From positions 2,309,001 to 2,373,000 of the forward strand of contig NZ_CP025117.1 in assembly GCF_002831645.1 (NCBI RefSeq): a stretch of DNA of 64,000 nt, given 5' to 3'. Origin of the DNA: Olleya sp. Bg11-27. Its GTDB lineage: Bacteria > Bacteroidota > Bacteroidia > Flavobacteriales > Flavobacteriaceae. Below are positions 1-64,000 of this stretch, piece after piece (positions within the stretch are counted from its first letter, which is position 1; every line of letters starts with the position of its first letter). Position numbers and translations under genes: made by a program. A model generated the notes under the pieces. That model was not told the origin of the DNA, did no database searches, and worked only from the letters and a program-made list of their open reading frames with translations.

Positions 1-673
1 GAAATACACCAATACAATATATTTTAGGCGAAACTGAATTTTACGGTTTGCCTTTTGCCGTTAATGAAAACACATTAATACCGCGTCCAGAAACAGAAGA
101 GTTGGTGCAGTTAATTATTGATGCGCATCCTAAACAGAGTGGCACTGACAAAATTTCAATATTAGATATTGGTACAGGAAGTGGTTGTATCGCTATCAGT
201 TTGGCTAAAAATATAAAGGACAGTGCTGTATGCGCGCTTGATGTTTCCGCGAAAGCGATAAAAAAAGCGAAAGAAAATGCGGTGTTAAATGCGGTAAATA
301 TAGACTTTGTGGAAGTGGATATTTTAGACGAATCTACTTGGGGTCTAGCAACTAGAGTTTCAAAATTTGACATTATCGTGTCTAACCCGCCTTATGTTCG
401 TCATCTAGAAAAACAACAAATGCAAGCTAATGTATTGGATAACGAGCCACATTTGGCACTTTTTGTTGAGGATAATGACCCGCTTGTGTTTTATAACGCG
501 ATCACTAAGTTTGCGGTTACTAATTTAAAGCCTAAAGGCGAATTGTATTTCGAAATTAATGAATACCTAGGGCAAGAGATGATAACGCTTTTGGAGACTT
601 ATGGATTTAGTAATATTAAGTTGGTACAGGATATGTTTGGTAAAGACCGAATGATAAGCGGACTAAATAAATA

Positions 674-674
<1 letters not shown>
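1..674 (+). CDS. prmC: Release factor glutamine methyltransferase PrmC (5' end outside window)
   Basis: PrmC (HemK) methylates the glutamine of the GGQ motif of peptide chain release factors, using S-adenosylmethionine. The reading frame is open from base 3, and the 15 residues before the first in-frame TTG at 48 continue the family's typical sequence, so the gene starts upstream of the window. Visible are the SAM-binding motif ILDIGTGSGC and the catalytic NPPY motif at nt 384-395. The stop codon overlaps the start of the next gene by one base (TAATG), suggesting cotranscription. The family call is secure; only the N-terminal helical domain is missing. Confidence 0.93.
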
Positions 675-4230
<3,556 letters not shown>

Positions 4231-4285
4231 TTAAGAGTTTTTTCCGATAAAAGGCGTTTTTATACGGTAAATCGCAATTTTTATA

Positions 4286-4293
4286 TATATTTG
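4286..4293 (+). promoter_or_regulatory. Bacteroidota -7 promoter box
   Basis: TATATTTG matches the Bacteroidota -7 consensus TAnnTTTG exactly and lies 19 bases before the ATG of the membrane-protein gene at 4313. No clear -33 TTG is visible. Assignment rests on motif and position only. Confidence 0.5.
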
Positions 4294-4312
4294 TAGTCGC
4301 AAATCAGTAATA

Positions 4313-5038
4313 ATGCAATTTACAAAGTTTAATATAGTATCAGTGCTTTTGGTGATTCTTGCAGTGGTTATAATGGCTGGGAGAATATTTAATTGTCCAC
4401 AACTATCTAATTACGCATGGATAGGTGTCTTTCCTTTATTGACCTATTTATATTATTGTCACGCTAAAGGACAAAATAATTATTTTGGATTTTTCCTTAT
4501 TGCTTTTTCTATCGTTGAATTTTTAAAAATAATTTTTGACAACAGTAATGCTTTAGCGTATTATGCTGCAAATTGCTTGAATATAGTAGCGTATGCATCT
4601 TTAATTATATTTTTAGTGAAAGGGATAAAATTAAAACGCTTGTTTAAAGAGTTTAAGTTGCATCTCATTATATTACTGATATTTAACGCTTATATTATTT
4701 ATGTGTTGAATCAAATGATTATGCAGGATGAAGATTTAGCAGTAAACTCAATAGATTTTATTATAGAAGTAACTTATAATGTGTTGATTTTACTAGTGTT
4801 ATCCCTGTCTTTAATTCATTATTTATATCACGATACAAAACAAGGATTGTTGTTGTTTTTAGCTAGTGTTTGCATTGTGTTTTCAGAGATGGTACAAGTC
4901 GCTTACTTGTTTATCTCTTCAGAACAATTATTACATATTTCTTATTCGGTATTAATGGGGCTTGGCTTTTATTTTCTATACGTTTACATTAAAATTAAAC
5001 ATATAGAGACCAATGAAACCCCAAAACAAGTAGAGTAG
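4313..5038 (+). CDS. Multi-pass integral membrane protein, possibly YhhN/TMEM86-like
   Basis: A 241-residue protein that is almost wholly hydrophobic, with about seven or eight predicted membrane segments and short polar loops. The general layout, including an early segment ending FPLLTYLYY, recalls the YhhN/TMEM86 family, which contains lysoplasmalogenases, but I see no diagnostic residues and the match is weak. It has its own promoter-like box, follows ligA after 82 bases, and converges on the 5'-nucleotidase genes. Best reported as a membrane protein of unknown function. Confidence 0.7.
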   Translation: MQFTKFNIVSVLLVILAVVIMAGRIFNCPQLSNYAWIGVFPLLTYLYYCHAKGQNNYFGFFLIAFSIVEFLKIIFDNSNALAYYAANCLNIVAYASLIIFLVKGIKLKRLFKEFKLHLIILLIFNAYIIYVLNQMIMQDEDLAVNSIDFIIEVTYNVLILLVLSLSLIHYLYHDTKQGLLLFLASVCIVFSEMVQVAYLFISSEQLLHISYSVLMGLGFYFLYVYIKIKHIETNETPKQVE

Positions 5039-5042
5039 TTAT

Positions 5043-5960
5043 CTAAACAATTATTGATGTTCCTTCAGCTTTTTTAGTGCTATCTGGTTCAAAATAAAAG
5101 TCAATCTTACCTAGATTAATACCATAACAACCGACCTGATTAACCAATACATTTTTACCTTCTAAATTTTGTGCTACTGTTGGTTTTGGTAAAAAGGTAT
5201 GTGTGTGTCCTCCGATAATCAAGTCTATATCTTTGGTCGCTTTAGCTAAGCCTAAATCACTTATTTTATCCGGGTTTTTCTTGTAGTTATAGCCTAAGTG
5301 AGATAAACAGATTATTAAATCACATTTTTCATCTGTTTTTAAAATACGAGTCATTTCTTGGGCAGCCTCTATAGGATCTAAGTACTTGGTCTCTTTAGAC
5401 ATTGTTTTATCTACTAAACCATCTAATTCTATTCCTAATCCAAAGACCCCTATTTTAAGGCCCTCTTTTTTGAAGATTTGATAAGGTTTAACATGTGTGT
5501 CCATTACGGTATTTGAAAAATCATAATTGGCGGATACAAAACCAAAACTGGCGTGGGGTAATTGCGCATATAAGCCATCAATCCCATTATCAAAATCATG
5601 ATTTCCAATGGTTGCTAAGTCATATTTAAGCCTACTCATAAGCTTGAATTCTAACTCACCACCATAATAATTAAAGTAGGGTGTACCTTGAAAAATATCT
5701 CCAGCATCTAGAAGTAAAGTGTTTGGGTTTTCTGCTCTAATATTTTCAATTAAAGTAGCACGTCTTGCAACACCACCTTGATTAGCATTTCTTCCGTCCT
5801 CAGGACCAAAAGCATCTATATGACTATGGACATCATTAGTGTGTAAAATGGTGATTTTTTTTGTTTTGGCAGTAGTGGCAAAAGATTGTAATCCATAACC
5901 TCCAACTGTAATTAATGCAGTAGCAGCTGTTGCTTGTTGTATAAAGTCTCTACGTTTCAT
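5043..5960 (-). CDS. 5'-nucleotidase family metallophosphatase, N-terminal half (Tat-type signal)
   Basis: This is the metallophosphoesterase half of a UshA-type 5'-nucleotidase/2',3'-cyclic phosphodiesterase. Motifs are HTNDVHSH, DAGDIFQG, IGNHDFDNG and GGHTHT, which supply the two-metal ligands. I chose the internal ATG at 5960 because it begins MKRRDFIQQA, a Tat-like or Bacteroidota metallophosphatase signal; the 12 residues upstream are probably untranslated. At about 305 residues the protein lacks the C-terminal nucleotide-binding domain, which is encoded by the gene directly upstream. The two products probably act together outside the inner membrane on nucleotides. Confidence 0.9.
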   Translation of the reverse strand: MKRRDFIQQATAATALITVGGYGLQSFATTAKTKKITILHTNDVHSHIDAFGPEDGRNANQGGVARRATLIENIRAENPNTLLLDAGDIFQGTPYFNYYGGELEFKLMSRLKYDLATIGNHDFDNGIDGLYAQLPHASFGFVSANYDFSNTVMDTHVKPYQIFKKEGLKIGVFGLGIELDGLVDKTMSKETKYLDPIEAAQEMTRILKTDEKCDLIICLSHLGYNYKKNPDKISDLGLAKATKDIDLIIGGHTHTFLPKPTVAQNLEGKNVLVNQVGCYGINLGKIDFYFEPDSTKKAEGTSIIV

Positions 5961-5967
5961 GTTTGGG

Positions 5968-6726
5968 TTATTTAGTTTGAATAAATCTATTGTCAATTAT
6001 TGGTTTTATAGTATCTACCTTTTTAAAGTAGTCTAACATGGCATTTCTAATTTTATAATCTAAGACATATAAACTGTCATTAGTTTGAAAAAAACGCATG
6101 CCATCACCACCATTATATAGGTAATCATTAGTTGCTACATAATAGGTTTTGTCTTTATCTATTGGTTTACTGTTTACTAAAGCTTCAGTAATACTATAAT
6201 TTTTGTCAATCGTCAATTGTAATCCACTTATAGGATGTGGGCGTTTTGCTTTACTTAAATAAGTCGTTAAGCTATCTATTTGTGGTCCTTTTAAGGCGAC
6301 GACAACAATACTATTTTCAAAAGGCATAATCTCGAAACCAGTTCTTGTGGTAATATTACCTTTTGAGATTATGGATCGAATACCGCCATGATTTAAAAGT
6401 ACCAAATCAATGTTTTTTCCAGTTCTTTTATTAAAAATAGGATCACTTTCTTGTAGAACAGCATCAGCCATTAAATTACCAATTGCCGTATTTAAATCGC
6501 CATCATTTTTGCTATACGTTTCAGGAGCATAGGATAATACAGTATTCATGTCCTTATTTAGACTTTCGCGGAACGGTTTTATGTACGCATCAATATCGGG
6601 GTCAATAGCTAATGTATCTGTAATAGTTATTTTTTTTCCTTCGATTTTACTCAGCGAGTAAGTTTCTTGCTTACAAGACGATAAAATAATAATCGAAAGC
6701 AGGATAAAGAGATGTTTGAAATTCAT
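5968..6726 (-). CDS. 5'-nucleotidase C-terminal domain lipoprotein
   Basis: This is the substrate-binding (5_nucleotid_C) half of a UshA-type enzyme as a separate lipoprotein. The start at 6726 gives MNFKHLF followed by a hydrophobic run ending SSC, with the lipidated cysteine at residue 18; the longer frame from 6753 adds nine residues before the signal peptide. Family hallmarks are the stretches GNLMADA, LLNHGGIRS, MPFENSIVV and YLYNGGDGMRFF. It lies seven bases upstream of the metallophosphatase gene on the same strand. The order of the halves is therefore reversed relative to a single-chain UshA. Confidence 0.9.
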   Translation of the reverse strand: MNFKHLFILLSIIILSSCKQETYSLSKIEGKKITITDTLAIDPDIDAYIKPFRESLNKDMNTVLSYAPETYSKNDGDLNTAIGNLMADAVLQESDPIFNKRTGKNIDLVLLNHGGIRSIISKGNITTRTGFEIMPFENSIVVVALKGPQIDSLTTYLSKAKRPHPISGLQLTIDKNYSITEALVNSKPIDKDKTYYVATNDYLYNGGDGMRFFQTNDSLYVLDYKIRNAMLDYFKKVDTIKPIIDNRFIQTK

Positions 6727-6770
6727 ATTTAAAGTTGAATAAATTAAAGCCAATATATAGTTACAATTAC

Positions 6771-6778
6771 TACATTTG
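6771..6778 (+). promoter_or_regulatory. Bacteroidota -7 promoter box
   Basis: TACATTTG fits TAnnTTTG exactly, 20 bases before the ATG at 6799. It would drive the small gene and dapA. It lies between divergent genes; no convincing -33 element is seen. Confidence 0.5.
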
Positions 6779-6798
6779 TAATAAAGGAATAAAGATAA

Positions 6799-7326
6799 AT
6801 GATTTTAAAAGGATTTAAAGAAAAATCTAATAAAAAGTATATTATTAAATGTACCAAAAGTAGAGTCTTAGTACCAAGTAGCACGGTTGTTAAAACTATT
6901 GGTGTATTGGTAGATAGTCAACAATTTTCTGATTTAGAATGGATTAACCAGTTAGCAAAAAGCTTAAAGGTGAATGCTAATAACCTTAAAATTTTATCTC
7001 TTTTTAATAACGAAAAAAAAGAGATAGCACTTTTTGGTAATACCTTTTCTGAAAAAGACCTTGGCTGGAGAGGTGCTTTAAAATCTCAGACAGCAAAAGA
7101 CTTTATTGCAATCAACTTTGATTTGTTAATAAATTTATACGAAACAGACGCTTTGGCCTTACAATTAGTGACCGCAGCAACCAAGGCACAATTTAAAGTC
7201 GGCATTTATAATGCACGACAGGACATAAACGATTTAATTATTGAAACTAAATTAGAAGATAAGTCCATCTTTAAGACCGAGTTAATTAAATATCTAAACA
7301 TTTTAAATAAAATAAGTAATGAATAA
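6799..7326 (+). CDS. DUF6913-like conserved protein
   Basis: A 175-residue soluble protein of the type found just upstream of dapA in flavobacteria (DUF6913-like by memory, not by search). It has no signal peptide. The centre contains an alternating hydrophobic core (KTIGVLVD, DFIAINFDLLINLYE) consistent with an alpha/beta fold. Its stop lies inside dapA, with an 8-base overlap, so translation of the two is probably coupled. Role unknown; the context suggests a cytoplasmic protein coexpressed with lysine and diaminopimelate synthesis. Confidence 0.75.
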   Translation: MILKGFKEKSNKKYIIKCTKSRVLVPSSTVVKTIGVLVDSQQFSDLEWINQLAKSLKVNANNLKILSLFNNEKKEIALFGNTFSEKDLGWRGALKSQTAKDFIAINFDLLINLYETDALALQLVTAATKAQFKVGIYNARQDINDLIIETKLEDKSIFKTELIKYLNILNKISNE

Positions 7327-8206
7327 CCCTTTTTTAGGCACAGGAATAGCAATTGTAACTCCGTTTAATGACGATTTAACAGTGGATTATAATGCTTTAG
7401 AAAAAATTGTAGAATTTAACATTACCAACGGGACTGATTATATCGTAATAAGTGGTACCACAGGAGAAAGTGTGACTGTTACAAAACAGGAGAAAAAAGA
7501 GATATGTAAAGCAATAATAAAGTTTAATAAAGGACGCGTGCCTTTAGTTTTAGGGATAGGAGGGAACAACACATTAGAAGTTGTAGAAGAAGTCAAAGCT
7601 ACAGATTTATCACCTTTTGCAGGCATACTATCTGTGACGCCTTATTACAGTAAGCCAACGCAAGAAGGAATGTATCAACATTTTAAGGCGATAGCTAAGG
7701 TTTGTCCTGTAGATATTATTTTATATAACGTGCCAGGAAGGACAGCTAAAAATATGACACCAGAAACAACATTACGTTTAGCTAAAGATTTTAAGAATGT
7801 AGTAGCTGTAAAAGAAGCGGGTAATAATATGGCGCAATATTTAGAGTTAATTAGAGATAAGCCAAATCATTTTTCTGTGATTTCTGGAGATGATGATTTA
7901 GCATTAGGTGTGGTTTTAGCAGGAGGAGCAGGTGTTATATCCGTTATTGGGCAGGCATTACCAGAAGCCTTTTCTAAAATGATTAAGTTAGGGTTGGAAG
8001 GCAAAGCGAAAGAGGCTTATGGATTACATTTTAAAATGATGGAAATTATAGACTTAATTTTTTCTGAAAATAATCCGGCAGGTATTAAGGCGGTACTAAA
8101 CAATTTGGACCTTTGTAATAAAGCAGTAAGATTACCGTTAGTGGAAGCAACGGAGACGTTGCAAAATAGTATTGCTAGTTTTATAAGTAATTTTAATAAA
8201 AGTTAA
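7319..8206 (+). CDS. dapA: 4-hydroxy-tetrahydrodipicolinate synthase DapA
   Basis: Condenses pyruvate with aspartate semialdehyde, the first committed step towards diaminopimelate and lysine. Length is 295 residues, normal for the family. The Schiff-base lysine is K165 in VAVKEAG, the active-site tyrosine lies in LYNVPGRT, and the substrate loop is ISGTTGES. The start overlaps the previous gene by 8 bases. It is followed by 108 bases and then the bamD promoter, so it likely closes a two-gene operon. Confidence 0.97.
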   Translation: MNNPFLGTGIAIVTPFNDDLTVDYNALEKIVEFNITNGTDYIVISGTTGESVTVTKQEKKEICKAIIKFNKGRVPLVLGIGGNNTLEVVEEVKATDLSPFAGILSVTPYYSKPTQEGMYQHFKAIAKVCPVDIILYNVPGRTAKNMTPETTLRLAKDFKNVVAVKEAGNNMAQYLELIRDKPNHFSVISGDDDLALGVVLAGGAGVISVIGQALPEAFSKMIKLGLEGKAKEAYGLHFKMMEIIDLIFSENNPAGIKAVLNNLDLCNKAVRLPLVEATETLQNSIASFISNFNKS

Positions 8207-8289
8207 ATTATACTTAAACCGACGTCAAACTTGATTCCTTCAATTACTTTAGCAATAAAATTATATTTTTAAAATCCATTTAAATAGCG

Positions 8290-8297
8290 TATTTTTG
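8290..8297 (+). promoter_or_regulatory. Bacteroidota -7 promoter box
   Basis: TATTTTTG fits TAnnTTTG, 17 bases before the bamD ATG. It would be the promoter of the bamD-rpoZ-coaBC-porD group. Confidence 0.5.
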
Positions 8298-8314
8298 CGC
8301 TTCGTTAAAATTAT

Positions 8315-9115
8315 ATGAAGAATTTATTTTACATCTTAATTACATTTTTATTTGTTACTTCTTGTAGTGAGTACCAAAAAGCGCTTAAGTCGGAAGACAT
8401 CGCTTTAAAGTTTACTATGGGGGAGCAGCTTTATAAAGAAGGCAAGTTTAATAAAGCAAGTCGCTTATTTAGTCAAATAGTGCCAGCGTATCGAGGAAAA
8501 CCTCAAGCTGAAAAGCTAATGTTTTTAGATGCGGATTGCTATTATGAGACGGATCAACATTATTTGGCAGGGTTTAGATTTGAACGTTTTGCTAAGTCAT
8601 ACCCTAAAAGTGAAAAAGTAGAGGAGGCGTATTATAAAAGTGCATTAAGCTATGCTGAATTATCACCGGTCTATTCTAAAGATCAACATGATACAGAGCA
8701 TGCCTTAGAGAAGTTACAATTATTTGCAAACTTATATCCAGAGTCAGAGTTTATGCCTAAAATTAATCAGTTGGCTAAGGATTTACAATATAAACTAGAA
8801 TTAAAGGCTTACAGTATAGGTAAACAATATAATCATATTTCAGATTTTAAGGCCTCAATAAGTACTTTGGATAATTTTATAGCTGATTTTCCAGGGACAT
8901 CATTACGCGGAAAAGCAATGTTTTATAGATTTGACTCCGCTTATCAATTAGCAATGAAGAGTGTTGAGTCTAAGAAAGAAGAGCGATTAAATACTGCTAT
9001 ATCATATTATAAGAGCTTTAAGAAAGCAGATTCTGAATTAGAACTTGGTGAAGATGCCGATAAAATGATAGAAGATTTAAAAGAACAATTAGAAAAATAT
9101 AGTACCAAAAGCTAA
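8315..9115 (+). CDS. bamD: Outer membrane assembly lipoprotein BamD
   Basis: BamD is the TPR lipoprotein of the BAM complex that inserts beta-barrel proteins in the outer membrane. The 266-residue product has a lipoprotein signal with cysteine at residue 17 (VTSC) and a string of TPR-like helices: LYKEGKFNKASRLFSQI, the YPKSEKVEEAYYKSA stretch, and a third around FADFPGTSL. Length and layout are typical. It is the first gene of a tight block with rpoZ, coaBC and porD, an order common in flavobacteria. Confidence 0.92.
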   Translation: MKNLFYILITFLFVTSCSEYQKALKSEDIALKFTMGEQLYKEGKFNKASRLFSQIVPAYRGKPQAEKLMFLDADCYYETDQHYLAGFRFERFAKSYPKSEKVEEAYYKSALSYAELSPVYSKDQHDTEHALEKLQLFANLYPESEFMPKINQLAKDLQYKLELKAYSIGKQYNHISDFKASISTLDNFIADFPGTSLRGKAMFYRFDSAYQLAMKSVESKKEERLNTAISYYKSFKKADSELELGEDADKMIEDLKEQLEKYSTKS

Positions 9116-9123
9116 TATATATT

Positions 9124-9453
9124 ATGGATTTAAAAAAAATCGACGCGCCATTATCTACCACTACGTATAACAGAAATATTATAGATGCACCAACAGGTAA
9201 CATTTATGAGGCTATTTCAGTTATTGCTAGAAGATCGGAGCAAATTAATTCTGAAATTAAAAAGGAATTAATTGAGAAGCTAGAAGAATTTGCTACATAT
9301 AATGATAGCTTAGAGGAGATTTTTGAAAACAAAGAACAAATTGAAGTGTCTAAGTTCTACGAAAAACTTCCTAAACCTCATGCATTAGCAGTTCAAGAAT
9401 GGTTGGATGATAAAATCTACCATAGAAATACAGAATTAGACAACCAAGACTAA
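9124..9453 (+). CDS. rpoZ: RNA polymerase omega-like subunit (RpoZ family)
   Basis: A 109-residue protein of the Bacteroidota omega-subunit family. The segment DAPTGNIYEAISVIARRSEQI is the conserved omega core, which packs against the C-terminus of beta'. It is longer than proteobacterial omega and has an acidic helical tail. It lies 8 bases after bamD and 4 bases before coaBC. The rpoZ-coaBC neighbourhood is conserved widely in bacteria, which supports the call. Confidence 0.88.
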   Translation: MDLKKIDAPLSTTTYNRNIIDAPTGNIYEAISVIARRSEQINSEIKKELIEKLEEFATYNDSLEEIFENKEQIEVSKFYEKLPKPHALAVQEWLDDKIYHRNTELDNQD

Positions 9454-9457
9454 GCGT

Positions 9458-10669
9458 ATGTCAATATTAAGTGGCAAAAATATACTATTGGGCATCAGTG
9501 GTGGTATTGCTGCTTACAAGACGGCTACATTAGTCCGATCATTTATAAAAGCAGGTGCAAATGTACAAGTCGTTATGACACCTGCTTCTAAGGATTTTGT
9601 AACCCCGCTTACGTTGTCCACACTTTCCAAAAACCCAGTACACTCCACATTTACAAACGACCAAGACGATAATGCTATGTGGAATAACCATGTAGAATTA
9701 GGGCTCTGGGCGGATTATTTTGTGGTTGCACCTGCAACAGCTAACACATTGTCAAAAATGGCCAATGGTACGTGCGATAATTTATTATTAGCCACCTATC
9801 TGTCGGCAAAATGTAAAGTCTATTTTGCGCCTGCAATGGACTTAGATATGTATATTCACCCTTCCTCATTGCAGTCGTTTCAAAAACTTAAAAGTTATGG
9901 TAATGTAATGATTCCAGCTACTTCTGGAGAACTAGCTAGTGGGTTAGTCGGACAAGGACGCATGGCAGAACCAGAAGATATTGTGTCTTTTATAGAGAAA
10001 GATATTATGAAGGGATTACCATTACAAGATAAAACGGTTTTAATTACTGCAGGTCCAACTTATGAGGCTATAGATCCTGTGCGTTTTATAGGTAATCATT
10101 CCTCAGGAAAAATGGGATTTGAAATTGCTAAGGCAGCAGCCAATCTTGGAGCAAAAGTAATTTTAATTACAGGCCCAACACACCAAACGGTTTCACATAG
10201 ATTAATTACAGTGTTACCAGTTGTAAGTGCTCAGGATATGTATGATGCAGCTCATTTTTATTTTGAAAATTGTGATATTGCTATTCTATCTGCTGCAGTT
10301 GCTGATTATAGACCAAAAAATATCGCTACACAAAAAATAAAAAAGAAAACATCTACGTTAACTTTAGAACTTGAAAAAACTAAGGATATTTTAGCGTCAT
10401 TAGGAGCTATTAAACGGAATCAATTTTTGGTTGGATTTGCTTTGGAGACAAACAACGAAATGGAGCATGCAAAATTGAAGCTTAAAAAGAAGAATTTAGA
10501 TTTAATTGTTTTAAATTCGTTAAATGACAAAGGTGCAGGTTTCAAGTCAGATACTAATAAAGTAACCTTGATCAACAGGGACGAAGTTGCGACGGTTTAC
10601 GAGTTGAAATCTAAAACGGAAGTTGCTAAAGATCTTTTTGATACAATAATAAATACAATACATGCGTAA
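9458..10669 (+). CDS. coaBC: Bifunctional phosphopantothenoylcysteine decarboxylase / phosphopantothenate-cysteine ligase CoaBC
   Basis: Makes 4'-phosphopantetheine for coenzyme A in two steps. The N-terminal CoaC half is a flavoprotein with GISGGIAAYK at about residues 13-22, the PASANT-like motif APATANTLSKMANG, and the PAMD motif. The C-terminal CoaB half starts near residue 185 (VLITAGPTYEAIDPVRFIGNHSSG) and contains the SAAVADYRP and KIKK motifs. The 403-residue length is standard. Its end overlaps the start of porD by 8 bases. Confidence 0.97.
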   Translation: MSILSGKNILLGISGGIAAYKTATLVRSFIKAGANVQVVMTPASKDFVTPLTLSTLSKNPVHSTFTNDQDDNAMWNNHVELGLWADYFVVAPATANTLSKMANGTCDNLLLATYLSAKCKVYFAPAMDLDMYIHPSSLQSFQKLKSYGNVMIPATSGELASGLVGQGRMAEPEDIVSFIEKDIMKGLPLQDKTVLITAGPTYEAIDPVRFIGNHSSGKMGFEIAKAAANLGAKVILITGPTHQTVSHRLITVLPVVSAQDMYDAAHFYFENCDIAILSAAVADYRPKNIATQKIKKKTSTLTLELEKTKDILASLGAIKRNQFLVGFALETNNEMEHAKLKLKKKNLDLIVLNSLNDKGAGFKSDTNKVTLINRDEVATVYELKSKTEVAKDLFDTIINTIHA

Positions 10670-11549
10670 TCTTTTATTTCTATTTATATTTTGTTTTAGT
10701 CTTGTTATAAATGCACAGGAGTTAAACGCGACTGTAGTTGTCAATGCACAACAAACAGGAAACGAGAACCTACAGCAATTTAAAACATTAGAGAAACAGT
10801 TAAAAGAATTTATATCTAACACAAAGTGGTCGGACAGAACAGTGACTCCTCAGGAACGTATAAATTGTAATTTTGTAATTAATATTAGCGAATATTCTGG
10901 TAATAATTATAAAGCAACTTTGCAGATACAGTCTTCAAGACCCGTTTTCGGAGCTAGTTATACAACACCTGCTTATAATATAAATGATAAAGATTTTACT
11001 TTTGAGTATATCGAGTTTCAAAGTTTGATTTATAATCCAACACAATATGCGTCTAATTTGATATCTGTTTTAGCTTTTCATATACATATGATTTTAGGTA
11101 TGGATGCAGATTCTTTTAAACTAGAAGGTGGTGACGAGTATTTTAAACAAGCTCAAAATATTGTAAACTTTTCTCAACAGGAAAACTATGCTGGTTGGAA
11201 GTTGGCAGATGGCTTGCAGAGTAGATTTGCCTTAATAGATAATTTGTTGTCTCCAACTTTTAAAGCGTTTAGAACGGTAATGTACGATTATCATAGACTA
11301 GGTTTAGATACGATGAGTGATAATCAGAAAGAAGCTAAAAACAAGATTGCTATAGCTTTGGGTCTATTTAAGGATATGAACAGAAGACGTCCAAACTCTT
11401 ATTTATTACGAGTTTTTTTTGATGCAAAAGCCGAGGAGATTGAACAAATTTTTTCTGATGGACCAAGCGTTGATATTTCGGATTTGATAGATACACTTAA
11501 CAAGGTGGCGCCAATACATTCGTCTAAATGGAGAAGTATAAAAATTTAA
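10662..11549 (+). CDS. porD: Type IX secretion system protein PorD (DUF4835)
   Basis: A 295-residue periplasmic or outer-membrane-associated protein with an N-terminal signal peptide ending INAQ. The body matches the DUF4835/PorD family, with conserved stretches TVTPQERINCNF, SRPVFGASY and FHIHMILGMDADSF. PorD is needed for T9SS-dependent secretion in Porphyromonas, although its exact role is unclear. The gene overlaps coaBC by 8 bases. Its presence agrees with the two T9SS cargo genes further on in this window. Confidence 0.88.
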   Translation: MRNLLFLFIFCFSLVINAQELNATVVVNAQQTGNENLQQFKTLEKQLKEFISNTKWSDRTVTPQERINCNFVINISEYSGNNYKATLQIQSSRPVFGASYTTPAYNINDKDFTFEYIEFQSLIYNPTQYASNLISVLAFHIHMILGMDADSFKLEGGDEYFKQAQNIVNFSQQENYAGWKLADGLQSRFALIDNLLSPTFKAFRTVMYDYHRLGLDTMSDNQKEAKNKIAIALGLFKDMNRRRPNSYLLRVFFDAKAEEIEQIFSDGPSVDISDLIDTLNKVAPIHSSKWRSIKI

Positions 11550-11612
11550 ATAGATTTTTTTAAATGAAAATAATATTTCTCTCTTTTTAACTTTTAATTT
11601 TTCACCTTAAGA

Positions 11613-13265
11613 ATGCTTACAGGATTAATCATAAAAAATTACGCATTAATAGATCAGCTTCAAGTTAATTTTAATGATGGGTTTACTATAATTACTGGTG
11701 AAACAGGAGCAGGTAAATCTATACTATTAGGAGGTTTATCTTTGATTTTAGGAAAACGTGCAGACTTGTCAAGTTTACGTAATCCTGAAAATAAATGTGT
11801 TATAGAAGCTACTTTTGATATTTCAAAATATAAGCTTAAATCATTGTTTAAAGAGCTAGATTTAGATTATGAGACACAATCAATAATCAGAAGAGAGATA
11901 TTACCATCTGGAAAATCAAGAGCTTTTGTTAACGATTCTCCTGTAAATTTATCTAGTTTGCAAGCTTTAGGAGAACAGTTAATAGATATACATTCTCAGC
12001 ATGAAACTATGCAATTGGTGGATGATGGTTTTCAATTTTTAGTAATTGACGCTTTAGCTAAAACAGAAAACAATATTGAGGTTTATAATGGTTACTTAAA
12101 GGAGCATAAAAAGCTTAAAAAAGAATTAAACCAACTACAACAGTTTCAATCAGAAGCACTTAAAGAGCATGATTATAATGCCTTTTTGTTAAATGAATTA
12201 GTTGTTGCTAATCTTAAAGAAGGGACTCTAGAAAGTTTAGAAGAAGAGTTTGAGTTGTTAAATAACGTCGAGATTATTCAGGTAAAACTGGAAGAGGCTA
12301 ATGTGTTATTAAATGAAGAACAAGCAGGAATTTTAACCTCATTACGAGCTGTTAAATTAGCTTTACAAAAATTAGCAACTATCTCAACGACGTATCAAGG
12401 TGTATTTGATAGAGTAACTAGTAGTTTGATTGACTTAGAAGATGTTTTGGTTGATATAGAACGCTTTGAAGGTAATTTGGATGCCGATCCAAGTAGGTTG
12501 GAAATTGTTAATGCTCAGTTGGCTACTATTAATAATTTATTACAAAAGCATTTAGTAAAAACTGTAGAAGAGCTTATTGTGATTAGAGAAGAGTTATTAC
12601 AAAAAGTAGAAGCTACAGAAAATGCAGATCAAGATATTTTAGATAAAGAAGAAGAGATTAATGCTATCGAAAAATTGCTTAATGTTGAAGCTAAACATAT
12701 TACAGACAAACGTAATAAAGCGATTCCAGATTTAAAAAAGCAATTAGAAGCTATATTGGGGCAGTTAGGAATGCCTAACGCGCAATTTGATATTGGTCTA
12801 GAAGCCACAAAAGAATTTTTATATAACGGAAAAGATGCTTTAAGTTTTTTGTTTTCTGCTAATAAAGGAGGGCAATTCAATGTACTTAAAAAAGCGGCTT
12901 CAGGTGGAGAGTTGTCTAGGATAATGTTGGCGATTAAATCTATATTATCAAAATATGTAAAGTTACCTACCATTATGTTTGATGAAATTGATACCGGTGT
13001 TTCTGGAGAGATTTCTAATAAAATGGCTGATATTATGGCATTAATGAGTACTAAGATGCAAGTGTTTAGTATTACGCATTTACCACAGATTGCGGCTAAA
13101 GGAAATACACATTATAAGGTATATAAAGAGGACGTAAACGAAGTCACGACTACTAATTTAGTTAAGCTTAATTATGATGAGCGTGTTGTGGAATTAGCAC
13201 AAATGTTAGGTGGTACGCAATTATCGGATTCTGCAATAGCACATGCTAAACAACTGTTAAATTAG
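11613..13265 (+). CDS. recN: DNA repair protein RecN
   Basis: RecN is an SMC-like ATPase that acts at double-strand breaks. The 550-residue protein has Walker A GETGAGKS at about residues 30-37, two long coiled-coil arms around residues 155-370, the ABC signature ASGGELSRIMLAIK, and Walker B TIMFDEIDTGVSG. The D-loop and H-loop (FSITHLPQIAA) follow. It begins 63 bases after porD. Length and motifs are complete. Confidence 0.96.
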   Translation: MLTGLIIKNYALIDQLQVNFNDGFTIITGETGAGKSILLGGLSLILGKRADLSSLRNPENKCVIEATFDISKYKLKSLFKELDLDYETQSIIRREILPSGKSRAFVNDSPVNLSSLQALGEQLIDIHSQHETMQLVDDGFQFLVIDALAKTENNIEVYNGYLKEHKKLKKELNQLQQFQSEALKEHDYNAFLLNELVVANLKEGTLESLEEEFELLNNVEIIQVKLEEANVLLNEEQAGILTSLRAVKLALQKLATISTTYQGVFDRVTSSLIDLEDVLVDIERFEGNLDADPSRLEIVNAQLATINNLLQKHLVKTVEELIVIREELLQKVEATENADQDILDKEEEINAIEKLLNVEAKHITDKRNKAIPDLKKQLEAILGQLGMPNAQFDIGLEATKEFLYNGKDALSFLFSANKGGQFNVLKKAASGGELSRIMLAIKSILSKYVKLPTIMFDEIDTGVSGEISNKMADIMALMSTKMQVFSITHLPQIAAKGNTHYKVYKEDVNEVTTTNLVKLNYDERVVELAQMLGGTQLSDSAIAHAKQLLN

Positions 13266-13307
13266 TGGCTTAATTTCCGCGAAATCGAAATAAAATAATT
13301 TAAATAC

Positions 13308-13315
13308 TATCTTTG
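13308..13315 (+). promoter_or_regulatory. Bacteroidota -7 promoter box for fabI
   Basis: TATCTTTG fits TAnnTTTG and lies 51 bases before the fabI ATG, which would give a leader of about 45 nt. Confidence 0.45.
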
Positions 13316-13366
13316 AAAGATATTAAAATAAACAAAACCAACAAGTCAACTGATAAAGTATAAGTT

Positions 13367-14191
13367 ATGTCATACAATTTATTAAAAGGAAAAAGAGGAA
13401 TTATATTTGGAGCATTAGATGAAAATTCTATCGCTTGGAAAACTGCAGAACGTGTACACGAAGAAGGTGGTACGTTTGTCTTGACTAATGCGCCTGTTGC
13501 AATGCGTATGGGACAAATTGATAAATTAGCAGAAAAAACAGGATCTCAAATTATACCTGCAGATGCTACTAGCGAAGAAGATTTATTAAACCTTGTCAAT
13601 AAATCTATGGAGATTTTAGGAGGTAAAATTGACTTTGTGTTACATTCTATCGGGATGTCAATTAATGTTAGAAAAGGAAAGCATTATACGGATCAAAATT
13701 ATGCATGGACGCAGAAAGGAACAGATGTATCTGCAATGTCTTTTCATAAAACAATGCAGACGCTATATAAGCAAGATGCAATGAACGAGTGGGGTAGTAT
13801 TGTTGCGTTAACATATATGGCTGCACAACGTGTTTTTCCTGATTATAATGATATGGCTGATAATAAAGCCTATTTAGAAAGTATCGCACGTAGTTTTGGT
13901 TACTTTTTTGGAAGAGATAAGAAGGTTAGAGTAAACACAATTTCTCAGTCACCAACACCGACAACAGCAGGTAGTGGTGTAAAAGGTTTTGATGGTTTTA
14001 TCGCTTACGCTGAAAAAATGTCACCGTTAGGTAATGCTACAGCATTGGATTGTGCTAATTATACAGTGTCATTGTTTAGTGATTTGACTAAACGAGTGAC
14101 GTTGCAAAATCTATATAATGATGGAGGATTTAGTAACATGGGAGTGAGTGATGCTGTAATGGAAGCTTTTGTAGAAGCGATGGACAAATAG
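13367..14191 (+). CDS. fabI: Enoyl-[acyl-carrier-protein] reductase FabI
   Basis: NADH-dependent short-chain dehydrogenase that reduces enoyl-ACP in the last step of each fatty-acid elongation cycle. The 274-residue protein has the FabI nucleotide-binding start KGKRGIIFGALDENSIAWK, the VLHSIG segment, and the catalytic Tyr-X6-Lys in the region YMAAQRVFPDYNDMADNKAYLES, followed by RVNTISQSPTPTTAGSGV. The region differs slightly from E. coli FabI, as in other Bacteroidota. It is monocistronic, with its own promoter-like box and a strong terminator. Confidence 0.93.
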   Translation: MSYNLLKGKRGIIFGALDENSIAWKTAERVHEEGGTFVLTNAPVAMRMGQIDKLAEKTGSQIIPADATSEEDLLNLVNKSMEILGGKIDFVLHSIGMSINVRKGKHYTDQNYAWTQKGTDVSAMSFHKTMQTLYKQDAMNEWGSIVALTYMAAQRVFPDYNDMADNKAYLESIARSFGYFFGRDKKVRVNTISQSPTPTTAGSGVKGFDGFIAYAEKMSPLGNATALDCANYTVSLFSDLTKRVTLQNLYNDGGFSNMGVSDAVMEAFVEAMDK

Positions 14192-14203
14192 ATTTGTAAT
14201 CGC

Positions 14204-14221
14204 ATAATAATAATAATAATA
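14204..14221. repeat. ATA trinucleotide microsatellite
   Basis: About six tandem ATA units lie between the fabI stop and its terminator. Such tracts can change length by slippage; here it is noncoding. Confidence 0.8.
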
Positions 14222-14230
14222 AGATACATT

Positions 14231-14263
14231 AAAGCCTTACGTTTATCGTAGGGCTTTTTTTTT
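14231..14263 (+). terminator. Rho-independent terminator after fabI
   Basis: The stem AAAGCCTTACG pairs with CGTAGGGCTTT across a short TTTAT loop and is followed by a T run of about nine bases. Confidence 0.9.
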
Positions 14264-14462
14264 GTTTAAAATGTAACACCTTGATTATCAATTGTAGTCA
14301 AAATATTACAGTTTTCCTTGAACAATTTAATGTTAATTTAATAAGTATTTCATCTATAAATATTGCGCTTTGTCGATTTGGTAATGTTATTTGTTTTCAG
14401 CTGATAATAATTCAATATTTTTAGAAAATGATTATTTATAACTAACTATAAAACTATATTAC

Positions 14463-16811
14463 ATGAGGAAAATTACTTTATTATTTTTAACAATGCTTTC
14501 AACAGCTTTAACCTTTGCTCAAATCGGGATTATCGAGAATTTTAATGCATCCACATCCTTGCCAACAGGTTGGACAGCTTCCTATTCAGGTACTACGTCG
14601 GCAGCATGTGAAGGAAATTCGCAACGAGTTAATATATGGTCCAGTTCACCTGAAGGAAATTTAACCACTCCAAATCAAGTTGGATTATCTAATGGAACAG
14701 ATTTAAGTCTTTCGTTTGATTATTCGATTTTAGATTATGCTTCTGGAACTCCAACAGACGCAACTATAGCAGGCTGGGGAAGTGCAGATATCCAATATTC
14801 ATTGGATGATGGTATATCTTGGACAACAATAGCTACTATTGATGATTCTAATCATGTAACGGCGAATACTTGTGCCCCTTTTTCTGTAGTTATACCTGCA
14901 GCTTCATTGCCAACAGGATCTGACGTTAAGTTGCGAATAGCAAATACATGGATTACTGGTGATTATTTTTTTTATATTGATAATTTTAATGCTTTGCAAG
15001 TATCAGTTGATCCACCAAATTGTGATTCTGTTTTAAGTGAAACGGTAGATGTATCAATTTATGGTTCTATTTCTTGGTCTAATGCCACTGGTATACCTAC
15101 AGGCTACTTTATTTCGGTAGGTACAGCATCTGGAGTAAACGATATTGCTGATAACGTAGATAACCTAAACAATACTTCATACGAGTTAGGAACATTATCA
15201 TCAGGAACAACTTATTATGTAACAATCACACCTTATAACGATAATGGGAATGCTACTGGATGTGTTGAGCAGTCGTTTTCGACGTTTACACCTCCTAGTA
15301 ATGATAATTGTGATGCAGCTATTAGTTTAACTGTAAATGATGATTTAATGTGTGGAGAAGTTCTGAGTGGTACAAATGTTAATGCTACAGAATCTTTAGA
15401 AATGGAAACTTCCGGTGAGGTAACAGGAACACCTTATACAGATGTATGGTTCAGTTTTGAAGCAACATCAAACTTTCATTTTGTTTCTTTAACTAATATT
15501 GTTGCAGTTACGGGGACAAGTACAGATATGGGGATGGCTTTATACGATGCAACAAGTGGTTGCGGTGCATCATTAGAAGCACCTTTGACAGATAGTGATC
15601 CAAACTCATTTACTGTTTCCAATTTAACTATTGGTACAACTTATTTATTAAGAGTTTACGGTTGGTCTAATACTCAAAGCGCTTCAGCTCAAACAACTTT
15701 TGATGTTTGTGTTGGAACTCCCCCTGCTCCTCCAGTAAATGATGATTGTTCAGGAGCAATAGCTCTAACTTTATCTGAAGATGATACTTGTAGTGAAGCG
15801 TTGTCGGGAACAACTGAAAATGCTTTTGAAAGTTCAACTGGATGTACTGGTGGTAGAGATGTTTGGTATAGCTTTACGGCTGCTGAAGATGCGAACTATA
15901 TTGCAAGCGTAACGGAAACGTTTGAATCTGGAAGTTTTGTATCAACTTATATAACTGCTTTTGAAGGTGGATGTGGAAGCTTAACAGGTGTAGGATCATC
16001 TACTAGTTGTTTTAATTCAGGGGCATTAACTATAACTGCAACGGCAGGTATGACTTATTATATTAATATTAGAAGTAATTCTAATACGGATTATACTGAA
16101 TTTGATGTTTGTGTGCATCAAGCACCTGCACCTCCAGAAAATGACGCTTGTGCAGATGCCACTCCAATTTCAATTTTTAATAATGGAGATGAGCAAGATG
16201 CTACAGGAGCTACTAATAACGATGGATTTATTGCGGAAACTGGATGCGCATCGGCAAATGATGGTGTATGGTATACATTTGTTGTAGTAGACGCAGGTAC
16301 TATCGATGTTGACGTTACAGATGTACAAGGATGGGATCCAGAAATCACGGTTTTATCTGGTGATTGTGGCGCCTTTACTTGTGTTGGTAGTTCTGATAGT
16401 GCAGGAAGTAGTGGTTCAGAAAATGTCTCTTTTGCAGCTACTGCAGGGACTCAGTATTGGGTAAATGTTGGTTATTATAGTGGAACTGCGGATAATTCAG
16501 AAGGGCCATTTAAAATTGACGTGAGCACAACAGATACTGCAACTTTAAACTCTAGCTTAAGTAATGCAGACTTTACAAATCAAAGTTTATTCTCTTACTA
16601 TCCAAACCCAGTTAACGATAACTTATCATTAAAAGCTCAAAAAGAGATTTCTAATGTATCTGTTTATAACATGATAGGTCAAGAGGTTTACAGAAACACA
16701 CCTAACAGTGTTAATAATGCTGTAGATATGTCAGGCTTACAATCAGGAGCTTACTTTGTTAAAGTAACAATTGATAATGTAACAGAAACAGTCAAAGTGA
16801 TTAAGAAATAA
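14463..16811 (+). CDS. Secreted T9SS cargo protein with Fn3-like and repeated beta domains
   Basis: A 782-residue secreted protein. A signal peptide occupies residues 1-20 (ending TFAQ). Residues of about 20-180 resemble a choice-of-anchor/MAM-like jellyroll, 185-275 form an Fn3-like domain (TYYVTITPYNDNGNATGC), and three related domains follow, each opening ND-x-C-x2-A (about 278-420, 425-555, 558-690). Residues 705-782 are a type A T9SS sorting domain (YYPNPVNDNL, then IGQEVY, and GAYFVKV near the end). It should be exported by T9SS and attached to the surface or released. Function is probably adhesion or matrix formation, but that is inference. It is a paralogue of the gene at 17292. Confidence 0.9.
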   Translation: MRKITLLFLTMLSTALTFAQIGIIENFNASTSLPTGWTASYSGTTSAACEGNSQRVNIWSSSPEGNLTTPNQVGLSNGTDLSLSFDYSILDYASGTPTDATIAGWGSADIQYSLDDGISWTTIATIDDSNHVTANTCAPFSVVIPAASLPTGSDVKLRIANTWITGDYFFYIDNFNALQVSVDPPNCDSVLSETVDVSIYGSISWSNATGIPTGYFISVGTASGVNDIADNVDNLNNTSYELGTLSSGTTYYVTITPYNDNGNATGCVEQSFSTFTPPSNDNCDAAISLTVNDDLMCGEVLSGTNVNATESLEMETSGEVTGTPYTDVWFSFEATSNFHFVSLTNIVAVTGTSTDMGMALYDATSGCGASLEAPLTDSDPNSFTVSNLTIGTTYLLRVYGWSNTQSASAQTTFDVCVGTPPAPPVNDDCSGAIALTLSEDDTCSEALSGTTENAFESSTGCTGGRDVWYSFTAAEDANYIASVTETFESGSFVSTYITAFEGGCGSLTGVGSSTSCFNSGALTITATAGMTYYINIRSNSNTDYTEFDVCVHQAPAPPENDACADATPISIFNNGDEQDATGATNNDGFIAETGCASANDGVWYTFVVVDAGTIDVDVTDVQGWDPEITVLSGDCGAFTCVGSSDSAGSSGSENVSFAATAGTQYWVNVGYYSGTADNSEGPFKIDVSTTDTATLNSSLSNADFTNQSLFSYYPNPVNDNLSLKAQKEISNVSVYNMIGQEVYRNTPNSVNNAVDMSGLQSGAYFVKVTIDNVTETVKVIKK

Positions 16812-16830
16812 GTTTACACTTTAATACAGT

Positions 16831-16860
16831 AAAAAGCCACCTCTTTAGGTGGCTTTTTTT
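16831..16860 (+). terminator. Rho-independent terminator
   Basis: The stem AAAAGCCACCT/AGGTGGCTTTT has a short loop followed by T residues. The terminator and about 20 bases before it are nearly the same as the ones after the paralogous gene (19778-19806). Confidence 0.92.
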
Positions 16861-16862
16861 AT

Positions 16863-17291
16863 GCAGTTAACTTTCATTTCTGTTTATAATCGTCTTATAA
16901 CGGTTGGTCACTTTTAGAGGCTTAAAAAAAAGAACGATAAGTTTAGTTATTCAATAGTTGTTGCTGATGGCGACGTTTTTGTTTTGAAGCAAGCTGTTTC
17001 AAATAACTATAGGCGGTAATTTGGTAGTTAGTATTGTTTTAAATAAAACTCAAGTTTGGGAAATTTTGTGATTTTTGGATGTAAAAAACAAAATGAAATT
17101 ATTTTATTATTTGAGATAGGGAGTGTTTATTACCAAGCAGTTATTCAATGAAAGTTGAAAAACTGGTTATTAAAACAACGTTTTATCTATTAATATTGCG
17201 TTTTGACGATTGTTTTGTGTTATTTCTTTATGGTGAAATATAATTCAATATTTTTAAAAAATATTTCAACTAATTATAAAACTTTAAATAA
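16863..17291. other. Intergenic region between T9SS paralogues
   Basis: About 430 bases with no convincing gene. The last 110 bases (about 17185-17291) resemble the 110 bases upstream of the first paralogue (about 14352-14462), sharing ATCTATnAATATTGCG and ATAATTCAATATTTTTA. This suggests a shared promoter or leader carried along by duplication. I see nothing else in the first 300 bases. Confidence 0.5.
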
Positions 17292-19757
17292 ATGAGAAAA
17301 ATTACTTTATTATTTTCATTAATAGCATTTGCTTTCAGTATTGAAGGATTTGCTCAATTTGGATGTGATTCCGGTGTTGTTATTACAGATGGCTTTACAG
17401 CTTCAGGAATTACGACTCCAGGAAATGGTGGTGCCGAAGATTGGAATGATAATCCTACGGTGCAATGTGGGAGTACAAATAATACGTATTGGAATGATGA
17501 TGTTTATCTGTTTACATATACAGCAGGAACTACAAATGAAGAAATATCAATGACAACGTTTTCAAGGAGTGCTTGGAATGGGTTAGGTATTTTTGCTACA
17601 TGCACGGGGACCGCTCTAGATGGTTGTTTGGATACCGCTGGAACAAGTACTGTTGGATCAACAAAAACAGTGACTGCGACTATTTTAGCAGGACAAACAG
17701 TTTATATTGCTACTGGAACATGGGGGGGAACAAGGAGTCTAGATTTTGATGTTACTGCTTTTTCAGTAGTACCTTTAGCAAGCCCTCCAAATTGTACAAC
17801 CATAAGTGTACCAGTTAACGGGGCTTCAGATGTCTCAGTTAATGGAGATATTACTTGGTTGGCTTCTCAGGGGGAAGCTACAGATTATTTATTGGAAGTA
17901 GGAACAAATTCTGGAGGTACAGATGTGTTTTCTGGTCAAGTTGGAAATGTGACGACTTATAATGTTGGAGCATTAACTGAATCTACAACATACCATGTTA
18001 CTATTACTCCAAGTAATGCAAATGGAGTGTCTACAGGATGTACAGAGGAATCTTTTACTACAGTTGCCCGTCCTGCCTGTGCTTCTAATTTAGTTGCTAC
18101 ACCAGATGCTACTTGCGGGAGTTTAGCAACAGCTTTATCATGGGATGCGGTTGCAAATGCTGATGGTTATACTTTGACCGTTGGAACCACTAGTGGTGGT
18201 AACGATATTATAAATGATCTTGATTTAGGAAATGTTCTTACTTATGAAGTCGATAGTCAAACAGCAAGTACCTCTTATTATTGGACAATAGTACCATATA
18301 ATACTGTTGGAGGTGCTTCTGCTTGTGGAGAAAATAGTTATACAACCATTAGTGCGGAATGTTATTGTACTTCTACTACAACATTAATTAACGGAACAGG
18401 AATTGGTAATTTACAAGTTGGAACAACAGATTTTGCCAGTGGAGGCATTTTATCCTATGAAGATTTTACAGGAGCACCTGTAGATTTAGAGCAAGGTATT
18501 GGCGCTAATGTTATGATTACTTTTGAGACAGGTTTTGACTATGGTGTTAATATTTGGATTGATTTTAATGATGATTTAGTGTTTGAGGCATCAGAGTTAT
18601 TGTATACAGGATTATCTTCATCGGGTAACCCAACGACTTTAGATGCATCTTTCTCTATGCCTACAGATGCAGCTTTAGGGACACATAGAATGCGTATTGG
18701 AACGGATGATGATGTTGCCGATGCCAGTGACCCTTGTAACTCAACATCGTGGCATGTTACTATGGATGTAGATGTAACTATTTTAGAGGAGCCTTGTGCT
18801 GCTCCAACAGGAACGGCTACTGTAGTTGCAGATTGTGATAACGCTCAATTTTTTGTAGATGTTAATGTAACAGGTTTGGGTGATGGGACATCAGTAATTA
18901 ATGATGGCACAACAACTTACCCAGCAACTTCTTTAGGGGTGGTGCAAATTGGTCCTTATGTAAATGGAAGTAGTGTTTCAGTAACTTTAGAAAATGGAAC
19001 TGATACTACTTGTGACACAAGTTTAGGTGATTATAATAATATTTGCCCTCCTGCCAATGACAACTGTGTAAATGCTGAAGTAATCATTCCGTCAATTACG
19101 GGATCAGAAGTTTGGTATACAGGAACGACTATTTCTAATACGCCTTCTGGAGAGGTCGCGGATGCAGATGTATCTTGTGGTAGCTTTGGTAGTGGTAGAG
19201 ATGTTTGGTATACTGTTGAAGTACCCGCTGCTGGTGATATTACTATTGTAACACAAGCGTCTTTAGGGTCTGCATTGACAGACACAACTATATCTGTGTT
19301 TTCTGGATCTTGTGGCGCTATGGCAGGTACAGAAATAGATTGTGATGATAACAGCGGAACCGATAACTTTTCTGAAATAGTATTAACAGGTCAAGTACCA
19401 GGTGCTATACTTTATGTAAGAGTGCAGGAACATGATAGTGCAATATCAAATAGTGCTAATGATGGCGTATTTGAAGTGTCTGCTCATGCTGCAGAACCTA
19501 CGTTATCTACTGTGAATTTTCAAACTAATTCATTATTTACATACTATCCTAATCCAGTAAATGATAGCCTAATATTAAATGCTAAAAAAGAGATTTCTAA
19601 TGTGTCTGTTTATAATATGATAGGACAAGAAGTTTATAAAAACACACCTAACAGTGTTAATAACGCTTTAGATATGTCAAGCTTACAATCAGGAGCTTAC
19701 TTTATTAAAGTAACTATTGATAATGTAACGGAAACAGTAAAAGTAATTAAGAAATAA
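17292..19757 (+). CDS. Secreted T9SS cargo protein with Fn3-like and GEVED domains
   Basis: An 821-residue secreted protein with a signal peptide at residues 1-22 (ending GFAQ). It carries an N-terminal beta domain, two Fn3-like domains (about 166-255 and 258-350), a GEVED-type domain (about 353-500; YGVNIWIDFNDDLVFEASEL then GTHRMRIG), a further beta domain with the GRDVWYTVEVPAAGDI motif, and a type A T9SS sorting domain at about 747-821. The sorting domain is almost the same as that of the 14463 gene at both protein and DNA level. Likely a cell-surface or released adhesin-like protein; the substrate is unknown. Confidence 0.9.
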   Translation: MRKITLLFSLIAFAFSIEGFAQFGCDSGVVITDGFTASGITTPGNGGAEDWNDNPTVQCGSTNNTYWNDDVYLFTYTAGTTNEEISMTTFSRSAWNGLGIFATCTGTALDGCLDTAGTSTVGSTKTVTATILAGQTVYIATGTWGGTRSLDFDVTAFSVVPLASPPNCTTISVPVNGASDVSVNGDITWLASQGEATDYLLEVGTNSGGTDVFSGQVGNVTTYNVGALTESTTYHVTITPSNANGVSTGCTEESFTTVARPACASNLVATPDATCGSLATALSWDAVANADGYTLTVGTTSGGNDIINDLDLGNVLTYEVDSQTASTSYYWTIVPYNTVGGASACGENSYTTISAECYCTSTTTLINGTGIGNLQVGTTDFASGGILSYEDFTGAPVDLEQGIGANVMITFETGFDYGVNIWIDFNDDLVFEASELLYTGLSSSGNPTTLDASFSMPTDAALGTHRMRIGTDDDVADASDPCNSTSWHVTMDVDVTILEEPCAAPTGTATVVADCDNAQFFVDVNVTGLGDGTSVINDGTTTYPATSLGVVQIGPYVNGSSVSVTLENGTDTTCDTSLGDYNNICPPANDNCVNAEVIIPSITGSEVWYTGTTISNTPSGEVADADVSCGSFGSGRDVWYTVEVPAAGDITIVTQASLGSALTDTTISVFSGSCGAMAGTEIDCDDNSGTDNFSEIVLTGQVPGAILYVRVQEHDSAISNSANDGVFEVSAHAAEPTLSTVNFQTNSLFTYYPNPVNDSLILNAKKEISNVSVYNMIGQEVYKNTPNSVNNALDMSSLQSGAYFIKVTIDNVTETVKVIKK

Positions 19758-19777
19758 GTTTACACTTTAATACAATT

Positions 19778-19806
19778 AAAAGCCACCTTTTTAGGTGGCT
19801 TTTTTT
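19778..19806 (+). terminator. Rho-independent terminator
   Basis: The stem AAAAGCCACCT/AGGTGGCTTTT with a T run is a near copy of the terminator at 16831. Confidence 0.92.
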
Positions 19807-19818
19807 ATGTGATTAACT

Positions 19819-19826
19819 TACATTTG
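19819..19826 (+). promoter_or_regulatory. -7 box abutting the glycosyltransferase start
   Basis: TACATTTG fits TAnnTTTG and ends only 4 bases before the ATG at 19831. If used, transcription would begin at or next to the start codon, giving a leaderless mRNA. Confidence 0.4.
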
Positions 19827-19830
19827 TGAA

Positions 19831-20838
19831 ATGGAATTACGTTTTTCTTTTATCATCCCAGTTTATAATCGTCCCATTGAGATTGAGGAGCTTTTAGAGA
19901 GTTTTTCAAAATTGAATGGTACCTTTACTTATGAAATTGTTATTGTAGAAGATGGGTCTTCTATTACATCAGAAGCTATTATAGATAAGTATAAGCAACA
20001 GCTGGATATCGCTTATTATTTTAAACCAAATTCAGGACCAGGAGATTCTAGGAATTTTGGGATGCGTAAAGCAAAAGGAAATTATTTTATTATCTTAGAT
20101 AGTGATTGTTTATTACCCAGTAATTATTTAATTGAGGTTAGTAAGCATTTGAAACAATCCTATGTCGATTGTTTTGGTGGTCCAGATAAAGCACATCAAT
20201 CATTTACTAATCTACAAAAAGCAATAGACTTTAGTATGACTTCTGTAATAACTACTGGAGGAATTAGAGGGAATAAAATAAGTTTAGATAAGTTTGAACC
20301 TAGAAGTTTTAATATGGGGCTATCAAAAAAGGCATTTGAAGCAACAAAAGGTTTTGGAAATATTCATCCTGGAGAAGATCCTGATTTATCTATTCGGTTA
20401 TGGGGATTAGGATTTAAAACAACACTAATTTCTGAAGCTTATGTATACCATAAGCGACGTATTTCATGGTCTAAATTTTATAAACAAGTTAATAAATTTG
20501 GTTCAGTAAGACCCATTTTAAATACTTGGCACCCACAAACAAAAAAAGTGACCTATTGGTTTCCTTCCGTGTTTAGTCTTGGCGTTATTATTGCTTTGCT
20601 ATTAGCTGCTTTTAAAATATACTTACCCATATATATAGTATTGTTTTATTATAGCTTGGTTTTTGTTTCGGCAGTACTTAAAACAAAACATTTAATTATT
20701 GCTTTTCAAGCGTTGTTAGCCCTCTCAATTCAGTTTTTTGGTTATGGCTATGGTTTTTTGAAATCGACTATATTATTAAGTATAAAAAAGGATACGCCGG
20801 AAAATATTTTTCCTCATTTATTTTTTAAAACTAAATAA
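19831..20838 (+). CDS. Family 2 glycosyltransferase
   Basis: A 335-residue GT-A fold glycosyltransferase. The N-terminus FSFIIPVYNRPIEIEELL is the nucleotide-sugar binding start, with EDGSS, the metal-binding ILDSDCLLP, and the acceptor region HPGEDPDLSIRLWGLGF. Two or three hydrophobic segments near residues 245-310 suggest membrane attachment at the C-terminus. Donor and acceptor cannot be told from sequence. The stop overlaps the ATG of the YbbR gene, so it heads a three-gene operon with coaE. Confidence 0.9.
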   Translation: MELRFSFIIPVYNRPIEIEELLESFSKLNGTFTYEIVIVEDGSSITSEAIIDKYKQQLDIAYYFKPNSGPGDSRNFGMRKAKGNYFIILDSDCLLPSNYLIEVSKHLKQSYVDCFGGPDKAHQSFTNLQKAIDFSMTSVITTGGIRGNKISLDKFEPRSFNMGLSKKAFEATKGFGNIHPGEDPDLSIRLWGLGFKTTLISEAYVYHKRRISWSKFYKQVNKFGSVRPILNTWHPQTKKVTYWFPSVFSLGVIIALLLAAFKIYLPIYIVLFYYSLVFVSAVLKTKHLIIAFQALLALSIQFFGYGYGFLKSTILLSIKKDTPENIFPHLFFKTK

Positions 20839-21797
20839 TGCAAAAGTTTAAGTTAAAAATACTCGGTCTATTTAAAAGTAAAAAAATCAATGTTTTTTTG
20901 TTGTTTTTTGTGCTGGCTTTTTCAATTTTGGTATTGACAAAATTATCAAAAGTGTATACTGCTACACTGCCATTTGGTATTAATCCAATTAATGTAGATG
21001 ATACTTATGTGATCCTAAATAAGGAGGATGCAAAGCTTAATATTACAATCGAAACTTATGGTTTTAACTGGCTAAGGTATGCTATAAAACAACCTGAATT
21101 AGATATAGATTTTAATACGGATGTTATCAAAAAAGACTCCTTACTTATTTGGAGTATATCAAGAGGATTTCCTAATATTAACAAGCAATTTAGTAAACAA
21201 AAAAAAATAATTAGTATTAATCCAGATACGTTAGTATTTAAATATGATACTAATAATATCAAATATGTACCTGTCCTAATCAATGCTAATATTCAATATG
21301 CTCAAGGTTATAATACCCTGGATGATGTTAAGACAATACCAGATAGCATAAAATTGATAGGACCAAGTTCTATTTTAAAAAACATTAAAAATGTAACAAC
21401 ACAGCAGTTAGATTTGGATAATATAAAAACCAATGTTAATACTGTTTTGGGATTAGAATTGGATAGTTTAAGCAATAAGGTTAAGACAAACTTTAAGCAA
21501 GTTAATGTATCGGTTAAGGTGTCTAAATTTTCGGAAGGAGTTGTCAATCTTCCTATTGAAATTATAAATATTCCTAGAGGAAAACGTATTAATTATTTTC
21601 CTAAACAGATTGCCATAAGTTATTCAACGAGTTTAGAGAATTTTAATGCCATTTCAGCTAACGACTTTAAAGTCATTTGTAATTACAAAGATGCTATTGA
21701 TAATTCTTTTTTAACACCAGAAGTTATAAAGCAACCTGATAATGTTAAAAATGTTAGAGTACTACAGCAAAAAATCGAGTTTATTATAAAAGAATGA
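20838..21797 (+). CDS. YbbR-like domain protein (CdaR-like)
   Basis: A 319-residue protein with one N-terminal membrane anchor (about residues 17-35) and an extracytoplasmic region built of YbbR-like repeats, for example VPVLINANIQYAQGYNT followed by IPDSIKLIGPSSILKNI. In Firmicutes, YbbR/CdaR regulates the diadenylate cyclase CdaA; no cyclase gene lies next to it here, so that role is not shown. It overlaps the GT2 gene by 1 base and coaE by 4 bases. The YbbR-coaE pairing recurs in flavobacteria. Confidence 0.82.
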   Translation: MQKFKLKILGLFKSKKINVFLLFFVLAFSILVLTKLSKVYTATLPFGINPINVDDTYVILNKEDAKLNITIETYGFNWLRYAIKQPELDIDFNTDVIKKDSLLIWSISRGFPNINKQFSKQKKIISINPDTLVFKYDTNNIKYVPVLINANIQYAQGYNTLDDVKTIPDSIKLIGPSSILKNIKNVTTQQLDLDNIKTNVNTVLGLELDSLSNKVKTNFKQVNVSVKVSKFSEGVVNLPIEIINIPRGKRINYFPKQIAISYSTSLENFNAISANDFKVICNYKDAIDNSFLTPEVIKQPDNVKNVRVLQQKIEFIIKE

Positions 21798-22393
21798 CAC
21801 CAAAAATCATAGGATTAACAGGAGGTATAGGTAGCGGGAAGACAACAGTCGCTAATTTTTTTAAAGACTTGGGCGTGCCTATATATATTGCGGATACAGA
21901 GGCTAAAGCTTTAATGAATCGCTCAAAAGTGATAAAACGAAAATTACTAAAGCTTTTTGGAGATCAAGCTTATATTGATAATAAGCTTAACAGACCATTT
22001 ATAGCGAGTCAAATATTTAGTAATAAAACATTGCTAAAAGAAATGAACGCTATTGTACATCCTAAAGTTGCTAAGCACTTTGCCAACTGGGTGGAGAAGC
22101 AAAAATCAGCTTATGTTATTAGCGAAGCTGCAATTATTTTTGAAAATGGAAGCTACAAAAAATATGATTACATTATTACAGTAGTAGCTCCAGAACAGGT
22201 TAGACTTAACCGTGTTTTGAAACGTGATGATTCGTCTAAAGATAAAGTGCAAGCTATAATTAATAACCAATGGACAGATAAACAAAAAACGGAGCTTTCT
22301 AATTTTGTGATTACAAATACTGACTTAGAAGATACAAAGCTTCAAGTAGGAAAAATCCATAAACTACTCTTAAAAATTGCTGCAAATCATTAA
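21794..22393 (+). CDS. coaE: Dephospho-CoA kinase CoaE
   Basis: Phosphorylates dephospho-CoA at the 3' hydroxyl, the last step in coenzyme A synthesis. The 199-residue protein begins IIGLTGGIGSGKTTV, which includes the P-loop, followed by DTEAKALM, the RPFIASQIF region, and the VVAPEQVRLNRVLKRD lid. Length is normal. The start overlaps the YbbR gene (ATGA). Confidence 0.95.
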   Translation: MTPKIIGLTGGIGSGKTTVANFFKDLGVPIYIADTEAKALMNRSKVIKRKLLKLFGDQAYIDNKLNRPFIASQIFSNKTLLKEMNAIVHPKVAKHFANWVEKQKSAYVISEAAIIFENGSYKKYDYIITVVAPEQVRLNRVLKRDDSSKDKVQAIINNQWTDKQKTELSNFVITNTDLEDTKLQVGKIHKLLLKIAANH

Positions 22394-22451
22394 AATTTAA
22401 CGTTTTTGTTAATGTAAGGTTAAATGGGGGGAATGCTAAATGTTAAAATAT

Positions 22452-22459
22452 TAATTTTG
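22452..22459 (+). promoter_or_regulatory. -7 box abutting the histidine kinase start
   Basis: TAATTTTG fits TAnnTTTG and ends 4 bases before the GTG at 22464. Either the mRNA is leaderless, or translation begins at the ATG at 22500 with a leader of about 35 bases. Confidence 0.35.
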
Positions 22460-22463
22460 GCTA

Positions 22464-24035
22464 GTGAATAAGAGAATCTTTCTAGTCTTAGTAGTTTTAA
22501 TGAGTTGTTCCTTAATAGGAATAATCTTAGTTCAGGCGTATTATATTAATAATTCACTTGAAAATGCTGAAAAGCAATTTAACTTTAATGTTAAAAAAGC
22601 ATTGAGTTATGTTTCTAAAACTATTGAAAATGAAGAACGTTCAGATCACTATTATAAAATTTCAAAATTAATTAAAGAAGGTGAGACAAAGCCTGACTCT
22701 AATGCTATTTTGAATTTTTACATTAAACAAGATAATCCTAATAGTAATCAATCTATAATTTATAGGAATGGGATACTTGAAGAAAATTTTAAAGTATCAT
22801 CATCGCTCTTTGACATAGGTTTAGATAGCTTAAACGTAAAACGAATTTTAAGCGAACGAGAAACAAAAATTATAGAGAATAGCACATTAGATGGAACACA
22901 AAATCTGACGTCAATGTTGTCCGAGATTGGAGTAACAAGTGTTAACGAGTTTTTTCTAGAGACATCATATTTAGATTATGCTTTTAGAAAACCGATACAC
23001 AAAAGGGTCAATACTAATCAAATTGAAAGATTATTAGCTTTAAAATTAATAGAAGACGATATTAATATTGATTATGAGTTTGGTATTTATAGTAACGGTT
23101 TAGCAACAAAAGTTAAAACTGAAAATTTCCAACTCGCAGATAATGAATCGTCCACGTTTAGTGTACCCTTTTTTTATAATGAAAACGATACTAGTAATTA
23201 TAGACTTCTAGTAAATTTTCCAGAACGCAAAAAATTTATTTTATCATCCGTTTTAACAATGCTTATTTTGTCTATTGTTTTTACATTAATTATAATCATT
23301 GCCTATTCTAGTGCTTTGTATCAATTAATCAGACAAAGGCAGATTTCAGAAATAAAAACAGATTTTATTAATAACATGACGCACGAATTCAAAACGCCAA
23401 TTGCAACAATTAATTTGGCATTAGATTCTATTAGAAACCCTAAAATAATAGATGATAAGGAGAAGGTCTTGCGCTATTTGGGAATGATAAAAGAAGAAAA
23501 TAAAAGGATGCATGCGCAAGTAGAGAATGTATTAAGAATATCTAAACTTGAAAAAAACGAACTAAATATTAGTAAGGAACCACTAGAGTTAAACGACTTA
23601 GTAGAAGACGCTATAACACATGTGGAATTAATTGTAGAAGATAGAGGTGGTAGTATTGAAACACACCTTAATGCAGAAAAGTCTTCTGTCCTTGTTAATG
23701 ATACACATTTTACTAATGTTTTAGTCAATATTTTGGACAATGCGATTAAGTATTCTCCAGAAGCTCCAAAAATAATTGTTACTACAGAGTTAGCAGGTAA
23801 TAATATATTGGTACATATTAAAGACCACGGAAGTGGAATGAGTAAAGTCGCTCAAAAGCGCGTGTTTGAAAAGTTTTATAGAGAACATACAGGAAATATA
23901 CATAACGTTAAAGGTCATGGTTTAGGCTTGGCTTACGTAAAAAGAATAGTAGAGGATCATCATGGTCATATCTCAGTAGAAAGTGAAAAAGAAAAAGGAA
24001 GTACTTTTACAGTAAGGCTTCCGTTAATCTCGTAA
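22464..24035 (+). CDS. Sensor histidine kinase (RprX-like)
   Basis: A 523-residue membrane kinase. The first membrane segment (about residues 5-27) and the second (about 259-285) bracket an extracytoplasmic sensor region. The phospho-accepting histidine is H307 in NNMTHEFKTPIATI. N box VNILDNAIKYSPEA, G1 DHGSGM and G2 GHGLGLAYVKRI complete the HATPase. No HAMP domain is obvious. I kept the GTG start because it preserves a full first membrane helix; ATG at 22500 would shorten it. It pairs with the response regulator 4 bases downstream. Layout resembles Bacteroides RprX; the signal is unknown. Confidence 0.92.
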   Translation: MNKRIFLVLVVLMSCSLIGIILVQAYYINNSLENAEKQFNFNVKKALSYVSKTIENEERSDHYYKISKLIKEGETKPDSNAILNFYIKQDNPNSNQSIIYRNGILEENFKVSSSLFDIGLDSLNVKRILSERETKIIENSTLDGTQNLTSMLSEIGVTSVNEFFLETSYLDYAFRKPIHKRVNTNQIERLLALKLIEDDINIDYEFGIYSNGLATKVKTENFQLADNESSTFSVPFFYNENDTSNYRLLVNFPERKKFILSSVLTMLILSIVFTLIIIIAYSSALYQLIRQRQISEIKTDFINNMTHEFKTPIATINLALDSIRNPKIIDDKEKVLRYLGMIKEENKRMHAQVENVLRISKLEKNELNISKEPLELNDLVEDAITHVELIVEDRGGSIETHLNAEKSSVLVNDTHFTNVLVNILDNAIKYSPEAPKIIVTTELAGNNILVHIKDHGSGMSKVAQKRVFEKFYREHTGNIHNVKGHGLGLAYVKRIVEDHHGHISVESEKEKGSTFTVRLPLIS

Positions 24036-24039
24036 TATT

Positions 24040-24750
24040 ATGGAAGAACAATTAAAAAGAATATTATTAGTCGAAGACGATCCAAATTTTGGAACCGTTT
24101 TAAAAGATTATTTAGCAATGAACGATTACGAAGTAACACACGCCAAAAATGGTATGGAAGGCTTCGAAAAGTTTAAACGAGGTGATTTTGACCTATGTAT
24201 TTTAGATGTCATGATGCCTTACAAAGATGGGTTTACCTTAGCTAAAGAAATTAGGGAGAAAAACACTGACGTACCAATCGTATTTTTAACAGCAAAAGCC
24301 ATGAAAGAAGATGTGCTTAAAGGTTATAAAGTTGGAGCTGATGATTATCTTAATAAGCCATTTGATAGTGAAGTCCTATTAATGAAGATTAAAGCAATCA
24401 TGCAGCGTAAAGCTAATGATACGGTTGCTGATAGTAAACAATTTGAATTTAAGATTGGAGGTTTTGATTTAAATTCTAAGCTTAGATTTTTAACATATAA
24501 TGGTGGGGATCAAGTTAAATTGTCTCCAAAAGAAAATGAATTGCTACGTATGTTAGCTTTACATGAAAACGATTTAATGCCTCGTGAATTAGCGTTAACA
24601 AAAATATGGAGAGATGATAATTATTTCACCTCAAGAAGTATGGATGTTTATATTGCTAAACTTAGAAAGTATTTGAAACTAGATCCAACGGTTGAAATTT
24701 TAAATATTCATGGAGAAGGCTTTAGATTAGTAGTTAATCAGAATTCGTAA
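24040..24750 (+). CDS. OmpR-family response regulator (RprY-like)
   Basis: A 236-residue two-domain regulator. The receiver domain has acidic residues in LVEDDPN, the phosphorylation site D56 in CILDVMMP, the switch T in VFLTAKA and K in LNKPFD. The C-terminal winged-helix domain (about 130-232) includes LSPKENELLRML and SRSMDVYIAKLRKYL. It is translated 4 bases after its partner kinase. Target genes cannot be read from sequence. Confidence 0.95.
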   Translation: MEEQLKRILLVEDDPNFGTVLKDYLAMNDYEVTHAKNGMEGFEKFKRGDFDLCILDVMMPYKDGFTLAKEIREKNTDVPIVFLTAKAMKEDVLKGYKVGADDYLNKPFDSEVLLMKIKAIMQRKANDTVADSKQFEFKIGGFDLNSKLRFLTYNGGDQVKLSPKENELLRMLALHENDLMPRELALTKIWRDDNYFTSRSMDVYIAKLRKYLKLDPTVEILNIHGEGFRLVVNQNS

Positions 24751-24762
24751 CAAAGTTTTTCT

Positions 24763-24797
24763 ATAAAAAAAATCCAGCATTATGCTGGATTTTTTTT
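24763..24797. terminator. Bidirectional rho-independent terminator
   Basis: AAAATCCAGCATtATGCTGGATTTT is a near-perfect palindrome flanked by A and T runs, so it can stop both the plus-strand response-regulator transcript and the minus-strand miaA transcript. It overlaps the last codons of miaA. Confidence 0.92.
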
Positions 24798-25709
24798 GTT
24801 TAATATCGTTTCAATTTTAGAAGTAATAGTGGCGATAGGCGTGAGGTAATCAAACCAAATTGTATTTGGATCTCTTCTAAACCAGGTTAATTGTCGTTTT
24901 GCAAATCGTCTAGAATTTTTTTGTATTTCAGAAATTGCAAAATCTAAGGTCCAAGTGTTATCTAGGTAATTGAAAATCTCTTTATAGCCAACGGTATTCA
25001 GGCTGTTTAAATCTTTAAAAGGGAGTAAAGTTGTAACTTCATTAATTAAACCATGGTCTACCATAGTTTCGACACGTTTATTAATTCTTTCGTAAATAAT
25101 GTCACGATCGGCGTCTAAGCCGATGGTTATCGTTTTAAAAGGTCTTTTGTTTTTGTCTTTATTTAAAAAGGAAGAGTAAGGTTGTCCGCTACCAATACAA
25201 ATTTCCAACGCACGGATCACACGTTGTGGATTATCAATCTTTATCGTATTATAGGACACTTCATCAAGTAATTTCAGCTTAAGCTGAAGCGCTTCAAGTC
25301 CATCTGTATCTAAGGCTGTATTTAGTTGTGTTCTTATAGATTTGTCTACTTCTGGAAAATAGTCTAAACCCTTAGTTACAGCATCTACGTATAATCCAGA
25401 GCCACCAACCATAATAACCACGTCATTGGTTTTGTGTAAGGTTTGAAGACAGGTGATTGCTTCTTTTTCAAAGGTCCCCACATTGTAATCTTCAGTAATA
25501 GATTTGTTGTGTATAAAATGATGTTTGGCTGCAGCTAGTTCTTCTGGTGTAGGAGCAGCAGTACCAATACTCATTTCTTTAAAAAACTGCCTAGAATCGG
25601 CAGATATGATTTCTGTATTAAAGTAGTTGGCTAACTTAATGCTCAGTGCCGTTTTTCCAATAGCAGTTGGTCCAATAATAGATATTAGATATTTGTTAGT
25701 GTGTTTCAC
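24780..25709 (-). CDS. miaA: tRNA dimethylallyltransferase MiaA
   Basis: Transfers a dimethylallyl group to A37 of tRNAs that read codons starting with U. The 309-residue protein has the P-loop GPTAIGKTALS at about residues 13-23, the SADSRQFFKEMSIGTA segment, GGSGLYVDAV, and the conserved QRVIRALEI and FAKRQLTWFRR regions. Length is typical. Its 3' end runs into the shared terminator. Confidence 0.95.
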   Translation of the reverse strand: MKHTNKYLISIIGPTAIGKTALSIKLANYFNTEIISADSRQFFKEMSIGTAAPTPEELAAAKHHFIHNKSITEDYNVGTFEKEAITCLQTLHKTNDVVIMVGGSGLYVDAVTKGLDYFPEVDKSIRTQLNTALDTDGLEALQLKLKLLDEVSYNTIKIDNPQRVIRALEICIGSGQPYSSFLNKDKNKRPFKTITIGLDADRDIIYERINKRVETMVDHGLINEVTTLLPFKDLNSLNTVGYKEIFNYLDNTWTLDFAISEIQKNSRRFAKRQLTWFRRDPNTIWFDYLTPIATITSKIETILNKKNPA

Positions 25710-25732
25710 TTTAAAAGATCTTTAATAGAATA

Positions 25733-26593
25733 TTAATATAGATTGTTTCCGCAGACTTTACAGAACCTAGCATCGTCATCATGGTATTCTTCATGACAAT
25801 TAGAACAACGTTGGGTATTTAAATTTAGCTTTTTCTGTGGTATTCCAGTTTTTTCATCGTCAGATTTTTTCATGCTTCTCGAATACTCAGCAGATACAAT
25901 ACCTGTTGGTACAGCTATAATTCCGTACCCTAAAATCATTATTATTGTGGTAATAAATTGTCCTAATGCGGTTTGTGGCGCAATATCTCCAAATCCAACG
26001 GTGGTTAAGGTTACAATACACCAATAGACACTTTTAGGGATGTTTGTAAAGCCATTGTCTTCTCCTTCTACAAGGTACATGATGGTTCCAAAAATAACAG
26101 AAGATATTAATACTGCGAATAAGAACACAAATATTTTGACACGACTAGCAATAATAGAATCCTTTAATTGGTTAGAGGCTCCTAAGTATCTTGCTAATTT
26201 TAAAATCCTAAAGACTCTTAATAGTCGTAAAGCTCTTAATGTTACCAGTGCATGAGAACCAGCAAAAACAAAAGAAATATACATGGGTATGGTTGATAGT
26301 AAATCTAAAATACCATAGAAGCTAAAAATATATTTGAAAGGTTTTCTTACAGTAATAATGCGTAAAATATATTCGATACTAAAAAACACTGTAATAATCC
26401 ACTCACCAACATATAAGGCTTTGTGGTATTTAGCATCAATATGATTGACGCTTTCTAACATGACTAATAAGATACTAGCTAAAATTAAAATAAGTAACAC
26501 AACATCAAAAAATTTACCGGCAGGTGTGTCTGCCTCATAAATAATTTCATGAAGCTTGTCTTTCCAACCTTTATTTTGTTTTGCTGTACTCAT
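25733..26593 (-). CDS. Voltage-gated-type potassium channel with C-terminal zinc ribbon
   Basis: A 286-residue ion transporter with six membrane segments. S4 carries regularly spaced basic residues (LRALRLLRVFRILKLARYL), and the pore selectivity motif is TVGFGD (GFGD at residues 200-203), pointing to K+ selectivity. The cytoplasmic C-terminus ends in a double CxxC zinc ribbon, CSNCHEEY then FCKVCGNN. The zinc ribbon is unusual and may act in regulation or assembly; that is inference. Confidence 0.92.
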   Translation of the reverse strand: MSTAKQNKGWKDKLHEIIYEADTPAGKFFDVVLLILILASILLVMLESVNHIDAKYHKALYVGEWIITVFFSIEYILRIITVRKPFKYIFSFYGILDLLSTIPMYISFVFAGSHALVTLRALRLLRVFRILKLARYLGASNQLKDSIIASRVKIFVFLFAVLISSVIFGTIMYLVEGEDNGFTNIPKSVYWCIVTLTTVGFGDIAPQTALGQFITTIIMILGYGIIAVPTGIVSAEYSRSMKKSDDEKTGIPQKKLNLNTQRCSNCHEEYHDDDARFCKVCGNNLY

Positions 26594-26624
26594 GTGGTAA
26601 AAATACTATAAAAAAGAGAATTAA

Positions 26625-27995
26625 TTAATTAGTGTCTAACTCAATAGTCTTTATGCGTTTATTCTTCCTTAAATAGCTCTGTATAATATGTTGTTGATCT
26701 CTATTATTCTCCATAGGAGTAATGATAGATTCTAAAATTTTGGGAGTGGTGATTTGATAATTTAAATTATAAAACCCTAAGCCTTTAAATACGCCGTTTT
26801 GTATTAAAATAGCACTGCGCTCATCAACCTCACGTCCTTTGTCTACAATAACCATGTTTTTGTTTTTGTAGTTGTACTTATCTAGTAGTTGTTGCACACG
26901 TGCATTGTAACTTTCAGGCGTTTCTTTTTGGATACAAGCCCCTTCACATTTTTTTACTTCGTATTGGAAGCAGCAGGTTTTAGTTTTATATAAACCACTC
27001 AATTTTTGACACAATTCAAATTGCTCGACCATTTTCTCCAAAAAATGTTTACCACTTTGTCTAGTACTAAAAGTTGTGATATGTGGTTTTCTCCCATCTG
27101 CTTTATCGATCGTCAGGTTTATGTAACCATTCTCATCTTTAAAACTGTACAAGGCGTGTGTAAATATACTGCGACGTAATGCTCTATTCAATATAGGTTT
27201 ATTACGTTTAATTTCTTCACTTTCTTTTAAAAGAGCAACTAACTCACTTCCTGTAGCTTCATAAGTAACGGTAACCACTTGCGTCTGTATTTTTTTAGAT
27301 TTAGTGGTTGTGCCCGTAAAATGTTGGTTAACTCTATTTTTTATGTTTTTACTTTTTCCAATATAAATAATCTCACCATCTGCTTTGTGCATATAATATA
27401 CCCCTGTTTTAGAAGGTAAATTATCGATAATATCTATTAATCTCGGCTCCATTTGAAATTTTGGTTCTTTCCTAATGGATTCTTTAATAATAGTTTTATT
27501 GGTGTCTTTACTTAATAATAACTTGAATAGTTTTACAGTAGCTAAGGCATCTCCCGAGGCACGGTGCCTGTCCGTAACAGGGATCCCCAATGACCTAACT
27601 AGCTTACCTAAACTATAACTTGGTAAGTCGGGAATTAAGTCCTTTGATAACTCTACAGTACATAATGTCTCACGTTCAAACGGAAAGCCAAGACGTTTAA
27701 ATTCTGTTTTTAATATGCGGTAATCAAATTGAGCATTATGGGCAACCAAAATAGTGCCTTCTGTAATTTCTACAATACGCTTGGCTACCTCATAAAATTT
27801 AGGAGCATTGCGTAACATTTTGCTGTTTATTCCGGTAAGATTAACTACAAAGGGTTGAATCTCACGTTCTGGATTGACTAAGCTAATAAATTGGTCTACA
27901 ACTTCATGGCCATCATACCTGTATATAGCTATTTCGGTTATTCCTTCTTCGTTAAACTTACCTCCAGTGGTTTCTATGTCGACTATTGTGTACAA
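26625..27995 (-). CDS. DnaQ-like exonuclease fused to a GIY-YIG (UvrC-like) nuclease domain
   Basis: A 456-residue fusion. Residues 1-165 are a DEDDh 3'-5' exonuclease like the Pol III epsilon subunit (IVDIETTG with D5 and E7; LVAHNAQFDYRIL; HRASGDALAT). Residues of about 190-280 form a GIY-YIG endonuclease domain (GVYYMHKADGEIIYIGKSKN). The rest includes a cysteine cluster (KTCCFQ, CEGAC) like the Cho/UvrC linker. Related fusions are known across bacteria and are thought to act in DNA repair incision. It is in the same-strand run with the K+ channel and miaA. Confidence 0.92.
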   Translation of the reverse strand: MYTIVDIETTGGKFNEEGITEIAIYRYDGHEVVDQFISLVNPEREIQPFVVNLTGINSKMLRNAPKFYEVAKRIVEITEGTILVAHNAQFDYRILKTEFKRLGFPFERETLCTVELSKDLIPDLPSYSLGKLVRSLGIPVTDRHRASGDALATVKLFKLLLSKDTNKTIIKESIRKEPKFQMEPRLIDIIDNLPSKTGVYYMHKADGEIIYIGKSKNIKNRVNQHFTGTTTKSKKIQTQVVTVTYEATGSELVALLKESEEIKRNKPILNRALRRSIFTHALYSFKDENGYINLTIDKADGRKPHITTFSTRQSGKHFLEKMVEQFELCQKLSGLYKTKTCCFQYEVKKCEGACIQKETPESYNARVQQLLDKYNYKNKNMVIVDKGREVDERSAILIQNGVFKGLGFYNLNYQITTPKILESIITPMENNRDQQHIIQSYLRKNKRIKTIELDTN

Positions 27996-28021
27996 TACAG
28001 TTAAAAGTGAAAAATTAAAAA

Positions 28022-28384
28022 TTAATAGTTGTTTGATTTTGATTTCATAGTATTTATTGTAGTTACTAACATTTTAATTAGTTCCTTTTTTTGAGAAGTT
28101 AAACTCAAAAATAAGTCGTGTTTTAAGTATAAAGAATCATGAAGTAAAGCAATCCAATAGTCTGTTTCATTAGCTTCTTTAAGAGCAATGCTCATTTTAC
28201 TAATAAAATCTTTATTAGATTGAGCAAACTCGGCTTCTCTTTTATTGGCACCAACAGAAGTTCCACTTCTTAGAAGTTGTCTAGATAGTGTATATTCCTT
28301 ATCATTTTTCACAATCAATTGGTAAGACTTAATAATTTGCAGGGCAAAATTGTAACTTTTAATCTTTAAAATTGATTCTTTCAT
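28022..28384 (-). CDS. Four-helix-bundle protein (23S rRNA IVS-type)
   Basis: A 120-residue helical protein of the four-helix-bundle family often annotated as 23S rRNA intervening sequence protein. The segment LRSGTSVGANKREAEFAQS is the family hallmark. In this genome it is a stand-alone chromosomal gene, not inside an rRNA. The molecular role of the family is unresolved. It lies between the exonuclease fusion and the YggS-type gene on the same strand. Confidence 0.9.
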   Translation of the reverse strand: MKESILKIKSYNFALQIIKSYQLIVKNDKEYTLSRQLLRSGTSVGANKREAEFAQSNKDFISKMSIALKEANETDYWIALLHDSLYLKHDLFLSLTSQKKELIKMLVTTINTMKSKSNNY

Positions 28385-28421
28385 TATTTAATTAAAACTT
28401 TTAGTTATTACTTTTTAACTA

Positions 28422-29075
28422 TTAGTTACGTTTTCCAAAGATACTACTTCCAACGCGAACCATTGTGCTACCGTAGTCAATTGCTAATTGGTAATCTCCG
28501 CTCATACCCATAGATATGGTTTTTAAATCTAAATGTACTGTTTTAAGTGAATCAAATGTTGTTTTTAGTACACCAAATTCTTGTTTAATTTGATCTTGGT
28601 CTTCTGTAAAAGTGGCCATTCCCATAACACCAATGACGCTAACGTTTTTTAAAGCTGAAAACGCTTCAGATTGGAGTAACGTTGAAGCATCATCTGGTGA
28701 CATTCCAAATTTAGAATCTTCCGAAGCTATTTTAATTTGAAGTAAACAATCGATAATTCTATCGTGCTTTTTGGCTTGTTTATTAATTTCTTTTAATAAT
28801 TTGAAACTTTCCACACCATGTATTAAGTCGACAAACTCAGCCATATATTTGACTTTGTTGGTTTGTACGTGGCCAATCATGTGCCATTTAATATCTTTTG
28901 GCATTTCTAGGTGTTTGTCTGCCATTTCTTGGATTTTATTTTCTCCAAAAATGCGTTGACCAGTCTCATAAGCTTCCATTAAATCACTAACCGGTTTTGT
29001 TTTAGAAACAGCTACTAGTGTGACGTGATCAGGAAGGGATTGTTTTATTGTATTAAGGTTTTGTTTGATTGACAT
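28422..29075 (-). CDS. YggS/PROSC family pyridoxal-phosphate homeostasis protein
   Basis: A 217-residue PLP-binding protein with an alanine-racemase-like barrel. The PLP lysine is K25 in VAVSKTKP, followed by FGENKIQE, WHMIGHVQTNK and the SMGMSGDYQLAI phosphate-binding region near the C-terminus. The family keeps vitamin B6 levels balanced and shows no known catalysis. Length is normal. Confidence 0.95.
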   Translation of the reverse strand: MSIKQNLNTIKQSLPDHVTLVAVSKTKPVSDLMEAYETGQRIFGENKIQEMADKHLEMPKDIKWHMIGHVQTNKVKYMAEFVDLIHGVESFKLLKEINKQAKKHDRIIDCLLQIKIASEDSKFGMSPDDASTLLQSEAFSALKNVSVIGVMGMATFTEDQDQIKQEFGVLKTTFDSLKTVHLDLKTISMGMSGDYQLAIDYGSTMVRVGSSIFGKRN

Positions 29076-29100
29076 GTGCTTTTTTTAAATTCTCTTCTTC

Positions 29101-29124
29101 TTATTATTATTATTATTATTATTA
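29101..29124. repeat. TTA trinucleotide microsatellite
   Basis: Eight tandem TTA units lie upstream of the YggS-type gene, between it and the DUF1015 gene. Length change by slippage could alter promoter spacing, but no promoter box was identified here. Confidence 0.85.
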
Positions 29125-29275
29125 TGAGAATATAGTATTGTTTTTAGATTAGAGATTCTTCGCTTTGCTCTGAATGACATAGTAAGATACAAAATGGAAT
29201 ATAAATTATCTCTTACATTTTTTATCTTTCCTCTTTATGCCTTATCCCTTATCTCTTTTTTGCTACTGTCTTATT

Positions 29276-30514
29276 TTAAAACTCATAAATAGTAACGCCA
29301 CTTCTAATCTTAGGTTCTATGTATGTACTTTTTGGAGGCATTGTTAATCCGTCGTCAGCAATTTGCTTCATTTGGTTTATGGTGGCAGGAACCATGCCAA
29401 AACCTACGATAAACTCCTTACTATCTACTTTACTTTTAAGGGTTACAATGTCTTTTTTTCCGCTAATGTAATGTATGCGAGTATCGTTACGTAAGTCCGT
29501 AATTCCTAAAATAGGTTCTAGAATTGTTTTAAAAAGGACTTGCGCATCTAATTCGTCTAAAGACGTACCAAACGTATATTCCGTTTTTCTAAGGTATAAC
29601 GAGTAAAATTCGCCATCCAAATACATACTAAAATGATGTGATTTTGAGGGTTGATATGGCGTTAATCCTCTGTTTTCAATACGATATACAGTATCTAATT
29701 GTATTAAAAACTCTTCTTTAGTTAATCCGTTTAAATCTTGTACTAATCGGTTAAACTCGTGTATGCGTAATTCCGATTCGGCAATCAAATAACTCATAAA
29801 AAAGTTATAGCTTTCTTCTCCTGTATGTTTTTTGTTTTCGTTTTTTAAATCTTCACAAAGTAATTGAGAAGAGGCTGAGCGATGATGTCCATCTGCGATA
29901 TATAGCGTTGGCATGTTACTAAATGTCGCTGTGATTGTATCTATGTCTGATGGCTCTTCAATTAGCCATAAATAATGCGTGTCTCTGTACGTGGTTGTAA
30001 ACTCAAACTCAGCACGTTCTTTTTGTTTTTCGGCTATAATTTTAGAAATAGCATCATTATCAGGGTAGGTTAATAACACAGGTTCTGCATTAAAACCTAC
30101 TGTTTTTAGATAGTCTTTAAACACTGTTTCGCGAGAAGCGATAGTATCTTCATGTTTTTTAATAATGTTATTGGTATAATCTTCCACACTTGCTGCTGCA
30201 ACAATACCATTAAAGACTTGAAAGTCTCTGTCTACTATTTTATAAATATAAAAACAAGGTTTTTGGTCTTGCATAAAAACAGCATCTTCTTTAAATTCTG
30301 AATAGCGGTTTTTTACTAATTTATAGCGAGCCTCTCCAGAGATTTCTTTAGCGTATTTGTATCCTGGATTTACAATATGTAAAAACGAAAAGGGATTATG
30401 ATCCAAACGCGCTTCTCTTTCTGCTTGCGTATAGCTTTGATAAGAACGTGACGCGACCAAGCTAACTTTGTCTCTAGTTGGTCTAACTGCTTTAAAAGGG
30501 AGTATTTTAGTCAT
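29276..30514 (-). CDS. DUF1015 family protein
   Basis: A 412-residue soluble protein of the DUF1015 family: it begins with the N-terminal PFKAVRPTRDKV segment and contains YIADGHHRSASSQLL, a conserved motif that looks like an active site. The family is close to SerK-type ADP-dependent serine kinases, so a kinase role is possible but not shown. It sits in the minus-strand run between the YggS-type gene and the hydroxyacyl-CoA dehydrogenase. Confidence 0.9.
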   Translation of the reverse strand: MTKILPFKAVRPTRDKVSLVASRSYQSYTQAEREARLDHNPFSFLHIVNPGYKYAKEISGEARYKLVKNRYSEFKEDAVFMQDQKPCFYIYKIVDRDFQVFNGIVAAASVEDYTNNIIKKHEDTIASRETVFKDYLKTVGFNAEPVLLTYPDNDAISKIIAEKQKERAEFEFTTTYRDTHYLWLIEEPSDIDTITATFSNMPTLYIADGHHRSASSQLLCEDLKNENKKHTGEESYNFFMSYLIAESELRIHEFNRLVQDLNGLTKEEFLIQLDTVYRIENRGLTPYQPSKSHHFSMYLDGEFYSLYLRKTEYTFGTSLDELDAQVLFKTILEPILGITDLRNDTRIHYISGKKDIVTLKSKVDSKEFIVGFGMVPATINQMKQIADDGLTMPPKSTYIEPKIRSGVTIYEF

Positions 30515-30569
30515 GTTTTTGAGAATAAGAAGTCTTTTTAGGCAAAAGGCAAAAGAAGAAAGTACTAAT

Positions 30570-30625
30570 AAAAAAAGGCATAAGTTATTAGTGCTATTTA
30601 CACGACTAACTTATGCCTTTTTACT
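30570..30625 (-). terminator. Terminator after the hydroxyacyl-CoA dehydrogenase
   Basis: The long stem GGCATAAGTTAnTnG pairs with its complement across a loop of about 16 bases, with A and T runs on both sides. It lies just downstream of the minus-strand stop at 30631 and could work in both directions. Confidence 0.75.
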
Positions 30626-30630
30626 TTTAA

Positions 30631-31518
30631 TTATATAAATTGTTTAGATACTTTTTCTGCTTTTCTGCTTTCTGAATAATCGTAAAAACCTTCTCCAGAT
30701 TTTACACCAAGTTTTCCAGCATTTACCATATTAACTAATAATGGGCATGGTGCGTATTTAGGGTTTTTAAATCCGTCATACATTACGTTTAAAATAGATA
30801 AACAAACGTCTAATCCAATAAAATCGGCTAGTTGTAATGGTCCCATAGGGTGTGCCATACCAAGTTTCATTACGGTGTCAATTTCTTCAACACCAGCAAC
30901 ACCGTTGTATAACGTTTCAATAGATTCGTTAAGCATTGGCATTAATATACGGTTGGCAACAAAACCAGGGTAATCGTTAACTTCAGTAGGTGTTTTACCT
31001 AATTGCTTCGATAAATCCATGATGGTTTTAGTCACGTCATCACTTGTGCTATACCCACGAATAATCTCTACTAATTTCATGATTGGCACCGGATTCATAA
31101 AATGCATTCCAATAACCATTTCTGGTCTTGACGTCACAGCACCAATTTGTGTAATAGAGATAGAAGAGGTGTTAGTTGCAAGGATAGTATCCTCGCCACA
31201 AGCTTCATCTAATTGTTTGAAAATCTTTAATTTTAAATCTAAATTTTCTGTCGCAGCTTCTACTACTAAACCAGCGTATTCAACACCAGCTTCAATATTT
31301 GTATACGTTGTTATATTACCTAAAGTTTCCGCTTTGTCAGCTTCTGTAATTTTAGCTTTAGCAACCATACGGTCTAAATTTTTGGTAATGGTATCCATTC
31401 CTTTTTTTAGAGACGCTTCGCTAATATCTATTAATTGTACTTTAAATCCTGATTGTGCAAAAGTATGAGCAATACCATTACCCATTGTTCCTGCACCTAT
31501 AACTGCTATGTTTTTCAT
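30631..31518 (-). CDS. 3-hydroxybutyryl-CoA dehydrogenase
   Basis: A 295-residue NAD-dependent 3-hydroxyacyl-CoA dehydrogenase. The NAD-binding fingerprint is IGAGTMGNGIAHTFA at about residues 6-20, and the catalytic histidine lies in IGMHFMNPVPIMKLVEII. The C-terminal dimer domain has PGFVANRILMPMLNE and ADFIGLD. It acts on short-chain 3-hydroxyacyl-CoA, in fatty-acid or amino-acid degradation or in butyrate-type chemistry. It follows the Gfo/Idh gene after 12 bases, so the two are probably cotranscribed. Confidence 0.93.
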   Translation of the reverse strand: MKNIAVIGAGTMGNGIAHTFAQSGFKVQLIDISEASLKKGMDTITKNLDRMVAKAKITEADKAETLGNITTYTNIEAGVEYAGLVVEAATENLDLKLKIFKQLDEACGEDTILATNTSSISITQIGAVTSRPEMVIGMHFMNPVPIMKLVEIIRGYSTSDDVTKTIMDLSKQLGKTPTEVNDYPGFVANRILMPMLNESIETLYNGVAGVEEIDTVMKLGMAHPMGPLQLADFIGLDVCLSILNVMYDGFKNPKYAPCPLLVNMVNAGKLGVKSGEGFYDYSESRKAEKVSKQFI

Positions 31519-31530
31519 TTGTATGTTGTT

Positions 31531-32490
31531 CTAAAATTGATCAATTATCATTGTGGCAACACGTAATGCTTCTGTACCATCATGTAATGTTACAATAGGC
31601 GTTGTGTTATTATTTATTGCATCTGCAAAAGATTCTAGCTCGTCTAAAATAGCATTATTAGCAGAGATTTCTGGATTATCAAAATAGATCTGCTTTTTAA
31701 CACCTTCTGCATTTTGCAAAACCATGTCAAAATCTCCAGGTGTTTCTGGCGCATCTTTCATTTTTACAACCTCACATTTTTTCTCTAAAAAGTCTACAGA
31801 GATATAAGCATCACGTTGGAAAAACCTTGTCTTACGCATGTTTTTTAACGATATTCTACTGGCGGTTAAATTAGCAACACAACCGTTAACAAACTCGATA
31901 CGTGCATTAGCAATATCGGGTGTGTCGCTTATAACAGAAACACCACTTGCAGATACGTTTTTAACTTTAGACTTTACAACGCTTAAAATAACGTCAATAT
32001 CGTGTATCATTAAATCTAAAACGACTGGTACATCTGTTCCACGCGGATTAAACTCGGCTAAACGATGTGCTTCAATAAACATCGGACTATCTAATTGGTC
32101 TTTAACTGCTAGAAAAGCAGGGTTAAAACGCTCTACATGTCCAACTTGACCTTTAACGCCGTATTCCGCAACCAAAGCCCTTAAGCTTTCGGCTTCTTGT
32201 ACGGTATTTGTTATTGGTTTTTCGACAAATATATGTTTGCCTTTTGCAATCGCTTGCTTGGCACAATCGTAATGCGAAAGGGTAGGGGTTACGATGTCTA
32301 CGACCTCTACAGCTTCAATTAGTCCTTCAATAGTTTTAAAATATTTGTAACCAAATTCGGCTTCAACTTTTTTACCGTTGTCAGCATCCGCATCATAAAA
32401 TCCAACTAATTCGAATTTTTCTGATTGATTTAATAGTCTAAGATGAATTTTTCCAAGGTGACCAGCACCTAATACACCAGCTTTTAGCAT
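31531..32490 (-). CDS. Gfo/Idh/MocA family oxidoreductase
   Basis: A 319-residue NAD(P)-dependent oxidoreductase. The Rossmann motif GVLGAGHLGKIHLRLL opens the protein, followed by the family motif FVEKPITNTVQEAE and a C-terminal alpha/beta domain with MIHDIDVILS. I chose the ATG at 32490 because a -7 box overlaps the longer frame's start at 32511. The substrate, probably a sugar or inositol-like compound, cannot be read. Confidence 0.9.
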   Translation of the reverse strand: MLKAGVLGAGHLGKIHLRLLNQSEKFELVGFYDADADNGKKVEAEFGYKYFKTIEGLIEAVEVVDIVTPTLSHYDCAKQAIAKGKHIFVEKPITNTVQEAESLRALVAEYGVKGQVGHVERFNPAFLAVKDQLDSPMFIEAHRLAEFNPRGTDVPVVLDLMIHDIDVILSVVKSKVKNVSASGVSVISDTPDIANARIEFVNGCVANLTASRISLKNMRKTRFFQRDAYISVDFLEKKCEVVKMKDAPETPGDFDMVLQNAEGVKKQIYFDNPEISANNAILDELESFADAINNNTTPIVTLHDGTEALRVATMIIDQF

Positions 32491-32508
32491 AGTTTGTTCT
32501 GTTTTCAA

Positions 32509-32516
32509 CAAAAATA
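32509..32516 (-). promoter_or_regulatory. -7 box for the Gfo/Idh gene
   Basis: On the minus strand TATTTTTG fits TAnnTTTG and lies 18 bases upstream of the ATG at 32490. It supports that start over 32511, which lies inside the box. Confidence 0.45.
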
Positions 32517-32609
32517 AGTTTTTTTATACAGTATTTTATATGAATTTGGTAATTATATATAGGATTTAGAACAAAATTATAAATTGATAGAAAATCCTTT
32601 TCAGGGTTA

Positions 32610-32617
32610 TATTTTTG
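32610..32617 (+). promoter_or_regulatory. -7 box for pcm
   Basis: TATTTTTG fits TAnnTTTG, 33 bases before the TTG start of pcm. Confidence 0.45.
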
Positions 32618-32650
32618 AAGTAATTTTATGCTCTAAACTAACGACTACCA

Positions 32651-33292
32651 TTGAAAGATACTTTTAAACATAAAGGCTTACGTCAGCAGCTTGTTGCTGT
32701 TTTAAAGAAAAAAGGAATAACTAACGACGCCGTTTTGGCAGCTATTGGCAAGATACCGAGACATTTATTTATGGATTCTAGCTTTTTAGACCATGCGTAC
32801 CAAGATAAAGCTTTTCCGATTGCAGCGGATCAAACCATTTCTCAACCGTATACTGTGGCATTTCAAACCGAATTGATGCAGGTTAAAAGGGGCGATAAAG
32901 TTTTAGAAATTGGTACAGGTAGTGGATATCAAACAGCCGTTTTATGCGAAATAGGTGCCAAAGTGTATAGTATTGAAAGACAGCAAGAGTTATTTAAAAT
33001 TACGAGTCGTTTTTTACCGAAACTAGGGTACAGAGCCAAAAGTTTAATTTTTGGTGATGGTTATAAAGGGATGAAGGAAGAAGCCCCTTTTAGCAGTATT
33101 ATTGTGACGGCAGGAGCACCTTTTGTGCCTAATCCATTATTAGCACAATTGGCAATTGGTGGACGTTTGGTGATTCCAGTTGGAGAAAATGTACAAATTA
33201 TGACGCTTTTTGTGAGAAAAGGACAAAAGGATTTTGAAAAAACAGAATTTGGTGAGTTTAGATTTGTACCACTTTTAGAGGATAAGAATTAG
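32651..33292 (+). CDS. pcm: Protein-L-isoaspartate O-methyltransferase
   Basis: Methylates isoaspartyl residues with S-adenosylmethionine to start repair of damaged proteins. The 213-residue protein has PIAADQTISQPYTVAFQTEL, the SAM motif VLEIGTGSGYQTAVL, and the IIVTAGAPFVPNPLL and GGRLVIPVG segments. The start is TTG, chosen because no ATG lies near and MKDTFKHKGLRQQL is a normal N-terminus. It is the last ordinary gene before the cassette array. Confidence 0.95.
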   Translation: MKDTFKHKGLRQQLVAVLKKKGITNDAVLAAIGKIPRHLFMDSSFLDHAYQDKAFPIAADQTISQPYTVAFQTELMQVKRGDKVLEIGTGSGYQTAVLCEIGAKVYSIERQQELFKITSRFLPKLGYRAKSLIFGDGYKGMKEEAPFSSIIVTAGAPFVPNPLLAQLAIGGRLVIPVGENVQIMTLFVRKGQKDFEKTEFGEFRFVPLLEDKN

Positions 33293-33379
33293 TGCTTGCT
33301 TAATTTTGGAAATACGAGAAACTTGTTTTAACATATTTGTTTAACGTTTATGTGTAACATAAGTGTACGGACTTTTGAT

Positions 33380-33411
33380 TAAGCATTATTTCTATATGGT
33401 GTTGTAGCGCG
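33380..33411 (-). repeat. Half attC-like site at the array edge
   Basis: Immediately after the stop of the first cargo gene the minus strand reads CGCGCTACAACACCATATAG and then AAATAATGC. This matches the left arm of the other spacers. No matching right arm is visible before pcm, so the site is probably truncated at the array edge. Confidence 0.5.
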
Positions 33412-33957
33412 TTATTTTACTTCAATTTCGATAGTACTTTGAAATAACCAAATTCCGTCGCTTTTAGTTATTGAACAATGAAATGTGTCTTTGTCAATTA
33501 AATTAACTACTTGATACGAATCTATAAAATAATCAGATTTTCGTTTTTCAGATGTTTCTTTTAGAACTTTATATTTACTCGTATCAATTTTATTTTTGTA
33601 ATCAAGAGCATTTACACTATCCAATTCGAGTTTAAAGTTTCTCCAATAAACTGTTCCGTTTTCGCAGAGTTTTTTTTCTTTTCCATTCGACAAGTTGTTT
33701 TCCAATTCTGTACTATTTTGATAATTTTCAATTTCCTTAACGGGATAGTCAATTTGGTAATAAATTAATGTGTCAAAATTCTTTTTACCAATTAGCATTA
33801 CGTCTTCTCCAAAAATGCGAGCGTATCCTTTTTCAATCAGTAATTCGCAATTTAAATTACGATTAATTTTAAAAGGTTTTCTATAGTCAATTTTATTCTT
33901 TTGTTGACAAGAGAATGAAATCAGAATAAGAAATATGAAAGTTATACTGTGTTTCAT
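33412..33957 (-). CDS. Hypothetical lipoprotein (cassette 1)
   Basis: A 181-residue protein with a lipoprotein signal: hydrophobic residues 5-16 then SFSC with cysteine 17. The mature part is polar, with Lys-, Asn- and Asp-rich strands (LNCELLIEKGYARIFGEDVM) and no motif I recognise. It is the last gene of the cassette array, with a half attC-like site after the stop and the intron-bearing spacer before the start. Function unknown. Confidence 0.75.
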   Translation of the reverse strand: MKHSITFIFLILISFSCQQKNKIDYRKPFKINRNLNCELLIEKGYARIFGEDVMLIGKKNFDTLIYYQIDYPVKEIENYQNSTELENNLSNGKEKKLCENGTVYWRNFKLELDSVNALDYKNKIDTSKYKVLKETSEKRKSDYFIDSYQVVNLIDKDTFHCSITKSDGIWLFQSTIEIEVK

Positions 33958-34013
33958 TTAATGTGCTACAATGTTTAGCGAATATGATTCCGTTTTAATA
34001 AATTAAATGCGAT

Positions 34014-34597
34014 GTGTGTCCCAGGATGGGCCTCTTTTAATTTACGGAAAGGTAAATAATTAATCTAGAGGATGCAAGTCCTTTATACACAGGAGTAATC
34101 CTTCGGCTACGCTCAGCATAAACTAAAAAGGAACCATATACAGAGGTATAATTATGCGAGTAAGCAAGCATAGTATTGTAACGCCCAACGATTACCAAAA
34201 GGGTAATTATGTACATGCGGCAGTGATTGAGTGAAAGAAGATGTCATTACCTGCGGAGATCTCCAAAGTTACGAGTTAGCTATATGGAGCAATCAGCAGA
34301 GGACATAGTACTTATAGGGAACGAGTAGAGGCAATACCACAGATGGTCTCACAAGTAAGGAAGGAGGGAGCGTAATGCTCTTCAAAATTCGCATAGGAGC
34401 ACTTGTGGTAGCCTATGCCTAAATTAGAAGATAGTATCAAGGGTGAAAAGCCCTTTGGCGTGATGATTTACGAACCGCCGTATACGTTCCTGAGCGCTAT
34501 TGCTGGTAGCAATAGAGACGAAAGGATCAACGTAGTTGCGTATGGGTGGTGTGAGAGGCGCACTCCGGCTATTTTAGTCGGAGCCGTCTACTCGATT
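34014..34597 (+). mobile_element. Full-length group II intron lacking its reverse transcriptase
   Basis: The 5' end GTGTGTCCC fits the group II GTGYG rule. Conserved pieces follow in order: a GATGCAAGTCC-type motif, GAGTAAGCAAGCATA, and AATCAGCAGAGGACATAGTA, which precedes the IEP gene in related introns. Domain V starts at 34472 (GAACCGCCGTATACG) and domain VI is the CTCCGgctattttagtCGGAG hairpin with a candidate branch A eight bases from the end. The 3' end is CTACTCGATT; the last T may be exon. The element is about 584 bp, with a 15-codon stub where the protein should be. It runs antisense to the cargo genes. Domain V here has lost about 3 bases on its 3' strand relative to the other copies. 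Confidence 0.85.
34375..34422 (+). pseudogene. Residual intron-encoded protein start (15-codon stub)
   Basis: AAGGAGGGAGCGTAATG is a strong Shine-Dalgarno-like start, unusual in this genome, placed just after the conserved AGCAGAGGACATAGTA stretch where group II introns begin their reverse-transcriptase/maturase gene. The frame ends after MLFKIRIGALVVAYA. It looks like the scar of a deleted intron-encoded protein. Confidence 0.6.
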
Positions 34598-35272
34598 GGC
34601 AATAGTTTTTTTATATTTAAAAGTTGAATATTCTCCTTTATAAACAAAATCTTTAAATTCAGTCGGTGATTTTAAATTCAGTTCTTTTGCTATCTCTATG
34701 TCTTTATAATTGTAATGTCGTTTATTCATAAATCCAACTGAACGAATGGAAGGATGTTCCAAAATCGGTTTTAAATCTCCGTTTTCAACAATTGTGTTTG
34801 TAAATCGAAAGTCAATAAGGTTCGGAAAATGTTTTAGAAAATCTAAATTCTTCAATTTCCCACAAGAGTTTAATCTTAACACTTTTAGTTTTTCTAATTC
34901 ATACAGTTCAGATGTAGGCTCAAACTTTTTAGATTGATTTATATGCAAAATTTCCAAAGTGTTTTTTAAAGAGGAAATTCCGCTGTCATTTTCTAATTTA
35001 GTGCAATAATGCAATTCCAACCTTTTTAAGTTTCTGTATTTTTCAATTCCATTTAAGTCTTTGAAATTCGCCCAATTCATTTCTAAATACAGTAACTTGT
35101 CGGATTCTGGCAGTAAGTCAAATGAAACTCCTTTATGCTTAAAATACCAAAGTATAGCATATTCAATATTTTCAATATTCAGATTCTCTTTGGTTTTTTC
35201 TTTAAAATCCCATTTCGTAAATAAATCGGAATTTATTTGTTCAAACCATATTGTATTAAATCTCCAATCCAT
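34574..35272 (-). CDS. Leucine-rich-repeat-like protein (cassette 2), C-terminus altered by intron
   Basis: A 232-residue protein with LRR-like repeats from about residue 60 to 190: LLYLEMNWANFKDLNGIEKY, NLKRLELHYCTKLEN, LKVLRLNSCGKLKNLDFL and further. No signal peptide. The intron 3' end lies inside the frame, so the last eight residues (roughly NRVDGSD) and the stop codon come from the antisense of intron domain VI. The native ending must have been close by. The role may be protein binding, for instance immunity to a toxin; this is inference. Confidence 0.78.
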   Translation of the reverse strand: MDWRFNTIWFEQINSDLFTKWDFKEKTKENLNIENIEYAILWYFKHKGVSFDLLPESDKLLYLEMNWANFKDLNGIEKYRNLKRLELHYCTKLENDSGISSLKNTLEILHINQSKKFEPTSELYELEKLKVLRLNSCGKLKNLDFLKHFPNLIDFRFTNTIVENGDLKPILEHPSIRSVGFMNKRHYNYKDIEIAKELNLKSPTEFKDFVYKGEYSTFKYKKTIANRVDGSD

Positions 35273-35297
35273 TTTCGTGTTTCGTTATATTGCTGCC

Positions 35298-35677
35298 AAC
35301 TAGTTATATAATTACTTTTATTCCTGATATCCCGTAAATATAACAGGATATAAATAATTTTAAGTACGCATATCCCATAAGACTGCGCCACACAAACCTA
35401 CAATTAATCCTCTACTTATCAAATACGTAATACTACGACTCTTTATTAAACAGGAATAAATTAGAACAATACCATAAGTGTTAGTTTTCGGTAAAGGGTA
35501 TAAACCTTTGTTAGATTATATTAATAATACGCAAACTTCAATTTGGTGAACCGCTGTATACGTTCCTGAGTGCTATTACTAGTAGCAATAGGATACGAAA
35601 GGACTAACGTAGTTGCGTACGTGCGGTGGTGTGAGAGTCGCACTCTGGCTATTCTAGTCGGAGCCGTCTACTCGATT
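35298..35677. repeat. Spacer type A, copy 1: attC-like end plus group II intron domains V-VI
   Basis: It begins AACTAGTTATATAATTAC and contains a small ATATCCCG/AGGATAT-like hairpin and conserved TACGCA and CCACACAAACCTAC stretches. It ends with an intron 3' fragment (35548-35677; GAACCGCTGTATACG through CTACTCGATT). No upstream intron domains are present. The 3' end supplies two of the three bases of the stop codon of the next cargo gene (stop at 35676-35678). Confidence 0.85.
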
Positions 35678-36284
35678 AGGTAACGTTTTTTGTTATCGAC
35701 TTCAATTTTTCAATTAAAGCCTCATTAGAATTTGAGTTTCGTTTCGTTTCTAATTCACTATAATCTAACTTATCGGTAATGTTTATGAGTTCAGTAATGT
35801 TTAGATTGAAAAATTGTGTTTCAGATTCATAATATCCTAATGATTTTTCAGTTGAAACAAGAATAGAATTAGCATCAATTTTATGTATGGATATAATTGG
35901 TCTTGAATTATCAGTAAGTTCTTTTAATATCCCACTCGTTCTATTTAAGATAAACAATTGTCCATTTATTACATCTCCGTAGATTGCTGTGCCAAATAGA
36001 ATATAATTGTCAATCATTAAGACAGCGGAAAGAGGTTCTCTTGACTTCATTTCAATTAATGGCTGAAACTCTTTTCTTTTATAGACTACTATTTTGTGAC
36101 TATTTCGGTCATTCTTGTATTCAATATGTTCGTATTTATATGACTGATGGCATAAATAACTACCCATAATAATATGTTCACAATCAAAATCGACAAATTG
36201 AGGAAGTCCACTACTTGGAAAGAACTTTTCCACTAATGTTGTCAAAATTTCAACTTCTTTATTTGTTTTTTTTTCGATGTTCAT
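35676..36284 (-). CDS. Hypothetical protein (cassette 3)
   Basis: A protein of about 202 residues from the ATG at 36284 (MNIEKKTNKEVEIL). The longer frame from 36362 runs through the spacer palindrome and would add 26 residues that look like spacer DNA, so I prefer the shorter form. The body has short beta-like repeats (LSAVLMIDNYILFGTAIYG; NGQLFILNRTSGILKEL) that could form a propeller-like fold. Its TAA stop is completed by the antisense of the intron end. Function unknown. Confidence 0.68.
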   Translation of the reverse strand: MNIEKKTNKEVEILTTLVEKFFPSSGLPQFVDFDCEHIIMGSYLCHQSYKYEHIEYKNDRNSHKIVVYKRKEFQPLIEMKSREPLSAVLMIDNYILFGTAIYGDVINGQLFILNRTSGILKELTDNSRPIISIHKIDANSILVSTEKSLGYYESETQFFNLNITELINITDKLDYSELETKRNSNSNEALIEKLKSITKNVT

Positions 36285-36479
36285 TGTTATGTTACCTAAC
36301 GGCTCGGCTATGGTTAGTACGGGAATTAAAAGTAGTGAACTTTCGATTAAGCACTTAGCCAAAACTTTTTATTTTGTTTTATCTTTTTTATTGTAAAGCC
36401 AAATCAAAAAGATTTGGCGGACTTCATAAATATACCAAAACTTAGGTTTAAGCACCAGAATCCGTATTAATTATAGCTT
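36285..36479 (-). repeat. attC-like palindromic spacer
   Basis: On the minus strand it opens with AAAGCTATAATTAATACGG and closes with CCGTACTAACCATAGC followed by CGAGCCGTTAGGTAAC. The two arms pair as an imperfect palindrome (GCTATaaTTAaTACGG against GCTATggTTAgTACGG). GTTAGGT is an exact match to the integron R' consensus GTTRRRY. An inner hairpin (AAATC...GATTT, CCAAATC) lies in the middle. Confidence 0.6.
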
Positions 36480-37502
36480 TTATTGTGCACAGTCTTTTTT
36501 TCTCTCGTCCCAAATTAAAGCGGAACAGAATACTTTACTTTCATCTTTTAAATCAAGAAAAGGTTCCATTGTCGTAATTTCCATATCTAATTCTCCCCCT
36601 TTATTAGAACATAATGTTTTGTTTATATTTTCATAAATAATGGCATCTTCTTTATTGTAACCAGGAAATGCAATACTAATTTGAGCATTCCGTGATTTAG
36701 TTTTAAGAACGAACGTATTCAAAAAGCAAAGTAACTCACTCGGTTTATTAATAATATTTACTCCAAGATACATTTCTGGAAACTCAAAATTTATCCAAAA
36801 AGGGTCAGTAATCAAATTCTTTTCAGGATTTAATATTTGTTCTCTTATTTTATCAAGATTCTGATTGAAAAGAAAAATATGACCATACTTTTCAAAACCT
36901 AATAAATAACCAATTTTCAATAAGGCTATTGAGGCTAATCTCATATTTCCATTATCAGGAATTTTCAAATTGAATTGTAATTTTTTAGTAGCGAATTTCC
37001 CTAACTCTCCCTCTATCGGGAACAAACCTCTTTCTTCGCTTTCCAAAAAATCATTATAGTCTTTTGGATTAGAATATTTACTTTGAAGATTTACAGTCAT
37101 TTTTCCATCTCCATCAAAACTTAAATCAGCCGTTACTTTTGAACCTTTATTATTTTCTAATTTGGTTCTGTGTTTAGAATTAGGGCTAAAACTTCTAAAA
37201 TCCTGTTCTAAAAGATATGTTAGTAATTCAACATCAGTTTTATGTCCACTTTCGTTGTTACATTTTTTACATGTCAAAATATTATCCTTGCCTCCTAAAG
37301 ATTTCGGTGGATTATGTTCTAAGGTCAAGTAATTTTTTTGGCTTGGATTTAAGTCGCTTTCAAGAAAAACTTTCAAACATAAAGGACATAATAGACCTTT
37401 GTCAAATTCAACATCGAACTTGGCATTCGTCTTTTCCTTTATCCATTTCAGGTTTTGTGAATAGGCTTCAAATATTTTCTTTTTCTTCTTTGATTTACTC
37501 AT
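36480..37502 (-). CDS. HNH endonuclease domain protein (cassette 4)
   Basis: A 340-residue protein with an N-terminal HNH-type nuclease domain: zinc-binding CxxC at residues 39-42 (CPLC), LEHNPPKSLGG with H63, N74, and CKKCN at 78-82, followed by H87. The C-terminal 250 residues form an unrecognised domain. The start is lysine-rich (MSKSKKKKK). HNH proteins of this layout occur in restriction and other defence systems or as toxins; no partner gene lies beside it in the same cassette. Chromosomal target unknown. Confidence 0.85.
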   Translation of the reverse strand: MSKSKKKKKIFEAYSQNLKWIKEKTNAKFDVEFDKGLLCPLCLKVFLESDLNPSQKNYLTLEHNPPKSLGGKDNILTCKKCNNESGHKTDVELLTYLLEQDFRSFSPNSKHRTKLENNKGSKVTADLSFDGDGKMTVNLQSKYSNPKDYNDFLESEERGLFPIEGELGKFATKKLQFNLKIPDNGNMRLASIALLKIGYLLGFEKYGHIFLFNQNLDKIREQILNPEKNLITDPFWINFEFPEMYLGVNIINKPSELLCFLNTFVLKTKSRNAQISIAFPGYNKEDAIIYENINKTLCSNKGGELDMEITTMEPFLDLKDESKVFCSALIWDERKKDCAQ

Positions 37503-37513
37503 TTTTTCAGCTT

Positions 37514-37653
37514 GCGCACAACGGTCTAGTATAAGAATAGTTGCGGGTTTACGTGCGAGGATTTTCCACAGGAAAATCAGACGTAGTAAACTTGCAACGA
37601 CCTTTGGTTAAGCCCAAAATTGAGCAATTATTTTTATACATTGTTGTATGTAG
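37514..37653 (-). repeat. attC-like palindromic spacer
   Basis: On the minus strand the ends are TACAACAATGTATAAAAATA and TATTCTTATACTAGACCG followed by GTTGTGCGC. The arms are complementary with mismatches. A central hairpin, GATTTTCCtgtGGAAAATC, is perfect. Confidence 0.6.
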
Positions 37654-37657
37654 TCTT

Positions 37658-38395
37658 TTAAGCAATATCATTTTCAATAGCATAATGTTTACCTCTTTCA
37701 GTCAAGTATAAATCTCCATCAGAATCCAGACTTATATATCCTAATTCAACTGCTTCACTTATTAAAACGTCTAAATATATTCGAGATAAACTTGATTCGT
37801 TTAGAACATTACTATAATAAACATATTGATTCGTTGAAGAATTAAAGTATCTTACTAAAATGTTTATTAATTCCAGCATTCCGTCATTAGTCTTTTTCTC
37901 CAATAAAGGACTATCAGTTTTGAAAGGATTATTCCCGACTTTGGGTTTTTTCAGTAAAGGACTATTGTGCATTCTCCTAATTAGTTCATCAAAACTATAT
38001 TCAAATTCCGAACTTTTAGAAAAATTTAGATAAAGTTTAGTCTTTAGAAAAGTTGGTATTGTCGATGTTCCTGATTGTCTAATTATTGGAATTATTTTAT
38101 TTTGGTCAATATTCTGCAATAAATTTGATGTGATAATCATCTTTTCATATCCAACTCCGCCTTTTCCTTCATTAGCCTTTTTAACATAACTTTCAGTACA
38201 TACCATAACAATATAGTCAGAACTTTCAAGGTTAGTTTCCATAAAATGTGGTAAGTCTCCTCCTGGCATTAGTTCCCATTGGTCAAGAATAGCATCAATT
38301 CCGTTATTCCGCATTTTAGTGGCAAGTTCATTTACCCACTTTTTGTGGTCTAAATTATCGTGTGAATATGATATAAATGCTTTTGGTATACTCAT
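37658..38395 (-). CDS. TIR/SEFIR domain protein with winged-helix-like C-terminus (cassette 5)
   Basis: A 245-residue protein. Residues 1-145 are a TIR/SEFIR domain: KAFISYSHDNLDHKKWV, ILDQWELMPGGDLP, and KGGVGYEKMIIT with E84 as the candidate catalytic glutamate of TIR NADases. Residues of about 160-245 resemble a winged-helix domain (LDVLISEAVELGYISLD, then LTERGKHYAIE). Bacterial TIR proteins often act in antiphage defence by destroying NAD+; here the gene stands alone between cassette spacers. Activity is inferred. Confidence 0.88.
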   Translation of the reverse strand: MSIPKAFISYSHDNLDHKKWVNELATKMRNNGIDAILDQWELMPGGDLPHFMETNLESSDYIVMVCTESYVKKANEGKGGVGYEKMIITSNLLQNIDQNKIIPIIRQSGTSTIPTFLKTKLYLNFSKSSEFEYSFDELIRRMHNSPLLKKPKVGNNPFKTDSPLLEKKTNDGMLELINILVRYFNSSTNQYVYYSNVLNESSLSRIYLDVLISEAVELGYISLDSDGDLYLTERGKHYAIENDIA

Positions 38396-38412
38396 AGTTT
38401 TTTAGATTACAT

Positions 38413-39053
38413 ACAACTCGTTATATGGAGACCTTTGTTCCACATATCCCGTAAATATTGTGGGATATCCGCAACTTTAGTTCCTGTTTTATATTTGAAA
38501 AGCTAAGCTACACTTATCCACACAAACTCACAATACGTATAACTACGTATTTTTATCATAACAAGTCGGTTACCCAAAGTTAAAGGATCTAATTATGGTT
38601 TAATTACGGGAATCCTCATTTGGGTAAAATAAAGGCATAAAAAAGACACAAACCTAAGCTTGTGTTTTAGAGTATTTAAAAGTAGATGACGTTAACTTGT
38701 TATGGAGTTTGATTACATCTAATAGGTTATAGCTGCTCAGCTTATGGGTAAGAAAAATAAATACAATCGGTAGTGTTCAAACCAAGAAAGTTATGTGCCT
38801 GTCGGCAATAGCTTATAACCTTAAAAAATATTTAAAGTTTGTACAAAACCGAGCAAAAAGAGAAGGCAAAGCACTTGGCGTTTTGTTTTTTGAAATAATG
38901 GCACTTTACGAGGCTATAAACTTCCATTTAAGCGTATCAAAATTAAGGTAAATCTTAATAAACAATAAAAATTGAGCCTCTTAAAAAGGCTTATTTTGCT
39001 TATTCTATTAGAAAATTATGGGGTTGTGCAACGGTTACCGATGTTGTGCATAG
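38413..39053. repeat. Spacer type B, copy 1: attC-like ends plus IS1182-like 3' end
   Basis: It begins ACAACTCGTTATATGG and shares with type A the TATCCCGTAAATAT hairpin, CACACAAAC, ACTTATC and AATACGTAnAACTACGTAT, so the first 200 bases are homologous. It then carries a terminator-like hairpin (ACACAA...TTGTGTTTT near 38646-38670), a transposase 3' remnant, and an end with GGGGTTGTGCAAC, a likely IS terminal repeat, followed by GGTTACC. Copy 2 is at 43090-43726. Confidence 0.8.
38733..38951 (+). pseudogene. C-terminal remnant of an IS1182-like transposase
   Basis: An open frame, with a stop just upstream, reads VRKINTIGSVQTKKVMCLSA followed by IAYNLKKYLKFVQNRAK, ending VSKLR. This is the ending typical of IS1182-family transposases of Bacteroidota. 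All catalytic DDE residues are gone. It runs opposite to the cargo genes. Confidence 0.7.
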
Positions 39054-39057
39054 TATT

Positions 39058-39627
39058 TTATTTTTTCAATTCCTTTTTCAGAGTTAACAATTCTTTTTCA
39101 TCCAGAAAATAAGGATTTCTATTTTTAAATTTTTTCTTATACTCTTTTAATGAAAAGTCAAAATTGGCAACTATAATTCCTTTTTTTATTTCAATTAATT
39201 CATACTGATTATGAGTAATTCCGTATCCATCTTCGTAATCAATTGGTTCGCCAATAGGCAGTAAAATCAAATCGTTAATCCACTTTATTAAATAACGGTC
39301 ACTGTTAGGTGAAAAATCTTTATATACGCTTTTCCATTTAGTAGCAAACATTTCATTTGATGATTTATCTTGAACTTGTATTTGTAAGTCAGTTAAATAA
39401 ATTTGGTTGCCATATACAGTAAAAGTTGCTACATATCCTCTCCATAATGCAGAAGAACTTATTTCGGTTTTCGGCTTTTTCTCAGGATGCTTTTCAAAAT
39501 AATTTTCAAAATAATAATCTTTTAGTCCATAAGTTTCTCCATTGTAACAAAGAATATCTTTATGTTGTATCGTAGAATAACAACAGAAAGAGCTTAAAAT
39601 AATTAATAACGTGATTATCGGTTTCAT
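39058..39627 (-). CDS. Hypothetical secreted protein (cassette 6)
   Basis: A 189-residue protein with a hydrophobic N-terminus (MKPIITLLIILSSFCCYS), a signal peptide with two adjacent cysteines that may be a weak lipobox. The mature part is rich in Lys, Tyr and Glu and ends in a coiled, basic tail (LKKELKK). Segments such as ALWRGYVATFTVYGNQIYLT look like beta strands. No family recognised. It sits between a type B spacer (after its stop) and a type A spacer (before its start). Confidence 0.75.
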   Translation of the reverse strand: MKPIITLLIILSSFCCYSTIQHKDILCYNGETYGLKDYYFENYFEKHPEKKPKTEISSSALWRGYVATFTVYGNQIYLTDLQIQVQDKSSNEMFATKWKSVYKDFSPNSDRYLIKWINDLILLPIGEPIDYEDGYGITHNQYELIEIKKGIIVANFDFSLKEYKKKFKNRNPYFLDEKELLTLKKELKK

Positions 39628-39657
39628 TCAGGTTTAATGTTTGGTGATATTATGCAC

Positions 39658-40035
39658 AACTAGTTATATAATTACTTTTATTCCTGATATCCCGTAAATA
39701 TAACAGGATATAATTAATTTTAAGTACGCAAATCCCGTAAGGTCACGCCACACAAACCTACAACTAATCCTATACTTATCAAACACGTAGAACTGCGAAT
39801 CTTTATTAAACAGGAATGATTTATAACAATACCATAAATATTAGTTTTCAGTAAAGGCCATAAATCCTTGTTAGATTATAGTACTATAAGCAAACTTCAA
39901 TTTGGTGAACCGCCGTATACGTTCCTGAGCTCTATTGCTGGTAATAATAGAGAAGAAAGGGCCAACGTAGTTACGTAATTGCGGTGGTGTGAGAGGGGCA
40001 CTCCGGCTATTTTAGTCGGAGCCGTCTACTCGATT
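39658..40035. repeat. Spacer type A, copy 2: attC-like end plus group II intron domains V-VI
   Basis: Same layout as copy 1, beginning AACTAGTTATATAATTAC and ending CTACTCGATT. The intron fragment is 39907-40035. Its domain V 3' strand reads CGTAATTGCGGTGG, diverged from the other copies. The stop of the next cargo gene lies outside the intron. Confidence 0.85.
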
Positions 40036-40045
40036 GCCTGCCGTT

Positions 40046-40879
40046 TTATTTATTACTTTTTCTTTCTAAATTTCCGTTAATATCATAATATTTATATTCT
40101 ATTGTTCTTTCATTTTCATCAACAGTTACCGTTTTCAAATTTCCGTTTTCCCACCAAGTTTTATGCTCCCCATCTTTCCGTTTATTGTTTTCTGAATAAA
40201 TTGTATGACTGGCTAATTGTCCATTTTCATACCAATAAAAACTGTCTTCCGAATATTCATTGTTTTTAAAGAAAGATTTCCATTTAAGTTGTCCGTCCTT
40301 GTACCAAGATTCCCAATTCCCGAATCTATATCCACCATTATCATAAAACTCTATTGCTTTACGTTGTCCATTTTCATAAAAATAATTCCACTCGTCAATT
40401 TTTTGTGAATTTCTATACTCACCCTGCGATTTAATTTGTCCATTTGAATAGTATTCAATCCATAAACCAAATCGCAAGAAATTATGCGATTGCCCGACTA
40501 CTTTTATCTGACCATTTGAATAGAAGTTATCAGGTGTTATGTTTCTGTAATAGTCATATAGAAGTGCCTTGTAAATAATTAAAGGTACTTCACAAATATC
40601 AGGATCAGGTGAGTTTTGTCCATATATAAATTCAATTCGAACTATTTTATTTTCTATAATATCAATTTCACAACCTTCTGCACTTGGCAATCCGACACTT
40701 CTGATATGTGGATTTTCAACTCGTTCAAATTTGTTAAGAGAATAGGCTTCACATTCTCTTAAAGCAAGTTCAATGGTCAATAAGTCTTTAGAAACTGTCA
40801 ACAGCCATAACGCTAATTGATGGTTCTCAACTTCGTGTTTTTGTAATACTGTTTTTATATGTTCAGAAATATCTTTCAT
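40046..40879 (-). CDS. MORN-repeat (YwqK-like) protein (cassette 7)
   Basis: A 277-residue protein with at least six MORN-variant repeats from about residue 120, each built on a Y-x-NGQ-like core (YSNGQIKVVGQ, YYSNGQIKSQGEY, YENGQRKAIEFY, YKDGQLKWKSFF, YENGQLASHTIY, WENGNLKTV). The N-terminal 110 residues are a separate unrecognised domain. Similar proteins are annotated as YwqK-type antitoxins or immunity proteins. No toxin partner is seen in this cassette. Confidence 0.85.
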   Translation of the reverse strand: MKDISEHIKTVLQKHEVENHQLALWLLTVSKDLLTIELALRECEAYSLNKFERVENPHIRSVGLPSAEGCEIDIIENKIVRIEFIYGQNSPDPDICEVPLIIYKALLYDYYRNITPDNFYSNGQIKVVGQSHNFLRFGLWIEYYSNGQIKSQGEYRNSQKIDEWNYFYENGQRKAIEFYDNGGYRFGNWESWYKDGQLKWKSFFKNNEYSEDSFYWYENGQLASHTIYSENNKRKDGEHKTWWENGNLKTVTVDENERTIEYKYYDINGNLERKSNK

Positions 40880-40905
40880 TTAAAGGTTCTCTTATAATGG
40901 CTGGC

Positions 40906-41286
40906 AACTAGTTATATAATTACTTTTATTCCTGATATCCCGTAAATATTACAGGATAATTTTCAATTTGATCGTACGCAAATCCCATAAGACTGCGCCA
41001 CACAAACCTACAATTAATCCTCTACTTATCAAATACGTAATACTACGACTCTTTATTAAACAGGAATGATTTACAACAATAGCATAAGTGTTAGTTTTCG
41101 GTAAAGGGTATAAACCTTTGTTAGATTATATTAATAATACGCAAACTTTAATTTGGTGAACCGCCGTATACGTTCCTGAGTGCTATTGCTTGTAGCAATA
41201 GAGGCGAAAGGACTAACGTAGTTGCGTACGTACGGTGGTGTGAGAGGCGCACTCCGGCTATTTTAGTCGGAGCCGTCTACTCGATT
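40906..41286. repeat. Spacer type A, copy 3: attC-like end plus group II intron domains V-VI
   Basis: Same layout as the other type A spacers. The intron fragment, 41158-41286, has the best preserved domain V: lower stem ACCGCCGTA/TACGGTGGT, a two-base CG bulge, upper stem TACG/CGTA, and a 52-base insert in place of the apical loop. Confidence 0.87.
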
Positions 41287-41295
41287 ATAGGTTTT

Positions 41296-41697
41296 TTATA
41301 AATACGAATTTAGCTTTTCGAGTATTTTTGTAGCTCCATAGTTTTTTGCCGTTTGGATTCCTGTTTTTGGATTCGCACCAGCTTCCAAAAGAGCGTTTAT
41401 AATATCCAAATTTTCTTCTCCTTCTTTTCCACCCGTATTAATATTCACTTGAACAGATATGTCAACAGCATGATCTAAAGGAAAACCTTCTCCATCAGTT
41501 CCAATAAACTCAACATCCGCACCTTTGTCAAGTAATAATTTTAGACAATCCAGATTTTCATTTTCAATTGCAGAATGAAGTGGCGTCCAAAATTCACCTT
41601 TTTGGTTAAGTTCAACTTTATTTTTTAGCAGTAACTTTAGCTGATCTAAATTTCCTTCAAAAGCTGCTTTACAAATTTTATCAAAGTCATTTTTCAT
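41296..41697 (-). CDS. Ankyrin-repeat protein (cassette 8)
   Basis: A 133-residue protein made of about four ankyrin repeats: AAFEGNLDQLKLLLKNKVEL, TPLHSAIENENLDCLKLLLD then KGADVEFIG, LDHAVDIS, and DIINALLEAGANPKTG. No signal peptide, so cytoplasmic. Such short ankyrin proteins bind other proteins and are common as immunity or cargo genes in cassettes. Partner unknown. Confidence 0.88.
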   Translation of the reverse strand: MKNDFDKICKAAFEGNLDQLKLLLKNKVELNQKGEFWTPLHSAIENENLDCLKLLLDKGADVEFIGTDGEGFPLDHAVDISVQVNINTGGKEGEENLDIINALLEAGANPKTGIQTAKNYGATKILEKLNSYL

Positions 41698-41842
41698 AAT
41701 GAGAATTCTGACTAACTTTTTTTTTATATTCTGAAAAATCAGTTGTTAGTGATTCTGTTTTTTAGTAGTATTTTATTCTTTATCAGCTAATTAAACGTTA
41801 GCCTAAAATAATTATTTGTTTTTTCCACAAAGAGAGGAATTA
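41698..41842. other. AT-rich leader between cassettes 8 and 9
   Basis: About 145 bases between the ankyrin gene start and the palindromic spacer, with no gene. It contains AAACGTTAGCC, which looks like a decayed cassette junction. Confidence 0.35.
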
Positions 41843-42042
41843 CCTATAACGGTTTGTGTATGAAATGTAGCGTGTAAAAAGACGCTAAACTTTCGGATAA
41901 ACACAGAGCCGAATTTTTATATTTTGTTTTTACTTTTTTATTCTAAAAGCCAAATTTAAAAATTTGGAGGTCTTTAAAAATAAGAACCAACCTTTCGACT
42001 TAGCACTTATTAGCTATGTTTTATACACCGTGTTGTAAGTAG
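41843..42042 (-). repeat. attC-like palindromic spacer
   Basis: On the minus strand the arms are CTTACAACACGGTGTATAAA and TTTCATACACAAACCGTTAT. An inner hairpin has CCAAATTTTTAAATTTGG, shared with the spacer at 44243. Confidence 0.6.
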
Positions 42043-42045
42043 TTT

Positions 42046-42486
42046 TTATTGAAAACCAAGAGATCCAATAGCAGTAATGTGATTACCTAATTCAAAATCA
42101 GATCGTTCTTTGTTAAATACTACCATTTTTTCATCACTACTATTATCCAAACCGTATTGATTACCAATTTTATCTATTAAATCTGACATATTTCCTTTAG
42201 AGGAAAATGAACCAATTTTTTTGCCTTCTACAAATTCATATTTTTGGCAAAGACTTAATATTCTAACTGTGTCCAAAGTTTCCTGATTGACACCAATAAA
42301 TTGATAGTAATATTTAGATTTGTTATCACAATATTTTCCACCTGAATAGGATAAAACTTTAATTTTAGTTTGTTCTTTCAGTTTGACAATATCGAAATTA
42401 CAATCTTCAAGTTCTTTATATTCAAATTTACTTTCTGAGCAGGAAATTAGTATAGAGGTTATTATCAATAAATAAAGATATTTCAT
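42046..42486 (-). CDS. Hypothetical lipoprotein (cassette 9, second gene)
   Basis: A 146-residue lipoprotein with signal MKYLYLLIITSILISC (cysteine 16). The mature part has a C-x16-C pair and no recognised motif. It lies 6 bases after the previous gene (42493) and shares its spacer unit, so this pair is the only two-gene cassette in the array. The two may work together in the envelope. Confidence 0.75.
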   Translation of the reverse strand: MKYLYLLIITSILISCSESKFEYKELEDCNFDIVKLKEQTKIKVLSYSGGKYCDNKSKYYYQFIGVNQETLDTVRILSLCQKYEFVEGKKIGSFSSKGNMSDLIDKIGNQYGLDNSSDEKMVVFNKERSDFELGNHITAIGSLGFQ

Positions 42487-42492
42487 ATTTGT

Positions 42493-43068
42493 TTAATTAG
42501 TTATTTTAAATGAGTTTAGGAATTTATTAATTGAAATATTTGCTAAGTTTTCTTTTTCAGTTAATACAGTTAAGGTGTATTGCTCATTATTAATAAAATA
42601 CATTTTAATGTTGCAATAAAATTGACTATTTGGAATTGAAAAATATATTTCACGACCAGGATATCCTTTGTAGGATATTTTTTTATTAAAAAACAATTTA
42701 CCATTAAACATCCCAATAATATTATCTACAGCACCTTGTAAATATTCATCAATTTTCTCTATTTCGATTTTATAATCTGGATATTTTGAGTGTGAAAATG
42801 TATAACCATAACTAAGTAATTGACTTTTTGAATTAGTTCGTGTTAGCGTCCAAGTTTGGTCTTCTTCATTCCCAAAATCAGGACTTATTATAGTATCATT
42901 AGATATTTTATAATTATCTTCGGGTAATGAAAATTCTACATTTCTTTCTTGATATTTTATAGTAGCCCACTCAGTTCTAATTGGTTCCTTTTCTGCGTTA
43001 TTTTGTCCATATAGATTAATATTTAAAAATAATATTGCTAAAAGTATAAAATAATATTTTTTATTCAT
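42493..43068 (-). CDS. Hypothetical secreted protein (cassette 9, first gene)
   Basis: A 191-residue protein with a signal peptide (MNKKYYFILLAILFLNINLY, cleavage near GQ). The mature part has a mixed beta pattern (EWATIKYQERNVEFSLPEDNY; GYPGREIYFSIPNSQFYC) like small periplasmic PsbP/MOG1-type proteins, but I cannot assign it. Paired with the lipoprotein gene 6 bases downstream. Confidence 0.75.
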   Translation of the reverse strand: MNKKYYFILLAILFLNINLYGQNNAEKEPIRTEWATIKYQERNVEFSLPEDNYKISNDTIISPDFGNEEDQTWTLTRTNSKSQLLSYGYTFSHSKYPDYKIEIEKIDEYLQGAVDNIIGMFNGKLFFNKKISYKGYPGREIYFSIPNSQFYCNIKMYFINNEQYTLTVLTEKENLANISINKFLNSFKITN

Positions 43069-43089
43069 TTTTAATTTTTTAAATTACTT

Positions 43090-43726
43090 ACAACTCGTTA
43101 TATGGAGACCTTTGTTCCACATATCCCGTAAATATTGTGGGATATCCGCAACTTTAGTTCCTGTTTTATATTTGAAAAGCTAAGCTACACTTATCCAGAC
43201 AAACTCACAATACGTAGAACTACGTATTTTTATCATAACAAGTCGGTTACCCAAAGTTAAAGGATCTAATTATGGTTTAATTACGGGAATCCTCATTTGG
43301 GTAAAATAAAGGCATAAAAAAACACAAACCTAAGCTTGTGTTTTAGAGTATTTAAAAGTAGATGACGTTAACTTGTTATGGAGTTTGATTACATCTAATA
43401 GGTTATAGCTGCTCAGCTTATGGGGTAAGAAAAATAAATACAATCGGTAGTGTTCAAACCAAGAAAGTTATGTGCCTCTTGGCGATAGCTTGCAACCTTA
43501 AAATTATGTGAAGTTTGTACAAAAACGAATAAAAATTGAAGGAAAGGCACTTGGCGTTTTGTTTTTTGAAATAATAGCACTTTACAAGGCTATAAACTTC
43601 CATTTAGACGTTTTAAAATTAAGGTAAATCTTAATAAACAATAAAAATTGAGCCTCTTAAAAAGACTTATTTTGCTTATTCTATTAGAAAATTATGGGGT
43701 TGTGCAACGGTTACCGTTGTTGTAAA
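43090..43726. repeat. Spacer type B, copy 2: attC-like ends plus IS1182-like 3' end
   Basis: A near copy of 38413-39053, beginning ACAACTCGTTATATGG and ending with the GGGGTTGTGCAAC motif and GGTTACC. The two copies differ at scattered positions and by small indels. Confidence 0.82.
43417..43627 (+). pseudogene. Transposase C-terminal remnant, frameshifted
   Basis: Homologous to 38733-38951, but an extra G (TGGGGTAAG) and a stop soon after MCLLAIACNLKI break the frame. It is more decayed than copy 1. Confidence 0.65.
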
Positions 43727-43732
43727 ACGTTT

Positions 43733-44227
43733 TTATTCCGCTTTTAAATATTCATATGTTTTAGTCCAAATATTAGCCACTTCAAAATGTCGATAAAACA
43801 TTACCCAATTCGTTTTTTCCGAAATCAGAGTTACATCATCAGAACTCGGATATAAAAAATCAGTCCAATATTTTATAAATATTTCTTTCGTTGTTTTCAG
43901 CGTAATGTTCCGATGCCAAGTTATTATTATTTCTTCATCCCATTTTTCCAGAGTCAATTCGAGTTGGTTTCTAAACCGCTCAATTTTCTCATCACTTTCT
44001 GCATTCGTACTTATCCAATCCGTTTGAGTAAATTTTTCTCTTAAATTATATTCCTGTTCGAAATAATCAATGACCTTATTCAGTCTTTTCGATTCCATTT
44101 CAGAAACTGGTTGGATTTGTTTCTTTTCAGATTCAGAAATATCAGGACAATGAGTTTTTTCAAATCTCCAGCCTAATTCAAATTCGTTTAGAGGAACTAT
44201 TTCTTTATCGTCTATTGCTATGTTCAA
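43733..44227 (-). CDS. Hypothetical protein (cassette 10)
   Basis: A 164-residue soluble acidic protein (MNIAIDDKEIVPLNEFELGW). The middle is helical and charged (MESKRLNKVIDYFEQEYNLR; FRNQLELTLEKWDEE). The C-terminus has aromatic-rich strands (NWVMFYRHFEVANIWTKTYE). No signal peptide and no family recognised. It lies between a type B spacer and a palindromic spacer. Confidence 0.72.
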   Translation of the reverse strand: MNIAIDDKEIVPLNEFELGWRFEKTHCPDISESEKKQIQPVSEMESKRLNKVIDYFEQEYNLREKFTQTDWISTNAESDEKIERFRNQLELTLEKWDEEIIITWHRNITLKTTKEIFIKYWTDFLYPSSDDVTLISEKTNWVMFYRHFEVANIWTKTYEYLKAE

Positions 44228-44242
44228 TGGTTGGTCTAAATG

Positions 44243-44446
44243 TTTTACAACGGAATTGTATAAGAATAGTAGGGCGGAAAAAATGCACGAACTATTCGGT
44301 TAAACACAAGCCGAATTTTTAAATTTTTCTTGTTATCTTTTCTTCTAAATAAGCCAAATTTAAAAATTTGGCGACTTCGCAAAAATGCCCAAGCCATTGA
44401 ATTAAGCGCTAATTGCCCTATTATTTTTATACGGTGTTAGCTTTAG
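44243..44446 (-). repeat. attC-like palindromic spacer
   Basis: On the minus strand the arms are CTAACACCGTATAAAAATAA and TACTATTCTTATACAATTCC followed by GTTGTAAAAC. Near the outer ends TATAAaAATAaTAGGGC pairs with its near-complement. The middle has CCAAATTTTTAAATTTGG and is related to the spacer at 41843. Confidence 0.62.
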
Positions 44447-44450
44447 TTAT

Positions 44451-45050
44451 TTATTCAAAAAAAATATTGTTTCCGAATTCGATAGTTGTAAAGTCAGATT
44501 CTTTAAAATAAGTTTTCAATTCACGTTTTCTTTTTCGAAACTCCTTTTTCTTCTTCCTTATATTATATTTTGAAGTCGTTTCTTTATCATATTTCCCTTT
44601 AGGGTTTTCCATTCCGATTATCAATTCGCTGTAAACACGATTGAAATTCTTATTAGCAAAATGTATTATAATATCAGACTTTCTTTTTTTACATAGTTCA
44701 AAATCAAAATTTGAATCGGTTGTATTTCCATTAAAAGATAAACTCAATGTTTTGTATTCTGAACCATCTTTTTCAAAGGTCAGTTTTTGTTTTTTATTTA
44801 GGTTAAAATTCAGAGTGTCTATTTTTGAGATTACTAGGATGGAAATGATGTCTTCATTTTCTAACAACATATTATCATAATACAATTCCCGTGATTTATT
44901 TAGCTTAAATATTCCGTCTTCTGTTTTTATAAATATTCCAAAATCAGAACTTTTTAAAGTGTCAATTTCTTTCAAAACAAATAGCTCGGAATTTTGGGAA
45001 AATCCAATAGTAAAATTCAAATACAGGATTAAGGCAAAAATGTTTTTCAT
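44451..45050 (-). CDS. Hypothetical secreted protein (cassette 11)
   Basis: A 199-residue protein with a signal peptide (MKNIFALILYLNFTIGFSQ). The mature part is Lys- and Asn-rich and predicted mixed beta, with a strongly basic stretch near the C-terminus (YNIRKKKKEFRKRKRELK). No family recognised. It is the first cargo gene, read in the direction of transcription, after the truncated type A spacer at 45061. Confidence 0.72.
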   Translation of the reverse strand: MKNIFALILYLNFTIGFSQNSELFVLKEIDTLKSSDFGIFIKTEDGIFKLNKSRELYYDNMLLENEDIISILVISKIDTLNFNLNKKQKLTFEKDGSEYKTLSLSFNGNTTDSNFDFELCKKRKSDIIIHFANKNFNRVYSELIIGMENPKGKYDKETTSKYNIRKKKKEFRKRKRELKTYFKESDFTTIEFGNNIFFE

Positions 45051-45060
45051 AATTAAAGCT

Positions 45061-45270
45061 AACTAGTTATATAATTACTTTTATTCCTGATATCCCGTAA
45101 ATATAACAGGATATAATTAATTTTAAGTACGCAAATCCCGTAAGGCTACGCCACACAAACCTACAACTAATCCTATACTTATCAAATACGTAGAACTACG
45201 TATATTTATGAGACAAGCGCAATTTATAACAGTAACATAAATATTAGTTACGGTTTTCCGTAAGGACATA
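45061..45270. repeat. Spacer type A, truncated copy without intron
   Basis: It begins AACTAGTTATATAATTAC like the other type A spacers and stays similar through the AATACGTAGAACTACGTAT stretch and ATAAATATTAGTT. It then diverges before the point where the others carry intron domains V-VI. It marks the right edge of the array. Confidence 0.8.
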
Positions 45271-45297
45271 AAAAAAACCACCAAATTAGGTGGTTTT
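45270..45297 (-). terminator. Terminator downstream of the DUF5686 gene
   Basis: On the minus strand AAACCACCTAATTTGGTGGTTT folds with a short loop and is followed by T residues. It lies 150 bases after the stop at 45448. The stretch between (45298-45447) holds no gene I can support. Confidence 0.75.
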
Positions 45298-45447
45298 GAG
45301 AGATTTGCTGCGTTTTTAATGATATGTTTTGCTTGTGTGTTTATAGAATAGTATTTATTCTGTACTTTGCTATGCACCATTTTTTTATACATCACACAGT
45401 CAAGCCCAGTATCTAGTCGTCTAATATTACTGCTTTTCTAGCAATTA

Positions 45448-47916
45448 TTAAAAACTAAACCCAAACATAAACGTATCGTTTACCAAACCACTACCTTGAT
45501 AAGCGCGCACATAATCTACACGTAAAAAACGCATTTTACCCCAACCTAAATTACTTAGTCCTAAAGAATATTCGGTGTAAGGTTTGTTTTCTTTTGTTGC
45601 TGCAGCATTAAAACCTGCAACTAGGTTAAAGTTAAGCTTATTTAATAACGGGATCTTGTTTAAAATGTACCCTTTAAAATTGTGTTCGGCATGAATTTCG
45701 GCGTAAGCCTTATTAGTGCTTAAAGCATAATAGGGTAATATTTTAAAGGCATTAATATAATTACCATCTATAACCAAATTGGTTTGATTACCGCTAAAGT
45801 GATGATAGTCTATATATGCAATATTATCCGCATTGTTAAAAATACCTCCTTTGGCTAAATAGGTTAGATCCCCTTTGTTACCAAGATTTAAGCTTTGATG
45901 AATTAAGCCTTTAAATTGATCAAAATTATAGTTGGAATTACTGCTTCCAAATCCTTTTTCGTATCCTAAATATAGTGTTGGAATTTTACTATTTGGAAGG
46001 TTGTATTTTCCAAAAGGATAACTCATATAATTCTGACCAAAGTTAATACGTGTATTAACATTAAGTTTCATGATGTTGTGCGCATCAAAAGACGCCACAC
46101 CGTTAGCAGACGGATCTATTGGGTTATTACTTGTGTAGTCTCTGTTATCTTGCGGATACCAAGCTTGGTCTGTTGTATTAAACAATGGTTTTCTGTCATT
46201 ATAACTTAAATTAGAATACAGATGTAATCCATTAAGTAGCTCTTGGCTGTAGTTTAACTGAGCAAAATTGCGATCGTAAATTTTTAAATAATTTTTTTCT
46301 GCGGTAAGCGAGTAGAATGTATTTAGGAATGGTAAACTAGAGAGATCAGGATTAAACTGTTGGACCTTACTACCTCCAGACAAAGAGATGTTTGCTCTGT
46401 TTTTTTTGTCAAAACTATAACTGATAGTTCCTGTAGCTCTTAATCGGTCATCGGACGCGCCATAATTGATGCTAGACGACATTTTAAAAGACTCGGGGCT
46501 ATCCTCTTTAAAGTATTTTCTGTAGTCAGCAGTTAAAGTACCGTTCCAACCCTGAACAGTATTATAGGCTAATTTACTGATAGGAGAGGAGATGCTGAAA
46601 TAGGTTTTTTTATACGAGTTGTTATAACTGTATCCACCTAAAATATCACCAATTTTAAATGCATTATTGACGCTGTCAATAGAATCTAGATAAGGTTTAG
46701 ATTCTCTGATTAGTTGTATGCTATCCCGTCTAACATAATCGTTAGCTTCTAAATTGGTTAATGGGACAGGTCTTTTTGTCTCCCAATAAATGGAGTCTTT
46801 TTTGTTTGCATTATCTTCAAATGATAGGACTTCTCTTGTAAAATTCTTTTTATCAAAATTTGGGTTCAGTTCATAATCGCTGTAAGCTGCTGTAAATCGG
46901 CCATCACCATTAAATCCAAAAATCCCGAATTTAAAATCAAAGATCTGTGTTGTTTTTACCCATAATTGATTGGTTTTATAATAGGTAAACGTTTGTTTGA
47001 TGTTAAATACATCCACTGCTGGTATCTGTGCTTGTTGCCCTGTTAGTGTAACATCAGTACCAAATAGGCTCCATTGGTCTTCTACAATATAGATAAAGCC
47101 TCCAAATGCTTTATCATTTTTACGTTTTGGTAGTAATTCTATCTTATTAATTAAGTTTCCTAAGTCGTCATAAAAGGTGCCTACTAATTTATATTTGTAA
47201 TAATTAAAAGCGAAATCAGAAATTGGAGAGACAATCTCGCTACCTAATTCAAAAGTGTTTTGATAAAAGTTAAATTCGACATCAGTCGCATTATTAAAAC
47301 TAAAGCCATTACTATCTCCGCTTACTTTTGAGGCGATAATAGTCTCTTTGATTGGTTTTGGTGCTTGGTATTCTAATTTAGATATGGTCTCTGACAAATA
47401 AACAATACCAGTTCTAGTGCTATCTAATGCGCCATCAAAATCACCAACCTCTTGACCTAAAACTTTTTCTGGGACATCCACCATTTTTAATAAACCTCTA
47501 GAGTAAAAGTCGGCTTTAAAAGACTTAAGCTTATTAAGGTTGTCTTTACGCTTGGCAATGGTTTGTCTGATAATTATATTGGCGGGATTTTCTTCAGAAT
47601 TTATAACAACCTCATCTAAATTGATGTCTTCTTCAGCTAGAACCGCATCCAATACAAATGGTAGTTTGGTTATTGTAACGGTCTTTTTTAACGTTTTATA
47701 ACCTAAATATTGAAACGTAATCGTGTAGTCTCCTGTTTTAGAAATGTCTAATAAATAATTACCATCATTATTTGTTGTGGTTCCTGTGTAGGTGTGTTCA
47801 ATAAAAATATTGACTACGGGAAGTGGTTCGTTTTGGTTGGAGGTTACAGTTCCTGTTATTTGAGCAAATGTAAACGTGCTCACTAAAGTAAATAGTGCTA
47901 GTAAAGAATATTTCAT
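45448..47916 (-). CDS. DUF5686 outer-membrane protein with CarboxypepD_reg-like domain
   Basis: An 822-residue outer-membrane protein. A signal peptide (ending TFAQ) is followed by a CarboxypepD_reg-like beta sandwich at about residues 20-105 (TGTVTSNQNEPLPVVNIFIE). The rest is the DUF5686 region, which ends in amphipathic beta strands and the aromatic terminus MFGFSF, expected of a beta-barrel. No TonB plug domain is seen, unlike SusC proteins. The exact role is unknown; it may be a transport or adhesion barrel. A -7 box lies 58 bases upstream. Confidence 0.88.
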   Translation of the reverse strand: MKYSLLALFTLVSTFTFAQITGTVTSNQNEPLPVVNIFIEHTYTGTTTNNDGNYLLDISKTGDYTITFQYLGYKTLKKTVTITKLPFVLDAVLAEEDINLDEVVINSEENPANIIIRQTIAKRKDNLNKLKSFKADFYSRGLLKMVDVPEKVLGQEVGDFDGALDSTRTGIVYLSETISKLEYQAPKPIKETIIASKVSGDSNGFSFNNATDVEFNFYQNTFELGSEIVSPISDFAFNYYKYKLVGTFYDDLGNLINKIELLPKRKNDKAFGGFIYIVEDQWSLFGTDVTLTGQQAQIPAVDVFNIKQTFTYYKTNQLWVKTTQIFDFKFGIFGFNGDGRFTAAYSDYELNPNFDKKNFTREVLSFEDNANKKDSIYWETKRPVPLTNLEANDYVRRDSIQLIRESKPYLDSIDSVNNAFKIGDILGGYSYNNSYKKTYFSISSPISKLAYNTVQGWNGTLTADYRKYFKEDSPESFKMSSSINYGASDDRLRATGTISYSFDKKNRANISLSGGSKVQQFNPDLSSLPFLNTFYSLTAEKNYLKIYDRNFAQLNYSQELLNGLHLYSNLSYNDRKPLFNTTDQAWYPQDNRDYTSNNPIDPSANGVASFDAHNIMKLNVNTRINFGQNYMSYPFGKYNLPNSKIPTLYLGYEKGFGSSNSNYNFDQFKGLIHQSLNLGNKGDLTYLAKGGIFNNADNIAYIDYHHFSGNQTNLVIDGNYINAFKILPYYALSTNKAYAEIHAEHNFKGYILNKIPLLNKLNFNLVAGFNAAATKENKPYTEYSLGLSNLGWGKMRFLRVDYVRAYQGSGLVNDTFMFGFSF

Positions 47917-47974
47917 TAAAGTTGGTTGTTTATTAGTATAGACGCAATTTTTTACAAAAAGGTTGCCTACACCT

Positions 47975-47982
47975 CAAACATA
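47975..47982 (-). promoter_or_regulatory. -7 box for the DUF5686 gene
   Basis: On the minus strand TATGTTTG fits TAnnTTTG, 58 bases before the ATG at 47916. Confidence 0.45.
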
Positions 47983-48066
47983 TAACTTATTGAAATTGAA
48001 TATTGTTATAGAAATTATAAATTTTGATTTCAATTTAAAAAAAGAGAAATAGAAAAAGAGGGTAAT

Positions 48067-48525
48067 TTAATTGAAAGATTTTTTAATACGATCTAAATCA
48101 CGTTTGTTATCTCTGTCCTTCATCGTTTCTCTTTTGTCGTAAAGCTTTTTTCCTTTCGCTAAAGCAACATCTAGCTTTGCTAATCCTTTTTCGTTTAAAA
48201 ATAGACGTAATGGAATAATTGTTAAACCAGAGGTGTTGACTTCTTTTAAAAGCTTTTTAAGCTCTCTTTTATTTAGTAAAAGCTTGCGTTCTGCTTTTGG
48301 CCTGTGATTATAGTAGTTACCATAGGCATACTCTTGTATGTTCATGTTTATGACAAATAACTCGCCTTTTTCATTAAACTCACAAAATGATTCTGCAATA
48401 GAAGCTTGACTATTTCTAATAGATTTAATCTCTGTTCCGGATAAAACGATTCCAGCAGTGTATTTATCTAAAATTTCATATTGAAATTTAGCCTTCTTAT
48501 TAAGTATGTTTATCTTTTTTTGCAT
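48067..48525 (-). CDS. smpB: SsrA-binding protein SmpB
   Basis: Binds tmRNA and brings it to stalled ribosomes for trans-translation. The 152-residue protein has the conserved start [20 protein letters not shown] then SGTEIKSIR, the [15 protein letters not shown] region, and the basic tail [16 protein letters not shown]. Length is typical. No ssrA gene is seen nearby. A -7 box ends five bases before the start codon. Confidence 0.95.
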
Positions 48526-48530
48526 TAGTG

Positions 48531-48538
48531 CAAAGCTA
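48531..48538 (-). promoter_or_regulatory. -7 box abutting the smpB start
   Basis: On the minus strand TAGCTTTG fits TAnnTTTG and ends 5 bases before the ATG, suggesting a leaderless transcript. Confidence 0.4.
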
Positions 48539-48559
48539 ATAAAATAGAAGTTAAAGTAA

Positions 48560-49063
48560 TTATAATTGTTTAGTCATTTTGTGCATACCCTTAAATTGAT
48601 CTATAATTAATTCAAAATCTAGGGTGTAAGAGTCTATAATTTTAAAACCAGCTTTTTTGTAAAAATTTAAAGCTTGTATTTGTGTGTCCATGGCTTCCAA
48701 CCAAATAGTAGTGGATTGCTGTGCTTTTGCATGGTCTTCGGATACTTGCATTAATTGCTTACCTAAGCCTAGTCCTTGATAGTTTTGATCTAAATATAAA
48801 CGGTGAAGTTTAGTGGACGCCTCTGCTTTATTATACACTAATCTTAAAATACCGATGGTTTTATTATCTAATTTAATAAAATAATAATCGGCAGTTTTAA
48901 CGTTTAATTCCTGAGTTAGGTTGTTTACACTGTACTGAGAATGTATATACCAATTGCAATCCTTATTTTTCCAAAGCTGTTGGTAAGCTGGCGGATAAAT
49001 ACGTTGCATTAGTTGTAATAATACCTCATGATCAGCTAAGGTAATAGGGGTTACGCTAAGCAT
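48560..49063 (-). CDS. GNAT family N-acetyltransferase
   Basis: A 167-residue acetyltransferase. The acetyl-CoA-binding motif A is [17 protein letters not shown] at about residues 93-109, followed by [19 protein letters not shown] and [11 protein letters not shown]. Substrate unknown. Its start overlaps the stop of the histidine phosphatase gene by a base, so the pair is likely cotranscribed. Confidence 0.9.
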
Positions 49064-49566
49064 TATTTTAGGTCTATAACTTGATCTGTAATTTGTCCAT
49101 TGCTAATGGTTACAATAAACAGTTTGCTATTGATCGTTTCGTCAATATCTTTGTATTTGTCTTGTTGTATTATCGCATTTACAAAACGAGGTGTGGTATT
49201 GCTGTGTCCAACAATTAAAACAGATTGGCCCTTAGTTTCTTTTTTAAACGCATCATAATCTGTGTTTTTAGGAGCGTATAAAATAATAGGTAACCTTTTG
49301 TTTATTGCTGTTGGAAAGGCTGTACTAAACGTGCGTTTGTAGTTAGTGGCGTAAATAGCATCTATTGGTTTATGTTTAAAATAGCGCTTCCATTGTCTCG
49401 CGCGACGTTTTCCTTTTCTAATTAATTCAGGATTATGGTTAGTAGCATCGCTTTTATCTTTTTCCGCATGTCTAATAAAATAATACGTTGTCGTTGTTGT
49501 ATCGTCTTGTGCTTTTACAGAAAAAGTAAAAAGCAGGACTAAAATAAGGAGTAACAGTTTTTTCAT
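49063..49566 (-). CDS. Secreted histidine phosphatase family protein
   Basis: A 167-residue protein with signal peptide MKKLLLLILVLLFTFSVKAQ. The mature part has the phosphohistidine motif FIRHAEKD near residue 32 and the second histidine in ILIVGHSNTTP. It belongs to the SixA/PGM-like branch and should sit in the periplasm or outside. Substrate unknown. Confidence 0.9.
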   Translation of the reverse strand: MKKLLLLILVLLFTFSVKAQDDTTTTTYYFIRHAEKDKSDATNHNPELIRKGKRRARQWKRYFKHKPIDAIYATNYKRTFSTAFPTAINKRLPIILYAPKNTDYDAFKKETKGQSVLIVGHSNTTPRFVNAIIQQDKYKDIDETINSKLFIVTISNGQITDQVIDLK

Positions 49567-49575
49567 AAGTCAATA

Positions 49576-50274
49576 TTAAGCTAATTCTAAAGCAATGTCG
49601 ATCATTTCTTTAAAAGTGGTCTCTCGTTCTTTACTAGTCGTTTTTTCTCCAGTAACTAACGAGTCTGAAATGGTGCATATCGTTAAGGCATTAACATTAT
49701 GCTTGGCGGCAACAGTGTATAAGCCTGCGGTTTCCATTTCTACGCAAAGGACACCAAATTTGCTCCATTTTTTATAAGATTCAAAATCGTCAGTATAAAA
49801 CTCGTCAGACGTAAACACGTTTCCGGCTTTTATTGGAATATTTTTGATTTTTGCAGTTTCTACCGCTTTTTGAAATAAGTCGAAACTGGCAGTCGGTGCA
49901 TAATCTGCACCTCCAAATCTAAGTTCGTTAACACCAGAATTTGAAGAAGCAGCCATCGCTAAAACGACGTCTCTAATTTTTATATGTTCTTGATATGATC
50001 CAGCGCTACCGACACGTATCAAGTTTTTAACTCCAAATTGTGTGATTAATTCATGGGCATAAATTGAAATACTAGGGACTCCCATTCCTGTTCCCATTAC
50101 AGAGACGCGTTTACCATGATATGTTCCTGTGTAACCAAGCATACCTCTAACCTTGTTAAAACAAATAGGATTTTCAAAAAAAGTTTCGGCAATCCATTTA
50201 GCACGCAAAGGATCTCCTGGTAACAATATAGTCTCTGCAACATCGCCTTTTTTGGCGCCAATATGTATGCTCAT
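49576..50274 (-). CDS. deoD: Purine-nucleoside phosphorylase DeoD
   Basis: Splits purine nucleosides with phosphate into base and ribose-1-phosphate. The 232-residue protein has [20 protein letters not shown] at the start, [12 protein letters not shown], the [12 protein letters not shown] region, [18 protein letters not shown], and the catalytic aspartate in CTISDSL. Length and motifs fit the hexameric DeoD type. It lies just downstream of deoC, which fits a nucleoside catabolic unit. Confidence 0.95.
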
Positions 50275-50312
50275 TTTATGGTGTTATTAAGTTGAAATTT
50301 TTAGTCTTGGAA

Positions 50313-50981
50313 TTAGTATTTATTGTCGGCAGAAGCAGTGCCGGTAACAATTGCAATGCCGTTAGAGGTTCCAATGCGTTCTACACCTAAATTAATGTAT
50401 TGCATTGCTGTAGTTGTGTCTCTAATGCCTCCAGACGCTTTTATTTTGGTGTTGCCATTACCAATAGCATTTTTCATTAAGGTCACTGCTTGGATGGTTG
50501 CGCCTCCTGTACCAAATCCAGTTGATGTTTTGATAAAATCGGCACCAGCTTTAATGGCTAGTTCGCTGGCTTTAGTAATTTCGTGGTCTTCTAAATAACA
50601 CGTTTCTAAAATTACTTTCAAGGTGTTATTAGGCATGATTTGTTTTATTGCCTTTATATCTTGATAGACGGCCTCAAAATCAGTGCTTTTTAATAGTCCG
50701 ATATTTAGGACCATATCAATCTCATCAGCGCCCTCTTTTAAAGCTTGTTTTGTTTCTTCAACTTTGGCAATAGTACTCATTGCTCCTAATGGAAATCCAA
50801 TAACACTGCACACGTTAACTGTGCTGTTTTTTAATTCGGCTTTAGCCAAGCTAACATAACAACTATTTATACAAACAGAAAAGAAATTATTATCGATAGC
50901 TTCTTTACAAAGGGTAATAATATCTGTTTTTGTAGCTGTTGCTTTTAATATCGTGTGATCAATATATTTATTTAAATTCAT
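50313..50981 (-). CDS. deoC: Deoxyribose-phosphate aldolase DeoC
   Basis: Cleaves 2-deoxyribose-5-phosphate to glyceraldehyde-3-phosphate and acetaldehyde. The protein, about 222 residues long, has YIDHTILKATAT at the start, CSVIGFPLGAM, EIDMVLNIG, and the Schiff-base lysine K151 in FIKTSTGFG. I chose ATG at 50981 over the TTG at 50987, which lies inside a -7 box. Works with DeoD in nucleoside salvage. Confidence 0.95.
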   Translation of the reverse strand: MNLNKYIDHTILKATATKTDIITLCKEAIDNNFFSVCINSCYVSLAKAELKNSTVNVCSVIGFPLGAMSTIAKVEETKQALKEGADEIDMVLNIGLLKSTDFEAVYQDIKAIKQIMPNNTLKVILETCYLEDHEITKASELAIKAGADFIKTSTGFGTGGATIQAVTLMKNAIGNGNTKIKASGGIRDTTTAMQYINLGVERIGTSNGIAIVTGTASADNKY

Positions 50982-50984
50982 AAT

Positions 50985-50992
50985 CAAATTTA
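50985..50992 (-). promoter_or_regulatory. -7 box abutting the deoC start
   Basis: On the minus strand TAAATTTG fits TAnnTTTG and ends 3 bases before the ATG at 50981. This favours a leaderless mRNA and the ATG start. Confidence 0.4.
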
Positions 50993-51072
50993 CACTTTTT
51001 GAAAAAGAGTTTTCATGATTATAGTCATAAAATAAAAATGTTATTAACTTTAGACATTACAAATAGTGTACT

Positions 51073-52545
51073 ATGAATATTGAAAAAGAATACGATTTAA
51101 TTTGTGTTGGCGGTGGAATAATGAGTGCAACGTTGGCGCTAATCTCTAAGATATTAAAACCCGATTTAAAAGTTTTAATTGTCGAACGTTTAGATGCTGT
51201 TGCTCAAGAGAGTTCTGCTGCATGGAATAATGCAGGTACAGGTCATTCTGCTTTGTGTGAATTAAATTATTGTCCTGAAGAAGAGGGGCAGGTTGTAATA
51301 GAGAAAGCAATAAAAATTTGCCAACAGTTTGAAGAGTCAAAGCAATTTTGGAGTTATTTGGTAGCGGAAGGTTTATTGGAAGATCCAGATGGTTTTATTT
51401 CTGCTGTGCCACACCATAGTTGGGTGTTGGGTCAAGAGAATTCTGATTATTTAGAACAACGTTTTGAAACCATGAAAAAACATTTTATGTTTGATACCAT
51501 TCAGTTTACAAAAGATAAAAGTAAAATGAAAGAATGGTTTCCTTTAATTATGCATGATAGGGAAGAAGATGAGGTTATGGCAGCTTCTAGAATCGATAGA
51601 GGGACAGAGGTTAATTATGGGGCATTGACTAAGGCTCTATTTAATATTTTAGAAACTAAATTTGATACACCTGTCTATTGTAATATGGAAGTTAAAGATA
51701 TTGATCCTAGTCCAGATATTGATTGGACTGTTGAGGTTGAAAATCTGAAAACTAAAGAACAGTATAATTTAGAGTCTAAACACGTTTTTATTGGAGCAGG
51801 TGGCGGAAGCTTATTATTGCTACAAAAAGTAGAAATTGAAGAAAAAGAAGGGTACGGTGGTTTTCCGATAAGTGGTGAGTGGTTAGTTTGTAAAAATGAA
51901 GCACTTATAAAACAACACAATGCTAAAGTATACAGTAAGGCCGGGTTGGGAGATCCACCAATGTCTACGCCGCATTTAGACACACGCTTTATTAATGGTA
52001 AACGCGAATTATTATTTGGTCCTTTTGCAGGTTTTAGTCCTAAGTTTTTAAAAGCGGGCTCTAATTTTGATTTGTTTAAGTCTGTTAAGTTTGATAATAT
52101 TTCGCCATTATTAGGCGCTTTTTGGCATAATTTACCTCTAACTAGATATTTGATCGAGCAAGTGACTTCATCTCATGAAGATCGTATGACCGAGTTACGA
52201 AAGTTTGTAAAAGATGCAAATAGTGATGATTGGGAAATTTTAGTAGCAGGGCAACGTGTTCAAATTATTAAAAAAGATGAGTTTGAAGGTGGGGTTTTGC
52301 AATTTGGTACAGAAGTGGTCAGTAGTAAAAATGGAAGCATTACTTGCTTGTTGGGTGCTTCTCCTGGAGCCTCTACAGCAACATCGGTTATGTTAGAAGT
52401 ATTAGAGAAAGCATTTCCTGAGGTATTACATTCTGAAAATGGAAAAAAAATAATGAATAAAATGATTCCTTTTTTTAATACAGAGGTTACTGAGGCGTTG
52501 TTTAAAGCACAGTTGGATATAAGTAAGAGGGCTTTAAAACTGTAA
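51073..52545 (+). CDS. mqo: Malate:quinone oxidoreductase
   Basis: FAD enzyme that oxidises malate to oxaloacetate and passes electrons to quinone in the membrane, feeding the TCA cycle and respiration. The 490-residue protein has the FAD motif DLICVGGGIMSATLA at residues of about 8-22, SSAAWNNAGTGHSALCELNY, and the C-terminal LLGASPGASTATSVMLEVLE. All fit Mqo. It begins a plus-strand pair with the HEAT gene. Length is normal. Confidence 0.96.
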   Translation: MNIEKEYDLICVGGGIMSATLALISKILKPDLKVLIVERLDAVAQESSAAWNNAGTGHSALCELNYCPEEEGQVVIEKAIKICQQFEESKQFWSYLVAEGLLEDPDGFISAVPHHSWVLGQENSDYLEQRFETMKKHFMFDTIQFTKDKSKMKEWFPLIMHDREEDEVMAASRIDRGTEVNYGALTKALFNILETKFDTPVYCNMEVKDIDPSPDIDWTVEVENLKTKEQYNLESKHVFIGAGGGSLLLLQKVEIEEKEGYGGFPISGEWLVCKNEALIKQHNAKVYSKAGLGDPPMSTPHLDTRFINGKRELLFGPFAGFSPKFLKAGSNFDLFKSVKFDNISPLLGAFWHNLPLTRYLIEQVTSSHEDRMTELRKFVKDANSDDWEILVAGQRVQIIKKDEFEGGVLQFGTEVVSSKNGSITCLLGASPGASTATSVMLEVLEKAFPEVLHSENGKKIMNKMIPFFNTEVTEALFKAQLDISKRALKL

Positions 52546-52558
52546 TAATAAAAACGTA

Positions 52559-53371
52559 TTGAATATATCACAAAATTATACAGCAGACAAGATTTTTACT
52601 AGGCTTTTGACAAATAAGTCTAGTAAGAATTATTGGAGTTATGTTAGTGAATTGAGGAAGCGTAAAACGGAAGCTGTTTTTGAGAGAAGTGTATCGTTAA
52701 TACATTCTGTTAGTTTAAAAGATCGGATTTTAGGTGTTGATATTTTGTCTCAATTTGGTTACCCGAGATTACATAAAAAAGAAATTATCAATATTCTTTT
52801 TAAACTTTTGGAAACGGAGGTTGATAGAAAAATGGTGTCATCAATTTTTTATGGGATTAGTCATAATAATGAGAAATTGACTAAAAAACAAATACATTTA
52901 ATTTGTAAATTTAAGAATCATAAAAGTGTGTATGTTAGACATGCTTTAGTTGCTGTGTTAAGCACTGTAGAGGATGAAAAAGCATATGATGTTCTGATAA
53001 TGTTGTCAACTGATAAGGACTCTAATATTAGGGATTGGGCTACTTTTGGGTTAGGTAGTCAAAATGATACTGATACAGAAAAAATTAGAGCAGCATTGTG
53101 GAAAAGAATTTCTGATAAAGATGACGACACTAGATTTGAAGCTATTTCTGGTTTAGCCCAGAGGAAGGATAAACGCATTAAAAATATATTACTAAAAGAA
53201 CTTGAAAATATTGAAGCACATGTTTCGTTAGTATTAGAATCAATTGAAGCCTTAGAGGATCAAAGTTTTATTCCAATTTTAGAACAAAAAATAAAAGAGA
53301 ATCGAACATTAAAGGAGGTTAATGAAGATGAGCTTCTTACCGCTTTGAATGCGTTAAAAGGGGCTAATTAA
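52559..53371 (+). CDS. HEAT-repeat protein
   Basis: A 270-residue protein, helical throughout, with HEAT/PBS-lyase-like repeats: SLKDRILGVDILSQFG, VYVRHALVAVLSTVEDEKA, SNIRDWATFGLGSQ, DDDTRFEAISGLAQRKD, and SLVLESIEALEDQSF. The start is TTG; the next ATG (MVSSIF) is too far in. It follows mqo after 13 bases. A protein-binding scaffold; partner unknown. Confidence 0.85.
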   Translation: MNISQNYTADKIFTRLLTNKSSKNYWSYVSELRKRKTEAVFERSVSLIHSVSLKDRILGVDILSQFGYPRLHKKEIINILFKLLETEVDRKMVSSIFYGISHNNEKLTKKQIHLICKFKNHKSVYVRHALVAVLSTVEDEKAYDVLIMLSTDKDSNIRDWATFGLGSQNDTDTEKIRAALWKRISDKDDDTRFEAISGLAQRKDKRIKNILLKELENIEAHVSLVLESIEALEDQSFIPILEQKIKENRTLKEVNEDELLTALNALKGAN

Positions 53372-53425
53372 ACGAAATCATAGTGTTTTTAATCAATTTG
53401 CATATAGCTAAAATTTAGATATGCT

Positions 53426-53836
53426 CTAATCCACTAAAAAATCACTGGATTTTGTTTTATTTTTATCTTTAATAATTTCACTGACCCAATAGATAGCATC
53501 ACTTAGATTGTCAAAAGTATTAAAAGGTCTATTGTGAAATTTATTTTCAAATATAGATATTTCTCTCATTTTTTCATCAACAGTGATTACTGCAAAAGCG
53601 ACTAGATTTGGTAGTTTTTCAGCTGCAGTATAGACTAATGGGTTGACAGAATAAGAGTTGATTCTATTGGATATAAAAGCGAAATTTTTATTATCAAAAT
53701 GCTTTTTAATGATTTCGACAAATAGCTCTGTTTCTTCATCATTTATAAAAGCACCTTCTTTGACTTGTTTGATCAGAAAGTCGTCAAAAACGTAAACATC
53801 AGTATTACCTATGTCGTAAAAATGGAACAGTCCCAT
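53426..53836 (-). CDS. STAS/SpoIIAA-like protein
   Basis: A 136-residue protein whose pattern (DIGNTDVYVFDDFLIKQVKE, then FAFISNRINSYSVNPLVYTA, then NLVAFAVITVDEKM) resembles the STAS/SpoIIAA-like alpha/beta proteins of Bacteroidota. No signal peptide. The family call is by impression; no key residue could be checked. It stands alone, convergent with the HEAT gene. Confidence 0.6.
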   Translation of the reverse strand: MGLFHFYDIGNTDVYVFDDFLIKQVKEGAFINDEETELFVEIIKKHFDNKNFAFISNRINSYSVNPLVYTAAEKLPNLVAFAVITVDEKMREISIFENKFHNRPFNTFDNLSDAIYWVSEIIKDKNKTKSSDFLVD

Positions 53837-53938
53837 GTAGTATTTTGGTTTTGGTTAGTCGTTTAATTTATTGAAGATACCATTAAATATGGAATAAGTA
53901 AAATCTAAAATTAGATTTTACAACTACAGTAGCACTAT

Positions 53939-55855
53939 TTAATCGTTAAAATAGCGTACTTGTTTGATATACAATTCTCTATCATCACTGTCTAATTTAA
54001 ACTCGATATCTAAACCAAATGCTAGGTATTTCTGCTTAGATTTATAGACGTTATAGTAGTAATGTTTCTTTATTTTTTCTAACTGTTCAGACAGGTTGAT
54101 AAGCTCTGCTTCTGTCATTACTAAGTCACCATTATTAAGGTTAGAATGAGAAATGATCTCTACAATACGCTTATCGTTATATAATTTGGAGGACGATCCG
54201 GAGTAACAAATAACCTGATCGCAAGTCACGCCGTCTTCAGGTTGGACGACGCTGGCTTCACCAAGTTGCACGTTTATTACGTTTCCTAAATAGTTTTTTC
54301 GATATAAGTTTTTAGTAATGGCTACACCATTAGCTTTTTCGTTAGGGAAGGAGCGATGGACTAAAATCCCCATGGCAATACTATTTTGGTCAATATTAAA
54401 GTAATCACGTTCTAAAAAAGCACGTTCGTACCATAAGCTTGACCACACTTTTTTGATCGCCTTTTCAATAGATTTTTTTTCGCTTCCTACAATTCCTGTT
54501 TTAGAGTCGTATAAACCTGCGCCAGAAAACCCAACAATGTCTTCAGCATTAGTCGAGCTTCTAAAACGCATACGTGTGTAGTCTCCTAAGCTTTTAATTT
54601 TTGCTTCTACTTTGGCTATTAAATCAGGGCTAAGAGGCGCTTTTTTTATTTTTTTCTGAATGGCTTTTAGTTGTTTGGTTAAGGCTTTGGTATCTTGATT
54701 GATTTTAAAATCGTAAATCATTTGTTTGATTAGTATATCAGCACCAGAAGTTTTTATATGTGTGTCGTAAAAATGAAACGGAATAGCAAAGGCAGATTCC
54801 GGAATTTTAAATTGTTCTTTTTTAGCTAAGTCATACAATACGCCAAAGTTGGCGGCTTTTCCACCAACAGTATTTATGGAATTTTGGTTTAAATCGTCGA
54901 CATCAATTAAGTGTTTGACACTAGTATTTGTCTCTAAAAACAACGTTTCTTTTTTCTTCTTTTTTGTTTTTCTTTCAAACTGCTCTTTAGAGATTGGTTT
55001 GATATAAAAGGTGTCCAAAGTAACTTCGAAAGAGACATATTGATTGTCAAAACTTTTTAAAATATCAGATTGCATGGCTTTGGTATATGCTGCTATAGGA
55101 ATTTGTCTGTTTTTTCCTAAAACTGAAATATGGCTTAAAGGGGTTTGCAGAATAGTGGTGATTACACCAGCAGTAATCGGGAGTTCTAATATTGGTTGGT
55201 TGATCACTATAATATCATGCTTGGTAATGTTGTTTTGTTTTAAAGAATCAACAGCAACAAATTTTAAGCAGCCATAACTTTTTTGAGCACTAACTGCTTG
55301 ATAGGTTTGGTCGCCATACAAATCTGAAGCTGATATTGCTGGGATACCTAAAACGGATCTTAATTTTTCTAATCTAGACGTGTTTAAAAAGAAATTAAAA
55401 TTTTCGAAATATGTAGCTTCTTTAATAGCGTCGTAAAACGTTTTAATGTCTCCAATTAACATATCATCAATAGGAGAAAGCTCTAGGTTATAAGTGTCAT
55501 TGGCCAAATAATGGTTGATGTTTCCTAGTAAAAAACGCTTGTCTGTATGCTGTGCTTTATAATTAGAATTGTTGAACTCCTTAAGGGTTTGCGGTATTTC
55601 TAAATAACCTTTGCAAAAACGGTAATGGTATTTGTAGGTTTTGCTATTAATAAAATAGAGTTGTTTCTCTTTGATATCAAAAACAACTTTTAACGCATCA
55701 ATGTTACCATATTTGTTTGTATTTGGTGTTGTTTTTAAAGCATTGAAATCAGAAGGAGACGTCAAAACACGTTTAAACTTTGTCTGAGACGCTACAAGTG
55801 TTGAGGTTATTATAAAAAGAACGACTAGATGTTTTTTAATATAAGATGTAATCAA
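53939..55855 (-). CDS. Secreted PEP/pyruvate-binding domain protein
   Basis: A protein of about 638 residues with a PEP synthase/PPDK N-terminal-type domain in its C-terminal half (TVGGKAANFGVLYDL; MRFRSSTNAEDIVGFSGAGL; NGVAITKNLY; ending LYIKQVRYFND). A signal peptide (ITSYIKKHLVVLFIITS) is read from a TTG start at 55855. The longer frame from 55942 would cross the clpB terminator, so I reject it. A PEP-utilising-type central loop (NQPILELPITAGVITTILQT) is also seen. Export of such a domain is odd; role unknown. Confidence 0.72.
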   Translation of the reverse strand: MITSYIKKHLVVLFIITSTLVASQTKFKRVLTSPSDFNALKTTPNTNKYGNIDALKVVFDIKEKQLYFINSKTYKYHYRFCKGYLEIPQTLKEFNNSNYKAQHTDKRFLLGNINHYLANDTYNLELSPIDDMLIGDIKTFYDAIKEATYFENFNFFLNTSRLEKLRSVLGIPAISASDLYGDQTYQAVSAQKSYGCLKFVAVDSLKQNNITKHDIIVINQPILELPITAGVITTILQTPLSHISVLGKNRQIPIAAYTKAMQSDILKSFDNQYVSFEVTLDTFYIKPISKEQFERKTKKKKKETLFLETNTSVKHLIDVDDLNQNSINTVGGKAANFGVLYDLAKKEQFKIPESAFAIPFHFYDTHIKTSGADILIKQMIYDFKINQDTKALTKQLKAIQKKIKKAPLSPDLIAKVEAKIKSLGDYTRMRFRSSTNAEDIVGFSGAGLYDSKTGIVGSEKKSIEKAIKKVWSSLWYERAFLERDYFNIDQNSIAMGILVHRSFPNEKANGVAITKNLYRKNYLGNVINVQLGEASVVQPEDGVTCDQVICYSGSSSKLYNDKRIVEIISHSNLNNGDLVMTEAELINLSEQLEKIKKHYYYNVYKSKQKYLAFGLDIEFKLDSDDRELYIKQVRYFND

Positions 55856-55896
55856 GTTAAGGTTGGTTTTTGTTAGAGAATTACAATATAAAACAA

Positions 55897-55936
55897 AAAA
55901 AAGCAACACGCCACTTTTGTAAAGTATTGTGTTGCT
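55897..55936 (-). terminator. Terminator after clpB
   Basis: On the minus strand AAAAGCAACACaa pairs with the complementary GTGTTGCTTTT across a loop of about 16 bases and ends in a T run. It lies 70 bases past the clpB stop and just before the start chosen for the PEP-binding gene. Confidence 0.82.
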
Positions 55937-56005
55937 TTTCAACTAACCAACCATAAATAAAACGTACTGTTTTGTGGTTTATTTTATGTTAACAGAACTT
56001 TGTGA

Positions 56006-58615
56006 TTACACGTTTTCTGTTACTAAGGCCTCTTGATTTCTAAAGACTAACTCGCCATCAAAAGCATCTAATAAAATAATACTATCTGTTGTAACCTTAC
56101 CAGATAATATCTCGCGGCTTAATTGATTTAAAACCTCTTTCTGAATCACTCGTTTTACAGGTCTAGCACCATATTCTGGATCATATCCTTTCTCTGCTAA
56201 GTAAGCAATAGCTTCTGGTGTTGCGTCAAACGTAATACCTTGTTTACCTATCATTTTAGATAGCCCTTTTAATTGTAATCCCACAATTTGCGTGATGCTG
56301 TCTTTGGTTAATGGTGTAAACATGATAATATCATCAATACGATTTATAAACTCAGGTCTAACCGTTTGTTTTAATAATGCTAATACATCTACTTTTGCAC
56401 CTTCCATCGCGGTATCCACATCTTTTACAGCATCAAAACGTTCTTGTATTATTTGACTTCCCATATTGGATGTCATGATAATAATGGTGTTTTTAAAATC
56501 GGCAGTACGACCTTTGTTATCTGTTAAATGCCCTTCGTCTAAGACTTGTAATAATATATTAAACGTATCAGGATGTGCTTTTTCAATTTCGTCTAAAAGG
56601 ACTACAGAATAAGGTTTGCGTCTAACCGCTTCGGTTAATTGTCCACCTTCGTCATAACCAACATATCCTGGAGGTGCACCAACTAATCTGCTTACAGCAT
56701 GACGCTCTTGGTACTCACTCATATCAATTCTAGTCATTGCGCTTTCGTCATCAAACAGATATTCGGCTAATGCTTTTGCTAATTCCGTTTTACCAACACC
56801 AGTTGTTCCTAAAAACAGGAAGGTTCCGATTGGCTTTGATGGATTTTGCAAACCTGCACGACTACGTCTTACAGCGTCACTCACCGCAACAATAGCTTCT
56901 TCTTGACCAACGACGCGTTTGTGCAGTTCGTTTTCAAGATTTAATAGTTTTTCACGATCGCCTTGTAGCATTTTAGTTACTGGGATTCCTGTCCATTTAG
57001 CAACGACTTCTGCAATGTCCTCATAAGTGACTTCTTCTTTTATTAATGAATTCTCAGATTGGTTATCAGCTAAATCTTTCTGTAATTTTTCTAATTCTTC
57101 TTGAGCTTCTTTAATCTTACCGTAACGTAACTCCGCAACCTTACCATAATCTCCATCGCGCTCTGCTTTTTCAGCTTCAAGTTTAAAGTTTTCGATATCT
57201 TGCTTTCTGTTTTGTATGTTGTCTACAACTTCTTTTTCGCTAATCCATTTAGCATTGATTTCGTTACGTTCTTCTTTTAAGTTCGCTAAGTCTGATCGTA
57301 ATGTTTTTAATTTACTTTCATCTTTCTCTCTCTTAATAGCTTCAATTTCAATCTCTAATTGCATCACTTTTCTATCCAGAACATCTAATTCTTCTGGTTT
57401 AGAGTTGATTTCCATACGCATTTTAGCAGCAGCTTCATCCATTAAGTCAATGGCTTTATCTGGAAGAAATCTGTTAGTAATGTAACGTTGAGACAACTCT
57501 ACAGCACCAATAATAGCATCATCTTTTATACGTACTTTATGGTGTGCTTCGTATTTTTCTTTTATTCCTCTTAAAATAGAAATGGCACTTTCGGTATCAG
57601 GCTCATTAACCATTACTTTCTGGAAACGACGCTCTAAGGCTTTGTCTTTCTCAAAGTACTTTTGATACTCGTCTAAAGTGGTTGCTCCAATAGCTCGCAA
57701 TTCTCCACGAGCTAAAGCGGGTTTTAAAATATTTGCGGCATCCATTGCACCTTGTCCACCACCAGCGCCAACTAATGTGTGAATTTCGTCAATAAATAGT
57801 ACGATATCGCCATCACTTTCTGTTACTTCTTTAATAACTGCTTTTAGGCGTTCTTCAAATTCTCCTTTAAATTTAGCACCTGCAATTAATGCGCCCATGT
57901 CTAATGCGAAAATTTGCTTGTCGACTAGGTTTTCAGGGACGTCACCATCTACGATTCTATGTGCTAATCCTTCAGCAATAGCAGTTTTACCAGTTCCTGG
58001 CTCACCAACTAAGATGGGGTTGTTTTTTGTACGACGTGATAAAATTTGAAGGATTCTTCTAATTTCCTCATCACGACCAATAACAGGATCTAATTTTCCG
58101 TCTCTGGCTAATTTGTTTAAATTTTTAGCGTATTTATTTAGGGAGTTGTAGGTTTCCTCTTGACTTTGTGAGGTAACACGGTCTCCTTTTCTTAATTCGT
58201 CTATCGCTGCTTTTAAACCTTTTTCTGTCACACTTTGGTCTTTAAGCATTTGTGCTATTTTACTGTTTGATTTAAAAACAGCTAAAATAAAATGCTCAAT
58301 AGAGACGTAGTCGTCATTCATTGCTTTTGCAATAATTGATGCTTCGTTTAGGGTTTTGCTAGCTTCACGAGACAGCATTAAATCTGCTCCTGTAACTTTA
58401 GGAAAACTTTCTAATTGCTTATCTAATGCTAATTCTAAAACATTAAGATTGACATTCAATTTTTTTAGGATGAATGGTAATACGTTTTCATCAACCTCAA
58501 AAATGGCTTTAAAAAAGTGTTCATTTTCTATTTGTTGATGACCATAACTTTGCGCAATCTGCTGAGCGCGTTGTATGGCTTCTTTCGATTTGATTGTATA
58601 ATTATCTGGGTTCAT
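56006..58615 (-). CDS. clpB: Chaperone ATPase ClpB
   Basis: Hexameric AAA+ disaggregase that works with DnaK to rescue heat-damaged proteins. The 869-residue protein has two ClpN repeats at residues 1-150, Walker A GEPGTGKT at 204-211, the coiled-coil middle domain at about 410-530, the second Walker A GTTGVGKT at 603-610, and Walker [12 protein letters not shown]. The MD coiled coil identifies ClpB over ClpA or ClpC. Monocistronic with its own terminator. Confidence 0.97.
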
Positions 58616-58884
58616 ATAGTGTGTTTATTTGTAGTTCCGCATAAGCGAAAACTTATGTTTATAATTGTTTTGTGTTAGTTGTATTTCAATTATCTTACCA
58701 ATTCTAATTGCAAGACAAAATGTCGTTAAAGTGTTGTTTTTAGCTGACTTTTAGTCAGTTTGTCTTTGTTTCTAATTTCTATGTAAGTTAATTAAAACGT
58801 TTCGACATATTCAATGATAAATATCATAAAAGTGATATTTTTGTTTAACTTATCGGCAATGAAAATTGCTAAAATGAAATTACT
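58616..58884. other. Divergent intergenic region between clpB and ytxJ
   Basis: 269 bases without a gene. A plus-strand -7 box, TATTTTTG at 58836-58843, lies 41 bases before the ytxJ start. No clear minus-strand box for clpB was found. Confidence 0.5.
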
Positions 58885-59265
58885 ATGTTTGGAAAATTAT
58901 TTGGTGGTTCTAAAGAGCCAAAAGAAAAGAAAATACTGCCTTGGAAAAATTTAACTACGGTTAGTCAGTTGGATGACATTGCTAAATTGTCTAAAGAGAA
59001 AACACAGGTGATATTTAAGCATTCTACAAGATGTGGTATTAGTAGTATGGTTATGAATCAGTTTGTCGCTGCTTTTGATTTGGATATAAATTTAGATTTA
59101 TATTATTTAGATTTATTAAATTACAGAGAGGTGTCTAATGAGGCTGGCTATAAATTTCAGGTGATGCACCAATCGCCACAGTTATTGGTGATAAAAAATG
59201 GAGTAGCGGTTGCGCATGCTAGTCATGGCGCTATAAATGAAATTGACTTATTTAAATTTGTTTAA
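58885..59265 (+). CDS. ytxJ: Bacillithiol system protein YtxJ
   Basis: A 126-residue thioredoxin-fold protein of the YtxJ family, linked to bacillithiol redox chemistry. The active-site cysteine is C50 in FKHSTRCGISS, followed by LYYLDLLNYREVSNEAG and the cis-proline-type HQSPQLLVIKNG. It has only one cysteine in the motif, as expected of a monothiol bacilliredoxin-like protein. Followed directly by a lipoprotein gene. Confidence 0.88.
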   Translation: MFGKLFGGSKEPKEKKILPWKNLTTVSQLDDIAKLSKEKTQVIFKHSTRCGISSMVMNQFVAAFDLDINLDLYYLDLLNYREVSNEAGYKFQVMHQSPQLLVIKNGVAVAHASHGAINEIDLFKFV

Positions 59266-59268
59266 ATT

Positions 59269-59778
59269 ATGAAATATGTAGTACTATTTATTATTGTATT
59301 AACGTCTTTTAGTTGCGAAACTAAAGATGAAAACGCTTACGTACCCTCTAATAATTGGAAAGCTATGCAATGGAATAAACCGTTAACGGACTCGTTATTA
59401 GTGTCGGGATCAACTTATTTATCAGTTTATTCTCAAATTTATAGTGTTACGGAACATAAAACACATAATTTAACAGCTACAGTAAGTTTAAGAAATATTA
59501 ATAAAAAGGATACTATTTTTATAAAGGAAGCTGATTTTTATAATACTAATGGCGATTTAATTAAAGCCTATTTTACAGAGACAATTTATGTTAAGCCTAT
59601 GCAGACTATAGAGATTGTCATAAATGAAAGAGATATTGAAGGCGGAACAGGTGCTAATTTTGTATTTGATTGGATTGCCGCTAAAGATGTTAAACCCCCT
59701 TATTTTGAAGCCGTACAGATATCGACCTCTGGTCAACAAGGCTTATCTTTTACGACTACAGGTGTTGAAATAGAGTAA
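59269..59778 (+). CDS. DUF3124 lipoprotein
   Basis: A 169-residue lipoprotein (signal MKYVVLFIIVLTSFSC, cysteine 16). The mature domain fits DUF3124: LLVSGSTYLSVYSQIYS, VSLRNINKKDTIFI and GANFVFDWIA. Function unknown. It lies 3 bases after ytxJ and overlaps marC by 1 base. Confidence 0.8.
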   Translation: MKYVVLFIIVLTSFSCETKDENAYVPSNNWKAMQWNKPLTDSLLVSGSTYLSVYSQIYSVTEHKTHNLTATVSLRNINKKDTIFIKEADFYNTNGDLIKAYFTETIYVKPMQTIEIVINERDIEGGTGANFVFDWIAAKDVKPPYFEAVQISTSGQQGLSFTTTGVEIE

Positions 59779-60389
59779 TGTTTATGAAAGAAATTTTAAC
59801 CACTTTTTTGTTTTTAGTTGCAGTTATTGATCCATTAGGATCTATACCCGTGTATCTGGAAGCGACCAAAAATTTTGATAAAAAATATAAAAAACGTATT
59901 GCTATCAGAGCGAGTTTTGTTGCTTTTTTAGTGTTATTATTTTTTATAGTTATTGGACAATTAATTTTAGAAGGAATGAATGTTACGTTAGATGCGTTTC
60001 AGATTTCTGGAGGAGTGATATTGTTTTTGTTTGCATTAACCATGATTTTTGGAGAAGGTAAACCAGAAACAGAAAAACATGGTATTAAAGACTATAAACA
60101 TGTGACTATTTTTCCTGTGGCTATCCCGTCTATAGCTTCTCCAGGAGCTATTATGGCAGTCGTCTTACTCACGGATAATCATATTTACAACATTCAGCAA
60201 CAGTTATTAACCACAGTTTTGGTTCTTGTTGTTATTGGATTAACAAGTTTGTTATTATTAGCCGCTAATAAGGTGCAAGAACGCATTGGAGAATATGGTA
60301 TTACCGTAATTAGTAAAATTATGGGTTTAATATTGGCTTCTTACGCTGTACAAAGTATCTTAAGTGGTTTGAAAGACTTTTTTGCATAG
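59778..60389 (+). CDS. MarC family membrane protein
   Basis: A 203-residue protein with six membrane segments. Family features are FLVAVIDPLGSIPVYL near the N-terminus, the second half FPVAIPSIASPGAIMAVVLL, and GLILASYAVQSILSG near the end. MarC proteins are of uncertain function and were once wrongly linked to antibiotic resistance. The start overlaps the DUF3124 gene. Confidence 0.92.
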   Translation: MFMKEILTTFLFLVAVIDPLGSIPVYLEATKNFDKKYKKRIAIRASFVAFLVLLFFIVIGQLILEGMNVTLDAFQISGGVILFLFALTMIFGEGKPETEKHGIKDYKHVTIFPVAIPSIASPGAIMAVVLLTDNHIYNIQQQLLTTVLVLVVIGLTSLLLLAANKVQERIGEYGITVISKIMGLILASYAVQSILSGLKDFFA

Positions 60390-60419
60390 TCTAAAACAAT
60401 AATTAAAACAGATAACGTT

Positions 60420-61232
60420 ATGAAGTTGATGCTTGGATGTTTTATTTATTTTATGGTGTTTGTTAGTTATGGACAAACCAAACATGAGAAAATAGTTGAT
60501 ATCATTAAAAAGTTAAAGCTGGTAGACGATCAAGAAGCTGATTTTGAATCTAAGTTTGAGGTATTAAAACGTAAGGCTTCAAGTGATGATACTATTAGAG
60601 TTGCACAATTAGAAGATAAAATATCTGAGGACGTTATTACTGAAAAATTAATAGTAGCGCTTGATCATTTTTTAGAGGACGATAATGTTGATATTTTATA
60701 CCGATGCAATCAGCTCAAAGACTGTGATAAGGATGTTGATTTAGAAGGGTTGCAGGAAGCAATTATTGTTGAATTTAGTACTATTAATGCAGCAATTGAC
60801 AAAATAACAAATAGTTTTAATGCTTACTCAAATAGTTATAGCTCATCAGACGTATTTGTTGTTATTCCGGTGGATAGAGAAGATGGCTTTTATGCAACAA
60901 TTGATTATACTTACAATACCAGGGATGAAGATGTTACATTGGAAGCAACACCATCAATTGTGCAAGCAGATATTTTAAAAGTGGAGAAGATTTATAGTAA
61001 TTATGGCAATAACACCCCAGAAATTAGTATTGCATTTACAAAGGAAGGGACGCGTAAATTTGAGGTGTTAACAGCAAATAATATAGGTAAACCTATTGCT
61101 ATTGTCATCGATAAACAAATAATATCCTTGCCTCGTGTTAATAGTAAGATTACGGGTGGCTATGTAAATATAAGTAACGGTTTTTCTGAAAAGGAAATTA
61201 AGGAAATGATTAGAAAATTAAGAGGAGATTAA
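60420..61232 (+). CDS. Secreted protein with a SecD-like P1 head domain
   Basis: A 270-residue protein with a signal peptide (ending VSYGQ). The C-terminal 90 residues closely follow the SecDF P1 head subdomain: VEKIYSNYGNNTPEISIAFT, then EGTRKFEVLTANNIGKPIAI and ISLPRVNSKITGGYVNISN. The N-terminal part is unrelated, and no membrane helices or PPXED channel parts are present, so it is not a SecD. A free-standing secreted P1 head is unusual; role unknown. Confidence 0.72.
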   Translation: MKLMLGCFIYFMVFVSYGQTKHEKIVDIIKKLKLVDDQEADFESKFEVLKRKASSDDTIRVAQLEDKISEDVITEKLIVALDHFLEDDNVDILYRCNQLKDCDKDVDLEGLQEAIIVEFSTINAAIDKITNSFNAYSNSYSSSDVFVVIPVDREDGFYATIDYTYNTRDEDVTLEATPSIVQADILKVEKIYSNYGNNTPEISIAFTKEGTRKFEVLTANNIGKPIAIVIDKQIISLPRVNSKITGGYVNISNGFSEKEIKEMIRKLRGD

Positions 61233-61263
61233 AAATAGGATGAAATTTATTTATAATGCATAA

Positions 61264-61301
61264 AACAAAAAAACGCCCAAATTGCTTTGGGAGTTTTTAA
61301 T
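61264..61301. terminator. Possible terminator between convergent genes
   Basis: AAACGCCCAAA and TTTGGGAGTTTTT form an imperfect stem between the plus-strand stop at 61232 and the minus-strand stop at 61322. The pairing has mismatches, so confidence is moderate. Confidence 0.5.
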
Positions 61302-61321
61302 GAGATGTAATTGTGTCACTG

Positions 61322-63700
61322 TTATAATTCAATAATCTTATAAATCAAATCACCATCAAGGCTAAATCCATTGATGATTAGTTTTACGTGTTCGCCCATT
61401 GGTTTTTTAATTTTAAGAATGTTAGTGGTGTTTGGATTTAAATTAAAATTAGGAATCCAATCTATTGTACTAAAAAGGTGTTCTGATTTTTTATTGGGAT
61501 AAAATAATTTAATGTCCGTAATTTTTTCATTTTGCTCTTCGAAGCCTGTAATTGTTTTGTAGGTTTTGGATACGTGTTTCGTACTGTAAATAGATTTTCC
61601 TTTTCTGCTTATTAAATTCAATACTCCATTCTCACTAGTAATACCACCGCCTAAACCACTTGGGTTAATGGAGATTAATTCAAAATTGGAAACGGGTTGA
61701 TTAGGGGCTATTAGACCAATGGTTTGGCTAACAGTAATTCCATCAAGATTTATCTTAATTAGGTTTGGGCCTCGATTCATTCCACTTCTCCGGATACTGT
61801 AAACAAAGTTGTTTCTTACTCTGACGCCAGAAACTTTTGTCCTTAAATATTGTTCTAGAGTTTGATGGTCTTTTTCAGGATCAATTAAATAGTCTCTTGA
61901 AAAACCTGCGTTTATGGCCAAAAAAGGATTTTCTTTTTTAATTTCCTTTATTTTTCTTTCTCTTTTATCTCGCACATTTTCTAAAATAACTTCATCCAAA
62001 TGTTCAATATTTTTTGCTATTGGAAAAAAAATGTCGGTATTACCGTTTTGATAAATTAGATTTTTTCTTTTTTTATTAGTTGTAATGCTTTTGTTTTTTA
62101 ATATTTTATTGGGGTGATAGTTAATGTTAAGACTGTATATATAAAACCGAGCTTCTTCTGATTTCCCTTTTTTATTCATCAATAGTAATGTGTACTCTGA
62201 AGGGTGAGTTAGATATAGTTTTTCAAATTTAAAAGTGTTATCTGTATTTAACTTTGTACTTGTAAATAACTCATTTGCACTAGCTACTATTGTCACTTGA
62301 TAGTTCTTTGTTTTTTTTACTGCTTTATTTAATTTACCAATTAACTTAAGTCCATATTCTTTTGTAAATGGTAATTTTTGTTTGGTTCTAGCGTGATAAA
62401 CAAAACTACTATTAGGTTGTGGTTTTTGAAAATATAGGTCGTGGTCTTCTGCTGTATTAAAATCTGACTCTTGATAAAGCAGGCTGTTGGTAATCTTGGA
62501 TTTATAATCAAAGACGTCGCTGTCTTCGTGCAGAACACTAATGCTAATGTTTGTCGCTTTGTTGATATTAACGAGGCTTAAATCTAATGTAATGGAGTCT
62601 TTGTCTTGTTTGATTATAGATGTTAAAATATCGCCTTTTTTTTCACCTTGGTTATAAAACGACCGCTCTGTTACTAATCTATTTTGACTATCAAATACAG
62701 ATATGGTATTGAGTCCTTGAAATAAATCTGTTTTAATAAAATTCAAATTATATGTTAAAATGTTTTCTGATAAATTAAACGGAGCTGTAGAATTCACAAC
62801 TCCTTTTTGATGAAGTACAGCATAAGTAAATTTATTGACCGTAGTCGCTAACGTTTTAGTATTGGTTCTTAATTTAAAATTAACGATATTATCTTGTTTA
62901 GAGTCTGTTTTACTTAGGATGAAGCCTGTAGGATTAGCTTGCGGGAGTTGTAATTGTTGTGTTATACCGTCGATATTAAAAACAGCAACGTAATTGGAGT
63001 TGTAGTTAAAAGTTGATTTTGCAGATGTGCTATTAATGTTCTCAATTTTAGCGACTTCCTGACCTGTATTAGTGTCTACTATTTTTCCTGTTATTTGTAC
63101 TTCATTACGACTTTTAACATTAAAGTAAATTGTATTCTCGACATTATTTAGAAGAGATCCACTTTCGGGAAAAAAGGTGATAATAGTTTCTTTTTGTTCT
63201 ACATCTTCGTTCTCAATATCGTCCATTTCTTCAGAATCTAAAAAAGATAGTATTCTATTGGGATCTTTTAGGTTGTGAATTTCAATGGTGAAATTAGAGC
63301 CTTCCTTGAAGTTTTTGTTCCATTGCGTGTCTAGTTGAATGGTGTATTCTCCAGACTTAAGATCTTTAGGTAGAGCTATAGATCCTGAGGAGACTCCATT
63401 TTTTGTGTAAAACAACTTGCTAAGAACTAGTTTGTTATTGAAATCGTATAAATTAACATGAAGGTTTTTTGTGTCTAAGTTTGGTTTGTTATTTGCTTCG
63501 GTGACCACATAGGCCTTAAAAAAAACTTGTTCTTCAGTAAAGTATAAGCTTTTATTGGTGTGTAAATAAAAATTTTCAATATTGTAATTATGAAAATAAG
63601 GATTGTTTTCAATAGTTGCTAATGGGCTTTTTTTTGCAGTGTTTTGACCGTATAAAGCGTTGGAAATAATAAAAAAAATAACTCCTAGGTGATATCTCAT
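61322..63700 (-). CDS. Outer-membrane-associated protein with MG2-like and TonB plug domains
   Basis: A 792-residue protein with a signal peptide ending YGQ. The N-terminal part (about 40-130) has an alpha-2-macroglobulin MG2-like pattern, including FYLHTNKSLYFTEEQVFFKA. A TonB-receptor plug-like domain lies at about 610-710 (INLDGITVSQ, ISINPSGLGGGITSENGVLN). It ends after a further beta domain with no beta-barrel, so it is not a full TonB receptor. Proteins of this type are common in Bacteroidota near SusCD-like loci. A truncated paralogue lies directly upstream. Confidence 0.8.
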   Translation of the reverse strand: MRYHLGVIFFIISNALYGQNTAKKSPLATIENNPYFHNYNIENFYLHTNKSLYFTEEQVFFKAYVVTEANNKPNLDTKNLHVNLYDFNNKLVLSKLFYTKNGVSSGSIALPKDLKSGEYTIQLDTQWNKNFKEGSNFTIEIHNLKDPNRILSFLDSEEMDDIENEDVEQKETIITFFPESGSLLNNVENTIYFNVKSRNEVQITGKIVDTNTGQEVAKIENINSTSAKSTFNYNSNYVAVFNIDGITQQLQLPQANPTGFILSKTDSKQDNIVNFKLRTNTKTLATTVNKFTYAVLHQKGVVNSTAPFNLSENILTYNLNFIKTDLFQGLNTISVFDSQNRLVTERSFYNQGEKKGDILTSIIKQDKDSITLDLSLVNINKATNISISVLHEDSDVFDYKSKITNSLLYQESDFNTAEDHDLYFQKPQPNSSFVYHARTKQKLPFTKEYGLKLIGKLNKAVKKTKNYQVTIVASANELFTSTKLNTDNTFKFEKLYLTHPSEYTLLLMNKKGKSEEARFYIYSLNINYHPNKILKNKSITTNKKRKNLIYQNGNTDIFFPIAKNIEHLDEVILENVRDKRERKIKEIKKENPFLAINAGFSRDYLIDPEKDHQTLEQYLRTKVSGVRVRNNFVYSIRRSGMNRGPNLIKINLDGITVSQTIGLIAPNQPVSNFELISINPSGLGGGITSENGVLNLISRKGKSIYSTKHVSKTYKTITGFEEQNEKITDIKLFYPNKKSEHLFSTIDWIPNFNLNPNTTNILKIKKPMGEHVKLIINGFSLDGDLIYKIIEL

Positions 63701-63784
63701 GTTTGGTTTGGCTTTGATAGGAAGTATTCTATCAAAGCCTATGCCAAAGAATAGTAAAAAGTTATTTTTTAAAGGTGATTTTGT

Positions 63785-64000
63785 TTACAATTCTACTACC
63801 TTATATATTAATTCTCCATCAAGGCTAATGCCATTGATAATAAGTTTTACATGTTCTCCTTCAGGTTTTTTTATTTTAATAATATTTGTTGTGTTCGGAT
63901 TTAAGGTTACATCAGGAAGCCAATCAATAGTGCTAAATGCATTTTCGGATGTTTTATTATCATAAAACAAATTACTATTGTCCAGTTGTTTTTGGTTAAA
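63785..64000 (-). CDS. C-terminal part of a tandem paralogue (5' end outside window)
   Basis: The frame is open to the right edge; the visible 72 residues follow the last 70 of the 61322-63700 gene closely (FSTIDWLPDVTLNPNTTNII against FSTIDWIPNFNLNPNTTNIL, and GEHVKLIINGISLDGELIYK). The two genes are therefore tandem paralogues on the same strand, 84 bases apart. Domains upstream of the edge cannot be seen. Confidence 0.85.
   Translation of the reverse strand, partial: FNQKQLDNSNLFYDNKTSENAFSTIDWLPDVTLNPNTTNIIKIKKPEGEHVKLIINGISLDGELIYKVVEL

Follow-up and report, generated by a model that had tools for sequence, protein, structure and literature searches.

Cassettes and spacers at the locus

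The window, by which the whole analysed stretch of 64,000 nucleotides from Olleya sp. Bg11-27 is meant, contains between 33.3 and 45.3 kb about 11 small cassettes with attC-like hairpins between them. The repeat structure reported for it was borne out, and the array proved to be an integron-type cassette array. Its features are the following.

33412..45050, - strand: cassette array of about 11 cassettes; ten have a single ORF, the other has two
34010..34598, + strand: group II intron in the site below the ORF 34574-35272; RF02001 match of 55.2 bits at 34068-34245; no ORF of at least 90 aa on its own strand
35298..35677, - strand: spacer A1; leader 35298-35486, then the 3' part of the intron (+), about 35491-35677, up to GT^T in R''
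37519..37646, + strand: uninterrupted attC-type site, for comparison; model match of 132.1 bits
38415..38555, - strand: leader of spacer B1, with attI core (CATATAACGAG^TTG, - strand), integrase C-terminal codon remnant (..KQELKLRISHNIYG), promoter-like stretch and palindrome
38503..38533, - strand: Bacteroidetes-type promoter-like sequence TTG-N20-TAGCTTAG
38532..38551: palindrome AATACGTATAACTACGTATT at the -33 region, a possible operator
38556..38736: B1 mid segment, a module common to the B copies, with a terminator-like element of hairpin plus T-run at about 38643-38668 (hairpin by eye)
38737..39038, + strand: IS1182 3' tail of B1; transposase C-terminus 38748-38948, right end GGGGTTGTGCAACGGTTAC at 39020-39038
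39039..39054, - strand: 6-bp target copy left in B1, CGATGT at 39039-39044, with the cassette-specific R'' box GTTGTGCATAG..; cassette 39058-39627
39658..40036, - strand: spacer A2; leader 39658-39846, intron 3' part about 39851-40036 (+)
40906..41286, - strand: spacer A3; leader 40906-41096, intron 3' part about 41101-41286 (+)
41847..42036, + strand: uninterrupted long attC-type site; the model match spans 41847-41929 only
43092..43232, - strand: leader of spacer B2, with attI, integrase C-terminal remnant, promoter-like stretch and palindrome
43233..43412: B2 mid segment with terminator-like hairpin (by eye)
43413..43714, + strand: IS1182 3' tail of B2, reading frame broken
43715..43730, - strand: B2 target copy CGTTGT and R'' box GTTGTAAAACG..; cassette 43733-44227
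44248..44440, + strand: uninterrupted long attC-type site, absent from the model matches
45061..45249, - strand: leader A4, at the array's upstream edge; no end of a mobile element found in the 760 nt beside it

The earlier note placed the two type B spacers correctly, from the AAC core at 38415 to the GTT of R'' at 39043-39045 and from the AAC at 43092 to the GTT at 43719-43721, and they are mutually 78–100% identical per 50-column block. As had also been claimed, type B finishes with a 3' fragment of an IS1182 transposase (the stretch 38748-38948 resembles complete genomic copies) and type A with the 3' end of a group II intron, and both tails end in identical orientation at one attC arm (R''). 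The further claim, that A and B share their first 200 bases, was sustained for columns 1-50 (74–76% identity) and 100-150 (70–80%), while columns 50-100 and 150-200 (46–54%) were at the level of shuffled A/B comparisons (about 50%). Homology over 200 nt is ruled out, since two blocks only rise above background. Nor did the alignment give the one common switch point that had been envisaged: IS1182 sequence takes over in B at about 38736 and 43412 and intron sequence in A near 35487, 39847 and 41097, the A points having been placed where the intron-free copy (45061-45249) ceases to match.

The integron architecture of attI, attC and cassettes is present as a whole in this system. The cassettes are small, have a single orientation and start with the sequence of their own R'', a match which was scored in six cassettes of the 33412..45050 array. 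In a fixed-partner test, cassette start and R'' agreed at 5-6 of 6 variable bases in 21/31 adjacent site pairs, compared with 112/3017 non-adjacent pairs; 41/53 R'' boxes and 75/89 left cores were used, the rest being dropped for having no GTT or AAC. This test superseded two start/R'' scans, a first one in which a score of at least 6 was reached by 27/106 candidates against 25/530 shuffled ones, and a second, looser one whose result was weak (70/801 candidates against 37/801 with shuffled keys). In addition, the 9-mer of the first cassette recurs downstream in 33/44 loci of the named relatives, and in 24/865 comparisons with the keys of other loci. The window array comprises two attC model matches and further sites with no integrase beside them, and is in this sense a CALIN (at least two attC sites, integrase absent).

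The attC sites can be folded with R''/L'' and L'/R' arms. Over 22 sites, 14 arm pairs were 97.1% paired, with 24 cells changed on both sides, a result obtained in 0/500 shuffles; the sites were chosen by a pattern requiring TAT on both arms, so that pairing is partly built in, which does not apply where both sides changed in other columns. Double changes occurred in 5 pairs, a number that 24/500 shuffles also attained. The outer arms, paired in 1/6 sites in single-sequence DNA folds, are supported by covariation on these TAT-picked sites. The attC model found 70 sites in the Olleya sp. Bg11-27 genome and had matches in 8/10 relatives, as many as 102 per genome; the two genomes from other families gave 0. 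As far as sequence can establish them, cassette architecture, covarying attC arms and an attI motif by the integrase gene, mostly in Flavobacteriaceae, are demonstrated.

The shared part as an attI leader

The attI motif adjoins the integrase gene, the site of this genome lying in locus L067 at about 12056, and TATAAC-n(1-3)-GTT surrounds the integrase stop in 67/80 named loci, mostly from Flavobacteriaceae. The left part common to the A and B spacers reads as a leader devoid of the integrase gene, which carries a promoter-like stretch, the attI and, in 17/37 leaders (integrase gene itself excluded; 3/760 in shuffled sequence), a remnant of the integrase C-terminus. Its resemblance to an attI plus integrase end is clear at the nucleotide level. 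The promoter-like sequence TTG-N20-TAGCTTAG, which we take to be the Bacteroidetes-type promoter consensus, was matched in 21/37 leaders versus 54/1850 shuffled ones; of the 16/37 missed by the pattern, the only one inspected by eye (1869559) has TTTC in place of TTTG. For the four type A leaders in the window the integrase-remnant score was at background (15), and it is therefore the core and the collinear blocks that identify their attI. The palindrome of the leader also occurs elsewhere in a 138-bp tandem array beside a response-regulator-like gene.

The shared part might alternatively be an unrelated regulatory repeat, only superficially like the region behind an integrase gene, as the recurrence of the palindrome in that tandem array and the lack of an integrase remnant in type A leaders would suggest. 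We regard this as barely credible, given that cassette starts begin at the leader core, that the attI motif recurs in those 67/80 loci and that integrase codons exceed their shuffled frequency as stated. The earlier note held the shared part to be native to the spacer and not to the IS or the intron, and this has been upheld, its identity being an attI with a promoter-like leader. The block is ruled out as part of the IS, since an ordinary attC arm lies to the left of complete IS1182 copies, and as part of the intron, since an attC arm precedes at least 3/5 complete introns (by eye). In B1 and B2, attI lies downstream of a gene where an attC would be expected, the arrangement known as delta-attI.

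Two mobile elements in one attC arm

Complete copies of both kinds of IS1182 scored 321.4 and 321.0 bits against an NCBIfam IS1182 cut-off of 270, and the tail at 38748-38948 resembled four genomic copies of one kind at 81–85% and seven of the second kind at 53–57%. All 20/20 near-complete copies examined in two genomes are located at the R'' arm of an attC, in one orientation, with both inverted ends when 2-3 substitutions are allowed; a matching 6-bp duplication CNNTGT flanks 17/20 and is absent in 3/20. The inverted ends contain GTTGCACAAC, as in the IS1182 family, to which the transposase also belongs by its score; unlike the family at large, the lineage found here has all its examined copies at attC, 17 of them with the CNNTGT duplications. 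A literature search on IS1182 with attC and integron retrieved no title or abstract on an attC-targeting IS1182.

The introns are inserted at GT^T in 5/5 complete copies and in the listed tails; NNTGT precedes 5/5 complete copies, and TT plus R'' follows in 4/4 whose right flank was in the sequence examined. Their RNA matched group-II-D1D4-3 only, and the one reverse transcriptase above cut-off in a profile search is unlinked to these copies. Insertion at TTGT/T of the attC R'' arm, opposite to cassette transcription, and the presence of truncated copies in integron and CALIN arrays have been described for group IIC-attC introns, according to excerpts of that work (PMC7923331). The present introns share the R'' site TTGT/T, the orientation and the truncated copies in arrays, a likeness of insertion site, and differ from what those excerpts describe in that many tails are joined to attI leaders.

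The position and orientation of the IS1182 and intron insertions are plainly legible in the DNA, the two unrelated elements entering these sites at one and the same base, and the suggestion that the spacer attracts insertions holds, in the sense that it is an attC-type site whose R'' arm has received the 20/20 near-complete IS1182 copies as well as the introns. The companion suggestion, of a structural job for the right-hand tail, was not supported: for 22/38 leader copies no right end of an element lies in the neighbouring 760 nt, and certain tails stand without a leader. That the 3' tail was kept for a selected role, be it as structure, terminator or site, would agree with the several copies which retain the 3' end only, with a hairpin-like repeat in the IS1182 3' part and with domain V-VI sequence in the intron tail (both by eye). 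Nevertheless, besides the missing right ends, the B2 frame is broken, one B copy lacks the IS right end, and complete copies with intact 5' halves occupy the same place, and we consider such a role very improbable; the 3' end is retained because the insertion site adjoins the cassette that is kept.

Leader-tail coupling and its origin

In the window, all 5/5 inner leaders are linked to a tail. In the compiled set, an element-type 3' end was found within 760 nt in 16/38 leaders: nine of these are intron ends, three IS1182 only, and four of a third type, two of which also have an IS1182-like end. The 22 leaders with none include the integrase-linked site and two (959387, 1890477) where a piece of IS1182 survives but its right end does not, and several tails, of intron as well as of IS1182, stand without a leader. 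A general coupling of leader and tail is ruled out by these 22/38. In one array, the leader is joined to attC remnants that are nearly complete, and a mobile element is absent (1872064, 1882752; by eye).

Six copies of the leader/IS1182 joint in the Olleya sp. Bg11-27 genome break at IS1182 position 1535-1540, and the R'' boxes differ among the five that keep the right end. The sister genome G005 has the joint in 2/6 leader loci examined, with an IS1182b-type tail at 91–93%. Sequence comparison establishes that one leader/IS joint is repeated beside several cassettes and found again in a sister species.

We think it probable that A and B spacers are cassette ends whose attC R'' arm was hit by an element (IS1182 in B, the intron in A), the leftover 3' end of which became joined to a copy of the leader. 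The element would insert into the R'' arm of an ordinary attC hairpin; its 3' end beside R'' would remain and be joined to a leader copy with a terminator-like hairpin, a promoter-like stretch and attI, about half of the copies also carrying the integrase gene-end remnant. The leader/IS joint may have had a single origin, homologous recombination between IS1182 tails, all of one orientation, having then carried it from cassette to cassette, and intron tails could have spread likewise.

Two alternatives bear on this spread. If the leaders were the borders of once-separate arrays that deletions had brought together, each in a single event and with no tail-to-tail recombination, the leaders seen at array edges and those abutting the attC remnants at 1872064 and 1882752 would be explained; this is unlikely, as an IS1182/mid joint common to six cassettes, and found in another species with a different IS1182 tail, is hard to obtain by independent deletions. 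If, on the other hand, the whole B block of leader, mid segment and IS1182 right end were a non-autonomous element mobilised by IS1182 from attC to attC, the recurrence of the same approximately 640 bp beside several cassettes whose target hexamers differ would be accounted for. This is improbable, since the left end carries no IS1182 left inverted repeat (by eye) and consists of the attI core, beside which stands neither an attC arm nor a second target copy, and since IS-free leaders occur at array edges.

Under the preferred reading of insertion into R'' followed by recombination between tails, each leader would provide its downstream cassette with a new promoter and a second attI, and the array would therefore be cut into sub-arrays, with one integrase serving in trans. 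B-type cassettes may still be mobile through attI, as are the known delta-attI-type cassettes of class 1 and 2 integrons, reported to be excisable in the available part of PMC12901181. In both cases attI, or part of it, replaces the attC downstream of the gene; relative to the cassettes in that part of the report, the present attI differs in having a promoter-like stretch and a terminator-like hairpin, in its chromosomal arrays and in its position behind element tails.

The integrase

The most unusual trait of the system, as predicted from sequence, is an integrase without the defining additional domain despite integron-like attI, attC and cassettes. Where VchIntIA (2a3v) has 61 residues, this integrase has 18, the two integrase motifs are separated by 64-65 residues in 67/80 loci, and the scores against integrase_gron (195.6 and 198.1 bits) stay below the cut-off of 265; the additional domain of IntI was not found. 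The sole match to the integrase in the genome at E <= 1e-30 lies at 1.108 Mb, and two weaker tyrosine recombinase matches lie at 1.734 and 3.213 Mb. The Olleya sp. Bg11-27 gene reads in two frames, and its present activity is consequently doubtful. The additional domain has been termed essential to integron function in the accessible text of PMC8138268, on integron-like tyrosine recombinases, whereas the patch-less integrases found here adjoin attI and cassettes.

Among other known systems, the Treponema integrons (PMC3607928, as excerpted) likewise have intI transcribed toward attI and cassettes on the same strand, although they belong to another phylum; the likeness is one of intI/attI/cassette orientation. 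The CALIN of Polaribacter phage P12002L, one attC site of which is reported to recombine with attI1 through IntI1 (PMC9892861, in part), is also a case of attC sites associated with a flavobacterium, in its phage, but it is phage-borne, has two sites and is described there without an integrase.

Meaning for the Flavobacteriaceae

A wider reading is put forward tentatively, at somewhat below an even chance as a whole, namely that the Flavobacteriaceae harbour a widespread class of integron. Its integrase would lack the patch regarded as a requirement for recombination of folded attC, its R box would be cassette-specific and unusually long, with about 10 matching bases and a recurrent mismatch at position 11, and its attI would lie where intI has its 3' end. 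In one lineage, portable leaders of promoter plus attI would have newly subdivided the arrays, spreading via IS1182 and intron 3' tails. An odd pair of spacers has thus led to a testable picture of cassette array evolution, in which attC would be a landing site common to unrelated elements whose debris supplies homology for moving promoter-attI leaders, and by which large arrays could be split into separately expressed blocks. Moreover, with many patch-less integrases standing at attI and cassettes, the requirement for the patch becomes directly testable, and searches that demand the patch could miss such systems.

Gene cassettes and their recombination sites

The spacers that part the small genes of the window are recombination sites of gene cassettes, and the array that they form is CALIN-like. 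The features concerned, in window coordinates after the first line, are:

G000:C1:2309001-2373000: the window, in the 4.31-Mb genome of Olleya sp. Bg11-27
about 33.3-45.3 kb, - strand genes: array of small genes parted by spacers
38415-39045 and 43092-43721: type B spacers (B1 and B2)
beginning at 35298, 39658 and 40906, -: type A spacers
45061, -: a fourth leader

The cassettes start with GTT and bases which recur, as their complement, beside their own 3' site (as in GTTGTATGTAAT / GTTGTATGTAGT and GTTAGCTTTAAT / GTTAGCTTTAGT), and six window cassettes have a scored match between the start and R'', the cassette-specific attC arm. In a fixed-partner test using 41 of 53 R'' boxes and 75 of 89 left cores, from which those without the required letters had been dropped, 5 or 6 of the 6 variable positions agreed in 21 of 31 adjacent start/R'' pairs, against 112 of 3017 non-adjacent ones; in 16 of the 21 matching adjacent pairs, position 11 was G in R'' and A in the cassette start. 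The arms of uninterrupted sites also pair with each other: over 22 attC-type sites, preselected by a pattern demanding TAT on both arms, 14 pairs were 97.1% paired and 24 cells were changed on both sides, neither value being equalled in 500 shuffles; five pairs had double changes, a count reached in 24 of 500. Single-sequence folds paired the outer arms in one site of six.

A covariance model of the uninterrupted sites returned 70 attC-type sites in this genome at E <= 0.01, together with matches in eight of ten relatives, from 1 to at least 102 per genome (at least 85 in the sister genome, G005, and at least 102 in G023, of another genus), counts which are lower bounds because 150 candidates were scored per genome. 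With the same number scored, no matches were obtained in the two of the ten examined relatives that belong to other families. Among the matches listed for G023, many lie in two long runs, at about 2.215-2.263 and 2.733-2.792 Mb, one of which ends near the integrase of that genome (2.794 Mb). As for cassette content, the window gene at 37658-38395 (-) encodes a TIR/SEFIR-domain protein, with matches to the anti-phage defence family bSEFIR (E 3e-79) and to Pfam TIR_2.

The integrase

The system is built like an integron, and the genome has a sole match to the integrase at E <= 1e-30:

L067 (a locus of this genome) 12093-13320, -: integrase gene

This gene is split over two overlapping reading frames around a T-run, which makes its present activity doubtful; in the closest relatives, G003 and G005, it is one open frame, and an intact copy of 393 aa is found in a relative of the same genus. 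The integron-integrase model also gives weaker or incomplete matches to two further tyrosine recombinase genes. A relative of the integrase is present at 543 loci; most of the 80 best bear Flavobacteriaceae titles, and the others are MAGs labelled Flavobacteriales, Bacteroidia or Bacteroidetes.

The additional domain, which serves to define integron integrases (PMC2426708), is absent here, as judged by alignment to VchIntIA (2a3v) and by motif spacing in the 80 loci. The intact relative aligned with VchIntIA in two pieces, 18 of its residues facing 61 of the reference. In 67 of 80 loci the distance between the two motifs framing the region is 64-65 residues, the motif pair not being found in the other 13. 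Since, in addition, both the integrase_gron scores (195.6 and 198.1, cut-off 265) and the XerA-type scores (203.1 and 203.4, cut-off 220) fall short, the system is said to work like an integron and its integrase is not filed as a canonical IntI. Among the open-licence papers listed for Bacteroidetes/Flavobacteriaceae integrons, or for IS1182 with attC, none was seen to describe this system, as judged by titles, abstract openings and the passages cited here, which is no proof of absence.

attI and the leader

An earlier note held that type A and B spacers share their first 200 bases or so. Columns 1-50 and 100-150 are indeed alike, the likeness being confined to them, and the shared part, rather than belonging to the IS or the intron, consists of attI and a leader. 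The cassette that comes first after the integrase gene begins at the same core as the array cassettes. Among 80 named loci, found with the C-terminal part of the integrase, 67 have TATAAC, 1-3 bases and GTT within 110 nt past the match end. Of these, 44 extend far enough for a further test, and in 33 of them the 9-mer at the start of the first cassette is found again downstream as the R'' of that cassette, against 24 of 865 with the keys of other loci. This puts attI on the cassette strand where intI has its 3' end, an arrangement reported also for Treponema (PMC3607928).

The attI core is present in the left part of both spacer types. For the leaders, a non-exhaustive set of 38 sites, made up of 37 leaders plus the integrase-linked site, was compiled by hand from 332 kb of examined sequence and the window. 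A remnant of the integrase C-terminus occurs in 17 of 37 leaders, B1 and B2 included (shuffled sequences reach the same score in 3 of 760), that of B1 reading KQELKLRISHNIYG against EQKLRISRNI in the integrase gene; at this score, type A copies have none. Farther from the core lie the palindrome AATACGTAG..CTACGTATT and, in 21 of 37 leaders (shuffled, 54 of 1850), TTG-N18-21-TAnnTTnG, a consensus which we take to be promoter-like. The leader block had no match in G023 at E <= 0.001.

A 138-nt unit repeated in 8.5 tandem copies was seen at locus L072, 2880-4054 (about 1.2389-1.2401 Mb of the genome), adjoining an ORF which by eye resembles a response regulator. Each unit bears the leader palindrome AATACGTAGAACTACGTATT and a terminator-like hairpin, and short matches to it, spaced by about 140 or 280 nt, are found in the relatives G002, G003, G005 and G008 too.

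Insertion of mobile elements into the attC arm

Near-complete IS1182 elements, which the earlier note had proposed to look for, do exist: two kinds were found, with 11 copies in this genome and nine in G005 (one with stops), and none in eight other relatives at E <= 1e-60. In all 20 copies the left flank is an attC arm ending in TGT, so that all have the same direction relative to it, and the flanking 6-mers, of the form CNNTGT, are identical on both sides in 17. NNTGT precedes five complete intron copies, and after intron 3' ends come TT and the cassette R''; the insertion point of the introns is therefore GT^T of the same arm, and both point and orientation agree with those that PMC7923331 gives for group IIC-attC introns (TTGT/T in R''). 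The observation of two unrelated elements sharing one end position and one orientation is consequently right to within the 6-bp duplication. IS110-type elements use the opposite attC arm, near the AACGT core, in the same orientation:

L067 1500-2860 and 7330-8680: IS110-type elements, both with a 330-aa transposase
G000 956692, 2618526 and 3076493: IS110-type elements
G000 3081197: IS110-type element, only 68% alike

By eye, many copies of the intron 3' part (window 34470-34560 and type A tails) seem to have about 50 nt extra replacing the tip of domain V. The sole group II intron reverse transcriptase above cut-off (G000 3776909-3778015, -, in locus L083) is located within a different cassette array; its strand is opposite to that of the intron copies recorded for + strand arrays.

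Joining of leaders and tails

The mid segment of type B spacers, between leader and IS1182 tail, meets the element at its position 1535-1540 in six copies:

G000 955886, 959707, 968415, 2347736, 2352412 and 3086802: copies with this joint

Five of the six keep the right end, and these stand beside different R'' boxes. In G005 the same joint occurs in two of the six leader loci examined, from 36 matches; after some 40 nt, the tails there belong to the other of the two IS1182 kinds, to which they are 91-93% identical. Recombination between IS1182 tails would produce just such a pattern, a single joint found at several cassettes and with either kind of tail, and we infer that it took place.

The link between truncated tails and leaders does not always hold. 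An element-type 3' end lies within 760 nt in 16 of the 38 sites and in none of the other 22, two of which retain an IS1182 remnant. In another array, two leaders read by eye run straight into almost complete attC remnants, with no mobile element present, and for several tails of introns and of IS1182 the left neighbour is something other than a leader. A third tail type, ending in CACAGTACTTT directly before the GTT core, stands at four leaders:

G000 3092065, 3089856 and 3084738 (loci L080/L081): third-type tails
G000 2769958 (locus L078): third-type tail

Proposed role of the leader

In PMC12901181, delta-attI-type cassettes, in which an attI downstream of the gene replaces attC, are reported to be excisable; the B cassettes would resemble them if the leader has the following role. 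Within an array, a leader would probably supply the downstream cassette with a new promoter and with a second attI, and the terminator-like hairpin of the mid segment would stop upstream transcription.
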